From: Nitrososphaerota archaeon
GTDB lineage: Archaea > Thermoproteota > Nitrososphaeria > Nitrososphaerales > Gagatemarchaeaceae
Direction: 5' to 3'
NCBI GenBank assembly: GCA_029785825.1
Contig: JAFLYY010000002.1
Span: forward strand, 62,001-126,000
DNA length: 64,000 nt
Numbering within the stretch: position 1 is the stretch's first letter; every line of letters starts with the position of its first letter. The notes beneath the pieces are model-generated. The model made no database searches. It was not told where the DNA came from and saw only the letters and a list, made by a program, of their open reading frames with translations. This document shows positions 1 through 64,000 of this stretch, one piece after another. A program made the position numbers and the translations under genes.

Positions 1-6
1 GACCGT

Positions 7-1785
7 ATGATCCTAAAGACGAAGTACAGAAACAGTAGCGGTCAAACTGGCTGTTTCGCCGTTGAGGGCAAAAACGGCATGGCATTTGCTATACTCCCCA
101 CACCAGACTTGGAGTATTATGGGACCACAGTCAGTATGGTGGTCTATGAGAAGATAGACCCTCTCAGGCTGATTGCCTACATCAAGCAAGCTTGCAGACT
201 GTCGCCAGTAGACACTTTCTTGACTCTGTCTGATGGAGAGAAGAAGGAACGCACCAAGCTCAACGACACCTACGAAAACGTCATGACTGACCAAAACCGT
301 TTCATAAACGACTCGACCTACAGAAGCGACTACAACCAGTACAACTACAGTGAGGTCATAACCTTCAAACTACCCGGGTTCGATGTCTACGCCCTCAACA
401 TAACCTACCGCGCAAAGACCGACATGACTTCGATACCGAGCACAGAATCGGGAATCACAAGAGCAGTTCTTCTCAACCTCCCAGTGTATACCAACCTGAG
501 GCTCCCATTCAGCAGAGCACTCATATGCATAACTGACGAGCGGGCATTTCCACCAACGGCTGACAGGGAACGTCTCAAGGAAGAAACAGAGGCCCAAATA
601 CAAAGCAAACTCTGGCCAGTATTGACACAGTATTTCTCGAAATATGTCGTTCACAACGTCAGTCAATTCACGAAACTGGACGTCGTTGATAGGGCTGTTC
701 TCCTATCGTTCTCGCGCAGGCGTAACGGGTGGACTACTAATGACGGCCGTACGCTCTTGGACAGAGAGACTGACGAGTTCATCACCACGCTGTCTTTCAA
801 CGTCGACGTCAAGGGGATAAGCGAGAGGAGGAGGATCCAACGACTAGAGCTGGCGGTGATGCTAACCGAGTTCACCACCGACGAACTATTCATTGAAGAT
901 TCCAACTATACATCGAGACATCTGAAGCTGCTGAGACAGGTATACCCTCGCGCCATACTCATAATGGGGAAGGACTACCAGCAGATCGAGGTCCAGAACG
1001 TAATCTCTCAACTCAACCTGAGGAGTGCAACGCAATACATCACAGAGAACAACCTGAAACTCCCACGACCTCCTAGAACTGCCCGTGGATATACAATCCA
1101 CCGGTCGAAACACCGTTCAGGATACTCGTTCGCTGATGAGACACAAACCTTTTCTGACGCAAAGGACATAACCATCGATAACCTAATCAAGGTCGGAAGG
1201 AAGGACTCCGTGACAAAATACTCGGAACTCCTCGAGTCATTTCCAACAAAATACACAGTCACATCAGCAACTAACATCAAAGGCGGCGAGGCACTAGATG
1301 ACTTCATATCACGAGTAGAGGCAACCACCCAGGTAACAAACAAGGGACCCATGGCCGTGAAAGAGTTCCTCAAGTACGACTCCATATTCCTTACCATGCA
1401 CGACAACCCTGCCATCGCACCCCTAGTCTATCCCAACGACACGAGACTCGTTGTCATCGACAATGTTGATCGCCTGTTCGAGATAGCAATGTACCTTACA
1501 AAGAACGGCAAGGCCTATGTCTCACGCCTCGACCCATCAGACGAATTCGAGGCAATTACAGGCAAAAAACCATACAAGTTCTACAGTGGATACAGCAGTC
1601 TTAACGACCGCGCCAACATACTGTGGACACTCCTGCGCATCTATGCTGCAGCCAAGGACAAGAACGTGGCTTACCTACTCATGAGAGGAGTAGGGCAATC
1701 CAGCACCGAAGAATTCCCGGAATCCACAGAACTGGCACTCAAGATCGCCAGTCAAGACCTTCCGACGAATCAGAAAAGGAAGTGA
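7..1785 (+). CDS. Large protein, possibly rIIA-like (5' end may be cut by the window)
   Basis: The frame is open to the window edge, so the ATG at 7 may be internal and the true N-terminus may lie outside. No Shine-Dalgarno is visible before it. Residues about 180-200 read ITDERAFPPTADRERLKEET, which resembles the P-x-x-x-R-E-x-L region after the GHKL ATPase domain in phage rIIA/HSP90-type proteins. The ATPase N-box and glycine loops themselves are not visible in this part. The downstream gene starts 6 nt after the stop, so the two are probably co-transcribed. The rIIA assignment is inference from one motif; the gene call is solid. Confidence 0.8.
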   Translation: MILKTKYRNSSGQTGCFAVEGKNGMAFAILPTPDLEYYGTTVSMVVYEKIDPLRLIAYIKQACRLSPVDTFLTLSDGEKKERTKLNDTYENVMTDQNRFINDSTYRSDYNQYNYSEVITFKLPGFDVYALNITYRAKTDMTSIPSTESGITRAVLLNLPVYTNLRLPFSRALICITDERAFPPTADRERLKEETEAQIQSKLWPVLTQYFSKYVVHNVSQFTKLDVVDRAVLLSFSRRRNGWTTNDGRTLLDRETDEFITTLSFNVDVKGISERRRIQRLELAVMLTEFTTDELFIEDSNYTSRHLKLLRQVYPRAILIMGKDYQQIEVQNVISQLNLRSATQYITENNLKLPRPPRTARGYTIHRSKHRSGYSFADETQTFSDAKDITIDNLIKVGRKDSVTKYSELLESFPTKYTVTSATNIKGGEALDDFISRVEATTQVTNKGPMAVKEFLKYDSIFLTMHDNPAIAPLVYPNDTRLVVIDNVDRLFEIAMYLTKNGKAYVSRLDPSDEFEAITGKKPYKFYSGYSSLNDRANILWTLLRIYAAAKDKNVAYLLMRGVGQSSTEEFPESTELALKIASQDLPTNQKRK

Positions 1786-1790
1786 ATGAA

Positions 1791-2213
1791 ATGAGAAACT
1801 CACTAGAATTACTGAAGAAATACGAACCATTGATCAAGAAGATCGACGGAAGCAAAAGGAAGAAACGCCTTGTCTCCGTTGTACGAAAATTCCAACCAGA
1901 CAAGGAACAAATGAAAGCCGTAATCGCCGAACTCAAAGCAGACCCACTCATGGACCCCTTCGTCGCTATCACCAAGGTCAGAAAAGGCGTTACAAAAGAT
2001 GACTCACAGATTGTTATCAATCTAAGAGACAGTCGTGTTGTCAAGGCAAGCCAAAACGCCGCACTTGCAACCAATGCCAGTCAATCGGAAAACGCCACTG
2101 AAGCATACATCGAATGGCTAACATCACGGTCCTACCTCAGCAGAAATGTGGTAGAACAGCTTGAGACGCTTCAGTTTGTTGAAGAAGAACTAGGTACGAG
2201 CGAGCCAGACTAG
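1791..2213 (+). CDS. Hypothetical basic-to-acidic small protein
   Basis: A 140-residue protein starting at an ATG preceded by AGGAAG, 6 nt after the previous stop. The N-terminal half is lysine-rich and helical, with no motif I can name; the C-terminus is acidic (EEELGTSEPD). If the upstream gene is rIIA-like, an rIIB-type partner is imaginable, but I see no direct evidence. It is followed directly by a perfect inverted repeat. Confidence 0.8.
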   Translation: MRNSLELLKKYEPLIKKIDGSKRKKRLVSVVRKFQPDKEQMKAVIAELKADPLMDPFVAITKVRKGVTKDDSQIVINLRDSRVVKASQNAALATNASQSENATEAYIEWLTSRSYLSRNVVEQLETLQFVEEELGTSEPD

Positions 2214-2218
2214 GAAGG

Positions 2219-2265
2219 TATTTTCGACGTAACTTTCACAACAAGTTAGAGTTACGTCGAAAATA
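2219..2265 (+). terminator. Perfect 16-bp inverted repeat (hairpin)
   Basis: The arms 2219-2234 and 2250-2265 are perfectly complementary over 16 bases around a 15-nt loop, six bases after a stop codon. The arms end in A/T runs on both sides, as in a bidirectional intrinsic terminator. It lies just before a TATA box at 2276, so it could also be an operator. Confidence 0.6.
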
Positions 2266-2275
2266 ATCAGGACTG

Positions 2276-2283
2276 CTTAAATA
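2276..2283 (+). promoter_or_regulatory. TATA-like box
   Basis: CTTAAATA lies in non-coding DNA after the inverted repeat, 27-28 nt before the ATG at 2304. This is the same spacing as the leaderless promoters elsewhere in the window. It probably drives the genes from 2304/2420 onward. Confidence 0.55.
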
Positions 2284-2303
2284 GATACTTGTGTCAATAA
2301 GGC

Positions 2304-2453
2304 ATGTTAGGCTTTCTTGGTGCATTAGCTGGTTTAGAAAAAGCAGAATCCCCCCCGCATGAACTTGGGATAAACGGGACCCTCGGCTTATCTAGTTTGA
2401 GCAGTCCGGTTGCTCTCGGATGCAGAACCCAGCAATTGAGGAGATGGAATTGA
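2304..2453 (+). CDS. Possible 49-aa leader ORF
   Basis: The ATG sits 27 nt downstream of the TATA box, the expected leaderless start. The peptide has a hydrophobic Gly/Ala/Leu N-terminus and ends 34 nt inside the next gene in another frame. A run of seven C occurs in it, but shifting frame there does not join it to the next gene because stops intervene. It could be a translated small protein or a leader ORF; coding status is uncertain. Confidence 0.3.
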   Translation: MLGFLGALAGLEKAESPPHELGINGTLGLSSLSSPVALGCRTQQLRRWN

Positions 2454-3553
2454 GCGAAGAAGAAAACAGTGGGCATGTCTACGACTCCATGTCGCCTCAT
2501 GGAGAGGTCCCTCCATCTATGTCAGAGATGGGACAAATCTTTGGCGGTCGTGCCATGACAAGAAAGCAGTATGACTTCATCAAGGGCCAGTATGCTATCA
2601 CAAAGAACGCGAGGCCGCACAACGTTGTGAAGGCTGCTGTCAGCACCCTTCCGCTCAGCGACCAGCTGAAACAGAGAATAATGGAACTGGTGGAGCCTCA
2701 GATTGAGAAGTACAGAAAGCAGAGCGGTCTCACTCTGAACCAAGCAGTGGCTTACCTCGTGAAGCAGGCTGCTTCGCAGGTGAGCATGATCACGACAAAT
2801 GAAGAACTCCAGGACTATCTATCGAAGTCTAACCTTCGCCTCTTTAAGGTGAAGCGTGTTTCGTTCAGGATAATGACTGGTGAACCATCAAAGGTGCAAA
2901 TACTTATCGATGGGCATCAGTACAAGGGGAAAAAGAAGCTTGTAAAGCTCCACAACAACATTTACGACCTCAAGTTGAAGCCCGATCTTGCTGACGTTGA
3001 CAAGAACGGCGAATTGAACATACAACTCATAGGTGCGGTCGTCGCCATTTCAAAAAGTCAGTTCAAGGCAATCGGGACCATGTTCAACAACACCCGTGTG
3101 AATGTGCGGGTAAGCAGCAAGAGGTGTTTCAGCCTCTTCAAGACAGAGAAACGCGTCTCAAGCACTATAGACGACCAAGCACGTATACAGAGCCGCGATA
3201 TGAAAATCGCGAATATCATGAAGAAATTTAACCCATCGTCCAACAACTACCCAATGAGCAGGACTATCTACGACAAGAGCGGCCACATGATAGATCTGCT
3301 CAGAGAGTACAAAGAGACCTACTATCGCATGATCCACGAGGACCATGGCAAGTCGCCTGAGACGATAGCCCTGAATGCACTGATGGAATCAGACAGAAAG
3401 GTGTTCGAAAAAATGACCCCAGAAACTAGGCAGACAGCAACGGAATTCTTCCGTATGGCATGGGATGGACTGGCAAGTAAGGAAGATATCAAGTACGTTG
3501 GTATCAAGGGCCTGCTTGTTCCGTCGGAATTTGAAAGGACAAGAAGGAGGTGA
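2420..3553 (+). CDS. Hypothetical 377-aa protein
   Basis: The N-terminal ~30 residues are acidic and probably disordered. A helical region follows (about 60-130), then a mixed alpha/beta part with a lysine-rich stretch near HQYKGKKKLVKLHNN, and an Arg-rich C-terminus (FERTRRR). No known domain recognised. The start is the first in-frame ATG after stops; an ATG eight codons later is preceded by GAGGAG and is an alternative. The ParB-like gene starts 5 nt after its stop, so both are probably in one operon. Confidence 0.85.
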   Translation: MQNPAIEEMELSEEENSGHVYDSMSPHGEVPPSMSEMGQIFGGRAMTRKQYDFIKGQYAITKNARPHNVVKAAVSTLPLSDQLKQRIMELVEPQIEKYRKQSGLTLNQAVAYLVKQAASQVSMITTNEELQDYLSKSNLRLFKVKRVSFRIMTGEPSKVQILIDGHQYKGKKKLVKLHNNIYDLKLKPDLADVDKNGELNIQLIGAVVAISKSQFKAIGTMFNNTRVNVRVSSKRCFSLFKTEKRVSSTIDDQARIQSRDMKIANIMKKFNPSSNNYPMSRTIYDKSGHMIDLLREYKETYYRMIHEDHGKSPETIALNALMESDRKVFEKMTPETRQTATEFFRMAWDGLASKEDIKYVGIKGLLVPSEFERTRRR

Positions 3554-3557
3554 AAAA

Positions 3558-4775
3558 ATGGTAACTAAAACTATTGACGAATACCAGGAACTGCCGCTTT
3601 CGAAGTGTGAACCACACTCTCTGACAATATTCAGATTCGACTACACAGGAACTGACGTGGAAGATCTTAGCGCTTCCATACTAGCCAAGGGACAGCTCGA
3701 ACCAGGATACGCAGTGCTCGACGAGAAGACCGGGAAGTACCTGATCTACATCGGGCAGAAGAGACTGGCCGCACTCCAAATGGCTGCAAAGAAGGACAAG
3801 AATGTGAAGACCTACAAGGCGATGGTCAGCAAGAACATCTCCAACAGTGAGATCTTCACAAGGGCCTACATTGAGAATGAAGTGCGGAGCAACCTCGACT
3901 GGGTCGAGAAGCTCAAGCTTTACCACACACTCAACGACAGCTTTAACAGGAATGACAAGCAGGACATACTGACTGCAACCAAGCTGAGCCCAGCAAAGGT
4001 GGACGAATGTGCCAAGCTCTTTGACGTCTTCACCGAAGATGTCATGAAATCAATCTACGACACAGAGCGCAAGACAGGGTTCAGGCTTACAATGAAGCAC
4101 CTTGACGAGATCGTCAGAGTCAAGAACCCAGACAGCATGATAGCCCTCGCTGACCACGTCTGCAAGACGCAGATGTCTGCAAGCACACTGGCATCACTCA
4201 TTGACAGCAAAGCACTGATCACAATCCTTCCAAAGCTCGAGGAACCATCTACCACTGGCTCCGATGGATATGAGCCAGCAACAAGCAGCGGCTCTTCTGC
4301 AGATAATGACATGGAGGGCCCAAGCTCAACCCCAGATGTACCAATGCCGAAGGCTCAAAAGGTCAACGGTGATTGGCTCACGGGCGACGGCTACATGGTC
4401 GAATGCCCGAAGAAGAGCTGCGGGGCAGTAAATTTCTTCGAGGCAACTATTGTTGCCAAGGTGAAGTTTGCCGACCCACTTTCGAGCCCTGCTAACACAG
4501 TGTCAGCCGAGACTGATGTGGCTCCCAACTTCGCAGTTGAGGCGTCGCACTCATGCTGGAAATGTGGCGACCAGTTGGTAGTGAAGTTGGCGTCTGTCGA
4601 AGACTCGGGTCTCACCGATGCTGTCTCAAAGTCTGGTGACTTGAGAGCGCACTCGGAGAAGCCTGTGAAAGTATCTGTCTTCTGCGACGTCGACAAGAAG
4701 AAGTACACTGTCACGGCAAACGACAAGCAGTACGTCTTGGACAAGAGCGGGAAGTTGAAGCCGGAGGGACGTTAA
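3558..4775 (+). CDS. ParB/Sulfiredoxin-like domain protein with C-terminal zinc ribbon
   Basis: The start ATG follows AAGGAGGTG, a strong ribosome binding site. Residues about 30-125 have the ParB N-terminal pattern: a segment that sets out default sites (DLSASILAKGQLEPGY), an IGQKRLAAL stretch in the position of the GxRRxxA box, and an NEVRSNLDWVEK helix matching the ExxxRxxL part. Helix-turn-helix-like helices follow. After a Ser/Thr-rich linker, two Cys pairs (CPKKSCG and CWKCG) suggest a zinc ribbon. Known ParB proteins bind centromere-like DNA and hydrolyse CTP; a partition or regulatory role is inferred. No ParA is seen nearby. Confidence 0.7.
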   Translation: MVTKTIDEYQELPLSKCEPHSLTIFRFDYTGTDVEDLSASILAKGQLEPGYAVLDEKTGKYLIYIGQKRLAALQMAAKKDKNVKTYKAMVSKNISNSEIFTRAYIENEVRSNLDWVEKLKLYHTLNDSFNRNDKQDILTATKLSPAKVDECAKLFDVFTEDVMKSIYDTERKTGFRLTMKHLDEIVRVKNPDSMIALADHVCKTQMSASTLASLIDSKALITILPKLEEPSTTGSDGYEPATSSGSSADNDMEGPSSTPDVPMPKAQKVNGDWLTGDGYMVECPKKSCGAVNFFEATIVAKVKFADPLSSPANTVSAETDVAPNFAVEASHSCWKCGDQLVVKLASVEDSGLTDAVSKSGDLRAHSEKPVKVSVFCDVDKKKYTVTANDKQYVLDKSGKLKPEGR

Positions 4776-4797
4776 GTCCCTCCCGGCGGTTCTTTTT
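4760..4797 (+). terminator. Terminator hairpin overlapping the stop codon
   Basis: A GC-rich stem of about 10 bp (4761-4770 with 4776-4786) closes a 5-nt loop and is followed by TTCTTTTT. The loop carries the TAA stop of the ParB-like gene, so the left arm encodes its last residues. Confidence 0.75.
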
Positions 4798-4816
4798 GAA
4801 CCAATAGGTGGCTTAA

Positions 4817-5686
4817 TTGCAAGTGAAAATATACAACGTCAATGACATCTACAAGGCGCTCAAGGTAGCAATCTCCAAGCAATCCAAGGGAAGCACAAAA
4901 CTTGCAGGACTTGACGAGTTCTGTGCTAGCAATAACCTGAACTACAAGTCAGCTTCGTTACTGATCGAAACAATGGGCAACCTCCATCCCGACTTGGTAG
5001 ACCTGGTTGTAATCAGCCGTGGTGGGAATTCCAAGAACTTCGTGCAATCACTGGCATCGAGGCTTCATGTATCAACCATCAGCCCAACGTTATCTAGCAG
5101 ATCGTTCGTCATTCCATACTCCTTTGCCCGATTCATAGCGAGGCTTGACAGTGACGACCAGATAACATTCGTCAACCGCTGGAAGGACAATGGGCTTGAT
5201 GTAAACTTTGCGTCACTGGAGGCTCTCACCGCTCGTTCAAAGATTGATGGATTTGAGTTTGCATACCAGCAGACCTTCACTACCTACGCCCAACGCCTCG
5301 AAATCCAGCAGGCAGCACTAATCCGAGCCGCCGGAGCACGAGGGTCCGATTTGGTGGACGAACTGATCAAAAGCGGGTACGATGCCAACATTGTAACTGC
5401 AACTGTTAATGCTCTTACCTATGCTGGTATCTTGAAGAGGGACAACAAGCACAATGATTATGAACTTGGCGACAAGGCTCATGACATATTCGAAAGGGCA
5501 TTCAAGGGTCAACCATACAATGCTATGGCCATATGGCTCTCAACGATGTTCAGTGACATCGGGATTCTCCGTGTTACCTCCAACAAGTACAAGATGAAGC
5601 AGATACTGAAGGCAGTGAGGGAGAAGCTCGAATATTACGAGAAGCAAGTGGATGCCAAGGTGCCAATCCCGAATCTGAAGAAGTGA
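4817..5686 (+). CDS. Hypothetical 289-aa helical protein
   Basis: It starts at TTG behind AGGTGG, after the terminator. The protein is mostly alpha-helical. Residues about 175-220 (ELIKSGYDANIVTATVNALTYAGILKR followed by a short beta-like element) look like a winged helix-turn-helix, suggesting DNA binding. No family recognised. It follows the ParB-like gene and precedes a tagged gene after 6 nt. Confidence 0.8.
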   Translation: MQVKIYNVNDIYKALKVAISKQSKGSTKLAGLDEFCASNNLNYKSASLLIETMGNLHPDLVDLVVISRGGNSKNFVQSLASRLHVSTISPTLSSRSFVIPYSFARFIARLDSDDQITFVNRWKDNGLDVNFASLEALTARSKIDGFEFAYQQTFTTYAQRLEIQQAALIRAAGARGSDLVDELIKSGYDANIVTATVNALTYAGILKRDNKHNDYELGDKAHDIFERAFKGQPYNAMAIWLSTMFSDIGILRVTSNKYKMKQILKAVREKLEYYEKQVDAKVPIPNLKK

Positions 5687-5692
5687 CCTAAC

Positions 5693-6760
5693 ATGCAGCA
5701 AGCAAAACAGACGAAGGTGCGTCTGGGGAAGAGGGTACTGCTCAACAGTGAGCAGATAGAGTTGGAGGGTCCATCTGAGGAGCTCCTAAGGTTGACTGTC
5801 GACATTTCGTCGATACCAAATGCCAAGCATATGGAGTTCGTCACCGGCCTTACAAGGAAGCTGAAGTCCATTGATACCCGTTACAGGAAGGGGGCCGCGA
5901 AGGGTGGCAAGCGGGTATTCGTGGGTTACGGCAAGAATAGTAAGGCGGCAACGTTCTATTGGGTCCCGCTCTACATTCCCAATCTTCTCAAGCGGCTCAG
6001 GACTGTCAGGTATGACATTCTGCAGCACCACGGTGACATTCTCACCATCGGAAAGAAGAGGGTCCACATAGTGATGGTGAACAAGATCCCTGACCTTCAG
6101 AAGGAGATAGACGAGTTGAATACTCGTCTTATGAAGAAGGCCGTGATTGACGGGATCGACAGGTACAGTACCAGCAAGAAGTGGGGAGAGGTACAGTCCT
6201 TCCTTGCAGGCTATGGTATCAGTGTCGAGACGCCGCAAAACACAGTCTATCCAATGAGGGTGGAGCACAGTCAGATCTGGATCGAGCCATCGGTCTACAT
6301 CAAGTACGCAGAGGACCGCGTGAAGGACATGCTCGGGAAGATCTCCGATGAGGAGAAGGCCGGGCTTGATGACCTCAAGAAGCGGATGCAGATGAAAGAA
6401 GCCGAGATGGTGAAGGCCATTGAGGACCGCTTCAAGGATGAACTCAGTGTCTTTGTACACTTGCTCGCAGAAGCCGCCGGCGGAAAGCCGAAGGCCGTCA
6501 ATGCGAAGTACAAGAAGCTGAGACAGAAGCTGGTCGTCAGTGGTGCGGACTCCACTTCCCAGGTCTTCAACGTCCTTGATAACGTGGTGGATGCCCTGAA
6601 ATCAAGGAAGGCTGACAAGGCCGACTCTATCAAGAAGGCCTCCGAAGCAGTTGCGCAGTTCCTTCAGATTGCCCCACGGGGCACTGCTGAAGAGAACCTC
6701 AGACTGGCGGCTCAAGCATTGAAGGGTGACAAGGCGAGCATCTTCCTGGAGCTACTGTAG
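5693..6760 (+). CDS. Hypothetical coiled-coil protein with C-terminal FLELL tag
   Basis: A 355-residue protein. The N-terminal ~130 residues are mixed alpha/beta; residues about 205-240 form a charged coiled coil (EEKAGLDDLKKRMQMKEAE), and the C-terminal third is helical. The last residues are GDKASIFLELL, matching the C-terminal motif shared by about a dozen proteins in this window, though here with GDK in place of DP. The stop codon is inside a terminator hairpin. Function unknown. Confidence 0.85.
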   Translation: MQQAKQTKVRLGKRVLLNSEQIELEGPSEELLRLTVDISSIPNAKHMEFVTGLTRKLKSIDTRYRKGAAKGGKRVFVGYGKNSKAATFYWVPLYIPNLLKRLRTVRYDILQHHGDILTIGKKRVHIVMVNKIPDLQKEIDELNTRLMKKAVIDGIDRYSTSKKWGEVQSFLAGYGISVETPQNTVYPMRVEHSQIWIEPSVYIKYAEDRVKDMLGKISDEEKAGLDDLKKRMQMKEAEMVKAIEDRFKDELSVFVHLLAEAAGGKPKAVNAKYKKLRQKLVVSGADSTSQVFNVLDNVVDALKSRKADKADSIKKASEAVAQFLQIAPRGTAEENLRLAAQALKGDKASIFLELL

Positions 6761-6778
6761 CTCCGGGAAGACTGTTTT
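6742..6778 (+). terminator. Terminator hairpin overlapping the stop codon
   Basis: Arms 6742-6755 and 6757-6770 pair over 14 positions with one G-U, centred on the TAG stop region, and a GTTTTAT run follows. The last codons of the upstream gene are part of the stem. The T-run doubles as the TATA-like element of the next gene. Confidence 0.7.
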
Positions 6779-6780
6779 AT
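6774..6780 (+). promoter_or_regulatory. TATA-like box GTTTTAT
   Basis: It lies in the short non-coding gap, with TTTTAT 28 nt before the ATG at 6803. The same element and spacing recur before 33637 and 42336. Confidence 0.55.
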
Positions 6781-6802
6781 AATTGCAAATAGGTAGTGCA
6801 CG

Positions 6803-7027
6803 ATGCCAAAGAAGAAATCAGATGAAGAATTCGCAAGAGAGGTAGAATGGGCTCTCAAAGATCCCCCGAAATTCGAGGGGTTAACGGTAACAGACCTAGC
6901 AGAACGCCTTAATGAGCCCGTGTCTACCAACAGAGTCCACCGCGAGATTCTTACTAACACAAGACGCAAGACCAAGCTCTACACCCTACTGGAACATAGG
7001 GGTATTGGCAGCAAGCAGAAGACGTAG
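6803..7027 (+). CDS. Small basic protein with MPKKKSDE N-terminus
   Basis: A 74-residue protein whose first eight residues and first 24 nt are identical to those of the MoxR gene at 8488. The rest resembles a winged helix DNA-binding unit: LTVTDLAERLNEPVSTNRVH looks like helix-turn-helix, followed by a Lys/Arg-rich tail. A transcription regulator role is inferred. Confidence 0.7.
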   Translation: MPKKKSDEEFAREVEWALKDPPKFEGLTVTDLAERLNEPVSTNRVHREILTNTRRKTKLYTLLEHRGIGSKQKT

Positions 7028-7067
7028 GCGCCCGCCTTTTATTCAGAACTACAGTGGTGACAAAAAG

Positions 7068-7355
7068 ATGTTGGAAATACACATAAAACGAAGCATAATC
7101 CGTGTCTACTTCCGTAGCTACACCGACGAGTCCGTGGTCAAGTCCCAACTGAATGTCGATTCCGACGGGGTATACAAAGCCCCAGATAACACGAGTCAAT
7201 GGTGGCTAGCGAACGGTCGGGAAGGCGTCACTTGGTACTACGATGAAAAGAAGCGGGACAACGCACTATCGAAGGACAATAAGGAGCGCAATCATCGTGT
7301 CTCGTTCGTGATTCCCCCATATGGTATTTCATTCATAGAGGTCGACTCGGCGTGA
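7068..7355 (+). CDS. Hypothetical 95-aa protein
   Basis: Starts at ATG about 20 nt after a GGTGAC. Beta-rich with several aromatic residues (QWWLANGREGVTWYYDEKKR). No family recognised. Its TGA overlaps the GTG start of the next gene, so translation is probably coupled. Confidence 0.7.
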   Translation: MLEIHIKRSIIRVYFRSYTDESVVKSQLNVDSDGVYKAPDNTSQWWLANGREGVTWYYDEKKRDNALSKDNKERNHRVSFVIPPYGISFIEVDSA

Positions 7356-7708
7356 GCACAGAGGTTGCGGCATTACAGCCGGGACCTTCCATGCCCACGA
7401 TTGAGTGTGAAAAACAGTTCCAATTCCTTAGCAGGAATAAGCCTGGGGTGTTTGTCCTCTATGCGTTCAGCGACTCTGGTCATGGCTGGGTAAGGATCAG
7501 GAAGGATGTGCTTGGGCGTCTTGGGATAGCTGGTAAAATAACCCCCTATTCATACATGCGAAGGCAGTTCGCCTATCTAGAGGAGGATGCTGATGCATCG
7601 CTTCTAGTCGAAACATTGCTGCGCCGCGGGATAACCGTGACGTATAGGGATAGGACCGCCGACGGCAGGTCCAGAATTCGCATGTTCGAAAGCTACAGGA
7701 AGCCGTGA
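7352..7708 (+). CDS. Hypothetical 118-aa protein
   Basis: GTG start in a GTGA overlap with the previous stop; an ATG 13 codons on is an alternative. Contains a compact alpha/beta core with basic residues and ends in Arg/Lys (MFESYRKP). No family recognised. Confidence 0.7.
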   Translation: MSTEVAALQPGPSMPTIECEKQFQFLSRNKPGVFVLYAFSDSGHGWVRIRKDVLGRLGIAGKITPYSYMRRQFAYLEEDADASLLVETLLRRGITVTYRDRTADGRSRIRMFESYRKP

Positions 7709-7710
7709 CC

Positions 7711-7794
7711 ATGCCGCTCTCTGACAATCCAATCAATGCGGCGTTTCTCAAGGGCGAGATACGAAAAGCGTGGGCACCAGAGCGTGAATTGTAA
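7711..7794 (+). CDS. 27-aa small ORF
   Basis: An ATG two bases after the previous stop opens a 27-residue reading frame (starts MPLSDNPINAAFLKGEIRKA) that ends 16 nt before the next start. The tight placement and protein-like composition support translation, but it is too short to be sure. Confidence 0.35.
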   Translation: MPLSDNPINAAFLKGEIRKAWAPEREL

Positions 7795-7810
7795 CTTGCC
7801 AAAGGAAGTA

Positions 7811-8053
7811 ATGGGCGAAGGAAACCCCAACTACGGCATATTCCCATCGGCTAAGAAGGCCGCTCGTTTCATGGAGCTCTCAGAGAGGGCCATGGACGGC
7901 GGCCTCCCTGCCAAGGAACTTAACGAGTGGGCCAGGCTCTATGTCCTAGCCAAAGGTGTGCTTCCTGGTGAGATGGAGCTAAGGCGCGGCCGGTTAGTCT
8001 ACAAAACTACTGGCAAGCAAGTCGTTGCTTCCAAACTCACCCAGGCCGATTGA
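7811..8053 (+). CDS. Hypothetical 80-aa protein
   Basis: The ATG follows AAAGGAAG. A longer version from 7736 would overlap the small ORF and lacks a ribosome site, so I prefer this start. The protein has two amphipathic helices (KKAARFMELSERAMDGGLP and ELNEWARLYVLAKG). Function unknown. Confidence 0.65.
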   Translation: MGEGNPNYGIFPSAKKAARFMELSERAMDGGLPAKELNEWARLYVLAKGVLPGEMELRRGRLVYKTTGKQVVASKLTQAD

Positions 8054-8088
8054 TACCATCGGAAAATCGAAGACTTTGGTAGAGAAAT

Positions 8089-8154
8089 ATGCCAAGACTA
8101 GAACAAGAAGCAGACAACGTGGTCGGCAACTGCACAAGTAGGGAAGGCTGGTAA
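8089..8154 (+). CDS. Possible 21-aa micro-ORF
   Basis: An ATG opens a short frame ending three bases before the next gene's ATG. It fills the only gap here and may be a leader peptide; coding is unproven. Confidence 0.2.
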   Translation: MPRLEQEADNVVGNCTSREGW

Positions 8155-8157
8155 CAA

Positions 8158-8472
8158 ATGAGTCTCCAATTCAGCAGATATCTCGTGATTGCTCTCTGCA
8201 TCGATGATGCCGTGGGTTCCAAAGATGTTGACGGGGTATACGTATTCGAGGCATCGTTCGCCTCGCCCAAGTTCCAGAGGGAATACTTCCAAAAGATACT
8301 TGGATGCCCTAGCACTACCACACTCAATGGGAAAGAAGTCGGTTGCTTCATACTACCAGATGGTGTAAAGGCTATCGATGTTTCCATGGCCACACGCATG
8401 GCCAGAGCCAAGTTCACAGACGGGCATGGTTCAGTTGGAACGAAGTTAGAGATTGAAGGAGAATACGATTAA
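8158..8472 (+). CDS. Hypothetical 104-aa protein
   Basis: ATG start three bases after the micro-ORF. Mixed alpha/beta protein with an acidic C-terminus (KLEIEGEYD). No family recognised. It lies 15 nt before the MoxR gene, probably in the same transcript. Confidence 0.7.
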   Translation: MSLQFSRYLVIALCIDDAVGSKDVDGVYVFEASFASPKFQREYFQKILGCPSTTTLNGKEVGCFILPDGVKAIDVSMATRMARAKFTDGHGSVGTKLEIEGEYD

Positions 8473-8487
8473 ACGAGGAAAAAGAAA

Positions 8488-10062
8488 ATGCCAAAGAAGA
8501 AATCAGATGAAAGAGAGGTTCCACTGACCGGAAATGAGGAATTTGATAGAATATCGAAGTTCCTCAGAGACACTACCACACTGGTCTCCATGAACTACAT
8601 GGGTCTTACTCAGAGGGATGCTATCAAGACTCTCTGGTGTGGCCTCCTGACCAAGGGGACTGTGCTGCTCTATGGGTCTCATGGGACCTACAAGACCAGT
8701 ATGTCAAAGTTCCTTGGGAAGCTGTTCACGAAGCCCATATACCGGGTGAAGTTTAGCGTCGACAGTGCTGAGCAACTGAGGTCGAGGCTGCATGTGCTTG
8801 CTGAAGAGCTATGTGTAGACGAGGAGATGTTGAAACGCAACCTTCTGGCTGGTATCGATCTTCAGTATGCCCAGTATGGGGGCAAAGTCGAAGTCATGGG
8901 TGTCGTTGATGCTATCAAGTACAAGATGAAGGGCGACGTTGAGCGCATCCCTCTTGACGTGTACATCAGGCAGGTGAACACTTTCTCAGAGCAGGAAGAT
9001 GTTGTCGGTTACGGCATCGACAATCCTCTCCTTCTGAAAGACGCTCCACCTCATATGGTGAAACGAAACTACATGGCAAGCGCTGACTTCGTCGTGCTCG
9101 ACGAGGTTTTCAAGAACCCAAGGCTCATCAGCATCCTCCACAACATGTTGAACGACCGGGAATACGATTCAGTCGTAGGCACCGGGCATGTTGAACCTGA
9201 GGCTATAATCCTACTCACTAACCCTCTCAACGATAACTACCAAAGCAACATCTCTCTCGTAGATTTCGCGAGTTTAGACCGATACATGTTTAGTGCCTCC
9301 GTGTCTTCGCCAACTAGTGCTGAGATACGCATAATGCAAACCAGGTTCAACTCACATGCTCCAATAGAGCCACTTCCCATAGAGGCAGTCTATGAGGCGC
9401 GTAAGCTCTTGAAAGAGGTCAAGGTCCCTGCAGAGATCCAGGCTTTCATTGAAGGATTGCTTTCGGCGATGTCGAAGTGTTACTTCAATGTAGAAGGCAA
9501 TACCAAGGCCGATGGGGCTGATGTCTTCGCAGTGGAGCATGAGTGTTCCCTCTGTAAGTTCGGCGGTGCTGCTGGCGAAGGCAATTGGTCCATATGTTCA
9601 AAGGCAAACGTCGCAAAGGTGCGCAGTAGTATAGCCATCACTAACGCGGTCAAGGTGAGTGCTTTCATAGAAGGGCGCCTGACTGCCAACGATGATGACG
9701 TACTGTTTGCTCTCAAGCACGCACTTCCCCACCGCATAAAGTGGAGCGCAGACTTCAAGGCCGACATCCTAAAGTCGACTGACGAAATCATCAAGCGATA
9801 CAACGAGCTCCTTGTCAACTTTGCAGACCAATTCAGCAGGATTGAAGGGTTCATCAAGTCGCGAGACATCGCAGAGGGCCTCAAGATCCGCAACGACAAC
9901 AAAGATGTTCCCGTTGTCATGGCCTTCCTCGATGAGTTCCTGGACCGGGTCAAAGAATCCGCGATGACGGATCGCGATACTGAGACACTTGAGCGGCTTG
10001 AGAAGAAGGTGGACATAAGTGGCGCACTCAAAACACTCGGACGTAAGCCAAGTAGTTCGTGA
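8488..10062 (+). CDS. MoxR-family AAA+ ATPase
   Basis: Residues about 60-71 are the P-loop (LLYGSHGTYKTS): the GxxG and KT are present but the usual Gly before Lys is Tyr. Walker B is FVVLDEVFKNP near 200, followed by LLTNPLND with the sensor-1 Asn, as in MoxR/RavA. An inserted Cys cluster (CSLCKFGG ... WSIC, about 352-371) may bind zinc. MoxR ATPases work with a VWA-domain partner, encoded here immediately downstream with a 1-nt gap, to remodel or activate protein complexes. The N-terminal MPKKKSDE is shared with the gene at 6803. Confidence 0.85.
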   Translation: MPKKKSDEREVPLTGNEEFDRISKFLRDTTTLVSMNYMGLTQRDAIKTLWCGLLTKGTVLLYGSHGTYKTSMSKFLGKLFTKPIYRVKFSVDSAEQLRSRLHVLAEELCVDEEMLKRNLLAGIDLQYAQYGGKVEVMGVVDAIKYKMKGDVERIPLDVYIRQVNTFSEQEDVVGYGIDNPLLLKDAPPHMVKRNYMASADFVVLDEVFKNPRLISILHNMLNDREYDSVVGTGHVEPEAIILLTNPLNDNYQSNISLVDFASLDRYMFSASVSSPTSAEIRIMQTRFNSHAPIEPLPIEAVYEARKLLKEVKVPAEIQAFIEGLLSAMSKCYFNVEGNTKADGADVFAVEHECSLCKFGGAAGEGNWSICSKANVAKVRSSIAITNAVKVSAFIEGRLTANDDDVLFALKHALPHRIKWSADFKADILKSTDEIIKRYNELLVNFADQFSRIEGFIKSRDIAEGLKIRNDNKDVPVVMAFLDEFLDRVKESAMTDRDTETLERLEKKVDISGALKTLGRKPSSS

Positions 10063-10063
10063 G

Positions 10064-11611
10064 ATGCAGGAGCGGATACGCCCCGCTCCTCCTCCCGTGG
10101 CTCATAAGGTGACCAAGATAAGCACTTTTGGGATTGACACCAAGCGAGAAGTAATGTATCTTCCCGAGTGGCATAACGCACCTGATATCTGGCCCTTCAT
10201 CCACGAGTTTGTTGTCCACGAGTACAATCACACCAGAATTTGCGGCATTCCGTACACCTACATAGAGGGGAAGCGTCTCGAAGCTGCAATAATGGCAGGG
10301 CTCAAGAACCCATATGACGGCAACGAGAAGTTGCCAAAGGGGGTTGCCGCGGACCTGCTCAACATAGTAGGAGACGCCGTCAACAACATCTTCATTCACG
10401 GCCAAAAGTTCGCCGGTCACACCTTCAACATGAGGGCGACCCAGGAATCTTGGGTAAAGCGCTTTCCCCCTACCAAACAGGACGATGGCGTTGGCAAGCA
10501 GGTGGATGGGTATTACATCCTGAACCTTGTGTTCCAGCACTTCTTCGGGGGCAAGATCCTCATCGACAAGCCAGTCTCAGGGCGTGTTGAGTTCAAGCAA
10601 CTCATTGACGACATAAAGGGACTGGTAGCCCAGGCACGCACAAATCCCGCCACCAAGGACACCCAGCTCGTGGTTGGTGCGGCGAAGATGATATGGGAAC
10701 TCTCTGACCACAACGACCAAGACAGAAAAGACCATTGCCTTGCGCCGCGCTCCGCTGAGGGAGACGAGCTCAAGAAGCTTGCAGAAATCGCGGTCGAGTT
10801 TGGCCTAGATGTCAAAGACCTTATCGATCTCGCAGAAAACCCTGATCTCACCAAACCCGAAGCAGAGAAACTGCTCGCCCAGGCCAGGAAGTCGAAGTCG
10901 GCCGAGATGATCTACAAGTCTCAGGTCGGGTTCAGGAACTTCGTAGGGGGTGCCGGCCAGCCAATATATGCGCCATCGAGCAAGCACTTCAGACCGAGCG
11001 ACAAGAACGTCTCCATTGAAAGTGTAGCCCTCTATCCCAACGATCCGAGGCGCTGGAGGACACCAACGAAGTACATTCTCACCAGCGTCCAGACCAAGTA
11101 CGAGAAGGAACTGGGGTTCAAGAAGGTAATCGGCATAGTCGACAATTCTGGGAGCACCAGCGATCTCTTCAAGGGAAGGATGGTACTCCTTCACGAGTTC
11201 GACGTGCTGGCATCTCTCTGCGGATTCGCCATCGACAACAGGCTCCCGATGGATGCGTATATCTTCAATGACAATGTGGTATCGCTCCGTGGGAAGCCAC
11301 AGGAACTGCTAACGAAAGCACTGGAATACACATCACACGGCGGCACCATACTCCGCTTGCCCTTGGAGCGCATCACCAACGAGAAGGATTGCTTGGTTGT
11401 CATCATCACAGACGGCGAAGTCAATACTGGTGATGTAAAGATGGTCACGAAGCTCACCAGCAGCAACAAGGTCATCGGGATGGTTGTTGACAAGAACTAC
11501 AGCGACAATGCGATGGTAACCACGCCAGTGAAGAACTTCATCCTCTACACCGCTAATCCGAGTGGTGGGCAGGCTGTGATCTTCAACGAGTTGAAGAACG
11601 CACTAGCATAA
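10064..11611 (+). CDS. VWA-domain partner of MoxR with HExxH-like motif
   Basis: Starts at the ATG one base after the MoxR stop. The N-terminal half contains VVHEYNHTR (about 50), which resembles the metal-binding pattern of DUF2201-type VWA proteins. The C-terminal VWA domain shows the MIDAS residues DNSGSTS near 360, a Thr in TSHGGT, and ITDGEV near 450. MoxR-VWA pairs act as chaperone-like machines for metal insertion or complex assembly; the target here is unknown. An intergenic hairpin follows. Confidence 0.85.
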   Translation: MQERIRPAPPPVAHKVTKISTFGIDTKREVMYLPEWHNAPDIWPFIHEFVVHEYNHTRICGIPYTYIEGKRLEAAIMAGLKNPYDGNEKLPKGVAADLLNIVGDAVNNIFIHGQKFAGHTFNMRATQESWVKRFPPTKQDDGVGKQVDGYYILNLVFQHFFGGKILIDKPVSGRVEFKQLIDDIKGLVAQARTNPATKDTQLVVGAAKMIWELSDHNDQDRKDHCLAPRSAEGDELKKLAEIAVEFGLDVKDLIDLAENPDLTKPEAEKLLAQARKSKSAEMIYKSQVGFRNFVGGAGQPIYAPSSKHFRPSDKNVSIESVALYPNDPRRWRTPTKYILTSVQTKYEKELGFKKVIGIVDNSGSTSDLFKGRMVLLHEFDVLASLCGFAIDNRLPMDAYIFNDNVVSLRGKPQELLTKALEYTSHGGTILRLPLERITNEKDCLVVIITDGEVNTGDVKMVTKLTSSNKVIGMVVDKNYSDNAMVTTPVKNFILYTANPSGGQAVIFNELKNALA

Positions 11612-11625
11612 CGCCGAAAGATGGC

Positions 11626-11650
11626 ATGCCGGCACTTTTTGGTCCGGCAT
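11626..11650 (+). terminator. Terminator-like hairpin
   Basis: ATGCCGG at 11626-11632 pairs with CCGGCAT at 11644-11650. The loop contains a TTTTT run. It closes the MoxR-VWA unit. Confidence 0.55.
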
Positions 11651-11689
11651 ACCTTCCCACGACTGTAAGAATTACACGAGGGATTACCT

Positions 11690-12313
11690 ATGGCAACAAC
11701 CATTCTACTGCACGCCACACACTCGGCAAAAGTTGGGTCCATAATGGCCCATGGCTTCAGGGTATCGAAGCATACCAAGCGTGGAACCGCCTACGATGAT
11801 GATGGGATCACTATCGATGAGAGGCGGCTGGAAGCATACATGCAATCCGAACAAACCCTTGAGAAGGTCCGCCAGGAGGTAAGACCGGATCTACCCAGTC
11901 GGCTGTATTCTGTCTTCTTTCAGTTTCCTGAGAGTAACGAATGGTTCGAAGATAGCAGAGCCGCCAGAGTTAGCGAAGACGCAATGGGGAGACCAAAGTA
12001 CGACTTCGGATGCGGGAGAGATGTTGTGTTGGTCATAGACGCGGCGCGCATCTCGGTACAGGGCGCCATAGGAGATAACGCTCTCTCGGATGAAGTGTTC
12101 AGAATATATTGGTGCCAGCAGCTGGAGCGCAAAGCAGAACTCGAGGATCCTGTAGAAAGAGCCAGGAAGTTCTGGGAGAATTCCAAACCATTCGATGTCA
12201 CGGCAGATTATCCCGAGGGGCTCGAATTTCCCGAAATATGGTACCCGGGGGTAATACCTCCTAGGGTTGTGGTGCAGCGGTATGACAGCAACCACCCCTT
12301 ACCATCGCGTTAA
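11690..12313 (+). CDS. ADP-ribosyltransferase-like protein
   Basis: The N-terminus ILLHATHSAKVGSIMAHGF has the layout of the H-[ATG]-T...I...G-[FL] strand of ART/PARP-like folds, which binds NAD. The C-terminus EIWYPGVIPPRVVV matches the E-x-x-x-x-G-x-I-P-P element near the catalytic Glu in several ART families. If active it would transfer ADP-ribose or act on 2'-phosphate RNA ends; substrate unknown. It lies upstream of the kinase gene. Confidence 0.6.
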   Translation: MATTILLHATHSAKVGSIMAHGFRVSKHTKRGTAYDDDGITIDERRLEAYMQSEQTLEKVRQEVRPDLPSRLYSVFFQFPESNEWFEDSRAARVSEDAMGRPKYDFGCGRDVVLVIDAARISVQGAIGDNALSDEVFRIYWCQQLERKAELEDPVERARKFWENSKPFDVTADYPEGLEFPEIWYPGVIPPRVVVQRYDSNHPLPSR

Positions 12314-12331
12314 ACGTTCAATTTGAGATGA

Positions 12332-12850
12332 ATGGTATTGGCAAATAACAAGCGCAACGTCTTACTGGTGTTCTGTGGACTGCCAGGGAGCGGGAAGAGT
12401 ACTGTAGCGAAAGAAGTGGCCAAGAAGCTAGGGAACACGGTCGTCGCAGCGACAGATACCTTCAGATTCATGATCTATGAGCCAAAGTACACCTCCGAAG
12501 AGTCCAAGTTCATCTATGACAATGCGATGTCATTCGCCGCAAAGGCTCTTGAGAGGGGTTACAACGTAATTCTGGACGGGACTTTCCTCAAGGAGGATTA
12601 CCGCCAAGAAGCTCTCAAGAGACTAGGTGGACTCTATGACGAGGGCCATGTGGTATTTGTCAAATGTGATGTTCGTGAGGCAAGGGCAAGAAACATCGCC
12701 AGGGAGAATGTAGTGCCTGATGACAGTTTTGACAGGATGTGGTCGGTCCTAGAACCACCTGTCAACGCCATCATAGCTGATACCTCTAACTCGGCAGGAG
12801 AAGCCGTCTTAGCCATACTGGGCGCACTCACCTGCATAAAGACGGCATAG
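12332..12850 (+). CDS. P-loop kinase, polynucleotide kinase/Zeta-like
   Basis: Residues about 13-24 are a classic Walker A (FCGLPGSGKSTVA). A DTFR and an LDGTFL strand, and an RARNIAREN lid-type Arg motif, match the AAA_33/T4 Pnk-like kinase group, which phosphorylates nucleic acid 5' ends or small molecules. A TTG two codons in (MANNKRNV) is an alternative start. With the RNA ligase at 27238 it could form an RNA repair pathway (inference). Confidence 0.75.
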   Translation: MVLANNKRNVLLVFCGLPGSGKSTVAKEVAKKLGNTVVAATDTFRFMIYEPKYTSEESKFIYDNAMSFAAKALERGYNVILDGTFLKEDYRQEALKRLGGLYDEGHVVFVKCDVREARARNIARENVVPDDSFDRMWSVLEPPVNAIIADTSNSAGEAVLAILGALTCIKTA

Positions 12851-12879
12851 GACTTTTGATAAAATGGTGGTGAAACGAC

Positions 12880-13122
12880 ATGATGTTCAATACATCCAAG
12901 CTAGTCAGGTTCAGAAAGTGCAGCGATTGCCGAAAAAGGGTTGCCCTAGTAATCGGCAACGAGACGAACATACTAACAATAGAACTGAGATTCAGGCGTA
13001 CTTGCCCGCAGTATCCTAACATCTGTCTCAAGTGTGATGCGGCCGAAGGCAAGCTAGAGCGGTTTGTGGAAGCAGCCGAAGAAGAGCAAATGAGGCTGAT
13101 AGCTGAGAGTTCCGCCCGTTAA
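12880..13122 (+). CDS. Small zinc-binding protein
   Basis: An 80-residue protein with CSDC at about 15 and CPQYPNICLKC at about 46, four to five Cys that can form a zinc ribbon, followed by an acidic helix. Role unknown. GGTGAAAC lies before the start. Confidence 0.75.
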   Translation: MMFNTSKLVRFRKCSDCRKRVALVIGNETNILTIELRFRRTCPQYPNICLKCDAAEGKLERFVEAAEEEQMRLIAESSAR

Positions 13123-13157
13123 GAATCTGGCTGAATATTATCCTGGAAGTGGAAAAC

Positions 13158-14321
13158 ATGAATGTCACTGGGAGCGTTAACTATCTCTTTATCTACGACG
13201 TAGGCGACGAGATCAAGTTAGACGAAGTCAAGAAGTCACAACTCACCACACCAATAGGGTTGAAGTGGTCAACATTGAGGCCGAAGTATGTTACGGTGAC
13301 TCCTGCTCCACTGCTAGTCCACATGGACAAGGAGCGCGTGCTGTTCCCCGACTTCACTATGGCAGAAGGAAATACAACAGATGTTGACATTGTTGTGAAG
13401 GCGTACGCTATCGGGGCCATCTCCGTCAACATATCGGTGCCTTTCTCTGACAGAAGCCTGGAGACTATCCCAAGGTATGATGAGGCAAGAGTACGTGTGG
13501 ATGGAACAGAAACTACCTTCAAAAACATCGCCAAGGGCGTTGTCGAAAAGGTAACCGACAAGATCAAGCAGAACATAGTTGACGTCCGTAACGGTACCGA
13601 GCCGGAGGAGTACACAACCTTCTGCATAAGCCACTCTGACGTCAAGATCGATGAACGCTACATAGCCAATGTGCCAGAGCTAAGGCAGGTTCTTGCGAAG
13701 ATAATCAACGGCGACAGAACTAGTACCAGCTTTGCAGAAGACCAGGTCGCTAATTCGCTCAAGCACAAGGTCTCATATTATGAGAATGACGTAGTTTTTG
13801 TCGACTGGAGTTCGGCAGTTGTCGTTGACTCTGCCGGGGACTTCGGAGACGTTCTCTTTGTCATCGAGCTGGCCAACTTGCAGCTTCTTGAAATGCGGTA
13901 CTACGACGCCGTTCTTGACAGGCTTGTAGACGAAGCGTCGCATGAAGTGAAGAAGCGCACAGGGTTGAAGGCATTGCTTCTTGGTTATGGTAAGACAGCT
14001 ACCAAGGTCGCAGAACAGAAGCTCGAGGTCAACGCTATCCTCGAAGCCACAAAGAACTACACAAAGTTCGTAGGTGATTGGTACCTCGCCAGGGTATACA
14101 CCAGCTTGGCCGAGAGGCTCCGTCTCAAGGACTGGAACGCAACACTTGAAAGCAAGCTAAGCATACTCGAAGATCTCTACGACCTGATCATACGCCAAGT
14201 TGAAGGCAGGCGTAATATGATTCTTGAGATCATCATCGTTGCGTTGATTCTAGGCGAGATAGCAATGAGCTACTTCCAACGGACGTACGTGCCGTTGCAT
14301 GCTGTCACTACACCGCCATAA
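13158..14321 (+). CDS. DUF155/RMND1-like C-terminally anchored membrane protein
   Basis: The second half reads VIELANLQLLEMRYYDAVLD, then a helical section and a C-terminal hydrophobic segment (MILEIIIVALILGEIAMSYF, about 355-375). This order matches the DUF155 (RMND1/Sif2) family, with Glu-rich LEL helix and a transmembrane end. The N-terminal ~200 residues are beta-rich and less typical. A GTG at 13149 is an alternative start. Family function is poorly known; membrane anchoring is inferred from the hydrophobic segment. Confidence 0.65.
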   Translation: MNVTGSVNYLFIYDVGDEIKLDEVKKSQLTTPIGLKWSTLRPKYVTVTPAPLLVHMDKERVLFPDFTMAEGNTTDVDIVVKAYAIGAISVNISVPFSDRSLETIPRYDEARVRVDGTETTFKNIAKGVVEKVTDKIKQNIVDVRNGTEPEEYTTFCISHSDVKIDERYIANVPELRQVLAKIINGDRTSTSFAEDQVANSLKHKVSYYENDVVFVDWSSAVVVDSAGDFGDVLFVIELANLQLLEMRYYDAVLDRLVDEASHEVKKRTGLKALLLGYGKTATKVAEQKLEVNAILEATKNYTKFVGDWYLARVYTSLAERLRLKDWNATLESKLSILEDLYDLIIRQVEGRRNMILEIIIVALILGEIAMSYFQRTYVPLHAVTTPP

Positions 14322-14334
14322 AGGTGAAACAACA

Positions 14335-14802
14335 TTGGTAAATCAACCAGAAAGTCAGGAAACGAAAACAAACGTACGCCGGGACGCGGATGCGAAGACT
14401 GTCTCACTAGTGGAACGAGAGATAATCGAATCAAAGAACTACGAAACCAAGGAACAGGTCTGGAAGCATTTTGAGGGAGTGCTAGACTTGTTAACTTTTG
14501 AAAGCGCAATAGACCAACTCCTCAATGCTGGCAAGATAATGTTCGACGGCCAGTCAATAATCTACACTGGAACCAACAACACCAAACTGCAGGCTCTTGT
14601 AGATTCCAGTGTCTCTGTGCATTTTCCATCAAGAACACGACTGGTAGAACTGGCAAAGAAACTCCGCAACGCAGAAGACACGAACCTGCGCAGGGGCTAC
14701 GCTGGCGAGTTTGCATACTACAGGTACCGTGACGTCGATGACGTCGCTAGCACCCTCGAGGAAATGACCACCAAGGAAAAGGAACCAGGACAAATGGTGT
14801 AA
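14335..14802 (+). CDS. Hypothetical winged-helix-like protein
   Basis: Starts at TTG seven bases after AAGGTGA. Residues about 30-85 (EREIIESKNYETKEQV through FESAIDQLLNAGKIMFDG) look like a winged helix with a beta wing. The C-terminus is charged. A regulator is plausible; no family recognised. Confidence 0.7.
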   Translation: MVNQPESQETKTNVRRDADAKTVSLVEREIIESKNYETKEQVWKHFEGVLDLLTFESAIDQLLNAGKIMFDGQSIIYTGTNNTKLQALVDSSVSVHFPSRTRLVELAKKLRNAEDTNLRRGYAGEFAYYRYRDVDDVASTLEEMTTKEKEPGQMV

Positions 14803-14805
14803 GAC

Positions 14806-15006
14806 ATGGACCCAAGATATCTTTTGGGCGCAAGAGTATACGCCGTAAAATCAAGCACAAAGGACGGAACAATCCTTGCCATAAGGGTAACAGCAAAAGA
14901 CGGAAAACGGTGGGCAATACCTGTAGTAGCAGAGTACATCGAACAGGTGAGTGTGGGTACGGGATTCAGAACACTGGTACCAAAGTCAGTATCAGAACAA
15001 AAGTGA
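14806..15006 (+). CDS. Hypothetical 66-aa protein
   Basis: ATG start three bases after the previous stop. A small beta-rich, basic protein (YAVKSSTKDGTILAIRVTAK) of unknown function. Confidence 0.65.
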   Translation: MDPRYLLGARVYAVKSSTKDGTILAIRVTAKDGKRWAIPVVAEYIEQVSVGTGFRTLVPKSVSEQK

Positions 15007-15012
15007 TTCAAC

Positions 15013-15471
15013 TTGATAACATTCCTCATGACTCATGGACGTTTCCTAGAACTGAGCACAAAAGGGAAGCTCAGTGTAGCTACCATAGACTATCCATTTG
15101 CCAGTCGACCGGTCTTGGTGCAAACAACCTTGCCGAAGGGGTTTGACTTGTATCACAATGGTGCCGTCTACAAGCCCAACTGGTTGCCAATTCCTGTTGG
15201 AGAGAGATTCGTGGCTGTCGACGAAGAGACAAACGCAAAAGTAGAGGCAAAGGTAACTGCCAGATACGCGCCACCCTACCAACAGCACCTGTTACGGAAC
15301 CATAAGAATAAGTCTGCGTACAAGGATCTTCTCGAGACGGTAACGCACTTTGTAACAGTCGTCTCTGAGCGTAAGTTTGCTTGTGACTGTGGCTGGAGCG
15401 GCTACGAAAATGAGAAGCGTAGTCACCAGCTCATTGACGAAAGTATAACCTCCAAAAATATGGTGAGCTAG
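15013..15471 (+). CDS. Hypothetical 152-aa protein
   Basis: Starts at TTG at 15013 or ATG at 15028. Contains CDCGW near residue 123, half a zinc-ribbon-like element, in an otherwise beta-rich chain. The stop is two bases before the next ATG. Function unknown. Confidence 0.7.
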   Translation: MITFLMTHGRFLELSTKGKLSVATIDYPFASRPVLVQTTLPKGFDLYHNGAVYKPNWLPIPVGERFVAVDEETNAKVEAKVTARYAPPYQQHLLRNHKNKSAYKDLLETVTHFVTVVSERKFACDCGWSGYENEKRSHQLIDESITSKNMVS

Positions 15472-15472
15472 C

Positions 15473-15910
15473 ATGGCACAAAAGAATAAGAACATAGTTG
15501 ACATGCAGTTACGCGAATCAGAACAGGCGAGACCGCGCAAGCCGGCTTTGCACCAAGTGCCAAGCGAGTCATGGGTGGACCTCTTCGGTAAGATCGAAGA
15601 AGCAAAAGCAACCCTGGTGTTCGCCCGAATGAAGATCCGCTCTGACCGTGCCATGTTCAACTTCAGCAACTTCGTGAGAGGGTTTGTCATATACGTAGAT
15701 GCTCTCGCACAAGTAGACGCTAGCTTAGAACGAAAGATGACAGACTTCGGGGATGTCAACAACGTCAAGTTGATGGCAAGGTCGACGATGCTGATCTATG
15801 GCAGATGTATGCCTCGTGAGAAAGGGGACGGCGACTGGACACCAGTAAGCACCATCCCTTACGCACAAGTGCGCTTGCCAGAATGGGAAAAAGGAAGGGA
15901 TAAGAAGTGA
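15473..15910 (+). CDS. Hypothetical 145-aa protein
   Basis: ATG start directly after the previous stop; the end overlaps the GTG of the next gene. Mostly helical with no motif I recognise. It directly precedes the PEP-synthase-like module and may belong to it by position only. Confidence 0.7.
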   Translation: MAQKNKNIVDMQLRESEQARPRKPALHQVPSESWVDLFGKIEEAKATLVFARMKIRSDRAMFNFSNFVRGFVIYVDALAQVDASLERKMTDFGDVNNVKLMARSTMLIYGRCMPREKGDGDWTPVSTIPYAQVRLPEWEKGRDKK

Positions 15911-16287
15911 TCTCAACAGAGACGATAGAAAACATAGTACGGGTATCGTCAGATAAGTATGTGGGGCAAGGAGTAACCGCGAGCTTAGGGCCGTCGCCAC
16001 CACTTTACACCGGCATCGCGTTTGTAGCGAAGTCTCCCAAGGTCACAAGCAACATCACTGGAAACCACATCCTCGTTGTGAAGGAGACCTCCCCAGATTA
16101 CATGTTCGCGATGGAACATGCGTTGGCGATAGTTACCCAAGTAGGCGGCATAACCTCTCACGCGGCCATCACAGCACGCCAGCTAAGGAAACCAGCCATA
16201 GTAGGCGTTGACAAGCTGATGAAAAGTGTTGCCAACGGTGACCAGATCACAATCGATGTCTCGACCGGAATTGTCTACAAGTCGTAG
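15907..16287 (+). CDS. Stand-alone PEP-utilising mobile (phosphohistidine) domain
   Basis: A 126-residue protein covering only the swivelling domain of PEP synthase/PPDK-type enzymes. Residues about 80-100 read GGITSHAAITARQLRKPAIV, with the phosphorylatable His. In known enzymes this domain carries phosphate from the ATP-grasp site to the substrate site. Here it is a separate gene placed before its ATP-grasp partner, the reverse of the usual order in the fused enzyme. GTG start in a GTGA overlap. Confidence 0.88.
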   Translation: MISTETIENIVRVSSDKYVGQGVTASLGPSPPLYTGIAFVAKSPKVTSNITGNHILVVKETSPDYMFAMEHALAIVTQVGGITSHAAITARQLRKPAIVGVDKLMKSVANGDQITIDVSTGIVYKS

Positions 16288-16315
16288 CAGGAATCAGAAC
16301 TGGAGGAATTGACAT

Positions 16316-17233
16316 TTGGCAAATAGTGTAGTATTCTTCGATGACCGCAGCGTCAGACGAGACGCCAGAACGCTCGGGGGGAAGGGTAAGAACCTGATGA
16401 TACTCACTGCACTCGGGCTTAACGTGCCTCCAGGATTTGTAGTTCCTGCTGCTGTCTTTGATGATTTCATTAGCCCGATCGTATCAAACATACGAGCAAC
16501 AATAACATGCACGGACTTCTCGAACCGTGTATCAGTCACTACGGCGAGCAGGCGTATCAAGGGGTACTTGTCCCGGATTGATATCGATAGAGCAACGCAA
16601 GCCAACATCATGTCGGCCGCCGTGAAGATATCTGGTGCAAAGTTTGCAGTGAGATCTAGTGCCACCGCCGAGGATAGTAAAACAAACCCATTTGCGGGCA
16701 TCGCTGAAAGCGTCCTCAATGTCGACCCCTCTGACATACCTATCAACCTGAAGCGAGTATACTCGTCTCTATTCTCAGAAAGGGCGTTGGTCTACCAGAA
16801 TGGCCGAAGCATCCGCAGCGCCAGTATGGCAGTGGTCGTCCAGAAAATGGTAAGAGTGAGAGCGGCCGGCGTCATGTTTACCCAAAACCCGATATCGAAC
16901 GATGATAACGCAGTTATCGAGAGCTCGTTCGGTCTCGGCGACTTGGTAGTACGGGGAAGAGTAACGCCCGACCACTTCGAGGTTACATATGCTGGCCAGA
17001 TCCTCAACAGGCACATACCTCGCAAGACCATCGAGCTTTCCAACGAGAACACGATGGTTAAGATACCAAAGAAGATTGGTGTTACGTCATCGATATCCGA
17101 TGACGAGGTATCAGAGCTAGCCAAGACGAGCTGGACGATAAAGAAGTATTATGGCGTCGACATGGACATCGAGTGGGCTATAGACGGTAATGGCATGATT
17201 TACGTGCTTCAAGCAAGACCATTGGTGATATGA
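16316..17233 (+). CDS. PPDK/PEP-synthase N-terminal ATP-grasp domain protein
   Basis: Starts at TTG behind GGAGG. Shows GGKGKNLMILTALGLNVPPG (about 20-40), VRSSATAEDS (about 113-122) with FAGIAESVLNV, and the end EWAIDGNGMIYVLQARPL, the standard landmarks of the PPDK_N ATP-binding domain. It ends where PEP synthase would continue into the mobile domain; the TIM-barrel PEP-binding domain is absent. It probably phosphorylates the His of the neighbouring mobile protein. Confidence 0.88.
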   Translation: MANSVVFFDDRSVRRDARTLGGKGKNLMILTALGLNVPPGFVVPAAVFDDFISPIVSNIRATITCTDFSNRVSVTTASRRIKGYLSRIDIDRATQANIMSAAVKISGAKFAVRSSATAEDSKTNPFAGIAESVLNVDPSDIPINLKRVYSSLFSERALVYQNGRSIRSASMAVVVQKMVRVRAAGVMFTQNPISNDDNAVIESSFGLGDLVVRGRVTPDHFEVTYAGQILNRHIPRKTIELSNENTMVKIPKKIGVTSSISDDEVSELAKTSWTIKKYYGVDMDIEWAIDGNGMIYVLQARPLVI

Positions 17234-18907
17234 ATGGTATTCATGGGAACTGCAAAATTAAGACATGTGGTCTATACAAAAAACATAGGAAACAACCGCA
17301 TCAAAGAAATAGATGCAGCACTAGAACTGCAGCAGAACATACTAAGCTTTGCCAGCGGCGCCCAGGTAATAAGCGAAGCACTGTTCCTCGCTAACAAGAC
17401 CAAGGACCGGCCAGCAAAGGCGAAGCTTACTGAAATCGCAAGTCATGTCCCCTCAGACAGTGAACTTTCTGAGGCACTAAACATACAGTTGAGCCTGCAG
17501 ACGAAAGTCGGCAAAGACGCCCCTGACCCAAGCTACATAATGTTGCCAACGGTTCTGCGCCAATGCCTCTTCAATCTGTTGAGCAGCCTTCTGTCATCTG
17601 CCACACACCTCAACGTGCTTACCCAGGCTGACAAGGCGAAACTCAACGAATATCGCACGGCCCTTGAGAGTGATTTCTTCCTTGACGACCTTAAGGACCT
17701 AGGGAGTAACGGGGGAATCGTGAACCATATTCACAAGGCCCTTGTAGCTCTAAAGAAGAAGGAACTTGTAGGCGCCCTTGAGAAGCCGTCGAAAAGAATT
17801 GTCGTCGAAGCGCAGCTTCTCGAAGACAGCAGGGTAGCAGGGTTCATCAAACAATGGCAAACAATGGGTGCTGAGAAGATTCTCGACCAAACTACCGGAG
17901 TAACTACTAGTGGGGTCTTGATCACAAGTGGGAAGAAGAAAGGGCAACTGGAGTTCCAGATCCAGGTTGGCCAAGCTAGCAATCACTCGATAGTCATCGA
18001 AGACGACGCAAGCAATATCAGTCTACTCTACAACGACCACGATGACGGCCGTATTTCACTGCTCAAGGAGATTCTGCAACGAGTAGGGTTCACTGTAAGC
18101 AAATATTCGGGTTCACTTACCGCCGTGGGACCAAGCAAACCGGCGACATACGTAACACTTGCCAAAATCATACCCAACATGGTGGACCTCGACTATGTCA
18201 ATGGCTTCCAAACTGTGTCTGCCTCAGTCAAAGAGACGGCAATTCAAGGAATACTTGCAGGCTATCCTGTCACGCTTCGCAGAACGACCGGCACCGCCAA
18301 CATCAAGACATACGAAGCAGCTTATCAACAGCTTACTGGGAAGAAGGCGAAGAAAACAAAAGCTACTGCGTACTCGCCGGCACAAGAGCAGACAGAGGAG
18401 ACGCTAGGGCATGGTGGATTCTATCCTCCTGGTACTATAGTCTGGATCACAGGAGGCGAAGGCTACGCGGAGGAGACACCCCTTAATCCACAGGAAACGC
18501 TCTACTATGACAACGACTACCTCTACGTCAAAAGCCTGACTACTGGAACACAATACACAAAAACTCCATCGAAGGTAACACACCTGGTGCCGTCAGGGGC
18601 TATCGTTCCAAATGGTGTTTCCAAGTTCAAACTAAGCGACGGAAGTACAGCTTATACTAGATCCCCAAAGAAAAAGGTGAATGCAAAATCTACTGTAGTC
18701 AAAGTGGCTCCGAAGTCTGCACCGCCAGCAGGAGCTATCAAATCGATAGATGATCTTCAGGAAGGCGACAAATACATCATCCTGGGCGGAGGAAACGCAG
18801 GAACGGTAGTAACGCTGGTAAAGAAGCTAAACGACAACGCTGTACTAGTTCAACTGCCTGATGGCAAGAAGACAGGCAAGTACTATTTCAACCTAGGATA
18901 CAAGTGA
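17234..18907 (+). CDS. Probable third subunit of the PEP-synthase-like module
   Basis: Begins at the ATG abutting the previous stop. Residues about 255-310 (NHSIVIEDDASNISLLYNDH and on through LQRVGFTVSKYSGSLTAVG, ending NMVDLDYVNGF) resemble the C-terminal region found after the ATP-grasp in large PPDK-related proteins that lack a TIM barrel. The C-terminal 180 residues contain two small beta modules around a Lys/Pro-rich linker. A substrate-side role is inferred from order and similarity, not proven. Confidence 0.7.
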   Translation: MVFMGTAKLRHVVYTKNIGNNRIKEIDAALELQQNILSFASGAQVISEALFLANKTKDRPAKAKLTEIASHVPSDSELSEALNIQLSLQTKVGKDAPDPSYIMLPTVLRQCLFNLLSSLLSSATHLNVLTQADKAKLNEYRTALESDFFLDDLKDLGSNGGIVNHIHKALVALKKKELVGALEKPSKRIVVEAQLLEDSRVAGFIKQWQTMGAEKILDQTTGVTTSGVLITSGKKKGQLEFQIQVGQASNHSIVIEDDASNISLLYNDHDDGRISLLKEILQRVGFTVSKYSGSLTAVGPSKPATYVTLAKIIPNMVDLDYVNGFQTVSASVKETAIQGILAGYPVTLRRTTGTANIKTYEAAYQQLTGKKAKKTKATAYSPAQEQTEETLGHGGFYPPGTIVWITGGEGYAEETPLNPQETLYYDNDYLYVKSLTTGTQYTKTPSKVTHLVPSGAIVPNGVSKFKLSDGSTAYTRSPKKKVNAKSTVVKVAPKSAPPAGAIKSIDDLQEGDKYIILGGGNAGTVVTLVKKLNDNAVLVQLPDGKKTGKYYFNLGYK

Positions 18908-18914
18908 CAGTAAT

Positions 18915-19598
18915 ATGGATACCAATCTAGGACCGCTGGAACGCGAAGTGTTGTGGTTTCTATGTGGAATGGGCGAAGCGACTTCAGACGAAATGGAGTC
19001 GCTCGTCCGTCAACATAGGCCTTACAACATACTCATGAATGATGCCGCACAAAAACGCAATGGTGTCAGATTCGACAAGGTGCTCAAGCGCCTGGAACAG
19101 AGAAACCTTATCCAACGTGTCGAGCAACCCACACAAAGTGCCTGGTACTCTCCTACGTCTGTAGCAGACGCATCAGTGCACGAAGAGCCAAAAATGCCCA
19201 AGGAAGACATCGATAAAATTCTTGCAGATGCTCTGGCAGATCTCGAGAAAATCGCATCCAGTAAGATCAGTGACTCTGATAAGAAGCCAATCAATACAGC
19301 AATAACCATACTCAACAATTCTGAGAAAGGTTTGGGCGAAAAGGTTGAAAATGCAATGAGCGCCCTCCGCACGATCTACTTTGATGTGACGCTGGCAAAT
19401 GTGTCACTAGACGCTGATGACCTTCTGTCTAACGTCTGGAGTGCACTAGATGAGATACGGCGTGATTGCCGTAAGACCGGCACAAAACCCGAAGAACAAA
19501 GTAAAGGACCAGTAGCAACCATCGCCGCACTCCCTTTGGAAACACCAAAGGAATCTAACACGAGCACCAAACAGGTTGTGAGCAAAGGAGGTAAATGA
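18915..19598 (+). CDS. Winged-helix N-terminal protein
   Basis: Residues about 1-85 form a likely winged helix (LEREVLWFLCGMGEATSDEM to VLKRLEQRNLIQRVEQ, then AWYSP). A Pro/Lys linker and helical domain (about 95-190) follow, with a low-complexity Ser/Thr/Lys tail. A DNA-binding regulator is likely. The next gene starts one base after its stop. Confidence 0.7.
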   Translation: MDTNLGPLEREVLWFLCGMGEATSDEMESLVRQHRPYNILMNDAAQKRNGVRFDKVLKRLEQRNLIQRVEQPTQSAWYSPTSVADASVHEEPKMPKEDIDKILADALADLEKIASSKISDSDKKPINTAITILNNSEKGLGEKVENAMSALRTIYFDVTLANVSLDADDLLSNVWSALDEIRRDCRKTGTKPEEQSKGPVATIAALPLETPKESNTSTKQVVSKGGK

Positions 19599-19599
19599 C

Positions 19600-20157
19600 A
19601 TGAACAAGACAAACTACACCTACCGTCTTACTCCAGGGGGGGAAAAGGCCATCTACAACGCCGCCAACAAGGCATCAACACCAAAGGCCCTGATGCTCCA
19701 GCCGAAGTTCAAACTCGTCGGATTTGACCTCGATGATACATTAATCGGCGGAAGCACCCAGCCCAACGTAGACACCAAACTGATGGCAACTGTGCTCACT
19801 GTCCTGAAGCAAAACGGGGTCAAGACGGCCGTCTTCTCGGTTAACCCAAGGAGTACAATCTATGAGAGGCTAAAGGTATATGGCCTATTACCGCTCATTG
19901 ATTATCCATTTTTCGATGGCAAGGGCGGGAAGCTGCGGCACCTCATAGAAAGACTGGGGCTAGCCCAGAAAGATGTACTCTTTGTTGGGCAGGACACCTA
20001 TCTCGACTACCTGTTGATGCGAGAACATCTCAAGACCCTGGAAATAATCCTTCTGAAAGACGCACTCACATCAGGAAATATCCCGCAAACGGATACACAT
20101 GCGGCAGTAGTTGACAGAACCCTCGACGTGCTGCTACGACGCATGTTCGTTATGTGA
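19600..20157 (+). CDS. HAD-superfamily phosphatase (MDP-1-like)
   Basis: Motif I is FDLDDTLIGGS (about 44-54) with the DxDxT nucleophile. Motif II is the Ser in FSVNPRS, and motif III/IV corresponds to KDVLFVGQDTYLDY. The arrangement fits magnesium-dependent phosphatase-1/NIF-like HADs. It could serve as the 3'-phosphatase of an RNA repair set or as a metabolite phosphatase; substrate unknown. ATG start, preceded by GGAGG. Confidence 0.8.
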   Translation: MNKTNYTYRLTPGGEKAIYNAANKASTPKALMLQPKFKLVGFDLDDTLIGGSTQPNVDTKLMATVLTVLKQNGVKTAVFSVNPRSTIYERLKVYGLLPLIDYPFFDGKGGKLRHLIERLGLAQKDVLFVGQDTYLDYLLMREHLKTLEIILLKDALTSGNIPQTDTHAAVVDRTLDVLLRRMFVM

Positions 20158-20171
20158 GGTAGAGACACAAC

Positions 20172-20540
20172 ATGAGCGAAGTTGAATCAGAAGCGAAGAT
20201 GCTGCAGAGCTCTCTTCTTGGTCTCTTCACAGATCCAGATGGCGGTGCAAGAAAAACAGTGGCAAAAGTAGTAGAGCTAGCAACCAAGGTTGACTATTTC
20301 TGCACAGATACGTTTCTGGCAACCATGGACTCTCCTGATCTACGCCAGAGCGCAGATGCCATACAGAAGGAGCTAGACGCTGAAGTAGACGCTCTTGCCC
20401 TGCACCGGCCTCCAAAAGGAGACGTCAAACAGGCTGAAGAGTACGTAGCAAAGGTAACAAGCATCTTGAATCACGGCCTTGCGAGATATGAAGGGCTTCG
20501 CGAGCAGTCACAAACTGACGCGACGGCTGTTAAAAGCTGA
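20172..20540 (+). CDS. Hypothetical helical 122-aa protein
   Basis: ATG start 15 nt after the HAD gene. Predicted almost entirely helical and acidic (for example DAIQKELDAEVDALALHRPP). No motif recognised. The end, GCTGTTAAAAGC, also looks like a TATA element for the next gene but is coding. Confidence 0.75.
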   Translation: MSEVESEAKMLQSSLLGLFTDPDGGARKTVAKVVELATKVDYFCTDTFLATMDSPDLRQSADAIQKELDAEVDALALHRPPKGDVKQAEEYVAKVTSILNHGLARYEGLREQSQTDATAVKS

Positions 20541-20557
20541 CAAGGAGAGAATGTGAA

Positions 20558-20824
20558 ATGCCAAATGTAGGAGACATAGGAGTATCGCCACACGGACCGG
20601 GCATCTATCACGGGCAGAAGAATGGAATGTGCCCCGTGTGCCTGAAACATGGTGTGTGCAGCTGTGGTTGGTGCCACTGCAAGGGGCTCACACGAAAGAA
20701 GGCGCCTGAGGGTAATATCACGCTCAGAGAACGTGAAAAGCTGAGGCAGTTGGAGACGCAAACCCTCCGGGATAACGCGAAGAAGCTGGAACACGAAGTA
20801 GAGCAAGAGGTGCAAGAGAATTGA
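20558..20824 (+). CDS. Cys-rich zinc protein with coiled-coil tail
   Basis: An 88-residue protein with six Cys and a His in MCPVC...VCSCGWCHC (about 26-45), a likely double zinc site. The rest is a charged coiled coil ending QEVQEN. AAGGAGAG precedes the ATG; the stop overlaps the TTG of the next gene. Confidence 0.75.
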   Translation: MPNVGDIGVSPHGPGIYHGQKNGMCPVCLKHGVCSCGWCHCKGLTRKKAPEGNITLREREKLRQLETQTLRDNAKKLEHEVEQEVQEN

Positions 20825-21345
20825 ATACAGAAGAACCTGAAGTAAATCAGAAGCCTGGAATGATGATGACGAAGTACCCGGTTCCCGTATGGAAGCCTAA
20901 TGGTGACCTTGATCGGATTGAGTGGATCAAGGAGAGCGAGATAACCTCTTACAAGGTTGTTGCGCAACTCATCGGCTCTCTGAAGCGGGAGGCTGAAAGT
21001 CTAAAGCAGCAGAAGAAGAAGGATGGCAGCAAGCAGTCTGCAAAGGCTGAAATGCAGCTGACATCGGTATCATCTAACATCCCCTTCCAGATACTCCGCA
21101 ATGAACCGAAAGGCTACAAAGTGGAGATCGCAAGCGAAGGTGAGACAGGTGGGTTCGGTGAAGAAGGGTATGTCGTTGCCGTGTTCGGCTACGGCGACAC
21201 TGCCGCCTACAAGACGGCTCTCGTATCAACCCCCAATGGTGTTTGGGAGAAGAAGCTCGAGAACCTGAAGCTGATAGGCGCCCCGTTGGATGAACCGGAA
21301 GAGGAGCAAAAGGAAGAGGCATCAACGGGCGAGAGCGACAAGTAG
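20821..21345 (+). CDS. Hypothetical 174-aa protein
   Basis: TTG start in a TTGA overlap with the previous stop. Has a Lys-rich helix (LKREAESLKQQKKKDGSKQS), a beta-rich middle and a very acidic tail (EPEEEQKEEASTGESDK). Followed by a strong hairpin, so it ends a transcription unit. Confidence 0.75.
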   Translation: MNTEEPEVNQKPGMMMTKYPVPVWKPNGDLDRIEWIKESEITSYKVVAQLIGSLKREAESLKQQKKKDGSKQSAKAEMQLTSVSSNIPFQILRNEPKGYKVEIASEGETGGFGEEGYVVAVFGYGDTAAYKTALVSTPNGVWEKKLENLKLIGAPLDEPEEEQKEEASTGESDK

Positions 21346-21390
21346 CCTGGGCACCACAATTGCCCCCGAATACCATGTCTGGTGTGCGTC

Positions 21391-21428
21391 GGCTGACCAA
21401 CCCGAGTTTATCTCGAGTTGGTCTAGCC
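21391..21428 (+). terminator. Strong hairpin, probable terminator
   Basis: Arms 21395-21406 and 21412-21423 pair over 12 positions with one mismatch around a 5-nt loop TTTAT; outer GGCT/AGCC can extend it. It lies in a 150-nt non-coding gap after a stop codon. Confidence 0.6.
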
Positions 21429-21496
21429 AGGCGCTAGGAAGCAAAGAAGGCATTGAGGCAACTGGCTGAGAGAAACCTGAGAAAAGCTATGGGGGT

Positions 21497-21925
21497 ATGG
21501 CCTTGACAGCAAGAAGACACAACGCAAAATGGACGTTCGTCTATAAACCAACAGGACAGACTATCGAGGTAAGCGCAGTAAACTCCAACAGAGCCAAGAA
21601 GTGGGCAATATCCGATGCCAAGGACAAACTGAAGCTGCAAAGTTATCCAGCACCTCGTCAGCTCATTCTAGTTGGACTGCCGCATGACTGGCTTGGATTC
21701 ACAGAACCCGCCAATCTAAGCAGGAAAGAGCGTGAGAAGTATTGGAAGGACCATTACAGGTCTACTACCTACGACTTCGTTTGCGCTAAATGCGGGAATC
21801 CAGCGTCAAAGTACGGAAGCCCAGAACTGCGCTATCTTACATCTACGACATTCGTGTGCAACAACTGCGCTAATATGGCGCTCGATAAGGACCACGCCAT
21901 GGAACGCCCTACAGTGAAGCAGTAG
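21497..21925 (+). CDS. Zinc-ribbon protein
   Basis: CAKCGN near residue 95 and CNNCAN near 121 make a C4 zinc ribbon at the C-terminal end. The N-terminal part is basic and beta-rich. Start ATG lacks a clear ribosome site. Possible nucleic-acid binder. Confidence 0.75.
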   Translation: MALTARRHNAKWTFVYKPTGQTIEVSAVNSNRAKKWAISDAKDKLKLQSYPAPRQLILVGLPHDWLGFTEPANLSRKEREKYWKDHYRSTTYDFVCAKCGNPASKYGSPELRYLTSTTFVCNNCANMALDKDHAMERPTVKQ

Positions 21926-21937
21926 GCAAGCTTCCGT

Positions 21938-21957
21938 CTGGCAGGATAAGTTGCCAG
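21938..21957 (+). terminator. Short hairpin after zinc-ribbon gene
   Basis: CTGGCA at 21938-21943 pairs with TGCCAG at 21952-21957 around an 8-nt loop, 13 nt after a stop codon. A weak terminator or spacer structure. Confidence 0.35.
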
Positions 21958-21994
21958 TATGTCTGGCAGCATCGATTTCAAACGGTGAAAGTAA

Positions 21995-22561
21995 TTGAGA
22001 TATAGTGATTCTGTACTAAACGGGTATCCTGACGAGTTCTCATTCCGATACACGCCGAAAGCAATCAGAGACACAAGCACACTACAATCAAGATTCCTGA
22101 ATGTGCCTGTTAGTGATAGCAGGTATTTTGGAACGTCTGCCATGGACCACATTAGGCGAGAAGAAAAGCGCCAAAAAGCTATTGACAAAGTAAGGCTCGC
22201 CTACGGGGTGTCCATCGATAGCGACTCTTGCATGAGCTGTGGAAATACACTACCGTTACCACCAGTGTGTAACACATGCCATAGGAGGCATATGACTTCT
22301 GGGTTCGAGTTCTCTCACATCAACAGTGATGGATACAGAGACACCCGCGATATGACGGGCTGGATCCTGAAGGCTACACTGGAGGAGATCCGGGAGACAG
22401 TGTCTGTATGGTGCTCCATATGCAATCGTCAGAATTGGGTAAAGGACCAGGAAAGACGTGAGCAAGCAAGATTGCAAGAGGCTTACGAAGCTCTACGGAG
22501 AGGAAGCAACAATGCTGTAGAAGAGGAGATTGACGTAGGTACTTATCTGGAAGAGGAATAG
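21995..22561 (+). CDS. Cys-rich protein with two zinc sites
   Basis: TTG start behind GGTGAAAG. CMSCGN and CNTCHRRH (about 69-92) form one zinc site; CSICNRQNW (about 138) adds half of another. The C-terminus is an acidic coiled coil. No family recognised; the C-terminal neighbour starts 3 nt later. Confidence 0.75.
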   Translation: MRYSDSVLNGYPDEFSFRYTPKAIRDTSTLQSRFLNVPVSDSRYFGTSAMDHIRREEKRQKAIDKVRLAYGVSIDSDSCMSCGNTLPLPPVCNTCHRRHMTSGFEFSHINSDGYRDTRDMTGWILKATLEEIRETVSVWCSICNRQNWVKDQERREQARLQEAYEALRRGSNNAVEEEIDVGTYLEEE

Positions 22562-22564
22562 AAC

Positions 22565-23014
22565 ATGCAGAGTTCAAATGAAACGAAGATACGGTATGGG
22601 ACCGTAAAGACGACGAAGGAGTCAGACTTTGACGCACCTGATTCATGGCAGGTATTTGACAAGGGTGAAGTAGTTGCAAATCTGCCAGATGGTTCGGCGG
22701 AAACACTGTTCTATGAGCGGTGGACTTCCAAGACCAAGCAAGGCTTGGCCGCTTACCGAATGATCGGGACAGGCTACCGCTGCAACCAAGGACACGTCCA
22801 TCCCTTCGGTGAAGTGTACTACCTACTCAAGGAGTATACCGAGCCGGTAAATGCAGAGTGGAAGGCGAAGTCCGTGAAGCACGAGTTCGTGTCAGAAACT
22901 GACTTGAGGACTGCCATGTCTTGTGTGATGGAAGGATGGGATATGGTTCCAAAGCCCGCAAACACTGTCGAAGAGGCAGTTCCGGCTGTCTTCCAGATGG
23001 CAACAAGCGCATAG
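22565..23014 (+). CDS. Hypothetical 149-aa protein
   Basis: ATG three bases after the previous stop. Contains ERW, GYRCNQGHVHPFGEVYYLL near the middle, with Cys and two His that could bind metal. Otherwise unrecognised. A hairpin follows before topA. Confidence 0.75.
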   Translation: MQSSNETKIRYGTVKTTKESDFDAPDSWQVFDKGEVVANLPDGSAETLFYERWTSKTKQGLAAYRMIGTGYRCNQGHVHPFGEVYYLLKEYTEPVNAEWKAKSVKHEFVSETDLRTAMSCVMEGWDMVPKPANTVEEAVPAVFQMATSA

Positions 23015-23027
23015 AACGGTTGTCCGT

Positions 23028-23058
23028 GCAAGCCTGGCGCGTTTTATCCAAGGCTTGC
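23028..23058 (+). promoter_or_regulatory. Hairpin with TATA-like GTTTTAT in its loop
   Basis: GCAAGCC-TGG (23028-23037) pairs with CCAAGGCTTGC (23048-23058) with one bulge. The loop holds GTTTTAT, 25 nt before the ATG at 23067. It may both end the upstream transcript and position the topA promoter. Confidence 0.5.
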
Positions 23059-23066
23059 CATTACAT

Positions 23067-24824
23067 ATGAATGGGGAAGAAAACATGAAGCTAGTAATCG
23101 TAGAAAAAGAGAAGCTTGCCATCACGATGGCTGCGGCCCTCGGCCACTTCACTACTTCGATCGTGCGGGCGGGGAACTCATCGGTAAAGGTCTACAACGT
23201 AGACAACTACACGATTCTTTCCCTGAGCGGTCACATCACCAACTACACCACACCAGCCAGGCTTTCTAAATGGACTGATGAGAGCATAACTGACATTCTT
23301 ACCGATCCCAAGGCCCTCGTCAAGGAAGTAAAGGCACCTGCCTATGTGGCGGCGATCAGGCAACTGGCTAGTGCGGCATCAGAAATCGTGATTTCGTGTG
23401 ATGCGGACTCCGAAGGAGAGAACATCGGCCTCGAAGTAGTCGATATTCTCAGGGCCAACCATGTCTCGAAGCCAATCAGCCGGCTCTGGCTGACGACCAC
23501 AGTACCTTCCGACATCAGAGCTGCGTTCTCAAAGCTCCGGAAGTTTGATGAGAACATGGCACTTTCGGTCGAAGCAAGACGAAAACTGGACGCCGCAACC
23601 GGCTTTGCAGGGACAAGGATTCTGACCCTCAATTACAAGTCCCTCTTCGGCGACAGTGTAATAAGCTTCGGTCGAGTCCAAACAGCAACTCTGAGGATCC
23701 TGGTAGAGCGTGAGAACGCAATAAAGGGGTTCGCCAGCAAGAAGTATTGGGCAGTAGAAGCAAAAGTCCTCAACACCATCTTCCACAGCGCCGGGAAATC
23801 GTTTGAAAACAAGGTCAAAGCCCAAACACTTTACGATTCCGTGAAAGGAGCAAAGGAGTTCACATGCAAAGGCGTTGTCTCAAAGACATCCCAGATGCTA
23901 CCGCCTACTCCCATGAACACTACCGCATTATTGAAGGCCGGTTCTGGTGTCCTTCGCTATACCCCTAACGAAGTTCTCAACATTGCCGAAGCACTCTACT
24001 TGGACGCAGCCATTACGTACCCAAGAGTCGACAACCAGGCTTATTCGCCGGCTTTCGACCATACTGCCAACCTTCAGAAGCTGAAATCAAGCAACCTGAG
24101 TGCTTCGATAGATTACATTATGTCGAAGAGGACCGTTCTGGGCAAGCCCCAATTCACAAACGGGAAGGCAAACCCCGACCACGAACCGCTAACGCCGATT
24201 GCGGGGCTCACGTCCTACAAGGACGCAAGGGCAATGGCGGTATACGACTTGGTACTCAGACACTACCTTAGCATCTTCTATCCTCCAGCGAAGTTCGCTG
24301 ACATAGACATCGGCGGTCAAATCTCAGGTCAGAGTTTCGAAGCAGATGGGAGACGCCTCGCAGAAAAAGGATTCTATGAGGTGTTCTACTACCAGCCGAA
24401 GCTGAGAGCCATCGACGATTTCATCCAAGGCCAGGTATATCCTGTAGAGTGGGTGAAGCTAGTTGAGAAAACCACAGATCCTCCGTCAAGGTTCACCGAA
24501 AGCTCTCTCATAGCAGAAATGGAGAGGGCGGGCATAGGAACCAAGGCCACCAGACCTAGCATCATCGAGACGATCAAGAACAGAAACTACGTTACCCGTA
24601 GCCCTGGAGGCGTCCTCACACCATCAGACAGAGGCATGAAGCTGATTGGGCTTCTCGCCAAGGCATGGCCAGAGTATACATCAACAGAGTTCACCTCACG
24701 CATAGAAAAGGAGATGGAAAAAGTTGCACAGGGACAAGCAAAATGGACAGACGTCGTCGACAAGGAACGCAACACGTTCTTGGCGGCGGTCAACACGCTA
24801 AGGAGCGGGAAATCAAACCCATGA
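23067..24824 (+). CDS. topA: Type IA DNA topoisomerase
   Basis: N-terminal TOPRIM with LVIVEKEKLA and the acidic triad in SCDADSEGENIGLEV (about 109-123), then FGRVQTATLRILVERE and the active-site Tyr in ITYPRVDNQAYSP (about 313-325; the usual PRTD is PRVD). GIGTKATRPSIIE is the standard C-terminal core motif. It ends after the core with no zinc fingers and has no helicase, so it is a compact topo I/III, not reverse gyrase. It relaxes or decatenates DNA. ATGs at 23067 and 23085 are both possible; 23067 fits the TATA spacing. Confidence 0.93.
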   Translation: MNGEENMKLVIVEKEKLAITMAAALGHFTTSIVRAGNSSVKVYNVDNYTILSLSGHITNYTTPARLSKWTDESITDILTDPKALVKEVKAPAYVAAIRQLASAASEIVISCDADSEGENIGLEVVDILRANHVSKPISRLWLTTTVPSDIRAAFSKLRKFDENMALSVEARRKLDAATGFAGTRILTLNYKSLFGDSVISFGRVQTATLRILVERENAIKGFASKKYWAVEAKVLNTIFHSAGKSFENKVKAQTLYDSVKGAKEFTCKGVVSKTSQMLPPTPMNTTALLKAGSGVLRYTPNEVLNIAEALYLDAAITYPRVDNQAYSPAFDHTANLQKLKSSNLSASIDYIMSKRTVLGKPQFTNGKANPDHEPLTPIAGLTSYKDARAMAVYDLVLRHYLSIFYPPAKFADIDIGGQISGQSFEADGRRLAEKGFYEVFYYQPKLRAIDDFIQGQVYPVEWVKLVEKTTDPPSRFTESSLIAEMERAGIGTKATRPSIIETIKNRNYVTRSPGGVLTPSDRGMKLIGLLAKAWPEYTSTEFTSRIEKEMEKVAQGQAKWTDVVDKERNTFLAAVNTLRSGKSNP

Positions 24825-24878
24825 ACATTAACGGTTGTAGTCACGTAGTAGTATTCATGTGAAGGTGGCAGAGAAAAA

Positions 24879-25103
24879 TTGGAAGATACAAGCTTTGATG
24901 ACGCCGCTCTAAGAAATATGGCCGACGTGAAGTTGGGCTATAGGCTGTTAAGGAAATCCATGAAAGCAGTCAACAGCGCCAAACGCAAGAACGCCCAGCA
25001 TCAACATGCGCCAGAGTCAAAACAAGCCAATGGAGGAATCGCTGAAACCATCGTCAAGGACCCAGCTTCATTCCTTGAACTCATTGGAGGGGAGGCAGAA
25101 TGA
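24879..25103 (+). CDS. Small protein with DPASFLELI tag
   Basis: TTG start; 74 residues. A basic helical N-terminal half, a Gln/His-rich linker, then IVKDPASFLELIGGEAE at the end, one of the clearest copies of the shared C-terminal motif, here followed by six extra residues. Overlaps the next ATG by 4 nt. Confidence 0.75.
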   Translation: MEDTSFDDAALRNMADVKLGYRLLRKSMKAVNSAKRKNAQHQHAPESKQANGGIAETIVKDPASFLELIGGEAE

Positions 25104-25429
25104 GCAAGAAGCCCGCTCCAGCGCTCTCCTCCAAGCAACCAGACCAGCGAAACCTGGCATATGAAGGCAAGTATTTCATGATAGACAACAATGGCGAGTA
25201 CCTCATGCTCCTGACATACGGTCCTCACCAAGTCAAACAACTCATTACCGAGTTCCAAAACATTGACGAGAAGAAGCACCTCTCTGAAGAAAAGAGAGTC
25301 CAGGCATTCATAGACCGACTCTACAGAGGTGGTTTCATTGTTGTAAACCTCTCAAAAGCCCCACTAGGAGTAATAAGTAACGCAGGCAACCATCATGACA
25401 AACAACGCAGTACAGCTGCCACAACCTGA
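25100..25429 (+). CDS. Hypothetical 109-aa protein
   Basis: ATGA overlap with the previous gene. Alpha/beta with a FMIDNNGEYLMLLTYGPHQV segment and a charged helix. Its end overlaps a C2H2-type small gene in another frame. Function unknown. Confidence 0.7.
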   Translation: MSKKPAPALSSKQPDQRNLAYEGKYFMIDNNGEYLMLLTYGPHQVKQLITEFQNIDEKKHLSEEKRVQAFIDRLYRGGFIVVNLSKAPLGVISNAGNHHDKQRSTAATT

Positions 25430-25571
25430 GAACCGGGTAATCGCCTTACCACCGCCTAGGTTCAGTTGTAGTGAATGCCCATACGCAACAATGTTCGAAG
25501 GGGGCGCTACGGCTCACTCAAAAGAATCTGGGCATTTCGTCACGGAAGCGCCTTTAGCCCTTATCAAATAA
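25395..25571 (+). CDS. Small C2H2 zinc-finger protein
   Basis: A 58-residue protein with CSEC, an 11-residue spacing and HSKESGH (about 25-47), the C-x2-C...H-x5-H pattern of C2H2 fingers. It overlaps the end of the previous gene by 35 nt. It ends EAPLALIK, which only loosely resembles the tag. Probably nucleic-acid binding. Confidence 0.6.
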   Translation: MTNNAVQLPQPENRVIALPPPRFSCSECPYATMFEGGATAHSKESGHFVTEAPLALIK

Positions 25572-25606
25572 CCGGATGTCTCACGAAGAGAAACTAGGTG
25601 TTGAAA

Positions 25607-26221
25607 ATGGAGACACAGATAGCTGACAACCTATACCTTGGCGACTATAACGATGCTGAGAAGTGGCTCACAAACAAACTCGGGAGGGTGATTTGTGTGA
25701 TGACGCAAGAACCCACCCCGCGAGTACCAGAGCGAATATGGATACCAATAATGGACATTGACTGCGGGAGTCATGCCATCGACGACACAAAGTGCAGAGA
25801 CAACACGAAGTCCCTCGAGGCAGTGTCCAACACCATCTCGATGCTACTGGCATCTGGAGAACTGGTCTTGGTGCACTGCGCATTGGGAAGGGACAGGAGC
25901 CCGCTTGCCATCGCATGGTATCTTCACAGGGAGAACAAGACATCACTCGTTGATGCGTATGCAGCAGTCAAGGCGAAGCGGCCAATCATCTGCCCGCACA
26001 TGGATTGGGTCCCATCAATTGAAGTGGACGGTCGTGTGCATCTGGTAGATGACAAGAGCTGCCACGAAGGCTGGTGTGGTGGAGCGTACAACTATCCCAA
26101 ATCGTGCGGCCGCCAGGGATGTGACGGACTAGTCCACGCAGAGTTTGGTGACGAAGACTCTGACTGCAACTACTGGCTCTACACGAAGTGCGACAAGTGC
26201 GGAGAACCTGAGGCGAAGTAA
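25607..26221 (+). CDS. Dual-specificity phosphatase-like protein
   Basis: Starts METQIADNLYLGDYNDAE, the usual DSP opening, and has the P-loop VHCALGRDRSPLAIAWYL (about 88-105), matching HCxxGxxR[ST] with catalytic Cys and Arg, and an upstream Asp. A C-terminal Cys/His-rich extension (about 150-204, ending CDKCGEPEAK) may bind zinc. Such enzymes remove phosphate from protein or RNA/lipid substrates; target unknown. A TTG three codons earlier is possible. Confidence 0.85.
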   Translation: METQIADNLYLGDYNDAEKWLTNKLGRVICVMTQEPTPRVPERIWIPIMDIDCGSHAIDDTKCRDNTKSLEAVSNTISMLLASGELVLVHCALGRDRSPLAIAWYLHRENKTSLVDAYAAVKAKRPIICPHMDWVPSIEVDGRVHLVDDKSCHEGWCGGAYNYPKSCGRQGCDGLVHAEFGDEDSDCNYWLYTKCDKCGEPEAK

Positions 26222-26223
26222 CA

Positions 26224-26397
26224 GTGCCATGGGACCCTTCGACCGAGCCAACTGAACACTTCCAGGATGTCGGTATGCGTTGTTGGTGCAGCCGAAAGCT
26301 ACTAGCCGGCAACACGAGATACGCCTGTGAAGGATGCGGCAAGAGTGATGCCGAGAACACTGGAGCCGATGAGTGCGTCTGCGACGAATTGATTTGA
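26224..26397 (+). CDS. Small zinc-ribbon protein
   Basis: GTG start two bases after the previous stop; 57 residues. CWC near 20, CEGC near 35 and CVC near 52 give six Cys, so one or two zinc sites. The tight packing and Cys pattern support a real gene despite its size. Confidence 0.6.
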   Translation: MPWDPSTEPTEHFQDVGMRCWCSRKLLAGNTRYACEGCGKSDAENTGADECVCDELI

Positions 26398-26413
26398 AGG
26401 AAGATGACAAGAA

Positions 26414-26542
26414 ATGGAAGATTGGAAAGAAGCGCTAGTAAGAGACGAAATCAAGTGTGCGGCAAAGATGGATAAGCAGATCAGAAATGATGCGCTCGAC
26501 AACTTCCCTCGTCTCTTGCCTGGGCACCCACGATCAGCATAG
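26414..26542 (+). CDS. 42-aa hypothetical protein
   Basis: An ATG behind GAAGGAAGATGAC opens a 42-residue amphipathic helical protein with a basic end (LLPGHPRSA). Placement fills an otherwise empty interval; function unknown. Confidence 0.5.
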   Translation: MEDWKEALVRDEIKCAAKMDKQIRNDALDNFPRLLPGHPRSA

Positions 26543-26568
26543 GCAAAGAAAGGTTTCTGGGTCGGTAT

Positions 26569-26590
26569 CCGACTGTTAAATCGAAGTCGG
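26569..26590 (+). terminator. Short hairpin
   Basis: CCGACT (26569-26574) pairs with AGTCGG (26585-26590); the loop carries GTTAAAT, a TATA-like string 38 nt before the next ATG. Weak terminator or promoter-associated structure. Confidence 0.3.
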
Positions 26591-26613
26591 CATTCTAGGT
26601 CAGGGATCTTAAC

Positions 26614-27237
26614 ATGGGTCAATTGAAAGTGGGCATCGTAGGCCCCGAAGAGTGGAAGCTGGGGGGCAAAGCAGTCCAGGCCTACAGTACTTGCGGCGCC
26701 ATACTCTCCAACGCCAAGTCAGGGATCCTCGTAAAATCGATGGGCAATGATGGGCTGTTCGCTGCCGATTTCGAACATATCCCGACTCCAGAAGGGGTGA
26801 CCCTCGTGTCAGGGCGCTGCCCCGTCTCCGTGTGCGACGCTTGCGGTAGACGGTCATTCCTGCCCAGCGACTTCCCGGTAGAGGGGACCGCCTACACAGA
26901 GTGTGAGTTCTGTGGCAAGAGGACGAAGAGGCGAGCTGGAGGGATTGACATCTACGCTGAGCAGAACGCCCTAACATACCCCCACTCCTACGCCACCGAG
27001 ATCTTCCCACCAGAGATCAACGAATGGGCTAACAGCCACGGAAAAATCGGATTCAAGGCCAGGAATATCAAGATAGCCAAAGCTGCAGACATCATGTTCG
27101 TCGTGGCTATCAAAGCGAGTACTTCATGCAAACACTGTGGAGAAAAGAGACCACCGCATCTGAGCAGCGGAGGTTGTTGGACCGGGGTCTACGCCAAAGA
27201 AGTGCTCAACAAACGAGTAGTCTGGGTGATCTTGTAG
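26614..27237 (+). CDS. SLOG-family protein with inserted zinc finger
   Basis: Opens KVGIVGPEEW and continues to LVSGRCP, then after an insert GGIDIYAEQNAL and NIKIAKAADIMFVVA, the strands of the YspA/DprA-like SLOG Rossmann fold, which binds nucleotides. Between the Gly-rich loop halves is a C4 insert (CDACGRR ... CEFCGK). A CKHCGEKRPPH near the end adds another metal site. SLOG proteins sense or process nucleotide signals; the role here is unknown. Stop abuts the ligase start. Confidence 0.7.
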   Translation: MGQLKVGIVGPEEWKLGGKAVQAYSTCGAILSNAKSGILVKSMGNDGLFAADFEHIPTPEGVTLVSGRCPVSVCDACGRRSFLPSDFPVEGTAYTECEFCGKRTKRRAGGIDIYAEQNALTYPHSYATEIFPPEINEWANSHGKIGFKARNIKIAKAADIMFVVAIKASTSCKHCGEKRPPHLSSGGCWTGVYAKEVLNKRVVWVIL

Positions 27238-28305
27238 ATGCAGAGTATAGAAGGAAAACAAGAAGAGCGGTCAAGAAAACTGGTTACTGTTCAGACTGTA
27301 AACGACATCAAACCAATCGCGGGAGCAGATAGGGTCGAAGTCGCTACGGTCCTTGGGTGGCACGTTGTCGTTGGGAAGGGGGAATTCCAGACCGGGTCTA
27401 AATGCGCGTATTTCGAAGTAGATTCATTTCTGCCGACGACCCCAGAATTCGAGTTCCTCGCAAAGCACGGCACGAAGAAGATGATTCATGACCACAAAGA
27501 GATCGTCGGATACAGGCTCAGAACTGTGAGGCTTCGAGGGCAGATATCACAAGGGCTCGCACTGCCATTGAGCAAGCTAGGCTTACATGACAATACCGAA
27601 GTCGGCTCGGACATTACCTCTGTGTTGGGTGTAGTTAAGTACGAAGCGCCAATTCCAGCTTCGCTGGAGGGTGATGTAAAGGGAGAGTTCCCCTCGTTCA
27701 TACCGAAATCAGACGAGCCTAGAATCCAGTCGCACCCAGACAAATTGAAGGAATACGCAGAAACCCGCTTCTACGTTACAGAAAAAGTCGACGGAAGTTC
27801 GGTCACGGTGTTCTTGCAAGATGGCGAGCTGAACGTCTGCTCGAGGAACTGGAACCTTCAGGAGGGCAAACTCAACACCTATTGGCAAGCAGCAAATGCG
27901 CTAGACATGAAAGCGAAGCTGCAAGCCTTGGGCGGCACCATATCACTGCAGGGAGAACTTGCGGGAGAAGGAATAAGTGGCAATAAGCTCAAGATCAAGG
28001 GGCACAAAATTCTCTTCTACACCGCCTATGATACAGCAAGAAGCGAATACCTCTCATGCAGTGATTTTGTTTCTGCTTGCAAGAAGATCGGCGTCGAGAC
28101 AGTACCAATCATCAGTACGAACTTCGCGTTGCCGCAAACAGTAGATGAGCTGGTAGCGTTCGCTACGCGGAAGTCAGTAATAGCACCCGATGTTATGGCA
28201 GAAGGTGTCGTTGTCAGGTCATTGGAAGAAACCCGCGATCCTGACATTGGCCGCCTGAGCTTCAAGGTCCTAAACCCCGAATATCTCCTGAAGTACGAAG
28301 AATAA
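27238..28305 (+). CDS. RNA ligase, Rnl5 (DRB0094) type
   Basis: An N-terminal OB-like module (about 15-110: PIAGADRVEVATVLGWHVVV) precedes the nucleotidyltransferase core, the arrangement of Deinococcus RNA ligase. Motif I is TEKVDGSSV near 183, motif III region LQGELAGEGI, motif IV AEGVVVRS and motif V SFKVLNPEYL. Such enzymes seal 3'-OH/5'-PO4 nicks in RNA after self-adenylation on Lys. Together with the kinase at 12332 this suggests repair of cleaved tRNA. ATG start directly at the previous stop. Confidence 0.9.
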   Translation: MQSIEGKQEERSRKLVTVQTVNDIKPIAGADRVEVATVLGWHVVVGKGEFQTGSKCAYFEVDSFLPTTPEFEFLAKHGTKKMIHDHKEIVGYRLRTVRLRGQISQGLALPLSKLGLHDNTEVGSDITSVLGVVKYEAPIPASLEGDVKGEFPSFIPKSDEPRIQSHPDKLKEYAETRFYVTEKVDGSSVTVFLQDGELNVCSRNWNLQEGKLNTYWQAANALDMKAKLQALGGTISLQGELAGEGISGNKLKIKGHKILFYTAYDTARSEYLSCSDFVSACKKIGVETVPIISTNFALPQTVDELVAFATRKSVIAPDVMAEGVVVRSLEETRDPDIGRLSFKVLNPEYLLKYEE

Positions 28306-28321
28306 CACGTGGTAGTAGCCC

Positions 28322-28702
28322 ATGAGAGCGTATATTCTCCAAGAAGTGGAAATGGGAAGTTACGAGCCAACTGGTAACGTCTGGCTCATGTCAGAGAAAG
28401 CCAAGAAATCGCTAGCTAACCTATCGTATGAAAGCTGGCGCTGGTTCGAGACCAAGATAAGTCCCGCATTAATGGCAGAGACTAACAAGCGAAATAGTTA
28501 TGGTAATTCGGGAACAACTTACATGGTGCTATCGAAGGGTGTCATGGATGTCGAAGTCCGTGAGGTCGTCAAGCCCAACTTCAGGAAGGAGGTCGGCACA
28601 ATCTTGACAAGATTGAAGATCGACCATGTGGGATACGACACTACTACCGGAGCCACATCACTACGCGATGTTAATCCTACTACGTTCTTGGTGCTCCTCT
28701 AA
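28322..28702 (+). CDS. Hypothetical protein with NPTTFLVLL tag
   Basis: 126 residues from ATG 28322; ATG 28349 is an alternative. Alpha/beta with a conserved-looking KKSLANLSYESWRWFETK helix. Ends SLRDVNPTTFLVLL, the shared C-terminal tag. Function unknown. Confidence 0.8.
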   Translation: MRAYILQEVEMGSYEPTGNVWLMSEKAKKSLANLSYESWRWFETKISPALMAETNKRNSYGNSGTTYMVLSKGVMDVEVREVVKPNFRKEVGTILTRLKIDHVGYDTTTGATSLRDVNPTTFLVLL

Positions 28703-28717
28703 GGAGATAATGTAACA

Positions 28718-29359
28718 ATGCCAATGCAAGGAATTATGTTCAGGCCAAAGTACAAACGAGGCGCCAGGTATGCCAGACTCCACAAATGTGTGGGGTGCAA
28801 CAAATGGCTGTACGAGATTTCCGAGAAGGACCGGTACATCTTTGTCTTTGACGAAGGCTCCGTAAAGGGTGCCATAACATTCTGGCGCTGCAGCTGTGGG
28901 ACGACCAACTGGACACACCGGCTGATTGAAACTGCTGGTGATTGGGAGCAGATCGAAAGAGAAATAGAAGTTGGCGCCCACAAGATTGACACAATCCCCG
29001 AATGGACTGAGGGCGACCCCTCGAAGGGAGAGATGGACTGGACACGCAAAGGTGTGGATTCCAGAACTATGCTCCCCTATGGCTTTGCCGAAGATGACAT
29101 GGGCATCATACGTGATGGTCTCCAGGCACTTTGGAACAACACCCATACTCGAGAGCTTGTCGAACAACAACTGATCTTTACACTTAACACCGCTTCATTG
29201 GCAGACCTTATGCAAGGGAATTCCGCAATTAGCGACCTCGTATTCCTTCTGAATGCTAGGGGAGAATCGCTTTCACGCCTTGACTATCTGTTGAAGGAAC
29301 GGTGGTTCTTCAACGCAAACGGGGAGATCAAGATCTTTGATAGCAATGACAACTACTAG
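28718..29359 (+). CDS. Zinc-ribbon protein, 213 aa
   Basis: CVGCNKWLYE (about 23) and CSCGTTNWT (about 58) form a zinc ribbon. The C-terminal part is helical and Leu-rich but does not end in the tag. AAGGAG precedes the start. Unknown function. Confidence 0.8.
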   Translation: MPMQGIMFRPKYKRGARYARLHKCVGCNKWLYEISEKDRYIFVFDEGSVKGAITFWRCSCGTTNWTHRLIETAGDWEQIEREIEVGAHKIDTIPEWTEGDPSKGEMDWTRKGVDSRTMLPYGFAEDDMGIIRDGLQALWNNTHTRELVEQQLIFTLNTASLADLMQGNSAISDLVFLLNARGESLSRLDYLLKERWFFNANGEIKIFDSNDNY

Positions 29360-29375
29360 GCAGAGGCTTGTTACC

Positions 29376-29429
29376 ATGAAAAACTTTCCAACGGAAACAC
29401 AGAACGCGAAGTACACGACGGAGGCATGA
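29376..29429 (+). CDS. Possible 17-aa coupled micro-ORF
   Basis: An ATG opens a 17-codon frame whose TGA overlaps the next ATG (ATGA) right after GGAGG. It may couple translation of the tagged gene downstream. Coding is unproven. Confidence 0.25.
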   Translation: MKNFPTETQNAKYTTEA

Positions 29430-29875
29430 AGTTGACTCCAACTGTCACAATCAGTGGAAATCTAAGCGAGTGCGGTTTGTTCAAAGAGGACATACCAACT
29501 GACAAGGGTTCAATCGGCACTGTCAGTATGAAGGTGGTGTCGATAACTCCAAAGGGGCGTCTCTTCCATCAACTGAAAAAGCTGAGCTCGTGTGGGCGGT
29601 TCTCTGTTATCAATGCCTATTACCAGAATACAAATGGTAAAGAAGTGTTTGCAGGAGAACTCATAGACACCAAACTTGATGTGTATTTCGGAATCAGCGC
29701 CACGAATACGCAGATAATACTATCACCAAGGCTTGTCTATGACCAGCGCTCCGCCGAAGATTTTGCAAAACTCGTAGCCAAGCTCTTCTGCGTTAGTGTT
29801 GTCATATCTCCAGGGAGCAGTTACCAGAACGTTGTGAACCTAGTAAAGCACCCAGAACTACTCCTGAGCCTGTAA
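29426..29875 (+). CDS. Hypothetical protein with LLLSL tag
   Basis: 149 residues, ATG behind GGAGG. Beta-rich throughout. Ends NLVKHPELLLSL, a variant of the tag with His for Asp and lacking the final residue. The next gene starts 5 nt on. Confidence 0.8.
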   Translation: MKLTPTVTISGNLSECGLFKEDIPTDKGSIGTVSMKVVSITPKGRLFHQLKKLSSCGRFSVINAYYQNTNGKEVFAGELIDTKLDVYFGISATNTQIILSPRLVYDQRSAEDFAKLVAKLFCVSVVISPGSSYQNVVNLVKHPELLLSL

Positions 29876-29880
29876 CTACG

Positions 29881-30513
29881 GTGAGAGTATTGAAACATTT
29901 CATAGTATCCAACTTCAGGGAGGGGCATAGAGTTGGAAAAACCGCCTCTTATTGGATCGATATCCGGAAAGAGTCGTACGGCAATCTAACAACATTCCAA
30001 GTGTTCAAAAACGACAAGAACCGAACGTACTTGGACGATTTATCCCGCATAACGCTCACAGACGCAGGGTACACAAACACCGAAGTCAAATCCATAGAAG
30101 GAGAGATAACAGGGCTCGTGGCGCGGTACGAAACCGATCGCCCGCGGGTCATGGACCCAGAGGTATTACTAGGCTTGATGAAGGGCTACAAGCGAGTCAT
30201 AAGTAACAAAAATACGGTGGGTACATTTGTTGTCCTCGACCACAACGTGTGGTGCATAGACACAAAGAACAGACTTGTAGAATACCGTGGCGTAGATGAA
30301 ATTGACCTTAGCATACCGGTTGTAGCCCCGTTTATCAAACTGGGCTCCGCAAAGCGGTACAGCACAAGTCTCGAAGTAGCTCTTAACGACCTAGGTCTGA
30401 AGAAAAGGAATAGAACACCTCTCACAGGGCCGCATGGCAAACTCGCGTTCGAGATAGTACCAACCATTAGCGAAGCTAATGTTGATCCTTCAGTACTGCT
30501 CAATCTGTTGTGA
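29881..30513 (+). CDS. Hypothetical protein with DPSVLLNLL tag
   Basis: GTG start; 210 residues, mixed alpha/beta, with no known domain. An internal copy of a similar string, MDPEVLLGLMKG, occurs near residue 92, and the C-terminus is ANVDPSVLLNLL. It is therefore the only protein here with the motif twice. Confidence 0.8.
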   Translation: MRVLKHFIVSNFREGHRVGKTASYWIDIRKESYGNLTTFQVFKNDKNRTYLDDLSRITLTDAGYTNTEVKSIEGEITGLVARYETDRPRVMDPEVLLGLMKGYKRVISNKNTVGTFVVLDHNVWCIDTKNRLVEYRGVDEIDLSIPVVAPFIKLGSAKRYSTSLEVALNDLGLKKRNRTPLTGPHGKLAFEIVPTISEANVDPSVLLNLL

Positions 30514-30530
30514 AAGACGAGTGAAACATC

Positions 30531-30914
30531 ATGTATGAAGTAGAAGAAATGGACGTATTCAGGGAACTGGAAGAACTGAAGCATAGTGATACTCCTGCTG
30601 AACACCGGCAATTCATGGAAAGGGTTGTAAACGGCGAAGACATTCAGTGCACCAACTGTAATGAATGGTTCAATGAGAAGGTGCGCCACAGGTGCAACCC
30701 AAGACTCACCGTTGAGCAAGGCAGTAGAACTCAAACATTTGACCAGGACGAAGAGGCAATAGCCGAACAGGTATCATGCCAGGTGGACATATTCGTCAAC
30801 GGCATGCATGCAGCAACTGTCGCCAAGTCAGAGGCGAGCGCGTGGGAACAGTCCTACAAGAAGGCCGTGCCCAAAGCGAAAATAACCATCAAACCAGTTG
30901 CCTCACTGGCATAA
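30531..30914 (+). CDS. Hypothetical protein with C2HC zinc motif
   Basis: 127 residues; CTNCNEWFNEKVRHRC (about 40-55) is a compact C2HC zinc-binding pattern. The C-terminal half is a beta-alpha unit ending in a basic stretch. No tag. Unknown function. Confidence 0.75.
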   Translation: MYEVEEMDVFRELEELKHSDTPAEHRQFMERVVNGEDIQCTNCNEWFNEKVRHRCNPRLTVEQGSRTQTFDQDEEAIAEQVSCQVDIFVNGMHAATVAKSEASAWEQSYKKAVPKAKITIKPVASLA

Positions 30915-30947
30915 CCACTGGCAGAAAAGTGTAACGAGGGCTTTGAC

Positions 30948-31358
30948 ATGAAGCATACCAAAACGCGAATGACGGTCGAAACCGCAATTCACAACGTCGT
31001 AACGTCCAACGAGTCGTTCAAGGTCCTCCCTAGAGGTACTTGGACGGCCGGTGGATGCGGCATACTGGCTGACGCGATCCTCAAGATATGGTCCTATGCT
31101 GGCGCTGGGTTGTACACAGTGACTGACATGAAGACTGGTGTCGCACACCACATTCTTGTACACATGGGTAGATACTATTATGATGGAAACGGCAAGTCGA
31201 CGAGAGCGCAACTCCTCAAGTATTGGAAGTACAAGGAAGGGCTAGCAAGACCGGCATTGGTGCCCCTGCAAGAGTGGCCAGAAGACATAGACCGCAACAC
31301 CAAAGCTTCCATGTTCATAGCCCAGATGTTGCTGAAGCAGTTCGAACGTCTGCAGTAG
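30948..31358 (+). CDS. Papain-like fold protein
   Basis: GGCGILADAI (about 36) supplies a Cys at the start of a helix, and VAHHILVHMGRYYYDGNGK (about 64-83) supplies a His on a strand and an Asp on the next. This is the C-H-D order of NlpC/P60- and transglutaminase-like papain folds. Either a thiol hydrolase or an inactive relative; the neighbouring gene at 40822 has a similar layout. Substrate unknown. Confidence 0.65.
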   Translation: MKHTKTRMTVETAIHNVVTSNESFKVLPRGTWTAGGCGILADAILKIWSYAGAGLYTVTDMKTGVAHHILVHMGRYYYDGNGKSTRAQLLKYWKYKEGLARPALVPLQEWPEDIDRNTKASMFIAQMLLKQFERLQ

Positions 31359-31369
31359 GTCGAGACAAT

Positions 31370-31681
31370 ATGGTAAAAGTCAGCCAAATAAATGATCTCG
31401 CGTCTCTTGTCAACCGTAAAGTGAGAGTGACAAAAACATACTCTACGAACTGCTATGCCGGTGCAACAGGGACGATAACTGGGGCAGAGATGGATGGAGA
31501 ACGGGCAACCGTAACCACTGTGATTGACAACAGAAACGGGCGTACAGCTAGGGTCAATTGGTTACGACGCCCCCCACTCGACGAGCTAGAGAATCTCGAG
31601 CTCATAGACGAGCCCTTCACGCATGTATGCGCTGAAACTAGCCACTTGATCGATGCAACCGTTCTGCTTACACTCCTATGA
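31370..31681 (+). CDS. Small beta-barrel-like protein with DATVLLTLL tag
   Basis: 103 residues. The N-terminal 60 residues (NRKVRVTKTYSTNCYAGATG and following) resemble an SH3/KOW-like barrel. Ends HLIDATVLLTLL, the shared tag with Ala for Pro. The next ATG is one base after the stop. Confidence 0.75.
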   Translation: MVKVSQINDLASLVNRKVRVTKTYSTNCYAGATGTITGAEMDGERATVTTVIDNRNGRTARVNWLRRPPLDELENLELIDEPFTHVCAETSHLIDATVLLTLL

Positions 31682-31682
31682 G

Positions 31683-32243
31683 ATGGTTCTGGTGAAGAAA
31701 ATAACCCATAAGAATGAAATGCCAGATACACTGGCAGCAACAGGATATGCTAAAAAATTCCTGTCTAACAGGGTGATTGCAGTTAGATTCGCATCATCGT
31801 GCGCGCACGACATTCTTGACCGATATGAGAGAGTAGTGCACGACACCACCCCTCGGTCGATACTTCGCGTTGTAGAAGAATGGGCGGCAAACCCCACGGC
31901 CAGGAATGCCAGGGCGGTCACAGAAGCAGTTCATGATAACAATTTCATGTCCTGCATAATCTCTCTTTCAGGGCAGATCGCCAATGATGAAAATACCAAC
32001 AAAGCGAATCATGTCCGCGCAATGATTGCTTTGATGACTGTAGCGCTGGCTGCAGAAGCTGTATATGACAAGAACTACAGAATGACGGCGCTCAAAGCGG
32101 CGTCGGCCGTCAGAAAAATGGTGACCGAGGAAACGGCAGACCATCAGCTGGCTGTATTAGAACGACTTTCGAGAACCAATCCTGGGGCAAAGCCCACTCG
32201 GGTAGTCGGTGATCCGGCTATACTCACCAGTCTGCTGCAGTGA
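31683..32243 (+). CDS. Helical protein with DPAILTSLL tag
   Basis: 186 residues, almost all helical with repeats suggestive of a helical bundle. Ends RVVGDPAILTSLLQ, the tag plus one residue. ATG placed one base after the previous stop. Function unknown. Confidence 0.8.
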   Translation: MVLVKKITHKNEMPDTLAATGYAKKFLSNRVIAVRFASSCAHDILDRYERVVHDTTPRSILRVVEEWAANPTARNARAVTEAVHDNNFMSCIISLSGQIANDENTNKANHVRAMIALMTVALAAEAVYDKNYRMTALKAASAVRKMVTEETADHQLAVLERLSRTNPGAKPTRVVGDPAILTSLLQ

Positions 32244-32268
32244 CACATGTATGAGGAGACCAACAAAC

Positions 32269-32547
32269 ATGGTTAACATGGGAAAGAGCCCAAGCGTCAA
32301 GGTCCGCCTTATTTCAGAGGACGAAGTGAGGTTGGAAGGGCCAAACATAGGTGTGTTCTTCGAGTTCAACTTCAACAACAGCCACGAAACACCCGCCAAG
32401 ATAAGGTACCGAAACGGTGGCATACTGATAGAGATGCCAAGAAAGGTCAAAGGAAAGACCACACCAAAAACAGTCAAACAGCAGTCTATTGACTCAACGA
32501 TCTTTCTATCATTGATCGGGCACGTAAAGGAACCGGGAAAACCATGA
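32269..32547 (+). CDS. Small beta-rich protein with internal DSTIFLSLI tag
   Basis: 92 residues, ATG nine bases after GAGGAG. Beta-rich N-terminal two-thirds, Lys-rich linker, then QSIDSTIFLSLIGHVKEPGKP: the tag followed by 9 residues. Overlaps the next gene by ATGA. Confidence 0.75.
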   Translation: MVNMGKSPSVKVRLISEDEVRLEGPNIGVFFEFNFNNSHETPAKIRYRNGGILIEMPRKVKGKTTPKTVKQQSIDSTIFLSLIGHVKEPGKP

Positions 32548-32777
32548 AGACATCAATAGATGGCAGACTGGAACCATATCGGAAGCTTATGGAAAGCGCG
32601 TGGGAGTTGCAAGACACCAAAGGTAATATTGGCTTCACAGAACCAATCCTGGACCACGCGACAAGTGCCCTCAACCAATTCGAGGACTGGATTGTCTCCA
32701 CGGCCCCAGAGCCAGGAAAGGTACGGTCTCACACAGGAGTGGCCGACCCCGAAGTACTCGCACGTCTCCTAGAGTGA
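32544..32777 (+). CDS. Small helical protein with DPEVLARLL tag
   Basis: 77 residues with two helices and the end GVADPEVLARLLE. ATGA overlap with the previous gene. Unknown function. Confidence 0.75.
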   Translation: MKTSIDGRLEPYRKLMESAWELQDTKGNIGFTEPILDHATSALNQFEDWIVSTAPEPGKVRSHTGVADPEVLARLLE

Positions 32778-32783
32778 AGGAAC

Positions 32784-33101
32784 GTGTACGAAGCATTAGA
32801 GTTTGTTTGTGCCTCCGGTGACGACACAGTCACATTGGCACAGCACAAGAAGCTAGAAGAAGTTCTGAAAAGTGTTGACAACGTTATCGTCTACCGGTGG
32901 AAGACACGCAACGTTCCCTGGCTGGACAACACCACAATAGACGTGTTGTCTATCAGAGCAGTTTTGTTAGACCCCAAGAAAGACGAAGCCGTGCTCGAAG
33001 CCGCCTCTAAGCTGGGATTAGCATTTGACGAGTCAGAGTGGATCGATGACGTTGAACTTGCCAGAATCAGGAACCATGCGCTTCCCGGGCAGATTGGATA
33101 A
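32784..33101 (+). CDS. Hypothetical 105-aa protein
   Basis: GTG start behind GAAGG. Alpha/beta chain with no motif recognised, and no tag at the end (HALPGQIG). Abuts the next gene. Confidence 0.7.
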   Translation: MYEALEFVCASGDDTVTLAQHKKLEEVLKSVDNVIVYRWKTRNVPWLDNTTIDVLSIRAVLLDPKKDEAVLEAASKLGLAFDESEWIDDVELARIRNHALPGQIG

Positions 33102-33113
33102 GTGTGTTACACA

Positions 33114-33602
33114 ATGCCAGAAGACAAATCAGTACTAATCGGAACTCTGCAAGACCTCTGCATTGATATCATATACGAGCGCGGTGGCCCAGTAGACGTA
33201 ACCTTCATTCAGAATTCACTAAATAAGCTTCTCCCAATGCGGAGCTCCAGCTGGTTGAACGGCTGGCCTTGTCTTACAGATTATCATGATGCATTAGCAG
33301 AACTTCAGGCACGTGGGTTGACCGCCTACTCCCAAGGGAATCATTACCTCGCGTGGGCTGGAAGGAACTACGCAAAGAAGAATAGGAACAAGATAGACAG
33401 GTTGATGGAAGGACGCAAAACCGGCGTATTCAAAGCAAAAATCCGATCGACTAAACAAACGGTCCTGGTTCGAGACTTTGGGTGCCTCTTCAGCCCACGT
33501 TGGTGGTCATCGACTGAAGGGTATTATCATACAGAGCTAGACTTCACAACGCTGTCGCCTGTATCAATCAACGACCCAAACACACTACTTGGTCTGATTT
33601 AA
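33114..33602 (+). CDS. Hypothetical protein with DPNTLLGLI tag
   Basis: 162 residues from the ATG; a GTG at 33102 directly after the previous stop is an alternative. The N-terminal ~80 residues resemble a winged helix (DLCIDIIYERGGPVDVTFIQ to ALAELQARGLTAYSQ). Ends PVSINDPNTLLGLI, a strong copy of the tag. Confidence 0.8.
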   Translation: MPEDKSVLIGTLQDLCIDIIYERGGPVDVTFIQNSLNKLLPMRSSSWLNGWPCLTDYHDALAELQARGLTAYSQGNHYLAWAGRNYAKKNRNKIDRLMEGRKTGVFKAKIRSTKQTVLVRDFGCLFSPRWWSSTEGYYHTELDFTTLSPVSINDPNTLLGLI

Positions 33603-33608
33603 TCTCCG

Positions 33609-33614
33609 TTTTAA
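33609..33614 (+). promoter_or_regulatory. TATA-like box TTTTAA
   Basis: CCGTTTTAAG lies in the short gap after a stop codon, 28 nt before the ATG at 33637. It matches the elements at 6774 and 42308 and probably marks an internal promoter. Confidence 0.5.
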
Positions 33615-33636
33615 GTAACAATACTGGTGAAATGGA

Positions 33637-34191
33637 ATGCAAAACGATGAACGCAAACTGTACGTGAGTATCGACGCCGAGTACACGGGACCGATTCCAC
33701 CGAAATACTCGCTGCTGAGTATAGGAGCGTGCTTGGTCGACAGGCCCGAAGTCAAGTTCTATGTAGAGATCAAACCACTAGAAGACTCTGCAACCACTGA
33801 TTCTGCGAGGCAAGTGCTTGGGGACCAGTTTCTCGGCAAATGCAATGCATCCGGATCGTCACCAGAGGTTGCAATGAGAGAGTTCGCGGCATGGCTTGAG
33901 AATCATGTAACAGGAAAGCCCATTGGTGTATTCTTCAACGCACCAAGTGACTTCCTGTTCATCTCTTGGTATTTCCACACATACATTGGCTACAACCCGC
34001 TTGGCATCAACGCCATCGATATGAAGGGGGTTTACATGGGCAAATTCGGAAAACCCTGGCGGCAGACCAACAAAAGGGCTATCCACGATTCCGGGTTTGT
34101 TACTACTTCAAAACACACCCACAACGCCCTCGACGACGCGATCGAGCAAGCAGAGCTGTTCCGTATGATACTAGACGTCAAGAAGGCTTAG
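33637..34191 (+). CDS. DEDDh-type 3'-5' exonuclease
   Basis: YVSIDAEYTGPIPP (about 9-22) is Exo I with D-x-E; a mid-protein FNAPSDFLFISWYF corresponds to Exo II with Asp; HNALDDAIEQAELF near the end is Exo III with the H-x4-D pattern. At 184 residues it is a compact ribonuclease T/DnaQ-like enzyme. It would trim DNA or RNA 3' ends. It has its own TATA-like box. Confidence 0.85.
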   Translation: MQNDERKLYVSIDAEYTGPIPPKYSLLSIGACLVDRPEVKFYVEIKPLEDSATTDSARQVLGDQFLGKCNASGSSPEVAMREFAAWLENHVTGKPIGVFFNAPSDFLFISWYFHTYIGYNPLGINAIDMKGVYMGKFGKPWRQTNKRAIHDSGFVTTSKHTHNALDDAIEQAELFRMILDVKKA

Positions 34192-34398
34192 GTGAAGTAC
34201 ATGTGTGATAGATTGATCGAGAAGCCTGACACGAAATGCCCTAACGACCCCGAGTTCAAGTTAAAGATTGGGGACCTATTAGGGCACTACTGCGGCGAGC
34301 ACACTCTAGAGTTCATGCGGTCAAGCAATTACGCCCCCGGGGATGACGTGATCTACCCTGAAGACTATGAATTGGGCGAAGAGGACGAAGAGCAATAA
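34192..34398 (+). CDS. Small Cys-containing protein
   Basis: GTG at the previous stop, or ATG at 34201. MCDRLIEKPDTKC and HYCGEH give three Cys and two His, a possible zinc site. The C-terminus is very acidic (ELGEEDEEQ). Confidence 0.7.
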   Translation: MKYMCDRLIEKPDTKCPNDPEFKLKIGDLLGHYCGEHTLEFMRSSNYAPGDDVIYPEDYELGEEDEEQ

Positions 34399-34431
34399 CC
34401 ACCGTTAAGAATGTCTTGAGAGATGATAGAA

Positions 34432-34641
34432 ATGAGAGTAAGTGAAGTGATTGAGGATGTTCCCGTGACTACTGATGAGGCAATGAGCGCTATCAACGCC
34501 GTACTGGCATGGTCACGGTACCCTATAGTGGGGGAGTCGTATTACGCGTCGGGGCGTGAAGTAGTGGTCTGGAACCTTAACAACGACACCATCGCGTTCT
34601 CCATCAACGGCAGAAGGTTCACCGGCAAGCTTCAGAGATGA
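34432..34641 (+). CDS. Hypothetical 69-aa protein
   Basis: ATG 34432 lies 27 nt after GTTAAGAA, the usual promoter spacing; ATG 34423 would also be in frame. Alpha/beta small protein, no family recognised. Confidence 0.65.
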   Translation: MRVSEVIEDVPVTTDEAMSAINAVLAWSRYPIVGESYYASGREVVVWNLNNDTIAFSINGRRFTGKLQR

Positions 34642-34647
34642 CCTGAA

Positions 34648-34950
34648 TTGGCGGCAAAAGACTCAGAGTTCGTGTCGAGACCAAAGTTCGATGATCCACA
34701 GCTAGAGAAGCGGTACAAAAGGCTTGAAAATATCGCTATCGTAGGAGTGCTGGTCTTCTTCATAGGAGTGGCAGCGTCTCTATCCCTGTTCTTCATCATG
34801 GACCTCCGCTGGTATTCCGTAGGAGTCATCATTGGCACTTCTGTCATCAGCGAGATCCTCCTGCGGCAGGGAACAAAGGCAGACACTCTTGCACGAGCAT
34901 ACGGCAAGTCCGAGCCCAATAACGCCAAAGGAACCAAATCGGAAGCGTGA
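34648..34950 (+). CDS. Small membrane protein with two TM segments
   Basis: TTG start. Residues about 33-53 (AIVGVLVFFIGVAASLSLFF) and 56-72 (WYSVGVIIGTSVISEIL) are hydrophobic, joined by a short loop, with charged ends. It is one of few membrane proteins in the dense block. Confidence 0.7.
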   Translation: MAAKDSEFVSRPKFDDPQLEKRYKRLENIAIVGVLVFFIGVAASLSLFFIMDLRWYSVGVIIGTSVISEILLRQGTKADTLARAYGKSEPNNAKGTKSEA

Positions 34951-34954
34951 GATA

Positions 34955-35083
34955 ATGGCTAGATATTTGATAGAGCTGGAGAGGGTAAATGAGACCTACG
35001 ACGAGGTCTGCGCAGCGGCCAAGAAGATGCTCAAGGACCTGAAGAAGAGCCCCAACGCCAATGACGCCGTAAGCGAGATATAG
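34955..35083 (+). CDS. 42-aa helical protein
   Basis: ATG four bases after the previous stop. A lysine-rich amphipathic helix (DEVCAAAKKMLKDLKKSP). Too short for family assignment; placement between genes supports it. Confidence 0.5.
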   Translation: MARYLIELERVNETYDEVCAAAKKMLKDLKKSPNANDAVSEI

Positions 35084-35092
35084 GGTGAAACC

Positions 35093-35608
35093 ATGGAAGA
35101 GATCATGATCTCAGCAACACTCAATGTGGGGAAGAGCGAAATGCCAGATAGCCGGTGGCATATCAGCCCCGGGCTAAACGGCCTGTGTGGCGAGTCATTC
35201 GGCGATATCTGGGACTGCGGTGTAATGGGCGAGGAGGTCCATGTCCCCGTGGTAAGGATAGGCGCCGACACGCTCCTCAACAACAGGCTCATACTGCCCG
35301 ACTACATCTACAAGGGCCTCTGTATCGAGTGCCTCAGGGTGTTGAGCGACAGAATATTCTACGACAAACAGTCCCCGTTGGTCTGCCATGAACATGGCGG
35401 CCAGCTTCGAACACGCGCCCTTGACGAAACCACAGGCTACAGGATGTTCTGCCCAATCGGTGGACATATCGTGGAACCGGTGTACGGCGATCTCACAGAC
35501 GAGCACCGCGCACTGAGAGCAGCCGGGTTCAGGCCTGACACCATCGACGGCTATTATCTGGCATTCACGAAGGATGGACGCCGCAGAAAGGAGGAGGAAC
35601 AGAATTGA
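35093..35608 (+). CDS. Hypothetical Cys-rich 171-aa protein
   Basis: ATG behind GGTGAAACC. KGLCIECLRVL and VCHEHGG plus a later CPIGGH suggest a metal site. Ends in a Lys/Glu-rich tail overlapping the next TTG. Function unknown. Confidence 0.75.
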   Translation: MEEIMISATLNVGKSEMPDSRWHISPGLNGLCGESFGDIWDCGVMGEEVHVPVVRIGADTLLNNRLILPDYIYKGLCIECLRVLSDRIFYDKQSPLVCHEHGGQLRTRALDETTGYRMFCPIGGHIVEPVYGDLTDEHRALRAAGFRPDTIDGYYLAFTKDGRRRKEEEQN

Positions 35609-36525
35609 CAGACTCGACAGAAACCCTTACTATGACTATGTCGGGGGCAGACCGACGTATTCTGGACGAAGCAGCCAAACTGTTCAATCAGCTTGGAAAC
35701 GTCGACTGTAGCATAGAGGCGTATTCGGAAAACGGAGCGCTCACCGTGGAGATGTCATATCACCACGGAGAATACGACGACTACATCGCAAGAGGTGGAA
35801 AGTTCGCCGTCTTCCCTCTCGCCGACCAGTTCAGAGCGCTATTCGGAAACAGGTTCGTGAAGATCGGCAAGGTCTACCAGCCGCTCGAACCGCTCCATCA
35901 GACCATAGACGCTATCATCGTCGGACCCCAGAAGTGCATAACGTATGATATGGACCCTAGCGACAAGCACGACGTCGAGATAATCCGCGCTGGTTGCAAG
36001 CGGAAGCAGGGCAGATGGGGGGAGACGACATACAAGTATGAAGGCTCCTACCTGTTCTTCTACAACGAGAAATTCGAAGACGCCCGCGCTTCAGTCATAC
36101 AGGGTAACAAGAGCATAGCAACCTACTTCAGAGGGACGGCCTGCCCCCAGGGAGAGCTAGCGAGCACTTTCTGGAAGCACCCTGTGCCGCGTGACACTTG
36201 GTGGCTCCAGTTCATGGACTCCAAGACCAGGCTGATGCTCAAGAAGTTCCAGTTCTGCTCTGAGCGGACATTCAGTTCCATGCGGCCAATTGTGCCTGGG
36301 AATGCGGTCATCAAGTCCATCATGCCAAGAGGCGTAAACGTTACTGATCCAACCTGCAAGAGCGGCACCTTCGATATCTTCAAGTTCGCTCTGGCAAACC
36401 CAAAGACGCGCCTTGACTACGACTGGAAAAACTCTGGAGCGTACGATGACCTCTGTGACGACTCACATGTCATAATATCCAAGGGTAAAGCGTCAGAATA
36501 CCGCAAGGTACTCGTCAGAATCTAG
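35605..36525 (+). CDS. Hypothetical 306-aa protein
   Basis: TTG start in a TTGA overlap behind GGAGGAGG. Long alpha/beta protein with no recognised motif. Codon use and length support a real gene; function unknown. Confidence 0.8.
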   Translation: MTDSTETLTMTMSGADRRILDEAAKLFNQLGNVDCSIEAYSENGALTVEMSYHHGEYDDYIARGGKFAVFPLADQFRALFGNRFVKIGKVYQPLEPLHQTIDAIIVGPQKCITYDMDPSDKHDVEIIRAGCKRKQGRWGETTYKYEGSYLFFYNEKFEDARASVIQGNKSIATYFRGTACPQGELASTFWKHPVPRDTWWLQFMDSKTRLMLKKFQFCSERTFSSMRPIVPGNAVIKSIMPRGVNVTDPTCKSGTFDIFKFALANPKTRLDYDWKNSGAYDDLCDDSHVIISKGKASEYRKVLVRI

Positions 36526-36538
36526 AGGAAGAAACTAT

Positions 36539-36847
36539 ATGTCAGACAATACATCGTTTCTGGAAGCTGTTGACGACCCGGAAGTTGCCAAGAAGTACCT
36601 AACATACGCGCTACGGCATATCACGCTCGCTGCGGCGGAGCTCGATTCAGTCGAGGCATTTCTCGAGGCATTACGTGGGTTTCCGGGGATTGTAGACATC
36701 ATTGACACAAATGACAACCTACAGAGCGGCGCAGCAGCCGTTCTGTTCCGCATCAACCAGAAGATCTCAGACCCCGGCAAGTCCATCCTCTCCAAGACGC
36801 AGATCGAAGAGTTACGGAAGGTGATCTCACGATGGAGAAGGAGATAG
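36539..36847 (+). CDS. Hypothetical helical 102-aa protein
   Basis: ATG behind GAGGAAG. Helical throughout with an acidic centre and a basic C-terminus (VISRWRRR). Overlaps the next gene by 16 nt. Unknown function. Confidence 0.7.
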   Translation: MSDNTSFLEAVDDPEVAKKYLTYALRHITLAAAELDSVEAFLEALRGFPGIVDIIDTNDNLQSGAAAVLFRINQKISDPGKSILSKTQIEELRKVISRWRRR

Positions 36848-37329
36848 TAAAACCAACGGATATCAGAGAAGTGGGAATGGGGCACATCGGCGGCAAGCTC
36901 CTGCCCTTCATCAAAGTAGACCAGGGGGACTACGGTCCCCAGGTCTGGATGTACCTCTCCGAAGATCTCTATGAGCAGCTCAGATCCGAGATGAAGAGCC
37001 TCGACAGGCTGAAGGCGGAATACGCCAGCCTCTTCCCCCACGAGTTCGGGCTCCCCGGTGAGTTCAAACGAGGAGACCTACTCGAAGTCGTAAAGATGGC
37101 ACCGACATACAAACAGGGCGCTCGTGAAGACCGGGTAGAGCCGGGCGACAGAGCGGCGTTCATAGAATATGTCGGGGTAGTGCCAGAGGGCAAGTCGACA
37201 CCAGCCATCAGAATCAGAGTAGACTTCGACTACGACAAGCCTGATCTCGAAGAGGACTATCACCGAACGTTTGTGATGAGACCTGATGAAGGCGACGAAC
37301 TACGATTAGTGAAGAGTGAGAAGGAGTGA
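36832..37329 (+). CDS. Hypothetical 165-aa protein
   Basis: ATG inside the end of the previous gene. A beta-rich second half with an acidic end (LVKSEKE). No family recognised. Confidence 0.75.
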   Translation: MEKEIVKPTDIREVGMGHIGGKLLPFIKVDQGDYGPQVWMYLSEDLYEQLRSEMKSLDRLKAEYASLFPHEFGLPGEFKRGDLLEVVKMAPTYKQGAREDRVEPGDRAAFIEYVGVVPEGKSTPAIRIRVDFDYDKPDLEEDYHRTFVMRPDEGDELRLVKSEKE

Positions 37330-37336
37330 AGAGAAG

Positions 37337-37633
37337 ATGATAATCAGAGCAGATCCAATGACAAAAACCGGTCTCTTCATGGTAGGCCGGACAACACCAG
37401 ACGGACAGACGATTAAGCTGAGGATTGAAGTCGAGTTCGAGTCTCCAGACGAAGCTAAAGAGTTTGTCAAGACGATGTATGCCAACCATAACGACCCACT
37501 ACTAACATGCAGGCTAATCTTATTGCAAGCAGACGAACGTGCCGTCCACAACCAGCAAAATGTCGTCAGAGACCGTATTGCCAGAGAGGGCCAGGATATC
37601 GTGACTCGGTCCATGAGCGAAAGAGGGTGGTAG
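37337..37633 (+). CDS. Hypothetical 98-aa protein
   Basis: ATG behind GAAGAG. N-terminal beta hairpins and a C-terminal charged helix (NVVRDRIAREGQDIVTRS). Unknown function. Confidence 0.7.
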   Translation: MIIRADPMTKTGLFMVGRTTPDGQTIKLRIEVEFESPDEAKEFVKTMYANHNDPLLTCRLILLQADERAVHNQQNVVRDRIAREGQDIVTRSMSERGW

Positions 37634-37637
37634 AGGA

Positions 37638-37853
37638 ATGGCAACCGAATCATCATTTGCAGGAAAGGCCTGGGACCTCTATGGCAATGAAATCCCAATG
37701 GCGGCCTGCCCAAAGTGTAACACGATTTCCCAAACATATCTCACCGGATGCAACCCCACACCAAAGGAGCAATGGAAGTGCAACAACACAGAATGCCCTG
37801 TTGGCAACTTCGACGCTTCCGGGAGAATGTTGTTCAGAAAGAGGCGGCAATAG
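37638..37853 (+). CDS. Zinc-ribbon protein, 71 aa
   Basis: CPKCNT near 24 and CNNTEC near 48 make a C4 ribbon, with a basic end (FRKRRQ). ATG behind GAGGA. Probably binds nucleic acid. Confidence 0.75.
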   Translation: MATESSFAGKAWDLYGNEIPMAACPKCNTISQTYLTGCNPTPKEQWKCNNTECPVGNFDASGRMLFRKRRQ

Positions 37854-37857
37854 ACAC

Positions 37858-38166
37858 TTGAGAAGTACAGGACTATCAATAGAAGATGCCGCAGCAGCAG
37901 TTCTGGTACCTGGGAAGGAGATATACTTCGGTCTCACCTTCTCCAATCCAGGGGGCTGGGCAGCGGCTGGACGTAAATGCAAGAACTGCGGCAAGCCTCT
38001 CACAGGACCATTCAGAATGCTGTGGGCTCGAGTTCCGGGAACAAAATGGACCGGCAGAGAAGTGTTTGACGTCTGTGCCCCGGAATACGAACAGCTGACC
38101 GGGTTCAGAATCGAGCAAAAACGCCCAACGCAGATAGAACAGAACTTCATGCGTACGGGATTCTGA
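37858..38166 (+). CDS. Zinc protein with PGTxxxGR motif
   Basis: TTG start; 102 residues. CKNCGKPLTG is followed by RMLWARVPGTKWTGREVF and a third Cys (DVCAPEY). The gene at 44299 has the same order (CAICK, RAILARTPGTNRAGR, IICATDY-like), so the two are paralogs; 38976 is a more distant relative. Function unknown. Confidence 0.7.
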   Translation: MRSTGLSIEDAAAAVLVPGKEIYFGLTFSNPGGWAAAGRKCKNCGKPLTGPFRMLWARVPGTKWTGREVFDVCAPEYEQLTGFRIEQKRPTQIEQNFMRTGF

Positions 38167-38183
38167 ATCACTGCTGCGTGTAA

Positions 38184-38396
38184 ATGCCATGGCCAACGAT
38201 GCCCAAGCGGGCAACAGCTGAGGCCAAGTATGACAAAGGGCATGAAATCATGAACAAATCATGTTACCACTCTTGGAACGTCAGCATGCCAGCTCTTGCA
38301 ACGTCTGTCTGTCCTTACTACGGGCTGAAACACAGATGCAACCTCGACGAAGGGCACACAGGCAATCACCGATGCAAATGCCGAAAAGAAGACTGA
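38184..38396 (+). CDS. Cys/His-rich small protein
   Basis: The C-terminal half has CNLDEGHTGNHRCKC (about 51-65), a dense metal-binding pattern, and two further Cys. The start is uncertain: ATG 38184 or an ATG 22 codons later. It is the last gene before the structured gap. Confidence 0.6.
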   Translation: MPWPTMPKRATAEAKYDKGHEIMNKSCYHSWNVSMPALATSVCPYYGLKHRCNLDEGHTGNHRCKCRKED

Positions 38397-38434
38397 AATC
38401 CTAGCCAGCTATTATTTTCAAATGCTGGAGGGTG

Positions 38435-38479
38435 CATGCGGGCAAATCTATCTAGCTAAATTGCCCGCATGATTTTTCC
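38435..38479 (+). terminator. Intrinsic terminator
   Basis: CATGCGGGCAA (38435-38445) pairs perfectly with TTGCCCGCATG (38461-38471), with ATTTTTCC after it. It closes the long upstream transcript. Confidence 0.8.
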
Positions 38480-38945
38480 GGTACCTCCCTCTGGGACGGC
38501 ACCGATGCTTGTCCGTGGGCTTACTGGTCCCGGAATGTGCTAGCAGTTACTCCTGATGACTCCGACCCAACACGGTGCAAACCGCGACCTGGGCAACGGG
38601 GGCTTCTGGCGTCAAGCCAGAGAGTGACCAGCTGCTAGGCACTTAGCCTGCACTCATATGCTGTAGAGCAGCTCTACAGCAAGTGCAGGACACGATGGTC
38701 GAAATCATGGACTGAACAGGCGGGCAACAAGCCCACCAATTCGGTCCGCAGCCGCTGTTCTCAGGACAGCGGATGTCCCTTTGAAGCTGCGTAGCTAACC
38801 TCCTATTGGAGGGTGTTACGCAGTGGAGGGGTGATAGAGAAATGTACAGCGCACCAATCCAACCCAACCAAAAACGCTGTTCATTATCCATTGGCGCCTC
38901 GTCGCCAATGATCTGTGAAGTACATCTATACCAGGTTGATGTGCC
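38480..38945 (+). ncRNA. Candidate large structured RNA
   Basis: About 465 nt without a convincing ORF, in a block where genes otherwise touch. It contains a chain of strong stems: 38605-38621; 38647-38689 (8 bp perfect outer stem, 9 bp perfect inner stem); 38722-38734; 38752-38772 (7 bp); 38787-38823 (CTGCGTA/TACGCAG enclosing CCTCC/GGAGG); 38889-38910 (8 bp); 38922-38942. An upstream terminator and a downstream promoter bracket it. Strand, ends and function are not known; a replication origin is the alternative. I see no tRNA, SRP or RNase P signature. Confidence 0.55.
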
Positions 38946-38948
38946 CGC

Positions 38949-38954
38949 TTAAAA
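38949..38954 (+). promoter_or_regulatory. TATA-like box in a small hairpin
   Basis: CTTAAAAG sits in the loop of CCGC/GCGG (38945-38959), 27 nt before the GTG at 38976. Confidence 0.4.
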
Positions 38955-38975
38955 GGCGGTGATAGCTCATTCACA

Positions 38976-39521
38976 GTGATCTCCAACAAGAATTGCCGCA
39001 ACTGCGGCAAGTATACACCACATCGTACACTCTACGTACGGTCCCGTGTAGGCAAATCCCGCACTTGGCGGGAAGTGTTGACCATGTGCATGAATTGCCG
39101 CACGCCCTACCATATCATGCGGAGTGTCTACAAGGCGGCGAAGTATACCAACGACGAGAAGTTTGATGCGGTACTCCGCGAAGCGGCGAGCGGGTTAGAC
39201 TTCGAGACTCTTCACAGGCGTCTCACAGAGACGGGAAAGGAGTACACCGACAACGGCCTCACGGACGTCCTGAACTACCTGATGCAACACGGATTCATGA
39301 GTGAAGAAACGAAGGATTACACAACCGAGATCATTACCGGAATATCGGGTCGAAGCGAGCTAAAGAACCTCGCATCATGTAGCGCATGCGGCAAGGCAAA
39401 TTCTGTCATCAGCTTGTATTCATCATACCATCACAAACTTTTGGCAGTTGGCTCGCTGTGTATCAGTTGTGGTGACATAGACCAAAGCAGCATGCATGAC
39501 GAGGAATCACAACATCCATGA
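38976..39521 (+). CDS. Zinc protein with two Cys clusters
   Basis: GTG start. The N-terminus NCRNCGKYTPHRTLYVRSRVG with MCMNC (about 6-40) is a zinc ribbon similar in layout to those at 37858 and 44299. A second pair CSACGK (about 131) and CISCGD (about 163) frames the C-terminal ribbon; the middle is helical. Overlaps the HNH gene by 4 nt. Confidence 0.75.
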   Translation: MISNKNCRNCGKYTPHRTLYVRSRVGKSRTWREVLTMCMNCRTPYHIMRSVYKAAKYTNDEKFDAVLREAASGLDFETLHRRLTETGKEYTDNGLTDVLNYLMQHGFMSEETKDYTTEIITGISGRSELKNLASCSACGKANSVISLYSSYHHKLLAVGSLCISCGDIDQSSMHDEESQHP

Positions 39522-39907
39522 CCTCGAAAAGTTACAGGCGCTTGAAACGGAAGTCGCCTGAACTCTGGAAGGCGAGGATCCTCAAGGCGTCTCTTCACCG
39601 GTTCGGTATTGAGATGGCAGTAGAACAGATCCTGGATTGGATGGCAAAGACCCCTACGTGTACATACTGCGGTGAGAAGATCCCTGTAAGGAAGTATTCT
39701 GTAGACCACATAGTTCCTAGAAGTAGAGGAGGCTTGCCTGACGACCCATCAAATGTTCAATTGGTCGATTTAGGGTGCAACCTGATGAAAGGTAACATGA
39801 CGGACAGCGAATTCAGAGATCTGCTGGCATATCTGAGCGATAAACCAATCGTAGGGAAAATGATGCGGCAGAGACTGAAAGCCTCGGGCTACCTGTTCAA
39901 TCGCTAG
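39518..39907 (+). CDS. HNH endonuclease
   Basis: CTYCGEKIP (about 48-56), YSVDHIVPRSRGG (about 61-73) and the downstream NLMKGNMT with a C in LGCN give the HNH core with zinc Cys pair. At 129 residues it is a stand-alone nuclease. Next to the structured RNA it could be a homing-type nuclease, but no intron core was found. Confidence 0.85.
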   Translation: MTSKSYRRLKRKSPELWKARILKASLHRFGIEMAVEQILDWMAKTPTCTYCGEKIPVRKYSVDHIVPRSRGGLPDDPSNVQLVDLGCNLMKGNMTDSEFRDLLAYLSDKPIVGKMMRQRLKASGYLFNR

Positions 39908-39937
39908 TCAAAGAAGGGTTCAGCAGAAAGTGCGGAG

Positions 39938-40480
39938 ATGTTTGAAATGATACCAGACAACAAGCAAAGGCACCATGTACCGAAGTCACGAATACTGCAA
40001 GACATACGCATAAAAAGTGTCAGCGAAGTCGCGTTACAGGATCACAGGAAGCTCGGAATATCCTGGGAAGAAGCGTGGTCTGCAGCAAACTCGACACTGT
40101 CCTATATCGAACCTGACAAAGGTGCGGATACGTTCTACATAGTCGCATCTGAAGCTACAAGTCTGAGTATTAACGACACCATTGACGCAGCACTCAATCT
40201 GGAGCATGAAAGCGAACATGCAGGACTGAACGCAATCGGAGAGTATGAAGCAAGTGACAGAATGGACGAATTCTTGGACCGTGATGAGTTAGAGAGTTTC
40301 GCCGGTATGAGCCGCATGGAACGGGCGCGGTTTAGAATGGATCCAACTTACCTCGCATCAACACGAGCGCCGCCAGCATTCGCAAGCAGGGCCGATATTA
40401 CAGCTGATAATGACGTTATTTGTTCCTGCCCCGTGAGCAGGGACAAGCGAACGAAGTATTCACGGAATAAGAGAGAGTAG
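39938..40480 (+). CDS. Hypothetical 180-aa protein
   Basis: Starts MFEMIPDNKQRHHVPKSRIL, reminiscent of an HNH-like His pair but without the rest. Acidic middle, CSCPVSRDKRTKYSRNKRE basic end. Function unknown. Confidence 0.75.
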   Translation: MFEMIPDNKQRHHVPKSRILQDIRIKSVSEVALQDHRKLGISWEEAWSAANSTLSYIEPDKGADTFYIVASEATSLSINDTIDAALNLEHESEHAGLNAIGEYEASDRMDEFLDRDELESFAGMSRMERARFRMDPTYLASTRAPPAFASRADITADNDVICSCPVSRDKRTKYSRNKRE

Positions 40481-40486
40481 AAAGAT

Positions 40487-40819
40487 ATGAACGCAATAAC
40501 AAAGAGGCACAGAGAAGAAGTTTACGAAAGGTTCGTAGAAGACCTGAAGTCACAAGACCAACGGGTACGAATGGCAGCTCTGGCAATACAGGCAAGAGTG
40601 CAGAAGGTCTCTTTTGACGCCGAAGTGCTGAAGAACACAGTAGCCGCGTTGGCCATGCTTGACGAAAACGGACCTCTCAGAAGTCTTGACCAGGTGGAAA
40701 AAGCCTTCGAATACTGGGACGTATCAACCATGTACACGACATTCGCCCCAGACTTTGCCAACTATCTGATGAGCCAGATGGTCAAAGTCGCGACTCCACT
40801 CAATAAATACGGCAACTGA
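40487..40819 (+). CDS. Hypothetical helical 110-aa protein
   Basis: ATG seven bases after the previous stop. Helical (HEAT-like spacing possible). No motif recognised. Confidence 0.7.
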   Translation: MNAITKRHREEVYERFVEDLKSQDQRVRMAALAIQARVQKVSFDAEVLKNTVAALAMLDENGPLRSLDQVEKAFEYWDVSTMYTTFAPDFANYLMSQMVKVATPLNKYGN

Positions 40820-40821
40820 CG

Positions 40822-41343
40822 ATGAAACAGCACCAGCCTCACTACAAGTGTTCGGCAAGAGACGATGATTACCGCAGTAGAACTGATTGTACAACAACGA
40901 GAGAAATGAGAAACATGGCGAGAGAAGACATAGAACGGCTGAAGGGACATTTGCTGAAGATTGGCGGAGGCGGACCCAACAACAATGGGTTCGCCTACAA
41001 GGGATATGAGGAACAAATGGACAAGTTCCTCGAGAAAGAATTCAGACCGGGAGATGTTGATAAACTAATCACCAATGGTAAGTTGTTCACGCCAAAGAGC
41101 ACGACATTGAGAAAGGGAAGGCCCAACGGTTGCCACGGCAATGTGGCTAGGCTTGTGTCACGTTACCCTCAGAAGTACACAGCCTGGACCGGCATGTCCC
41201 TGGGTCCTGACCCGATATGGCGCTCCCACTCGTGGGCTATCAATAAGAATGGTGATGTGATAGAGACCACTGTACCACGAACTGCATACTACGGGTACCA
41301 GATGGACGAAGCTATGGTAGGACTTCTGTCAAAAGGATGGTAA
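40822..41343 (+). CDS. Papain-like fold protein (second)
   Basis: GCHGNVARLV (about 101-110) places a Cys before a helix; RSHSWAINKNGDVIETT (about 133-149) gives His on a strand and Asn/Asp after, then RTAYYGY. This Cys-His-Asn order fits a papain-like fold. The first 31 residues are poorly protein-like, so ATG 40915 may be the true start. Compare 30948. Confidence 0.65.
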   Translation: MKQHQPHYKCSARDDDYRSRTDCTTTREMRNMAREDIERLKGHLLKIGGGGPNNNGFAYKGYEEQMDKFLEKEFRPGDVDKLITNGKLFTPKSTTLRKGRPNGCHGNVARLVSRYPQKYTAWTGMSLGPDPIWRSHSWAINKNGDVIETTVPRTAYYGYQMDEAMVGLLSKGW

Positions 41344-41346
41344 ACA

Positions 41347-41406
41347 ATGCCGCCAACAACGGACGAACCTGAAAGAACCGCAACTATGCCTGATAGCACG
41401 AAGTGA
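41347..41406 (+). CDS. Possible 19-aa micro-ORF
   Basis: ATG three bases after a stop, ending six bases before the next ATG. Composition is Pro/Thr/Glu-rich. Coding unproven. Confidence 0.2.
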   Translation: MPPTTDEPERTATMPDSTK

Positions 41407-41412
41407 TATGAA

Positions 41413-41733
41413 ATGAATGAACAACCCGAGACATTCTGGGTGATAGGCGAGTTGTCGGCACGTTCGAACCGCCCCAATCTGATGAAGATAGTGGCCGTAG
41501 CGAACTCCAAGAAACTCGCCGAGAAGAAGCGTGACCAAACATTCTCCGGCAAGCTGGTCGCGAAACTATTGCCGAGCGAAGCCGACAGGATACTGAGCGA
41601 GAATGACCGGTGCTTCATGTACACGGAATTTCCTACTCCGATCATGGGCGCCGTCGATTTGTGTAGGTCAGCAGCAACTATGCAGAGTGGAAAATGCGTC
41701 AGCGATACCTCTGTCCTGTTAGACCTGATCTAA
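41413..41733 (+). CDS. Hypothetical protein with DTSVLLDLI tag
   Basis: 106 residues, alpha/beta. Ends KCVSDTSVLLDLI, the shared tag with Thr for Pro. Unknown function. Confidence 0.8.
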   Translation: MNEQPETFWVIGELSARSNRPNLMKIVAVANSKKLAEKKRDQTFSGKLVAKLLPSEADRILSENDRCFMYTEFPTPIMGAVDLCRSAATMQSGKCVSDTSVLLDLI

Positions 41734-41748
41734 GATGGCGGTCAAAAG

Positions 41749-42273
41749 ATGACATCTCATTTTGACAACCTGATGAGCCTATGGAGGGTCGCTAGTAAAT
41801 ACGAACCAGCCATTCCACTAGTCACATGGCTCGTAGACAGGTGCATAGAACAAGCAGATGCCAAAGAGTCAAAAACATGGACATACACAAAGTTCGTTGA
41901 GCGTGAAAACGCCAACAGAAGGCAAATCAACGAGACGGTTGAAACCAGGAGGAACGACCCACTACCAATGCGAGACTCACACGACCTCAACATGAAATTC
42001 GAATACCTCAATGCCTGCCACACGGTGCTTGACCATAGGAACTGGCATCTGAAGGTGTTCAACGAACCCCTGGCAATGACTATTGAATGCCTTGCAGAGA
42101 GCTTGGGTGATGGGCATATAATATCAGGACGGCGAGTACGGGACTACAAGATCGATACAGCCTTTCCCGAGTTCGAGCAACTTGTTCTCCAGGCGGGTTT
42201 CACAAAAGACGCCCACGGAAGAGGCAAGTATAATTTCACCTACGAACCACCGGCATATACCAAGCATGACTAG
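41749..42273 (+). CDS. Hypothetical 174-aa protein
   Basis: ATG start; helical N-terminal half rich in Asn/Arg, alpha/beta C-terminal half. No motif recognised. A hairpin promoter region follows. Confidence 0.75.
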   Translation: MTSHFDNLMSLWRVASKYEPAIPLVTWLVDRCIEQADAKESKTWTYTKFVERENANRRQINETVETRRNDPLPMRDSHDLNMKFEYLNACHTVLDHRNWHLKVFNEPLAMTIECLAESLGDGHIISGRRVRDYKIDTAFPEFEQLVLQAGFTKDAHGRGKYNFTYEPPAYTKHD

Positions 42274-42303
42274 AGCAGGCGGATTGAAGGGCACGACAAA
42301 GAC

Positions 42304-42317
42304 GCTGTTTTAACAGC
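42304..42317 (+). promoter_or_regulatory. TATA-like TTTTAA within a small inverted repeat
   Basis: GCTGTT and AACAGC flank two T. TTTTAA begins at 42308, exactly 28 nt before the ATG at 42336. Confidence 0.5.
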
Positions 42318-42335
42318 AAAGAGAGTGTAAAGACA

Positions 42336-43076
42336 ATGGGTTGGAATTACAAGTACATACTGATGCCCAGCAACTTCGATGTAGAGAAGTTCAGCAAGGC
42401 AGCATTGGATGCCGGGTACGAAGACATGACTAATCAGGCAGTAGCGAGCGCCAAATGGGAAGAAGACAGAATCAACTTCATGATCACCGCCGAAGAGGAC
42501 CGAAGAACACATGCCTATACCAAAGCCGAACTGAAATCGAAGTCGGATGTATTTTGGGCATTCATGAACAAGGAGCCTGACGACCCCCTTCTCAAGCGTT
42601 ACAGGAAAGCAGAAAAAGACCAAAGCCTAGCCCTGTACCAGATCTGGTTCAACAAAATAGCCGGTAGGTACATCATGTTCTACACGTCATTCGGGCATGA
42701 TACCAATAACGACTTTCTCACAGCAGCCATATCACAATTATATGCCTTGGGGGTCGTCGGTACCATATGGGTGATCGACGGGAACAGCATATCTGATGAG
42801 ATTATGTGCGCAGAATACGAGCTCAGTGGTAACAGCGTGCCTGAGATAACACCATTGGGAAGTGTCGAATCGGGAATAGGCAACTATCAAGAGTTCCTGA
42901 AGAGCTACAAAGACACTGGCGCCGACCTCGAAGCCATCCATGCGGCGCTCCTAGACATATCTCCTGGCAACAGGCCTCCGGTAACAATGTTCGGAAAATA
43001 TCTCACAGGAACTGATGACATCGACAGGTTCAGGCAACTCATAACCGTAGAAAAGCCTGAGGATGACAGCAACTAA
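42336..43076 (+). CDS. Hypothetical 246-aa protein
   Basis: N-terminal acidic/helical part (KWEEDRINFMITAEEDRRTH), then an alpha/beta region (GRYIMFYTSFGHDTNNDF; VGTIWVIDGNSIS). No family recognised. It has its own promoter-like box. Confidence 0.8.
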   Translation: MGWNYKYILMPSNFDVEKFSKAALDAGYEDMTNQAVASAKWEEDRINFMITAEEDRRTHAYTKAELKSKSDVFWAFMNKEPDDPLLKRYRKAEKDQSLALYQIWFNKIAGRYIMFYTSFGHDTNNDFLTAAISQLYALGVVGTIWVIDGNSISDEIMCAEYELSGNSVPEITPLGSVESGIGNYQEFLKSYKDTGADLEAIHAALLDISPGNRPPVTMFGKYLTGTDDIDRFRQLITVEKPEDDSN

Positions 43077-43091
43077 AGGGGTTAGACAAAG

Positions 43092-43334
43092 TTGAGAGAC
43101 ATCATAAGTCGAGACGTACGAGGAGAGAACTGCTACGTTATGTACGGAGAGTGCGGTGCAGACGGGAGTGTCTATGCCGACAGCCCAGAAGAAGCCATAG
43201 AGAAAACTGCCAAGGCCTTCGGCCGCACCTTCAGTTATATCGAAAGACGATACGAACCGTTCGGAACGAAGGCAAAAACAACCATTCCAGAACGCCAAAG
43301 CCTTCTCAAAGAATCGATATACTACAATACGTGA
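43092..43334 (+). CDS. Hypothetical 80-aa protein
   Basis: TTG start. Looks like a small beta-alpha protein (YADSPEEAIEKTAKAFGRTF resembles a type II HicB/DUF-like strand-helix). Uncertain family. Confidence 0.65.
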   Translation: MRDIISRDVRGENCYVMYGECGADGSVYADSPEEAIEKTAKAFGRTFSYIERRYEPFGTKAKTTIPERQSLLKESIYYNT

Positions 43335-43377
43335 CCAGATGCGCATGAAGCCTCAGGCACAATATGAAATGTGACAA

Positions 43378-43956
43378 TTGGTGAACAGTTTGGCAGAATC
43401 AAAGAAAGAGTCAATCGAAAAGCAATTAGCAGAACTCGAAGCAAACGCCAGAGCCGCAGTGAAAGCCAGAAACTTTGACGAAGAACTAAGAATAGACGCA
43501 CAAATATCAGAGCTGAGAAAGGCATTGACGCACGAACTCCCACGGGCAAACCGGCGGCTCACGTCAGAAGACTGGAAGAAGATAGAAACAGAGGGACCAA
43601 CAGCAGGACGAATTGCCTGGGGCGGGTTCTGGGAGATGCGCAAATCCGACAGCGGACCACAGCGATACCACTTCACATGCTCATGGTCGCAGTCTTTACA
43701 AGACGCGATTGCTGAATTTATGGGCAGAACAGGATCACACGGGTGGTACGCCCTGATCTGGCGATACGAAGACACCCGCGGCCCACTACCCAGACCATAC
43801 ACGATGTGGACAGAACACGAGAAGCTCAAGCACTTCTACATCTGCGGCGTCGTCGATGGCACCGACGGCAAACTATTCAAATTCCCGCGCCTCATCGACC
43901 TCTATAATGCCAAAGACTACGCCCTGGAGCTCCTCCGTAAGGAAGGAAGACTATGA
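43378..43956 (+). CDS. Hypothetical protein with UVR-like N-terminus
   Basis: TTG or adjacent GTG start. Residues about 15-45 (ARAAVKARNFDEELRIDAQI) match the UVR-type helical hairpin spacing of UvrB/C. The rest is alpha/beta with many aromatics. Overlaps the next gene by ATGA. Confidence 0.7.
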   Translation: MVNSLAESKKESIEKQLAELEANARAAVKARNFDEELRIDAQISELRKALTHELPRANRRLTSEDWKKIETEGPTAGRIAWGGFWEMRKSDSGPQRYHFTCSWSQSLQDAIAEFMGRTGSHGWYALIWRYEDTRGPLPRPYTMWTEHEKLKHFYICGVVDGTDGKLFKFPRLIDLYNAKDYALELLRKEGRL

Positions 43957-44213
43957 CAACCGAACCAGATGAGAGCCCGCCCCCGGGCGCAAAGAAAACC
44001 GGACCCCACCGCTACACTGTGATAATGGGCAAAGAACTGATAGATGTCGAAGACCTAGGACCAAACACCATACCACGATACACAGCAACTGACGAGAGCG
44101 GCCGGACATTCTTTCACGACCAACTCACTTTCATTATAACACCGCCCCCAAGCAAAATGCCACAAAAACCCTACACCGTTAAGGACCCTAGTACCCTGCT
44201 GCAGCTCCTATAG
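43953..44213 (+). CDS. Small protein with DPSTLLQLL tag
   Basis: 86 residues; beta-rich middle, Pro-rich N-terminus. Ends YTVKDPSTLLQLL, essentially the consensus of the tag. ATGA overlap with the previous gene. Confidence 0.8.
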   Translation: MTTEPDESPPPGAKKTGPHRYTVIMGKELIDVEDLGPNTIPRYTATDESGRTFFHDQLTFIITPPPSKMPQKPYTVKDPSTLLQLL

Positions 44214-44229
44214 TGTTCGGCAACTGTCG

Positions 44230-44235
44230 TATAAT
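44230..44235 (+). promoter_or_regulatory. TATA-like box TATAAT
   Basis: TCGTATAATC in non-coding DNA, 32 nt before an ATG at 44262 that opens a 29-aa frame overlapping the next gene. It could drive 44299. Confidence 0.4.
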
Positions 44236-44298
44236 CATACATACACAACGACAAGTAACGAATGAGTGAAAGCATGATAAGAGTGCCCAACAGGATAT

Positions 44299-44583
44299 GT
44301 GAAAAAATTGCAAGGAGGACACTTCGCCCAGATAGACACGACATTTGCTGACCTGGTACCCGGGTTCGAAATCTACCAAGGATCAACCTACCACCGCATG
44401 AAGACCCTCAACCCCGCCCCCAAAAGGTGCGCCATCTGCAAACAGCATGCCAACCGCCCATACAGGGCAATCCTAGCACGCACCCCCGGGACCAACAGAG
44501 CCGGACGACAAAAGATCTACATCTGCGCAACAGACTACAAATCACGAACAGGACGCACACTATGCAGCTGCACCAGAACCTGA
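44299..44583 (+). CDS. Zinc protein with PGTxxxGR motif (paralog of 37858)
   Basis: GTG start; 94 residues. CAICKQHANRPYRAILARTP, then GTNRAGRQKIYICATDYKSR and a CSC end. The Cys pair, ARTPGT, GR and C-A-x-x-Y elements align with the protein at 37858. From here on the DNA becomes C-rich. Confidence 0.7.
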   Translation: MKKLQGGHFAQIDTTFADLVPGFEIYQGSTYHRMKTLNPAPKRCAICKQHANRPYRAILARTPGTNRAGRQKIYICATDYKSRTGRTLCSCTRT

Positions 44584-44612
44584 ACGGCGGCAACCAACAG
44601 TCGACAGAGACG

Positions 44613-45143
44613 ATGGTGAAAAATATGACCACACCATACTCTACAACCGACGATTTTGCACACGCCCGCACATACGCAAACGCCGAAGCACCCTACACCC
44701 CGAGAATGTCCCATGAAACACCATGGGACCTCTTCTCCCAAACAACCACACCACCCAGAGACCACACCACAAACCCCATACCCACCCCACCAGCCTGCCC
44801 TAGCAATGCGGACAACTCCTTGTCTACCCCCAATCCCAAGCCCGACACTATACACGTTTTACAAGTGTATACCAATCCCGTCAGAGCACCGCCCCGACAC
44901 CCCAACCAAAACCAAGCCTTCAAATCCAAATCCCACTCTTGCTCCACATCCCTCTACCAACCCAAGCTTCACTCCAACCACACCCCAACAGTACTCCTCC
45001 CTCACCCCCCAATTATCGGTGCACCCCACCCCCAACACACATACACAATAGTCGAAGTCCCAACCCCCTCCGCTCGCTTATCGACGAACTACGAACGACC
45101 CACAAAGAGAGGTGTCGGAGAACGGCGTCCAGCCGGTCTCTGA
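44613..45143 (+). CDS. Pro/Thr-rich low-complexity protein
   Basis: Of the three open forward frames here this one starts most like a protein (MVKNMTTPYSTTDDFAHART), then becomes Pro/Thr/Asn/His-rich. It may be a disordered or surface protein, or simply an open frame because T and G are rare on this strand. Confidence is limited by composition. Confidence 0.4.
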   Translation: MVKNMTTPYSTTDDFAHARTYANAEAPYTPRMSHETPWDLFSQTTTPPRDHTTNPIPTPPACPSNADNSLSTPNPKPDTIHVLQVYTNPVRAPPRHPNQNQAFKSKSHSCSTSLYQPKLHSNHTPTVLLPHPPIIGAPHPQHTYTIVEVPTPSARLSTNYERPTKRGVGERRPAGL

Positions 45144-45310
45144 CTACGATAACCACCCCTACCACTACTACCCCCACTACCACCACACAACCCACCACTA
45201 CCACCACCACACCAATCAAATACCAACAATACACCAACCAACAACACTAGTACACCCACCACTGACAATAGCTGAACTATACCACCACTACCACCCCAGT
45301 ACTACCAATG
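44740..45310. repeat. C/A-rich, G-poor low-complexity tract
   Basis: The + strand is composed almost only of C, A and some T, with imperfect CCA/CAC repeats (densest 45150-45300). Several forward frames are open as a by-product, including a His/Tyr-rich one from 45112. Confidence 0.75.
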
Positions 45311-45336
45311 CAAGGCGAAAGAATGGACTGTCCGCA

Positions 45337-45493
45337 GGGTTTGGGGGTTGTTTTGGGGTGGGTTGGGGGTTTGGGGGCGATTTTGGGGGTATCCGCAGGC
45401 TGGTGGGGGTACTGGGGTGGGTACTAGTAGGTAGGGGTGGGGTGAGTTGTGTTTCTTGGGGGGGGTCCTTTTGGGGTTTATGTTGTAGGGGGT
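45337..45493 (+). repeat. Telomere-like G/T-rich tract
   Basis: About 157 nt of G runs (G3-G8) separated by T1-T4, for example GGGGGTTTGGGGG and TTTTGGGG. CCACCCCAGTAC at 45289-45301 is repeated inverted as GTACTGGGGTGG near 45409. Direct copies of CCGCAGG occur at 45332 and 45392. G-quadruplex formation is likely. Confidence 0.75.
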
Positions 45494-45542
45494 GCCGTTA
45501 TAATGAATTCGTCGTCATGACCTTGTAGGTGTGAGAACTAGA

Positions 45543-45725
45543 ATGAGTACCCAGGTAGGGAATGGGAGGGATCAGAAGGTTGCCTACGGCCTAGCGGCGG
45601 GCATAGGCGGGGGTGCGGCCCTAGGCGTCCTAGGGGGGCCCATCGGTGTGCTCATCGGAGCGGTGGTTGGCGCCGTGGTCGGCGGAGCTGCCGGGGCCAC
45701 AGCGGCAGCGGATACGAAGAAGTAG
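45543..45725 (+). CDS. Small glycine-zipper membrane protein
   Basis: 60 residues. The core (about 15-50) is a run of Gly/Ala/Val/Leu with repeated GxxxG (GVLGGPIGVLIGAVVGAVVG), typical of glycine-zipper membrane peptides. CGTTATAATG about 45 nt upstream may be its promoter. First gene after the junction. Confidence 0.7.
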   Translation: MSTQVGNGRDQKVAYGLAAGIGGGAALGVLGGPIGVLIGAVVGAVVGGAAGATAAADTKK

Positions 45726-45902
45726 CGCGCTTCTTTGCCCTTCGATACGGCCGAGGGTCTGGTAGATGTATGGGGGGGAATTCCATGGAGTGCTCGATTG
45801 TGAAGGTGTTGGGGTGCCTGAGTTGCGGGTGCTTCTGGAGAGTTTCAGGGGGTATCTCGGGCAGAGTAGAGGACGCGGGGGCCTCGGGTGTGTTTTGACC
45901 GT
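45726..45902. other. Intergenic, no gene seen
   Basis: G-rich + strand continues. Both flanking genes end here (convergent). Confidence 0.5.
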
Positions 45903-46121
45903 CTAGGCGTACCTGATGGTGGCGCCTTCTAGTCTGCTTCCGATTAGTAGATTTGTCTTGTTGTTGGCGAGCTGCGGTCCGCACGTGTCGCAGACGCTCT
46001 CCATGGTGGTGTTGAGTGGTTCGATCACGGTGTCATATACTGCCGAGCCGGCGTCGGTGTATCCCTTGTGGCAAATGGGGCAGCCGAGATACGGTCCTCT
46101 GTCCTGTTCTTCCGACTTCAC
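45903..46121 (-). CDS. Small zinc-finger protein
   Basis: GTG start directly after an in-frame TGA; 72 residues with CPICHKGY (about 14) and CDTCG (about 44), a C4 site. It overlaps the 3' end of the regulator gene by 89 nt, unusually long for this window. Confidence 0.6.
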   Translation of the reverse strand: MKSEEQDRGPYLGCPICHKGYTDAGSAVYDTVIEPLNTTMESVCDTCGPQLANNKTNLLIGSRLEGATIRYA

Positions 46122-46887
46122 TCAATTTGACCCTCGAATTGAACGGAAGCTTGTCTTTCCAGACTACTCTAACAGAGGGGGATGCTGTGGCTACCACGAC
46201 CTCCTTCTGGTAGTCGCGGAAGTACTTGACCTCCCTGACGACGTCTTCCCAGAACCCCATGAAGGGCTTTGGTGTGGCGATTGCCATATCTGCGCGGCCG
46301 ATCGGCATGCCTGACTCGCGGTGAAATGCGAAGTAGGCTCTCGCGCCGTTGATGTAAGCTGGGACGGCTCTGAAGAGCACTTGTATATCGTTAGTGAAGT
46401 CGGCATGGTCGATGCAAGCGGCGAGATACTTCGAAAGCCATTCTTTCGCCGGGGTCTCGATGGCGTGCACTGCAGCGTTGTTCCTGCGGACGAGGCCCGC
46501 ATCTATGAGCCTTGAGGCACCCCAGTAGACGCTGCGCCTGCTCGAGCCGAGTTCCTTCGCCAGCTCGCCGGGCCGCACTTCGGGGTTCAACACCGTGGCC
46601 AGGAAGAGCGTGTAAGCCCCTTTGCGGCCAAGGGCAGACCTGGCTTCCTCGTCGACCAGCTCGGGGAGTTCGGCCAGCCAGGCATTCAGCGATGTTTCGA
46701 CTAACTTGCCGCGCCCGTCTAGAACGCCGTCATCCCTCAGGCGCCTCTTGACTACGTAGAAGTGATTGCTGTACTTCGAGTAACCCAGGCTCTGGACGAT
46801 GGACGAACCTACTCTACCGCTCTGCCTGCCACGGAGCTTGTAGAACATTCTGATTTCGTCTGCATATCGGATTTGATCGTAAAGCAT
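46033..46887 (-). CDS. Winged-helix regulator
   Basis: Start chosen at the ATG (MLYDQIRYADE) about 30 nt after CTTATATG at 46912-46919. Residues about 90-125 (RPGELAKELGSSRRSVYWGA, SRLIDAGLVRR) are a winged helix-turn-helix. The C-terminal half carries an alpha/beta domain with basic residues. The final ~28 residues overlap the zinc-finger gene and look atypical, so a frameshift near 46120 is possible. Confidence 0.7.
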   Translation of the reverse strand: MLYDQIRYADEIRMFYKLRGRQSGRVGSSIVQSLGYSKYSNHFYVVKRRLRDDGVLDGRGKLVETSLNAWLAELPELVDEEARSALGRKGAYTLFLATVLNPEVRPGELAKELGSSRRSVYWGASRLIDAGLVRRNNAAVHAIETPAKEWLSKYLAACIDHADFTNDIQVLFRAVPAYINGARAYFAFHRESGMPIGRADMAIATPKPFMGFWEDVVREVKYFRDYQKEVVVATASPSVRVVWKDKLPFNSRVKLSEVGRTGQRTVSRLPHLPQGIHRRRLGSI

Positions 46888-46911
46888 TCTGTGCAATAAC
46901 GGTGGGGATAA

Positions 46912-46919
46912 CATATAAG
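46912..46919 (-). promoter_or_regulatory. TATA box CTTATATG
   Basis: Reads CTTATATG on the minus strand, about 30 nt before the chosen start of the regulator. Rightward from here to 47234 (about 315 nt) I see no gene. Confidence 0.55.
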
Positions 46920-47234
46920 CACGCCCCAGTATTATTGCACAACTTGGTTGTTTCGAGCGCTCGCAGGTGCTGCCAGACCTCGAAGACAAGGTATTTGCTG
47001 TGATCCTCATCAGGTTCTTCTCAAGACTGTCTTGTTCTAGGTTCCCGGACGTCGGCAGGTTGTTCACCCACGCGTACTTGCCAGTGGTCCTTTGGGGCCC
47101 TCCAAGATATCCGGGTGCCACTTCTCGGCATTTTTTGCCCGCGGGTCAGTACTTTGAACGCTTCTATAGCTCCCTTTCAGTAAAGCCCAGTGCGCCCGCT
47201 CTACTGTCTCAGGACTTCCGTTACAGAACGTATA

Positions 47235-47543
47235 CTACTTGTTAGGCCTTCGGAACTTGCCGATCTCCTGCTTGCTTCCAGGGTGGGTGTCCGGAGGCAC
47301 TACCGTCAGTAGTAATGCCTTGAAGCTCTCCGCTGGCAGCACAAGATCTTCACGCCTCTGGTGTGGTGTCTCGCTCATTCCAAGCTCTTCCGACGCCCCT
47401 TGTGTATTATCTTTCTCATCGCCAGGAGAGGCCGGAGGGATCGCAATGGCATCATCTGTTAGATCAAGAGGCGGGTCGTATGTCAAACGGTAAAGACCAA
47501 TGATTTGATATTTAAGCGCTGATTGAGTGTTATTAACTACCAT
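47235..47543 (-). CDS. Hypothetical acidic protein
   Basis: From ATG (MVVNNTQSALKYQI) 102 residues, acidic and Pro-rich, no family recognised. Its start codon shares the CATG with the divergent gene. A longer version to 47696 would cover that gene and is unlikely. Confidence 0.55.
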   Translation of the reverse strand: MVVNNTQSALKYQIIGLYRLTYDPPLDLTDDAIAIPPASPGDEKDNTQGASEELGMSETPHQRREDLVLPAESFKALLLTVVPPDTHPGSKQEIGKFRRPNK

Positions 47544-47994
47544 GATACTAGCATGTGTGCGAAAGAAAATGCCTCGATCAAGAGTTGGAAGCGACATAAT
47601 GCCAGCTATGGCAGCCAGCCTGCCAACCATGCTGCCGGCGGAAAGCGTGACTCCACTGAAATCCATTGGTGAAAAATTCGCCTTGAAGCGGGGCAACTCG
47701 AAAGGCCAGAAGTATTTGATGGCGGTGATGCAGGTTGTATCCGGCTATGCCTTGGCAGAGTTCAGCCGAATGGCCAAGGAAGATCCAGCCGGCGCCGAGC
47801 AGATGGCGAAGTCTCTGACTGTTCCCTTTGTAGTTCCTGTTGAAGGGCGGAAGGAGTATATGGTTCGCAGAGCACCCCTGAAGGAAGTCATAGAGTCCTT
47901 GAATGCCAGGGACGCAAATAACATCGGGAATCTATTCACACAAAAATACGCTTACAGGTTCTCTTCCTATCCGGAGAAGACCCACAAAGGCTAG
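47542..47994 (+). CDS. Hypothetical basic protein
   Basis: 150 residues from ATG 47542; ATG 47569 is an alternative. GATATTTAAG lies about 30 nt upstream. Contains a helical YLMAVMQVVSGYALAEFSRM segment and basic ends. Function unknown. Confidence 0.6.
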   Translation: MILACVRKKMPRSRVGSDIMPAMAASLPTMLPAESVTPLKSIGEKFALKRGNSKGQKYLMAVMQVVSGYALAEFSRMAKEDPAGAEQMAKSLTVPFVVPVEGRKEYMVRRAPLKEVIESLNARDANNIGNLFTQKYAYRFSSYPEKTHKG

Positions 47995-48345
47995 GATAAC
48001 AATTCATCAGCAAGACCCGCACGCAAGAACGGTATTCTTCTCCTAGGTCCTCATTTGATAACCGGCAGGCAGATGCCTTCTTCAATCCACCAGAGTCAGG
48101 GGCTTATATCCGGCTCTGAATTGCCAGGAAGGTCCACCTCGACAAGAAGATGAAGCGTGCTGTATTCGGGCTAGTCGGTTGAGACCCGCGGTAAGCGTCG
48201 GGCAAACGAAGAAACCGTAGAGTCTGAACACTGTAGCAGCGGGGCGGGGCTCAAGCGGGCGGCACCCACTTTCTCGGAAGTCTTTCTCACGGCGCTCCCC
48301 AACCTGTTTCCCTTGCTTTCTATGCTCGCGACCTGTTGCCATGTA
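47995..48345. other. Intergenic, no gene seen
   Basis: About 350 nt with only unconvincing antisense frames and no clear structure. Confidence 0.4.
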
Positions 48346-48687
48346 ATGAACCGTCGCCGCCCGAGTCTGGCAATCCTGGGCGCGCTTTTCGTAGCCCCGA
48401 GCCTCGTTTTGTTGTCAATGGGCGATTTCCACCCTGCTGTCTTGGACTTCATCCCATTTGTTTTGTTTGTCCTCTGGGCGGGAGCCAACGCGAAAGGCTA
48501 CTGCCTGGCAAGTGAAGTTCTGTTCCTGACCATGTTCGTCGGTTTCATAGGGTTGGGGGTCGCGCTCCTTTCTGTTGCCTTGTACCTCCCAGGGGCGGTC
48601 ACACTTGCGTCCTTCGTGGATATCACGATTATTCTAGAATATGAGAGCGAGAAACCAAATGGTAGGCAAGCCTGTGGGGTACATTGA
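48346..48687 (+). CDS. Small membrane protein, 3-4 TM
   Basis: From ATG 48346, 113 residues with hydrophobic segments near 6-25, 30-45, 55-72 and 76-95. Short charged C-terminus. No family recognised. Confidence 0.6.
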   Translation: MNRRRPSLAILGALFVAPSLVLLSMGDFHPAVLDFIPFVLFVLWAGANAKGYCLASEVLFLTMFVGFIGLGVALLSVALYLPGAVTLASFVDITIILEYESEKPNGRQACGVH

Positions 48688-49089
48688 GATCACTTTGTGG
48701 TACTAGATGATATTAGTTGACTCGAATGCTATTCATATCGTTCAGTAGTATGAGGTGAACTTACAGATATCTACGCCAATCATCAAGGTGATGAAGATGA
48801 ACTTGAACTTGTTGGATCAACTACCTTCCACGTGTTGGCTGTGGTACTAGCCGTCTTCATTAGTGTGAACCATCAACAGTTCCTCTACGTCATCAGTGAC
48901 TGTAGGGACGGATAAGCTCTTGACATCCTTGAGAAACTGAACGGAGAGCCAGGCCCCGGTGCGGCGCTAGGCAGCCCGTCGACCACCGAAGCTTTCGCAA
49001 AAGCCTTCCTCAGTTGAGGGAGTCTGACAGACCCGAGGTAGGATGCTTGTTTTGGGTTACGCTTAAAAGAAAATCTTCACTCTGGGTCC
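48688..49089. other. Intergenic with a possible gene remnant
   Basis: A + strand frame ending at 48916 encodes an acidic stretch followed by a hydrophobic helix (TTFHVLAVVLAVFISVNHQQ) but has no start codon, so it may be a decayed membrane-peptide gene. CTTAAAAG at 49062-49069 is the promoter of the next gene. Confidence 0.35.
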
Positions 49090-49359
49090 GTGCACGAACT
49101 TCGAGATGTTTTTACCGGGGTTGCGTTACTCACGATTATAGCCTTCCTGATAGGAGGTGGGCTTGCGCTGATCCTGTTCTCAAGCATAGCAGAGATCAGA
49201 ATCGCCGAAGTTGGGAACGATGCATGGGTGTTCTGGTACTTCAGTCTGGGCTCGGGTGCTGTGGTCATCTCGCTCCAGTACCTACTCGGCGTCTCCGCCC
49301 AGGTGATTCAACAGCTTCTCACCAAAGAGAAGAAGAATTATCAGGGTCGCGAAGGGTAG
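49090..49359 (+). CDS. Small membrane protein, 2 TM
   Basis: GTG start 28 nt after CTTAAAAG, a leaderless layout. Hydrophobic segments near 9-32 and 48-70. Lys-rich C-terminus. Function unknown. Confidence 0.65.
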   Translation: MHELRDVFTGVALLTIIAFLIGGGLALILFSSIAEIRIAEVGNDAWVFWYFSLGSGAVVISLQYLLGVSAQVIQQLLTKEKKNYQGREG

Positions 49360-49488
49360 CCAGCGCCGCCCTAGCTATGGGTGCAACCCTGGTCGGGCTG
49401 ATTAAGAGAGGATCCATACTCCAGGTAGACGAAAGTGATGGGATGGTCGGTCTTAATAGCTGGGTGTGTGATTATAGGCGAGAGCAAG

Positions 49489-49689
49489 ATGAGCGCAATC
49501 AAGGAAGTTCTTAGTTTCCTGAGAAACATCCCCGAATCATTGGACCAGGCCAAAGCAAACACATATGGAATCTACTCCATGAGTTCACGAGAAAGGGCGA
49601 GGGCCGCCGAAAGATTGCAGGCAGAAGCCAGCGCGTTGGGTGCCAACTCTGCGGCCTCACGAGAAAGGATAAACGTCAACGAAAGGTAG
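49489..49689 (+). CDS. Small helical protein
   Basis: 66 residues, helical, Arg/Glu-rich with the repeat SSRERARAAERL / ASRERINVNER. CTTAATAG lies 37 nt upstream. Unknown function. Confidence 0.55.
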   Translation: MSAIKEVLSFLRNIPESLDQAKANTYGIYSMSSRERARAAERLQAEASALGANSAASRERINVNER

Positions 49690-49842
49690 CGGTCCAATCT
49701 CCGCCATTCCAGTAATCAAGATTTTCCTCCTGTAAAGGCGAAGTTCATGAATGCTGCGTAGAGCTGTTGGGTTCGATACGATCATGTTCGTGTGTGGTTC
49801 TAGTATTTCTGTGTTTTAAGCTGATGTGCTTGTCAGTGGTGA

Positions 49843-50292
49843 ATGACATATATCTCAAGTATGAAAGCGATATTCATTGGAACGGCACTAGGTATAATGG
49901 GAGAGATAGCTGGCTACCTCGGTTATTTCATAGTGTCTGTCATCGCATTCGTTTTCTCATTCATGTTCTTTGCATGGATCACCATTTCAACAATTATGAG
50001 AGCAAGGCGCGAACAATCACAGCAAAACCTTACATCACGAGAATTGGCACTGCTGAGAGCTGAACCGGTTCAAACGTATAGTCAAGGTGATACAGTGTAC
50101 GAAAAGTTACGCCCAAAGCTAGAGAAAGAAAGTTTTGGCAAGATCGTAGCAATAGATGTCAGCAAAGGAGATGTCGCTGGTGTTGGGGACACAGTAGAAG
50201 AAGCATACGAGAACGCGAGATCTAACCGTCCAGAAGTCGTACAATTCCATTTCCGCCGAGTGGGAAATAGCTTCGTTGATAGCTTCGGCTGA
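49843..50292 (+). CDS. Membrane-anchored protein with DUF5678-like end
   Basis: ATG 29 nt after TTTTAAG. Hydrophobic N-terminus with two TM (about 7-55), then a cytosolic-type domain ending GKIVAIDVSKGDVAGVGDTV, EEAYENARSNRP, FRRVG. That end matches a small archaeal domain (DUF5678-like). Role unknown. Confidence 0.65.
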   Translation: MTYISSMKAIFIGTALGIMGEIAGYLGYFIVSVIAFVFSFMFFAWITISTIMRARREQSQQNLTSRELALLRAEPVQTYSQGDTVYEKLRPKLEKESFGKIVAIDVSKGDVAGVGDTVEEAYENARSNRPEVVQFHFRRVGNSFVDSFG

Positions 50293-50554
50293 GAACCAGC
50301 GGCACCAACACTGAAGATCAGATAACGCGGGACGTAGTCGAGACCTACGTGGACGTGAGTCCTTCCGCGTTCGGATCGCGGCGGCGCCGCACGTCCGATT
50401 CACTAACAACCCCTTCTCAGGCGTCGATGATCAAGGGGGAAACCCTCCTGTCGTCCTCCAGAGGGGTATGCAGCCCGTACTAGGGAACTGAGACTCAACA
50501 GTAACACTGCAATTCCGGCGCGTTCCGTCCTGGGGCGTGCCTCTATTGTAGCGG
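50293..50554. other. Intergenic, GC-rich with short stems
   Basis: Contains ACGTAG/CTACGT (around 50340-50355) and other short palindromes, but no tRNA or ORF I can support. Confidence 0.3.
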
Positions 50555-50650
50555 TTGGGTGGTAACAATCTCACTGGTGCACCGCATAAGCGCTTTTCAA
50601 CCACCAGGAACTATTGCCGTGGGTATCCTGCATTGAACGCGTATGCTAGT

Positions 50651-50767
50651 ATGAGGAAGGAAGACACTGATGATTGTGAGCTCGTCCACAAGCTGGTTGA
50701 CAAGTATGGTGGGTGGTGCACGAACTGTGGCTACGAGAGACACAGGGAAGAGACTATCATAAGCTGA
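50651..50767 (+). CDS. Small Cys-containing protein
   Basis: From ATG 50651, 38 residues with WCTNCGYERHREE, half a zinc ribbon. The frame is open upstream to a TTG at 50555. Promoter unclear. Confidence 0.35.
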   Translation: MRKEDTDDCELVHKLVDKYGGWCTNCGYERHREETIIS

Positions 50768-50978
50768 TGTATCTAGTCCGGTGCGTCTCTTGCTGGCGAT
50801 TTACCGCCTCTCGTTTGAAAGCGAGACCGAAATGGACTTCGTTAGTTGATTAGGTCTTGGTTCTGGCTGATATACTCGTCAATGTGTTAAAATTGTATTA
50901 ATTTGGTAGACAGAGCCTGGATAGTACCTGATGGATAATGCTAGTTGAGAGCGCCGTGCCGCTTCTTGTTGGGGTATG

Positions 50979-51710
50979 TCAAGCGAAGCGGGTAACAGCG
51001 AAAATGACTGCCGCCCCGAGCATAGTCAGTCCTATCATTCTCCATGACTTTTCATGTGTGTGCGCTTCGGGAAGGAGGTCGCTGGCACCTATGCTGAGGA
51101 ATTCTCCTGCAAAGAATGCAAGTATGTACGAAAGTGCCACTGACGATGCCGGGACCATGAAACTTGCCAGGACGCCTATCATAGGGGCTATGGCGTCGGC
51201 CTCGAGAAAGCGTTTTGCGGCCCCCTTTGTGTTGCCGTGCCTGAGCATCATGGTGGTAGTGTTGAGCCCATCAGAAAAGTCGTGGGCGATGACAGCAAAA
51301 GCTACCAGAGCTCCTACAGCATAGCTAACTTGGAAACCGAACCCTATGCCGACTCCGTCGAAGAAACTATGAAGGACCATCGTCCCTGCGCCTACCTTTC
51401 CCATGACTGGGGCTGGCTGTTCGTGCATTGCCCTTGCGTGGTTGTGCGCAGCTATCCCCCTCTGGATCACGTGGTAGTACAGGAACCCCACCATGGTAGC
51501 CACTAGTACCCAGTTGGTTGACCCCAGGTTCATTCCTATGGCGGTCGGAAGGAGGTCAAAGAACGCGATGCTGACCAGAGCCCCGCCCGCGAATGCAATG
51601 AAGAGAAAGAGGTCCCGACCATGCTTTAGGGCTAGATACCCGCCGAACATAGTTGAGAAGAAGGTGGCGGCCGCTACGAGTATCGGTATGATGCCCGCCA
51701 TCAAAATCAT
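50979..51710 (-). CDS. ZIP-family metal transporter
   Basis: Eight hydrophobic segments. TM IV contains VLHSFFDGVGIGFGF and TM V AVIAHDFSDGLNT, the His/Asp metal-binding motifs of ZIP proteins, plus a His-rich loop (AAHNHARAMHE). Transports zinc or a similar divalent metal across the membrane. The TATA-like GTTAAAAG at 51723-51730 suggests the in-frame ATG at 51701 as the actual start. Confidence 0.92.
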   Translation of the reverse strand: MILMAGIIPILVAAATFFSTMFGGYLALKHGRDLFLFIAFAGGALVSIAFFDLLPTAIGMNLGSTNWVLVATMVGFLYYHVIQRGIAAHNHARAMHEQPAPVMGKVGAGTMVLHSFFDGVGIGFGFQVSYAVGALVAFAVIAHDFSDGLNTTTMMLRHGNTKGAAKRFLEADAIAPMIGVLASFMVPASSVALSYILAFFAGEFLSIGASDLLPEAHTHEKSWRMIGLTMLGAAVIFAVTRFA

Positions 51711-51916
51711 ATCGGCGGCGACCTTTTAACACGCCAAAGGAGTCTCTGCCATCGATTTCTGACTTTACGTTCACATTAGGGGCGGCCTTGGCGTTCCTCT
51801 ACCATGCGCTCTATCTAGCCACAACCGGCTCAATGACAACGCCTGAATCGGCGAGCCGTGTGTAGTGGTACGACGTTGTCGGCTGCCTGAAAAAGCCAGG
51901 CAGCTACCTGCCTACT
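51711..51916. other. Intergenic
   Basis: Promoter of the ZIP gene (51723-51730); otherwise no gene seen. Confidence 0.4.
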
Positions 51917-52219
51917 TTAACCGCCAGGTTTGTTGACGCCCAATTCCGCCGCTTCGTGCATTGCTCTGAACGTGTTGTAAGCCTTGATATCATTGACCTT
52001 CTCTTCAAGCCATCTTATCTTGCAGCGCGCACAATACATGCTGCTTGAGATGCTGTCGGGGCGGCCATCAGTGTACCAGGTCTCCACGAACCGTCGTATA
52101 ACCAGACGGCCTCCGCACTTGATGCATTTAGGTCTCTTTTTCTGTTGTACTGCCGGCAATGCCAATCTCTCATTGGAAATCGGTAATAAGGACCCAGCAT
52201 CTAGCACCTGCATATTCAT
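51917..52219 (-). CDS. Zinc-ribbon protein
   Basis: CIKCGGRLVIRRF and YCARCKIRWLEEKV make a C4 ribbon. I chose the ATG at 52219 (MNMQVLDAG); a GTG at 52300 would extend it into the NUDIX promoter. Possible nucleic-acid binder. Confidence 0.65.
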   Translation of the reverse strand: MNMQVLDAGSLLPISNERLALPAVQQKKRPKCIKCGGRLVIRRFVETWYTDGRPDSISSSMYCARCKIRWLEEKVNDIKAYNTFRAMHEAAELGVNKPGG

Positions 52220-52300
52220 GCCTTGTATGTGGGCATAATCATGCAGGGACCTGTTTTCTGGTGCCAGAGTGACGGGTTCCGCTTTTATGGGGGTGTGCAC

Positions 52301-52792
52301 ATGTTTGCCATGGATATCAGCGCCGAACCAGTGCTTATGGTTGGTGTTATCATCGCTCGAGAGGACGGCAAACTACTCATCCACAAGTCAGAAAACTGGC
52401 GTGGTAAGTACACGTTCCCAGGGGGAAAGGTGATGTATGGGGAGACGTTAGAGGAAGCTGTGATCAGAACGGCCCAGGAAGAGACCGGGATAACTGTAGC
52501 TGATCCAAAGCTCCTTCTTGTGATGGAGATGATAGACGATCCGGAGAGTTCAGCTCGTTCGAGTCATATAGTCGGCTTTGGTTTCACATGCACTGTAGGT
52601 CTGATGCCTGGCAAGAGACTTGAAACAGCCGTATCATTTGAATGGGCGGACGCGCATGAAGCGGAGAAAATGGACATGGTCACATGGGCCCGAAAGGCTC
52701 TTGAGAAATATACGAGCGGCAACACCAGGCTCCAGTTCGGGAGCAGAGTCGCCCGTGATCTGAAAGATGCCATCGACATGGAGCCTGACTAG
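52301..52792 (+). CDS. NUDIX hydrolase
   Basis: TFPGGKVMYGETLEEAVIRT, then AQEETGI (about 45-70) is a Nudix box, but the conserved Glu of REx2EE is Thr (R-T-A-Q-E-E). This variation is seen in GDP-mannose-type Nudix enzymes and may alter catalysis. CGCTTTTATG is upstream. Hydrolyses a nucleoside diphosphate derivative; substrate unknown. Overlaps the end of the opposite gene by 4 nt. Confidence 0.85.
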   Translation: MFAMDISAEPVLMVGVIIAREDGKLLIHKSENWRGKYTFPGGKVMYGETLEEAVIRTAQEETGITVADPKLLLVMEMIDDPESSARSSHIVGFGFTCTVGLMPGKRLETAVSFEWADAHEAEKMDMVTWARKALEKYTSGNTRLQFGSRVARDLKDAIDMEPD

Positions 52793-53562
52793 CAGTCGAC
52801 TTCTATCAGAAGCGGCAAGTGATCAGAGACGACGTCCGGAAGTACTTCGAACTTCTTCACATAGAGGTCGGGCGACGTGAATACATAATCATTGATGAGC
52901 CCGTGTGGATCTTTGGCTGAAAGCAAAGATCTCGTTGTTGTCACATTGTTCTCTTTGACGAGATTGCGCATCTTTGCCTCAAGTATCCTGGTCCCCTCAA
53001 GCTCTGGCTTCAGATTGAGGTCACCCACCAGCAACTTCTTTCCATGCAACCTCTCGAGGAGCGCCAGCCATCTACGTGACTGGGCAGCCCTTTCAAGACA
53101 GTCGCCGTATATCCCCCAAATGAACGCCCCATGAGTATTGGCTACCAGGAGTCCATTGGGAAGCTTCGCCCATTGCAGCCTTACGCTCTGAGACATTGTT
53201 GCCCCGGTCCCTAGCAGATTCTCGTTAGTTATGGCATCCAATACCTTTGATTCACCATAACCTGCTAAGCTTATCCCCTTCCGGAAGAAGATAGCGAGGC
53301 GGCCGCCATTATCGATATACTCCGTTGATGGTACACCGGAGAAGTCAGGGAGAGCTTTCTGTATCCGCTGGTAGAGGTCATAGACAGGTGCTTTTCCCCC
53401 ATGCTTCTCCATTACTTTCACAGCGTCAGGCGTGGCGGTCCGCGGTTCCATGAGGACCTCCTGGAAGCAAAACATGTCCACAGACTCTGATTGCTTCATT
53501 AAGAACGGCTCGAGCTTATCATAAGCGAAGCCGAGCCAAGCGTTGAGCGATATGATACGCAC
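52789..53562 (-). CDS. Endonuclease/exonuclease/phosphatase family protein
   Basis: MRIISLNAWLG, CFQEV (near 33), LLVGDLNLKPE (about 180) and VVSDHLPLLIEV at the end are the EEP motifs with metal-binding Asn, Glu, Asp/Asn and catalytic His. Either a DNA/RNA nuclease or phosphodiesterase. GTG start 27 nt after CTTTTTATC. Confidence 0.88.
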   Translation of the reverse strand: MRIISLNAWLGFAYDKLEPFLMKQSESVDMFCFQEVLMEPRTATPDAVKVMEKHGGKAPVYDLYQRIQKALPDFSGVPSTEYIDNGGRLAIFFRKGISLAGYGESKVLDAITNENLLGTGATMSQSVRLQWAKLPNGLLVANTHGAFIWGIYGDCLERAAQSRRWLALLERLHGKKLLVGDLNLKPELEGTRILEAKMRNLVKENNVTTTRSLLSAKDPHGLINDYVFTSPDLYVKKFEVLPDVVSDHLPLLIEVDC

Positions 53563-53908
53563 ATTAACCTAGGTGCCGGTTGATAAAAAGCAGTCATACG
53601 ATAGAGCCGTGTTTGGCGGAACACATCCGCACCAGCACGCTTTACCCACGTTTCTTTTTGATTACATCCAGCAGTCAAAGCAAAACGGGTTGTCTTCGAG
53701 TTAACTTCCCGCACGAATAACAGAGAGGCTAGTAGCCAAGCAGGTGGAGCATGTATACGGTTATCGTGCCTATCGCGAAATAGAGGAGCCACATGATGTA
53801 TGCGTGGTTGCTTGCTGGCAAGATACCCTTAGAGTTGGCCAGAGAATAAAAGACCCCCTCCACAGCAAGAATTGTCCGTTTTATGCTCATGTGAAGTCTT
53901 TGGGGAGA
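53563..53908. other. Intergenic with two promoters
   Basis: Holds the minus-strand TATA CTTTTTATC (53582-53590) and the plus-strand GTTTTATG (53878-53885). No gene recognised in between. Confidence 0.5.
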
Positions 53909-54229
53909 ATGAGGCTCGCGGTCGGCGTCTTTCGTTTGGTATTTGCGTATTCCCTGTTGGCCGGCCTCTTACTCGCAAGCTCAGAAGTAATTCTCGGGAT
54001 TATGGCGATAGGAATAGTTCTCCCCTTCGAGGGGTACTCTTTCTTGCTGGCAAAGCGGTTGCCCCCCACTGAAGCACAGGACCAAGCAGCAGTAGCAGTG
54101 TTCAGTGGTGGGCTCGTTCTTGCAGTCTACGGGGTATTCCTCGTCCAGGCGGAAGCCTGGTTATCTCTTGGATCCATGTTCATGGCTGGTGTGCTTATCT
54201 GCTGTGGTATATGGTGGCACCTAAGATGA
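53909..54229 (+). CDS. Small membrane protein, 4 TM
   Basis: ATG 30 nt after TTTTAT. Four hydrophobic segments near 7-25, 28-44, 62-80 and 85-103. No family recognised. Confidence 0.65.
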   Translation: MRLAVGVFRLVFAYSLLAGLLLASSEVILGIMAIGIVLPFEGYSFLLAKRLPPTEAQDQAAVAVFSGGLVLAVYGVFLVQAEAWLSLGSMFMAGVLICCGIWWHLR

Positions 54230-54251
54230 GGACAGGGATGGAGGCGCGGAT

Positions 54252-54512
54252 GTGATGAATTGGTTAAGCACACTGATGAGAATATGGAACGAGCTAGAGG
54301 AAGTGATGAATTTGGCCTTGAGAAGCCGAGCTGCGCTCTTCGTACTCACGGGGATTTCCTTGGCTGCAATTGCGGCTCTGCTATTTTCACCCCTACCGGG
54401 GGTCCGCGACTTGGCAACAACGTTCTTCGTGCCTGTTGGTGTGTGCATTGTATTACTTGTAGCGCTTACTGACATATTCGATCGTAGAATCAACGCCCAG
54501 GACAGTAACTAG
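54252..54512 (+). CDS. Small membrane protein with WLSTLMR N-terminus
   Basis: A cytosolic N-terminal helix (NWLSTLMRIWNELEE) followed by two TM segments (about 28-46 and 55-73). The N-terminal helix is nearly the same as in the next gene, at DNA and protein level. Confidence 0.65.
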   Translation: MMNWLSTLMRIWNELEEVMNLALRSRAALFVLTGISLAAIAALLFSPLPGVRDLATTFFVPVGVCIVLLVALTDIFDRRINAQDSN

Positions 54513-54687
54513 TATCTCTTCCAGAGGCTCACTTCGGGCATGACCTGCCCTTGCATCCTCTCTTCCTGCTCCATGCCCGGATAGAGCCTGAACCTGAAGA
54601 CGCACCTCAACAACTCCTAGATTCTTTCTACAATTCAGGGCTATTTTCATTCCAGGGCTGAAGCGCCTGGGACTTCACTCGTCCCTC

Positions 54688-54694
54688 GTTAAAT
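54688..54694 (+). promoter_or_regulatory. TATA-like box GTTAAAT
   Basis: 28 nt before the GTG at 54716. Confidence 0.5.
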
Positions 54695-54715
54695 TCCTGT
54701 CTGACGGCTGCTTAG

Positions 54716-55276
54716 GTGAGCAGAGAAGAAAAGGAACCTCAATGGTTAAGCGCACTGATAAGAACATGGAACCAGCTAGAATCATCCAGCGAGGGAAGGA
54801 AGCTGTTCGGGGGCTACCTTGTGAAACTCGGCTTCTCAAGATCGTCCAGTGGTAGCTTCAAAGACGCTTACATCAGCCATGACAAGCAACTGGTCATAAA
54901 ATGGGACCTGTTACCTGAGAAGAACAAGACAAGAGAGCATACCTGGACCGAATTCGTGACGTGGCGCAATGCCCCGGAGAGCAAGCGGAAGTACCTCGCG
55001 CCTGTGATCAGATACAGCAATGGACTGATGCTCCAGACAATGGTCAGAGAGTGTGGTGAACAATGCAGCAGCAAGATGAAGGTCATGTTATTGGCATCGA
55101 TGTTGAAGACATCTCATTGGTACCATCATGGTCATGTTGGTGTGTCGACAAAATTCTTCGATTATGATAGCGTAGGGTTGATAGACGATGATGTTGCCGT
55201 TGTGAAGGCATTAGAAAGCGAAGTCCAGGAGAACACTTCCGCCGGCAGGATACGTGCGCCCCCAATAGGCTGTTGA
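54716..55276 (+). CDS. Possible protein-kinase-fold protein
   Basis: GTG 28 nt after GTTAAAT. N-terminal helix QWLSALIRTWNQLE is shared with the previous gene. GFSRSSSGSFKDAYISHDKQ followed by LVIKWDLL and a later TWTEFVTW resembles a kinase N-lobe (Gly-loop-like strand pair, Lys, helix Glu), but the catalytic loop is not clear in this short 186-residue chain. Could be a pseudokinase. Confidence 0.55.
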   Translation: MSREEKEPQWLSALIRTWNQLESSSEGRKLFGGYLVKLGFSRSSSGSFKDAYISHDKQLVIKWDLLPEKNKTREHTWTEFVTWRNAPESKRKYLAPVIRYSNGLMLQTMVRECGEQCSSKMKVMLLASMLKTSHWYHHGHVGVSTKFFDYDSVGLIDDDVAVVKALESEVQENTSAGRIRAPPIGC

Positions 55277-55299
55277 AGGTACTGCCCAACTGATAGCAG

Positions 55300-55308
55300 C
55301 TTAAATTA
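55300..55308 (+). promoter_or_regulatory. TATA-like box CTTAAATTA
   Basis: 29 nt before the ATG of the DHH gene. Confidence 0.6.
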
Positions 55309-55328
55309 GTACATGTCCCTCAAATACG

Positions 55329-56312
55329 ATGACCCGAAGGCACGGCCGGTTTTACTGCCTCTCGCACGTCGATGACATCGATGGCGTGTCGTCAGCGGCT
55401 CTCGTCAAGGCTGCAACAGGCGCGGAAATCAAACTAACCGACTACGACAACTTCCTGGCAGACCTCCAGAACGTCCCTTCATCAATCACAGGGCTGGTGA
55501 TATGTGACATAGGCTTCGACGAAGCAGTGGCTGACAGGGCTCTTGGCATACTTGGCAGAGTGCGCAAGAAATGTCCAGTCATCTATATAGACCATCACAG
55601 TCTGAACCCTAAACTTAGGTCGCGCCTTGAAAGTGTAACCGAGCTCGTCTGGGATGATAGAGAATGCGCTTCGACCCTCACATATACAAGATTCGCCAAC
55701 AGCCTAGGGAGAGATTACAAACGTCTGGCAGCATACGGAGCGGTAACTGATTACAGAGACCAATCACCGACAGCAAAGAGGATCCTGGAAGTCATGAGCA
55801 GGCATACAGTATTTCTTGAAGCTACGCTTCTTTCCAATGCACTCACCGAAACGCCATCGTCTGCGATGGATCTTGTTGACGCGCTATCAAGTGGAAAGAG
55901 GCCAGCACAGATCCCCGGGGTCATGGACCATGCTATGGCACAACTTTCAAAGGCAGCTGCCAATGAACAGTATGTAGCTGGTCATGGTAGTAAGAGCGGG
56001 AGAATAGGATGGGTAAAGGTTGGTAAGACTGACCATCCTTCGGTTTTCTCTACCATTGTCGAAGGGATATTGGATGTCAGCGTTGGTATTGCGTACAAAG
56101 AGAAGCAGGAAGGCTGGTATGACATCAGTATGAGAAGCACAGACGATATGAAGTTCCATCTGGGCGAGGTGGTAGGGAAGTTCTGCGCCAAGAACGGGTG
56201 GGCAGGTGGCGGGCATACGCATGCTGCTGGGTGCAAAATCCCGAAAGAGAAACTGAGTGCGCTGTTGTATCTCCTTGATTCTATGGCTATTGCAGCCTGG
56301 GCGCGTCGTTAG
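55329..56312 (+). CDS. DHH/DHHA1-family phosphoesterase
   Basis: SHVDDIDGVSSAALVKA (about 12-28), VICDIGFDE (about 58), YIDHHSLN (about 90) and the C-terminal AGGGHTHAAGCKI (about 295) are the DHH and DHHA1 motifs. Archaeal members are single-strand nucleases or nanoRNA/c-di-AMP phosphodiesterases related to RecJ/GAN. Full-length single gene with its own leaderless promoter; probably a chromosomal-type housekeeping gene. Confidence 0.9.
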   Translation: MTRRHGRFYCLSHVDDIDGVSSAALVKAATGAEIKLTDYDNFLADLQNVPSSITGLVICDIGFDEAVADRALGILGRVRKKCPVIYIDHHSLNPKLRSRLESVTELVWDDRECASTLTYTRFANSLGRDYKRLAAYGAVTDYRDQSPTAKRILEVMSRHTVFLEATLLSNALTETPSSAMDLVDALSSGKRPAQIPGVMDHAMAQLSKAAANEQYVAGHGSKSGRIGWVKVGKTDHPSVFSTIVEGILDVSVGIAYKEKQEGWYDISMRSTDDMKFHLGEVVGKFCAKNGWAGGGHTHAAGCKIPKEKLSALLYLLDSMAIAAWARR

Positions 56313-56453
56313 GTCATGTAATGTGCCTGTTTTGACCATATCAACCTGTTTCAAGCGTTTTATACTGTTTCAACTGCAAAACGGTCGCTTTCATAATCGA
56401 AATGATACCAGAAAACCTCCCGCCCTTAATAATCCAATCACCGGTATCTACAA

Positions 56454-56810
56454 ATGCCAAGAAAGCCGGCGGGTGCCCCCGCACATCAGCCTGTTGCTGC
56501 GATAGTCTACAAGCTCAACGTCAGCGAAGGATATCTTTCCGCGTTGCATGGCTTCCTCACACCAATAATGGAAGTATACATCCCATCGTTGAAGATTGCA
56601 TTCAACACAGACTTCGGGAAGTTGCATGTAATCACTGAGGTGGACCATAGGTATGATGACGCCAAGGTTATTTCAAAGATTTCGGTCAATCCAGCTCTCG
56701 TTTATCTGCTGTCTTCGTACCTCGATGCGGAAGAGAAGATCTCAAAATACTCGGAAGAGCTCTTAGTGAAGTTACGGCCCAAGTCCCGGCATGGCAAGAA
56801 AATGAGTTAG
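56454..56810 (+). CDS. Hypothetical 118-aa protein
   Basis: ATG 29 nt after CTTAATAA (56425-56432). Beta-rich middle, basic end (RPKSRHGKKMS). No family recognised. Confidence 0.6.
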   Translation: MPRKPAGAPAHQPVAAIVYKLNVSEGYLSALHGFLTPIMEVYIPSLKIAFNTDFGKLHVITEVDHRYDDAKVISKISVNPALVYLLSSYLDAEEKISKYSEELLVKLRPKSRHGKKMS

Positions 56811-56853
56811 CTGATTGCGGGACCCGAAGCGCAGCAGAATCTGGACCTACGAT

Positions 56854-57651
56854 CTATTGCTGATTTTGTCCGCTAACTGGATTTCCGAAGTCAAGCAAGA
56901 ACTTGCATTCATTGTCGCCCTTTGCGGCGCATGCGATCTCCTTTATGCTGATCAGCTTTCCTACTGTCGGCTCCATAAACCCTGTGAGCATACCTCTCAT
57001 GAAGTTACATATGCCCTGGTCAGCCTTTCGCCCTGCACATTCGAAACACTCTGAAATAGTTATGTGAGTGCCGCCCGGTTCGACATCTGGTACCCCCCAT
57101 CCTCCGGCTGAAAGCAGCATCAGGGCATAGACCCATGTCTCAAGCATCTTCTCAGCCCCTGTAACGTCCGTGAGGAATCTGCTGAGGTCGCTGCCATATG
57201 CGTACCCACTGTTGTAGAGGAGCATGTCGCCTTGCTTGCCAAGCATGGACCTGATCCCTGAGAACATGTTCAGAACAGCTTTTTGTCTCATGAATATGCC
57301 CCGCTGCCCGCCCCATATCACCGGGAATGCCAGAGTGTCAACAAGTGCCCCGGCTTTTCCTGCTACTACGTTGACGTTGATCGTATAGCCTGTCTTCCTT
57401 AACTCGGTTTCAAGCTTTCCAGCCGAGAGCGTCGTATTCTCGAGGACCGCGAATGCATTGAATATGGCACGCCCATTTCCATATACAGAGTGCACGTCTA
57501 TGTGCTTGAAGTTGACGCCAAGCCTGGCAGCGGCGACCTGCAGCTCAGCAGAACGACCGACCGTATCGACTATTGCCACTATCTGTACCTGACTAACAGT
57601 GGGATCATAACGGCCGATCATTACCTCCTTAGGAAACTTGCCTGCAACCAC
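56854..57651 (-). CDS. V4R-domain protein
   Basis: The C-terminal ~150 residues (YNSGYAYGSD, CFECAGRKADQGICNFMRGM, then EIACAAKGDNECKFLL) match the 4-vinyl reductase (V4R) domain, which binds small hydrophobic ligands, often via Cys. The N-terminal ~110 residues are alpha/beta, possibly a sensor domain. Likely a ligand-sensing regulator. Starts at GTG about 30 nt after ATTTTTTAAGG. Confidence 0.85.
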   Translation of the reverse strand: MVAGKFPKEVMIGRYDPTVSQVQIVAIVDTVGRSAELQVAAARLGVNFKHIDVHSVYGNGRAIFNAFAVLENTTLSAGKLETELRKTGYTINVNVVAGKAGALVDTLAFPVIWGGQRGIFMRQKAVLNMFSGIRSMLGKQGDMLLYNSGYAYGSDLSRFLTDVTGAEKMLETWVYALMLLSAGGWGVPDVEPGGTHITISECFECAGRKADQGICNFMRGMLTGFMEPTVGKLISIKEIACAAKGDNECKFLLDFGNPVSGQNQQ

Positions 57652-57706
57652 CGGCCGACTTTGGTGAACAGGCCCTTAAAAAATCTCCGACACAGCCCCA
57701 TGGCCA

Positions 57707-58117
57707 CTATAACGGGGATGATACATGAATCTGTTCCCTGTCTCGGTATAGGGTCTCTGCCGCGTCTTCTATCAGGCGCGCTTGCTGGAGATACATATCT
57801 TTCTCAGCTCCAGTTGACTCTGCAGCTCTGCTTTCCAGATACCTTGCCACCTTCTTACCTTCTACACTCCCTATCCGCCCATTAGTTTTATCGTAAATGC
57901 TTGCCCCATCCACAATCCAGGATATCGACCATTGACGGAGTTTAGCCTCGGCTTCCAGTACACAAACCAGCATGCTGTAATCATACTGCGCATTGTACGA
58001 CCGCATCATACTAGAGTGTAGCTTATTTGGCAAAGCCAACGGCGTTGCGCGAGTCTCAAGATCATCAATTATCTTGTCCAAGACCGCGATTTCTCGTTTG
58101 TTGTAACGCCTTGTCAT
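57707..58117 (-). CDS. Hypothetical helical protein
   Basis: From ATG (MTRRYNKRE) 136 residues, helical, acidic C-terminus. GTATAATATG upstream (58144-58153). Divergent from the NUDIX gene. Function unknown. Confidence 0.65.
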   Translation of the reverse strand: MTRRYNKREIAVLDKIIDDLETRATPLALPNKLHSSMMRSYNAQYDYSMLVCVLEAEAKLRQWSISWIVDGASIYDKTNGRIGSVEGKKVARYLESRAAESTGAEKDMYLQQARLIEDAAETLYRDREQIHVSSPL

Positions 58118-58162
58118 AGAGGGACCACCGGACACCTACTTGTCATATTATACGCTTACCTG

Positions 58163-58173
58163 CTTATTTATAA
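58163..58173 (+). promoter_or_regulatory. TATA box CTTATTTATAA
   Basis: 28 nt before the GTG of the NUDIX gene; one of the best-matching boxes in the window. Confidence 0.65.
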
Positions 58174-58190
58174 CCACAAACTAGCCATAT

Positions 58191-58628
58191 GTGAACAAGG
58201 GACCAGAAGTTGTAGTCGCCGGGATAGTTTCACGCGATGGCGTAATACTCATGACCCAGAGCCACAAGTGGAATGACAAGTATTCAATACCTGGGGGGCA
58301 TGTGGAAAATGGAGAGACTGTTTTCCAGGCCCTGAAACGCGAAATGAAGGAAGAAACAGGTATTGACATAATATCTGCCGACCTGATTGCAATAGGCGAC
58401 TTCATCCCTGAAGAGTATTACCAAAACAAGCATTTTGTAGCATTATTGTTCAGATGCTACCCGCTGCAGTTAGCTGATGTCAAGATCAACGAAGAAGCTT
58501 ACAAGTACGAGTGGGTGCCAATCGACGCGGCCAAGGACTACCCGCTAACGGGCCCCAGTGCACTGGCACTGAAAAAGATGTTCGGCCCAGTTATAGAACA
58601 TTACGAAGAAAAGCAGGCGCATGCCTAG
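58191..58628 (+). CDS. NUDIX hydrolase
   Basis: GTG start. SIPGGHVENGETVFQALKRE, then MKEETGI (about 33-60) is a complete canonical Nudix box. Small 145-residue enzyme hydrolysing a nucleoside diphosphate-linked compound. The HKWNDKYSIPGGH lead-in is frequent in archaeal members. Confidence 0.92.
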   Translation: MNKGPEVVVAGIVSRDGVILMTQSHKWNDKYSIPGGHVENGETVFQALKREMKEETGIDIISADLIAIGDFIPEEYYQNKHFVALLFRCYPLQLADVKINEEAYKYEWVPIDAAKDYPLTGPSALALKKMFGPVIEHYEEKQAHA

Positions 58629-58673
58629 ATTACTTATTGGTACTCCCCACTGGTGCCAGGCGCGCCGCACGCG

Positions 58674-59672
58674 TTACATCGCATACGGAACGAGTATAAC
58701 AGCAAGTATGAGAGAGATCACAGCTATGTTGACAAGCCTTGTCACGATGCTCAACCCCTTGTCGTTCAGTCTGGAACCGGCAACCGCCCTGACCCATATT
58801 TTGAACGCCTGACCCCCATCGAATATAGGTATCGGAAGCGCATTGAATATCGCCAAGCTGAAGTTGAGAAAGAACAACCAGTAGAACAGGTTCGCAAGGG
58901 GCACAAGCATACCACCCAGTGGAGAGGTGTATGATCCTGCCAGGGCCGCAGAGTAAGGCGTCATCGGCTGGCAGAGCGACAGGGTGGGGATGCATAGGTA
59001 CAGGAGAGGGTTGTGCCAAAGAGCCGACGAGTACCTCGACGCTGTCGCAGACAGCAGCGCGTAGTTGGCATTCCCGACAACAGGAGTCATGGTCGACACG
59101 ACACCCACAAGGGCAAGAAGACTTAGCATTCCGATTACCAGATTGTCACCTACGCCAGCCGCAAGGATACGCAAAGAAGCAGCTGGCCTCGCGGCCTTCA
59201 TTGCTACTTCGTCAACTTCAACGAACGCGCCTATAGGTATGCACAGAAACATGATCAGCCCAGCAGACTTCACAGGTACCCCCAGGCTCCTGGCCACTAT
59301 ACCATGCGCCGCTTCATGCGTTACTAACCCTACTACAAGTGCCAGCCAACCATACACCAGCGGCAAGTACGGGTTGAGCCCCGGTATAGCCAGGTTAGCA
59401 AGCGGCCCTACGGCCCTCACTGACGTGGCAGCTTCTACCCCCCTTGATGTTAGCAGAAGGACGCCAAGCTCAGAAGCGAAGAGCAACACGCCCGCAGCAG
59501 CCGCCAGAGGCAGGATGTAGAGCATGATCCAACTGAACCTGCTGACAGCCCGGCTCTTGCCTATGCGGTCCATTGTGGAAATAAACCTATGTGTTCGCAA
59601 GAGAACCAAACCGTACTGGAACTCGATACGCTTGAAACTAGGTTCACCGGCACCGGTATCTGGCAAATTCAT
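58674..59672 (-). CDS. Site-2 protease-like membrane metalloprotease (M50)
   Basis: Multiple TM segments; GLVTHEAAHGIVAR (about 115-128) is the HExxH active site and NALPIPIFDGGQAF the second metal-binding N-x2-P-x3-DG motif. Cleaves membrane proteins inside the bilayer in this family. Starts at ATG 25 nt after CTTTTATG; a longer N-terminus to 59747 is unlikely. Confidence 0.9.
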   Translation of the reverse strand: MNLPDTGAGEPSFKRIEFQYGLVLLRTHRFISTMDRIGKSRAVSRFSWIMLYILPLAAAAGVLLFASELGVLLLTSRGVEAATSVRAVGPLANLAIPGLNPYLPLVYGWLALVVGLVTHEAAHGIVARSLGVPVKSAGLIMFLCIPIGAFVEVDEVAMKAARPAASLRILAAGVGDNLVIGMLSLLALVGVVSTMTPVVGNANYALLSATASRYSSALWHNPLLYLCIPTLSLCQPMTPYSAALAGSYTSPLGGMLVPLANLFYWLFFLNFSLAIFNALPIPIFDGGQAFKIWVRAVAGSRLNDKGLSIVTRLVNIAVISLILAVILVPYAM

Positions 59673-59699
59673 AGTAGATGTCACAAGAGACATAAAAGC

Positions 59700-60030
59700 G
59701 ACCACCGGCAGCCAAGCTCCATAGAGTATACAGGCTGAATGGCACAAATCAAGCTCCTTTCCATCATTCAGGCTGAAATAGCGCTGAAACAGGTCTTTGG
59801 CGCCACAAACAAGCTACTTCCATGGTGCAGGAGACCACTTGGGTTGGACACAGGTACGATAACGTCACCCCCAGAAGCAGTGTCAGATTTTCACCCACCT
59901 CCTGAGGTTGCCGTCAGGATGGAGACCTGCAATTTGACCTCTGTTGTAAGTTTGGAGAGAGATTCGGGTTTATTTCGTTGATAGGCGCTGTGCGCAGCCC
60001 GCGTTAAATAATCACAACCACCCCCTTGGT
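59700..60030. other. Intergenic with promoter of the next gene
   Basis: An 80-codon open frame at 59739-59981 is not protein-like and lacks a promoter. GTTAAATA at 60003-60010 is 28 nt before the next ATG. Confidence 0.5.
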
Positions 60031-60444
60031 ATGAAGCCCGTAGAAGTGGTTATCATGCCCAACAAGGGCTTCGAGGAGCGGTTCACCCCCTCCGTGGTCA
60101 AGTTCCTGCAAAGGCAGCTTGCAGCACGATTTGATGAGGTCCTAGAGGCGGTCGCCATCATAAAGAAGAGAGATAGGTGGTCAATCCGCATAGTGTGGGA
60201 CGACGAGGCTCCAGAAGTTCATGACAAAAGAGCATCAGTAATCTACTGGGCGGTGATAGACAGTCCTGTAAGGATCAGGTGTATGATAGGAAGTTTCAAC
60301 ACGTACAAGGGAGTAGACGAGGAGGTCTATGTCGCAGAGTTCACCATGCCGGGCCTTGGAAAGAGCAGGCGGAAGCCAGGGCCAAAGGCGCATGTCCACG
60401 ACCCGTCTTCGCTGCTGGCCCTGATTGACACAAGAGCGACGTAA
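60031..60444 (+). CDS. Hypothetical protein with DPSSLLALI tag
   Basis: 137 residues, alpha/beta, basic linker (GLGKSRRKPGPKAH) then VHDPSSLLALIDTRAT, a clear copy of the C-terminal motif of the dense block, followed by five residues. Unlike the tagged genes of the block it has its own leaderless promoter and stands alone. Confidence 0.8.
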   Translation: MKPVEVVIMPNKGFEERFTPSVVKFLQRQLAARFDEVLEAVAIIKKRDRWSIRIVWDDEAPEVHDKRASVIYWAVIDSPVRIRCMIGSFNTYKGVDEEVYVAEFTMPGLGKSRRKPGPKAHVHDPSSLLALIDTRAT

Positions 60445-60453
60445 CCCCTGATG

Positions 60454-60708
60454 TCAACCAAAGCGAAGCTTGAGCGACAGAATCATAGAAGCGAAGACGA
60501 CACTGAACCCATTGGCAATTATAATCGGGATTGACCAAATGGCAAGACCGTAGACAAGCCAGATGGCAAACCCGATGGCGAGAAGCACGTACATCTGAAG
60601 AGATATGTCATTGGTCTTCTTGGTCTTCCAAGCTCTCCAAAACTGCGGGACTGATGAGTAAGTTGTCAAAACTGCTGCAACAAGCCCTAGTAATGTGATG
60701 AAAAACAT
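60454..60708 (-). CDS. SemiSWEET-like (PQ-loop) sugar transporter
   Basis: Three TM segments in 84 residues from the ATG; SVPQFWRAWKTKKTNDISLQ and FAIWLVYGLAIWSIPIIIAN are the hallmark PQ and helix motifs. SemiSWEETs dimerise to carry sugars. TATA GCTTAAATT on the minus strand about 27 nt upstream. Confidence 0.9.
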   Translation of the reverse strand: MFFITLLGLVAAVLTTYSSVPQFWRAWKTKKTNDISLQMYVLLAIGFAIWLVYGLAIWSIPIIIANGFSVVFASMILSLKLRFG

Positions 60709-60822
60709 AGTACAGGACGGGGGCACCCAATTTAAGCCGCTAGCATGTTTTGTGCAGCAGGTACCGCCCTGCAGACAGCTGGTATCTGCTCTTTTTATTC
60801 TTCATTGCATGTTTATCTAAAG

Positions 60823-61173
60823 ATGCCGTCGATACTTACCACAAAGATAGCAGCGTCAGTTGTGATAGTAAGCGTGTGCGCGTGCCTTGCCGCTCTGATC
60901 AGTACCAACGTGAACGTTTACTACCTCTCTTTCTGTCTGGGGTTCTGCGGCCTCCTGGCAGTGCACGAAACGGCAGATTCGGCCCCAAGGGACTACACAA
61001 AGAACCCGATAACACAGGAAGAGATCGCCCTCGCGAAAGCTACAGAGAAGAAAAGCATAGTGGACACGCTCGTAAACCACCTCGAATCCGAGGCCCACGA
61101 GTACAAAGACTGTGACCCATGTCCAGTACCTATCTTGATAACTCAGCTGAAGGTGCTAGAACCCTCCCAGTAA
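60823..61173 (+). CDS. Small membrane-anchored protein
   Basis: ATG about 29 nt after CTTTTTATTC. Two TM segments (about 9-27 and 32-48), then an acidic cytosolic part with CDPCPVP. Unknown function. Confidence 0.65.
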   Translation: MPSILTTKIAASVVIVSVCACLAALISTNVNVYYLSFCLGFCGLLAVHETADSAPRDYTKNPITQEEIALAKATEKKSIVDTLVNHLESEAHEYKDCDPCPVPILITQLKVLEPSQ

Positions 61174-61654
61174 TCAGGCAGCAACCAGACAGTGGCATAG
61201 CAGTTTAGAGATCAATGACAACATTACTTCATACAACCAATAATATGCATACCCAAATACTGATAGAACTACAAATCAAATTTCAAACTAATGCCACTAC
61301 AGTAGGAGCACCAAAGCTCTCAGGGGATGCTGTGTCTCGGCAAATACGTCGTCGTTGCTCTTGTCTTTTCGATCTCTTCTGTTCCCGTATCATAAACAAC
61401 AGATCATGATAATATATAAGTCGTGATCGGCAATCATAATTGATTCTCGCGGAATCACGAGAAAGGTAGAACAGCTCCGGTTCAATGCAAGGGAATAGAA
61501 GTATGTTCCTGCGACCGGCACTAATCTCGCCTTCAGAATGTCGTTACCCCCATTTCTGACCCACGTGTTAGACCATTAACTTGAATTCCGTCTAATTAGT
61601 AGACGAAGATTCGGTATTGTACCTAATTCTCCTTAATGCGCCCTGTTTGCCTGG
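61174..61654. other. Intergenic with an orphan promoter and hairpins
   Basis: A strong TATA box AATATATAAG (61411-61420) faces right with no ORF behind it. Downstream are TGATTC/GAATCA and CTCG/CGAG stems (61440-61465) and CGTCT/AGACG near 61590. A small RNA gene is possible. An AT-rich stretch precedes the box. Confidence 0.4.
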
Positions 61655-62203
61655 CTACTTCGACATAGCAGTAGCTGTTCTGCTCGGGGGACTGTTTGCA
61701 AGGTCCAAAACGACGTCTCCATGGCACGCTTCATCGATCTTGCAGAAGCATGCGACGTTCTTTCCACGCCACGGTTCCAGCCACCCTGGATCATGCTTCA
61801 GCTTCACAGCAGCATACATCCTGTAGAGTTGGACGCTTTCTTCTCGCGTGTGCCCATGGATCCCCTTCACTTTGTTGCAATCACACCCCTCAAGCTTGTA
61901 CGGGTTGCCTGCTTTCGTCGTCCTGTCTATTCTCTTCGTGTTGGGCGGGAGTTTGAACCCCTTCTGCCGCAACATCCTTACTCTGAAGGGGTACTTTGGG
62001 GTAACCCGGAGTACCGGGCAATTAGAACCCCCGCACGGTATGATGCTCATAGTCAGCACTATCTCCCCTCCCGCGGTCCGTGTGCCTAGGTCAAGTCCCC
62101 ACCAATGGTTGCGGCAGCCGCAGGTCGGGTTACAGTACTTGCAATTGTACTCGCTGCCAAAGTAACCCATATGTGCGTGCGGGGTAGACATCAATATCGC
62201 CAT
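61655..62203 (-). CDS. DUF4326 protein with N-terminal zinc site
   Basis: KRIDRTTKAGNPYKLEG, REESVQLYRMY, LEPWRGKNVACFCKIDEACH and GDVVLDLAN are the DUF4326 landmarks in order. An N-terminal CKYCNPTCGC adds a Cys cluster. The family is common in phage and mobile DNA, function unknown. TATA CTTATAGG lies 22-25 nt upstream. Confidence 0.8.
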   Translation of the reverse strand: MAILMSTPHAHMGYFGSEYNCKYCNPTCGCRNHWWGLDLGTRTAGGEIVLTMSIIPCGGSNCPVLRVTPKYPFRVRMLRQKGFKLPPNTKRIDRTTKAGNPYKLEGCDCNKVKGIHGHTREESVQLYRMYAAVKLKHDPGWLEPWRGKNVACFCKIDEACHGDVVLDLANSPPSRTATAMSK

Positions 62204-62349
62204 AGAACATGTTCCAATCCTATAAGACCGCAGGAGCTCAGACCAGAACTATAGCCACGAGTACAGCTGCTGCGATGACTATTGGAGCCAAGATCTTCAT
62301 TCGGCGGGACCTTTTCTTGCGCTGCACATTAGCAATGGGGCAGCGGGAA

Positions 62350-63865
62350 ACCCCACGGCTTTAGTCGTGGGATGAGAGCGAGGGTGCTTATTAGATGTAA
62401 CGTCTTTATCTAATGATATGTCGAAGGGATACACCAGGGCTGCGACGAAGGTCCATTTCATGCATTACCACTTCGTTTGGAGCCCGAAGTACCGAAGGCC
62501 TGTCCTGGTCGGGAATGTCGAGACCAGGCTGAAGGGCCTGATATTGGAGAAGGCGATCGAATTGGGGTGCACCATTATAGCGCTCGAGGTTATGCCGGAT
62601 CATGTGCACTTGTTCCTTCAGGCGGACCCCACGATTTCACCCAACAAGATAGTCGGGATGATAAAGGGCTACAGCTCAAGAGTTCTTCGAAAGGAGTTCC
62701 CAGAGCTCCGTTCCAGGCTCCCGACGCTTTGGACCAGGTCGTACTTCGTCTCGACCCACGGGCATGTTTCTTCAGACACGATAAAGCGGTATGTGGAGGA
62801 GCAGAAGAGCGTTTGATCACATACAAGTTCAGACTCTACCCGACTAGGACACAGGCGCGGTTGATGGGCGACACGATGGAAACCTGCAGGCGGCTCTATA
62901 ACGACCTCCTCGACAACAGGATGCGGACGGGGGCCAAAGCATTCGAACAGAAGAGGGCGCTCACCGCTTTTCGCCAGGATAACAAGTTCCTATCAGCCGT
63001 TCATTCCCAGGTTCTACAGGACGTTGTCTTCCGACTCGACAAGGCATACAGCAGCTTCTTCACTGGCCGTGGAAGATACCCCAAGTTCAAACGGAAAGGC
63101 AGATATAACTCGTTCATGTATCCGCAGATCGGTGGGTTCAAGGTTGCTGGGGAAAAACTCAGACTTTCGAAGATTGGGCTCGTCAGGGCGAAATTCCATC
63201 GTCATCTTGAAGGCAGACCAAAGACCTGCACCATCGTCAGAGACATCGACCAGTGGTATGCCTGCATTTCCGCAGAGACTGAACCTGTCAAAGTTGAGTC
63301 ACAAGCAGACAAACCGGTTGGCGTAGACCTTGGCGTGATTATTCGAGAAAGAAGAAGGGTTCGAAGAACAGGGAGAAGGCCAAGGTCTTGCTCGCCAAGA
63401 CTTGGAGGAAGGTCAGGAACCAGAGGCTGGACGCCGCGCACAAGGTTTCTACTGCTCTGGCGTCCGAATATTCGGTAATCATCTTCGAGGACCTGAAAAT
63501 TATGAACATGGTGAAGAACCACAATCTGGCATCAGCAATAATGGATGCCTCTTGGGGCCAACTACGCCGACTGACTGCCTACAAGGCAGAAAGGCGTGGT
63601 GGACGAGTGATACTCGTCAACCCAAGCGGGACATCGCAGAAATGCTCAGGATGCGGGATCATGGTTCCGAAAGGACTGGGTGAAAGGACACACTCGTGCC
63701 CGAGCTGCAATCTCGTCCTTGACAGGGACGTGAATGCGGCACGTAACATACTGGCTGCGGGCCTGGAACAGGCCCATGTAGAGGGGCAACCTCTGCTTGT
63801 CCAACGAAGGCGGATAAGCAAGTTTGCCCCTGTGAAGCAAGAAGCCAATGCCTTCAGGCATTGGT
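62350..63865 (+). mobile_element. IS200/IS605-family element with defective tnpB
   Basis: Left-end hairpin CCCACGgctttagtCGTGGG (62352-62371) and right-end hairpin CCAATGCCttcaGGCATTGG (63844-63863) flank tnpA and tnpB. Exact cleavage sites are not certain. No target duplication is expected for this family. Confidence 0.8.
62418..62816 (+). CDS. tnpA: TnpA transposase (Y1 HUH)
   Basis: A complete 132-residue Y1 transposase: EVMPDHVHLFLQ (HUH, about 57-68), TRSYFVSTHG and the catalytic Tyr in KRYVEEQ near 125. Cuts and joins single-stranded DNA at the hairpin ends. Its TGA overlaps the tnpB start. Confidence 0.93.
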   Translation: MSKGYTRAATKVHFMHYHFVWSPKYRRPVLVGNVETRLKGLILEKAIELGCTIIALEVMPDHVHLFLQADPTISPNKIVGMIKGYSSRVLRKEFPELRSRLPTLWTRSYFVSTHGHVSSDTIKRYVEEQKSV

Positions 63866-63867
63866 AG
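62813..63867 (+). pseudogene. tnpB: tnpB with internal deletion and frameshift
   Basis: Begins at TTG (TTGA overlap) and reads normally through PVGVDLGV (RuvC-I). It then jumps at about 63345 into another frame resuming RKKKGSKNREKAKVLLAKTW, so the usual ~25-30 codons between these two elements are lost. RuvC-II (IIFEDLKIMNMV), the zinc finger (CSGCG, CPSC) and RuvC-III (DRDVNAARNIL) follow in the new frame. TnpB is an RNA-guided nuclease; this copy should be inactive. The right-end hairpin overlaps the 3' end. Confidence 0.85.
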
Positions 63868-63891
63868 TTCACTTCGATACCTGGGCGCGAC

Positions 63892-63984
63892 CTACTTGGT
63901 ATCTATAATCTTCCCCTCTGATTCCACGAACAACTTGTCTCTGGTACCCTTGGCAGTACTTAGCCGACGCTTGTCAGTAGACAT
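63892..63984 (-). CDS. Possible partial gene at the window edge
   Basis: A minus-strand frame from ATG (MSTDKRRLSTAKGTRDKLFV) to TAG, 30 residues, open upstream to the window end. Protein-like but too short to judge. Confidence 0.3.
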   Translation of the reverse strand: MSTDKRRLSTAKGTRDKLFVESEGKIIDTK

Positions 63985-64000
63985 GACCACACCCGAGAGG

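What the first reader, a model, noticed from the sequence alone, without database searches (positions are those of the whole stretch)
38400..38975. Candidate large structured non-coding RNA
In a block where genes touch each other, about 465 nt have no good ORF but contain seven or more strong stems, including a nested 8+9 bp perfect hairpin (38647-38689) and CTGCGTA/TACGCAG around CCTCC/GGAGG (38787-38823). A terminator precedes it. Large ornate RNAs such as GOLLD and ROOL occur in phages; this could be a new archaeal analogue.
Basis: partly seen in the sequence, partly recalled or inferred. Interest (0 to 1): 0.8.

Follow-up and report, generated by a model that had tools for sequence, protein, structure and literature searches.

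The report
Expanded hammerhead-type ribozyme in archaeal element
Between two genes of a large mobile element in a Nitrososphaeria archaeon lies a folded RNA, found in only three other genomes, that carries the complete active-site pattern of the self-cutting hammerhead ribozyme but with two extra hairpins pushed into the middle of that active site, so it is probably an RNA that cuts its own transcript in a way not seen before.

Summary
In detail: 38397-38985 folds far better than shuffled sequence (z -7.8), is the strongest folder in 13 kb, and prefers the + strand. It is not a GOLLD/ROOL analogue and matches no Rfam family. A covariance model made from window 38775-38831 alone found a homologue in a related element; models refined from it gave five members in four Nitrososphaeria genomes. 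They show abundant compensatory change (19 pairs, 97.8% paired, 10 changed on both sides). Four of the five have all parts of a hammerhead core in order: stem I, CUGANGA (N = U,U,C,A), stem II closed by G10.1-C11.1, GAA, stem III opening with A15.1-U16.1, H17 (A,U,A,C), stem I. The fourth was found with the 3' domain only, so its intact core was a passed prediction. Differences from all hammerheads I know of: two hairpins (52-77 nt) inserted between A9 and G10.1, and a conserved k-turn in stem III. Most likely function (inferred): self-cleavage at 38836^38837, separating upstream transcript from a zinc-ribbon gene that also follows the RNA in a distant genome. Cleavage is untested; the core insertion could abolish it. 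The fifth copy has a broken core. Verdict: new variant of a known kind.

The parts
38537..38842 (+). Conserved RNA (hammerhead-type core with peripheral additions)
   Evidence: Folding z -7.8; homologues and covariation
38435..38478 (+). 11-bp hairpin plus T run upstream; probable 3' end of upstream transcript or 5' peripheral hairpin; not conserved
   Evidence: sequence
38550..38552 (+). Stem I, 5' strand (CUC), pairs 38837-38839
   Evidence: All three pairs Watson-Crick in own, G264:C6, G256 and G252, each with a double change
38553..38559 (+). CUGAUGA = C3-A9 of the hammerhead core; N7 is U, U, C, A in four members
38560..38601 (+). Inserted hairpin Pb (CUCCG.../...CGGGG), between A9 and G10.1
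   Evidence: forced and free folds
38602..38625 (+). Inserted hairpin Pm, between Pb and stem II
   Evidence: GCUC...GGGU ends kept in G264, G256, G252 (sequence)
38626..38630 (+). Stem II 5' strand (GACCA); G38626 = G10.1, pairs 38696-38700
   Evidence: G10.1-C11.1 in all, next two pairs covary
38647..38689 (+).
   Evidence: absent from the homologues
38537..38547 (+). Possible stem I - stem II tertiary helix: GUGCUAGCAGU with 38631-38642
   Evidence: helix strongly predicted; tertiary role inferred
38701..38703 (+). GAA = G12 A13 A14
   Evidence: invariant in all five members
38704..38708 (+). Stem III 5' strand; A38704 (15.1) pairs U38835 (16.1)
   Evidence: A-U invariant, next three pairs all covary
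38709..38772 (+). Two window-specific hairpins inserted in the 5' strand of stem III
38777..38830 (+). Stem III distal part: C-helix 38777-38779/38828-38830, k-turn UUU-GAA 38780-38785 opposite GGA 38825-38827, 10-bp helix 38786-38795/38815-38824, UAA/GU loop, hairpin 38799-38812
   Evidence: k-turn rules PMC5061560
38836..38837 (+). Predicted cleavage step: after A38836 (H17)
   Evidence: structural analogy; H17 = A, U, A, C in four members
38976..39521 (+). Downstream zinc-ribbon gene, homologous to the gene downstream of the G252 member
   Evidence: 27% over 178 aa, E 5e-12; no Pfam or PHROG match

Best explanation
The RNA is a cis-acting, hammerhead-type self-cleaving ribozyme of type I topology (it is entered and left through stem I) in which two hairpins are inserted between A9 and G10.1 and stem III is bent by a conserved k-turn. 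SHOWN by sequence comparison: a conserved RNA with covarying helices and, in four of five members, every hammerhead core element in the right order. INFERRED: it folds around the hammerhead active site, cuts the polycistronic transcript between A38836 and G38837, and so leaves the upstream message with a structured 3' end (2',3'-cyclic phosphate) and the downstream message (zinc-ribbon gene 38976-39521, HNH gene, and so on) with a new 5'-OH end. INFERRED more weakly: the k-turn, of the class that folds in Mg2+ alone, folds the end of stem III back to brace the enlarged core, perhaps with L7Ae; in the window's copy an 11-bp helix between the 5' flank and the stem II loop plays the part of the usual stem I-stem II contact.
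For: A model from window 38775-38831 alone found G264:C6:19329-19381 as the only significant match in 674 kb (E 4.4e-5). Refined models found five places in 400 class genomes, with a wide score gap to noise (36.8-78.4 against 15.3 bits). 3' domain: 19 pairs, 97.8% paired, 10 changed on both sides, 0/500 shuffles on every measure. Core stems I-III in four members: 12 pairs, 97.9% paired, 9 changed on both sides, all four stem I pairs among them; slid controls at most 45% paired. The descriptor (stem I, CUGANGA, stem II, GAA, stem III, H, stem I) fits 4 of 4 intact members, 0-1 of 6000 shuffles of each, no reverse strand, and 3 other places in 1.55 Mb. G252 was found with the 3' domain only and then showed CUGAAGA, GAA, H17 = C and matching stems. 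The hammerhead fold is the free-energy minimum of the G256 core and within 0.2-2.4 kcal/mol of it in the others. N7 and H17 vary exactly where hammerheads vary.
Against: No known hammerhead that I could find has helices inserted between A9 and G10.1; known core insertions are one or two nucleotides and usually slow cleavage (PMC3088659). Rfam's hammerhead models do not match any member. The alignment of the core (A8) was made by hand from excised pieces. Only four intact members. In the full 589-nt window RNA a fold without stem I is 8 kcal/mol better. Strong conservation of the stem III k-turn and UAA/GU loop is not needed by ordinary hammerheads, so there may be another function. The second G264 copy has CUGAUGG and mismatches. 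No transcript or cleavage data.
Confidence: 0.68

Rival explanations
1. A ribozyme-derived or hammerhead-like fold that no longer cleaves (or never did) and now serves as a structural or regulatory leader: a protein-binding (L7Ae or element protein) or ligand-binding switch upstream of the next gene.
For: It lies in the sense direction 37-260 nt before the next ORF in all five places. The downstream zinc-ribbon gene is the same in the window and G252. Stem III carries a conserved k-turn and UAA/GU loop beyond what a hammerhead needs. The core insertion may prevent catalysis.
Against: The downstream genes differ in G264 (two copies) and G256. Exact preservation of CUGANGA, GAA, A15.1-U16.1 and H17, with only N7 and H17 varying, is expected from selection for cleavage and not from a leader.
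Confidence: 0.2
2. A stable, discrete large non-coding RNA of the GOLLD/ROOL/OLE kind (assembling into a particle or RNP), with the hammerhead pattern a coincidence.
For: Size of the window's copy (about 400-550 nt), many stems, mobile-element setting; OLE RNAs also use a k-turn (PMC9723947).
Against: No Rfam match; homologues are short (about 150-180 nt cores) and most of the window's bulk is copy-specific; hammerhead descriptor at most 1 in 6000 in shuffles, and fits all four intact members.
Confidence: 0.07
3. DNA-level inverted repeats (replication origin, transfer origin or attachment site) that fold only as a by-product.
For: Some hairpins are near-perfect palindromes (38659-38681); a mobile element needs such sites.
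Against: Folding is stronger on the + strand, conserved G-U pairs (columns 12-54 and 20-46), no iterons, always sense to the next gene.
Confidence: 0.03

Closest known systems
Hammerhead ribozyme, type I (Rfam RF00163 and relatives; Perreault et al. 2011, PMC3088659)
   Same: C3-U-G-A-N-G-A9; G10.1-C11.1 closing stem II; G12-A13-A14; A15.1-U16.1 opening stem III; H17; stem I joining 5' and 3' ends; order of the parts; mobile-element setting between genes; possible stem I-stem II helix in the window's copy.
   Different: Two hairpins (52-77 nt in all) between A9 and G10.1, making a five-way junction; stem III with a conserved k-turn, 10-bp helix and UAA/GU loop; no Rfam hit.
Non-circularly permuted hammerheads (types SGC, CSG; PMC10085705)
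   Same: Hammerhead core in an architecture that older models miss.
   Different: There the order of blocks changes; here the order is classical and the core strand is interrupted.
Standard k-turn, Kt-7 class (PMC5061560)
   Same: Three-nucleotide bulge, then G.A and A.G pairs, 3b.3n = A.G, C-G (U.G in G252) at -1.
   Different: Sits in stem III of a ribozyme-like RNA; first pair of the outer (NC) helix after 3b.3n is G.U.
GOLLD / ROOL / OLE large RNAs
   Same: Ornate, hundreds of nucleotides in the window's copy; phage/mobile elements (GOLLD, ROOL); k-turn (OLE).
   Different: No sequence or structure match; much smaller conserved core; ribozyme-type motif.

Membership tests
Hammerhead ribozyme | CUGANGA strand (C3-A9) | tested here: met
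   CUGAUGA, CUGAUGA, CUGACGA, CUGAAGA in four members; fifth copy CUGAUGG
Hammerhead ribozyme | GAA(A) strand, with A15.1-U16.1 opening stem III | tested here: met
   Invariant in all
Hammerhead ribozyme | Cleavage nucleotide H17 (not G) between stems III and I | tested here: met
   A, U, A, C
Hammerhead ribozyme | Three helices I, II, III supported by covariation | tested here: met
   12 pairs, 9 changed on both sides, 97.9% paired
Hammerhead ribozyme | A9 directly followed by G10.1 of stem II (uninterrupted core) | tested here: not met
   52-77 nt (two hairpins) inserted in every intact member. It is therefore filed as hammerhead-like, not as an ordinary member
Hammerhead ribozyme | Match to Rfam hammerhead models | tested here: not met
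   None at gathering or at E up to 10
Hammerhead ribozyme | Self-cleavage after H17, dependent on G8 and G12 | not testable with these tools
   Needs in vitro transcription
Standard k-turn | 3-nt bulge followed by G.A, A.G; C-G at -1 | tested here: met
   UUU/GUU/GUU/GCU + GAA opposite GGA in four members; -1 pair C-G in three, U.G in G252
GOLLD / ROOL / OLE | Match to the Rfam covariance model | tested here: not met

The most novel reading that the evidence does not exclude
A naturally occurring hammerhead ribozyme whose catalytic core is interrupted between A9 and G10.1 by a two-hairpin domain and braced by a k-turn in stem III: an active five-way-junction self-cleaving ribozyme, confined to mobile elements and related loci of Nitrososphaeria, possibly dependent on L7Ae.
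Probability: 0.55. Interest if true: 0.87.

Novelty: new variant of a known kind. Interest (0 to 1): 0.78.

Why it matters
The hammerhead core has been treated as a compact unit that tolerates only one- or two-nucleotide insertions. A conserved natural version with helices inside the core strand would show that the active site can be built around a larger junction, that hammerhead searches based on a continuous A9-G10.1 step miss members, and that archaeal mobile elements process their messages with a ribozyme. The prediction is exact (one phosphodiester bond) and quickly testable by in vitro transcription. The k-turn makes a protein-assisted ribozyme, through archaeal L7Ae, a concrete possibility.

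Tried and rejected
GOLLD/ROOL/OLE or any Rfam family: no match. Group I/II intron, RNase P, SRP RNA, tRNA/tmRNA: no match. IscB/TnpB guide RNA because of the HNH gene downstream: that gene is a 129-aa HNH/endonuclease VII-like protein, not IscB. Origin or att site: no iterons, strand-specific folding. Classical hammerhead with stem II starting right after CUGANGA: no G10.1-C11.1 pair possible there; the pair exists only after the two hairpins. Box C/D reading of UGAUGA: abandoned because N7 varies and the partner strand is GAA, not CUGA. DNA searches for relatives in phages, plasmids and 45 family genomes: nothing. Protein-anchored searches of viral contigs: nothing. Pattern hits in two viral contigs were inside a coding frame on inspection; a stricter pattern gave none.

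Full report
WHAT IS THERE. The window is G000:C2:62001-126000. The gap between the ORFs ending at 38396 and starting at 38976 has no good ORF. As RNA, 38397-38985 folds at -255.6 kcal/mol against -197.0 +/- 7.6 for shuffles (z -7.8). In a scan of 13 kb on both strands its + strand windows rank first. No Rfam family matches.

FINDING RELATIVES. DNA searches of phages, plasmids and family genomes found nothing. The element that carries the RNA has three paralogous proteins of about 750 aa, of GHKL-ATPase type by my reading (no Pfam match). A profile of the three found related elements in seven other genomes of the order and class. Folding the intergenic gaps of those elements pointed to G264:C6:19106-19443, and reading it showed shared motifs. 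As an independent check, a covariance model built only from window 38775-38831 found L045:19329-19381 (= G264:C6) as the only significant match in 674 kb, E 4.4e-5. Models refined on two and then four sequences found G264:C14:23083-23135, G256:C57:30022-30079 and, with laxer filters, G252:C1:426742-426795. The five members score 36.8-78.4 bits; the next match scores 15.3. A strict motif pattern over 84,980 genomes found only the G264 and G256 contigs, titled Thaumarchaeota archaeon Centralia_MAG_53 and Nitrososphaeria archaeon DRTY7.bin_36 (contig lengths agree). The window's genome is of the same class, so it is a Nitrososphaeria archaeon (inference from kinship).

IT IS A CONSERVED RNA. In the 3' domain, with five sequences, 97.8% of cells are paired, 10 of 19 pairs have changes on both sides, no shuffle reaches any measure, and partners slid by 1-3 columns pair at 42-58%. 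The 10-bp helix keeps G-U and C-G pairs at fixed positions while its middle six pairs change freely.

HAMMERHEAD CORE. Upstream of that domain the intact members have CUGANGA, then two hairpins, then a helix closed by G-C, then GAA, then a helix that opens with A-U and carries the 3' domain, then a nucleotide other than G, then bases that pair with those just before CUGANGA. Aligned as excised pieces (a hand alignment), stems I, II and III give 12 pairs, 97.9% paired, 9 changed on both sides (without G252 and with the degenerate copy). Stem I reads ACUC/GAGA (one mismatch), CCCC/GGGG, CUCU/AGAG, UCCC/GGGA. N7 is U, U, C, A, and H17 is A, U, A, C. I had formed the hammerhead idea on the window, G264 and G256; G252, found later with the 3' domain alone, fits it completely. 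A permissive descriptor of this core fits the four intact members and at most 1 of 6000 shuffles of each; elsewhere it hit 3 places in 1.55 Mb. The free-energy minimum of the G256 core is this fold; the others are within 0.2 to 2.4 kcal/mol. The second G264 copy (C14) has CUGAUGG, mismatches in stem I and in the long helix, and looks degenerate; it lies near the 3' end of a 23S rRNA gene.

HOW IT DIFFERS. In ordinary hammerheads A9 is followed directly by G10.1. Here 66, 57, 77 and 52 nt lie between them (window, G264, G256, G252), made of two hairpins that abut stem II. Perreault et al. 2011 list only one- or two-nucleotide core insertions, mostly harmful (PMC3088659). Stem III holds a k-turn: three bulged bases, G.A, A.G and 3b.3n = A.G, with C-G at position -1 (U.G in G252); this class folds in Mg2+ without protein and commonly lets a long arm dock back (PMC5061560). 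The window's copy has extra hairpins in stem II (38647-38689) and stem III (38709-38772), and an 11-bp helix from its 5' flank (38537-38547) into the stem II loop (38631-38642), reminiscent of the stem I-stem II pseudoknots of about 40% of hammerheads (PMC3088659). In the full-length window RNA a competing fold without stem I is 8 kcal/mol better by nearest-neighbour rules; those rules know neither the hammerhead core nor the k-turn nor the pseudoknot.

SETTING AND LIKELY ROLE. In all five places the RNA lies in the sense direction 37-260 nt before the next ORF. The gene after it in the window (38976-39521, zinc-ribbon protein) is homologous over its length to the gene after it in G252 (27%, E 5e-12), while the other downstream genes differ. 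Self-cleavage would free the downstream message from the upstream one. Perreault et al. propose such processing for hammerheads in prophages (PMC3088659). The element has a TraG/VirD4-type coupling protein with an intein, topoisomerase IA and AAA proteins and resembles the integrative-conjugative or cryptic elements described for Thaumarchaeota (PMC6563490).

CONFIDENCE. Real conserved RNA: about 0.97. Hammerhead-type core: about 0.85. Cleaves at the predicted bond in nature: about 0.65. By the rule that a failed defining feature bars membership, I file it as a hammerhead-like variant, not an ordinary hammerhead. I know of no earlier report; library searches for hammerheads with Thaumarchaeota or with inserted core helices found none, but that library is not complete.

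Noticed in passing
G000:C2 about 4.8-107 kb (window 1-45000): About 100-kb one-strand element with three GHKL-type paralogues (no Pfam match), an intein-bearing TraG/VirD4-like protein (L005:6452-10612), topoisomerase IA, AAA proteins; relatives by the GHKL profile in seven genomes, none of the 530-aa protein 10019-11611 in 250 order genomes.
   Followed up: partly
window 40901-41100: Third-strongest 200-nt folding window in 33-46 kb, after the two in the RNA itself (z -5.4 on +), inside a coding ORF (40822-41343).
   Followed up: no
window 2214-2262: Long near-perfect inverted repeat around TTTTCGACGTAACTTTC in an intergenic gap (arms about 20 nt).
   Followed up: no
L005:13239-13668 and L005:18588-18899: Other intergenic gaps of the same element that fold strongly on both strands (z to -7.3 and -5.4); not related in sequence to the ribozyme-like RNA.
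   Followed up: partly
window 44600-45300: Extreme strand-skewed ACC/CCAA low-complexity stretch at the apparent right end of the element, followed by G-rich sequence.
   Followed up: no
window 16316-17233: Stand-alone PPDK/PEP-synthase N-terminal ATP-binding domain (PF01326) in the mobile element.
   Followed up: no
L076 about 1500-1850 (reverse strand): In G252 an open frame of 226 codons runs through the RNA; in the window and G264 the frames are broken, so coding does not explain the conservation.
   Followed up: partly
L066 (G264:C14): Degenerate second copy near the 3' end of a 23S rRNA gene, with the same small upstream gene as the C6 copy (69% identity).
   Followed up: partly
window 38842-38952: 36-codon ORF starting 5 nt after the predicted cut; if translated its message would be nearly leaderless after cleavage.
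   Followed up: no
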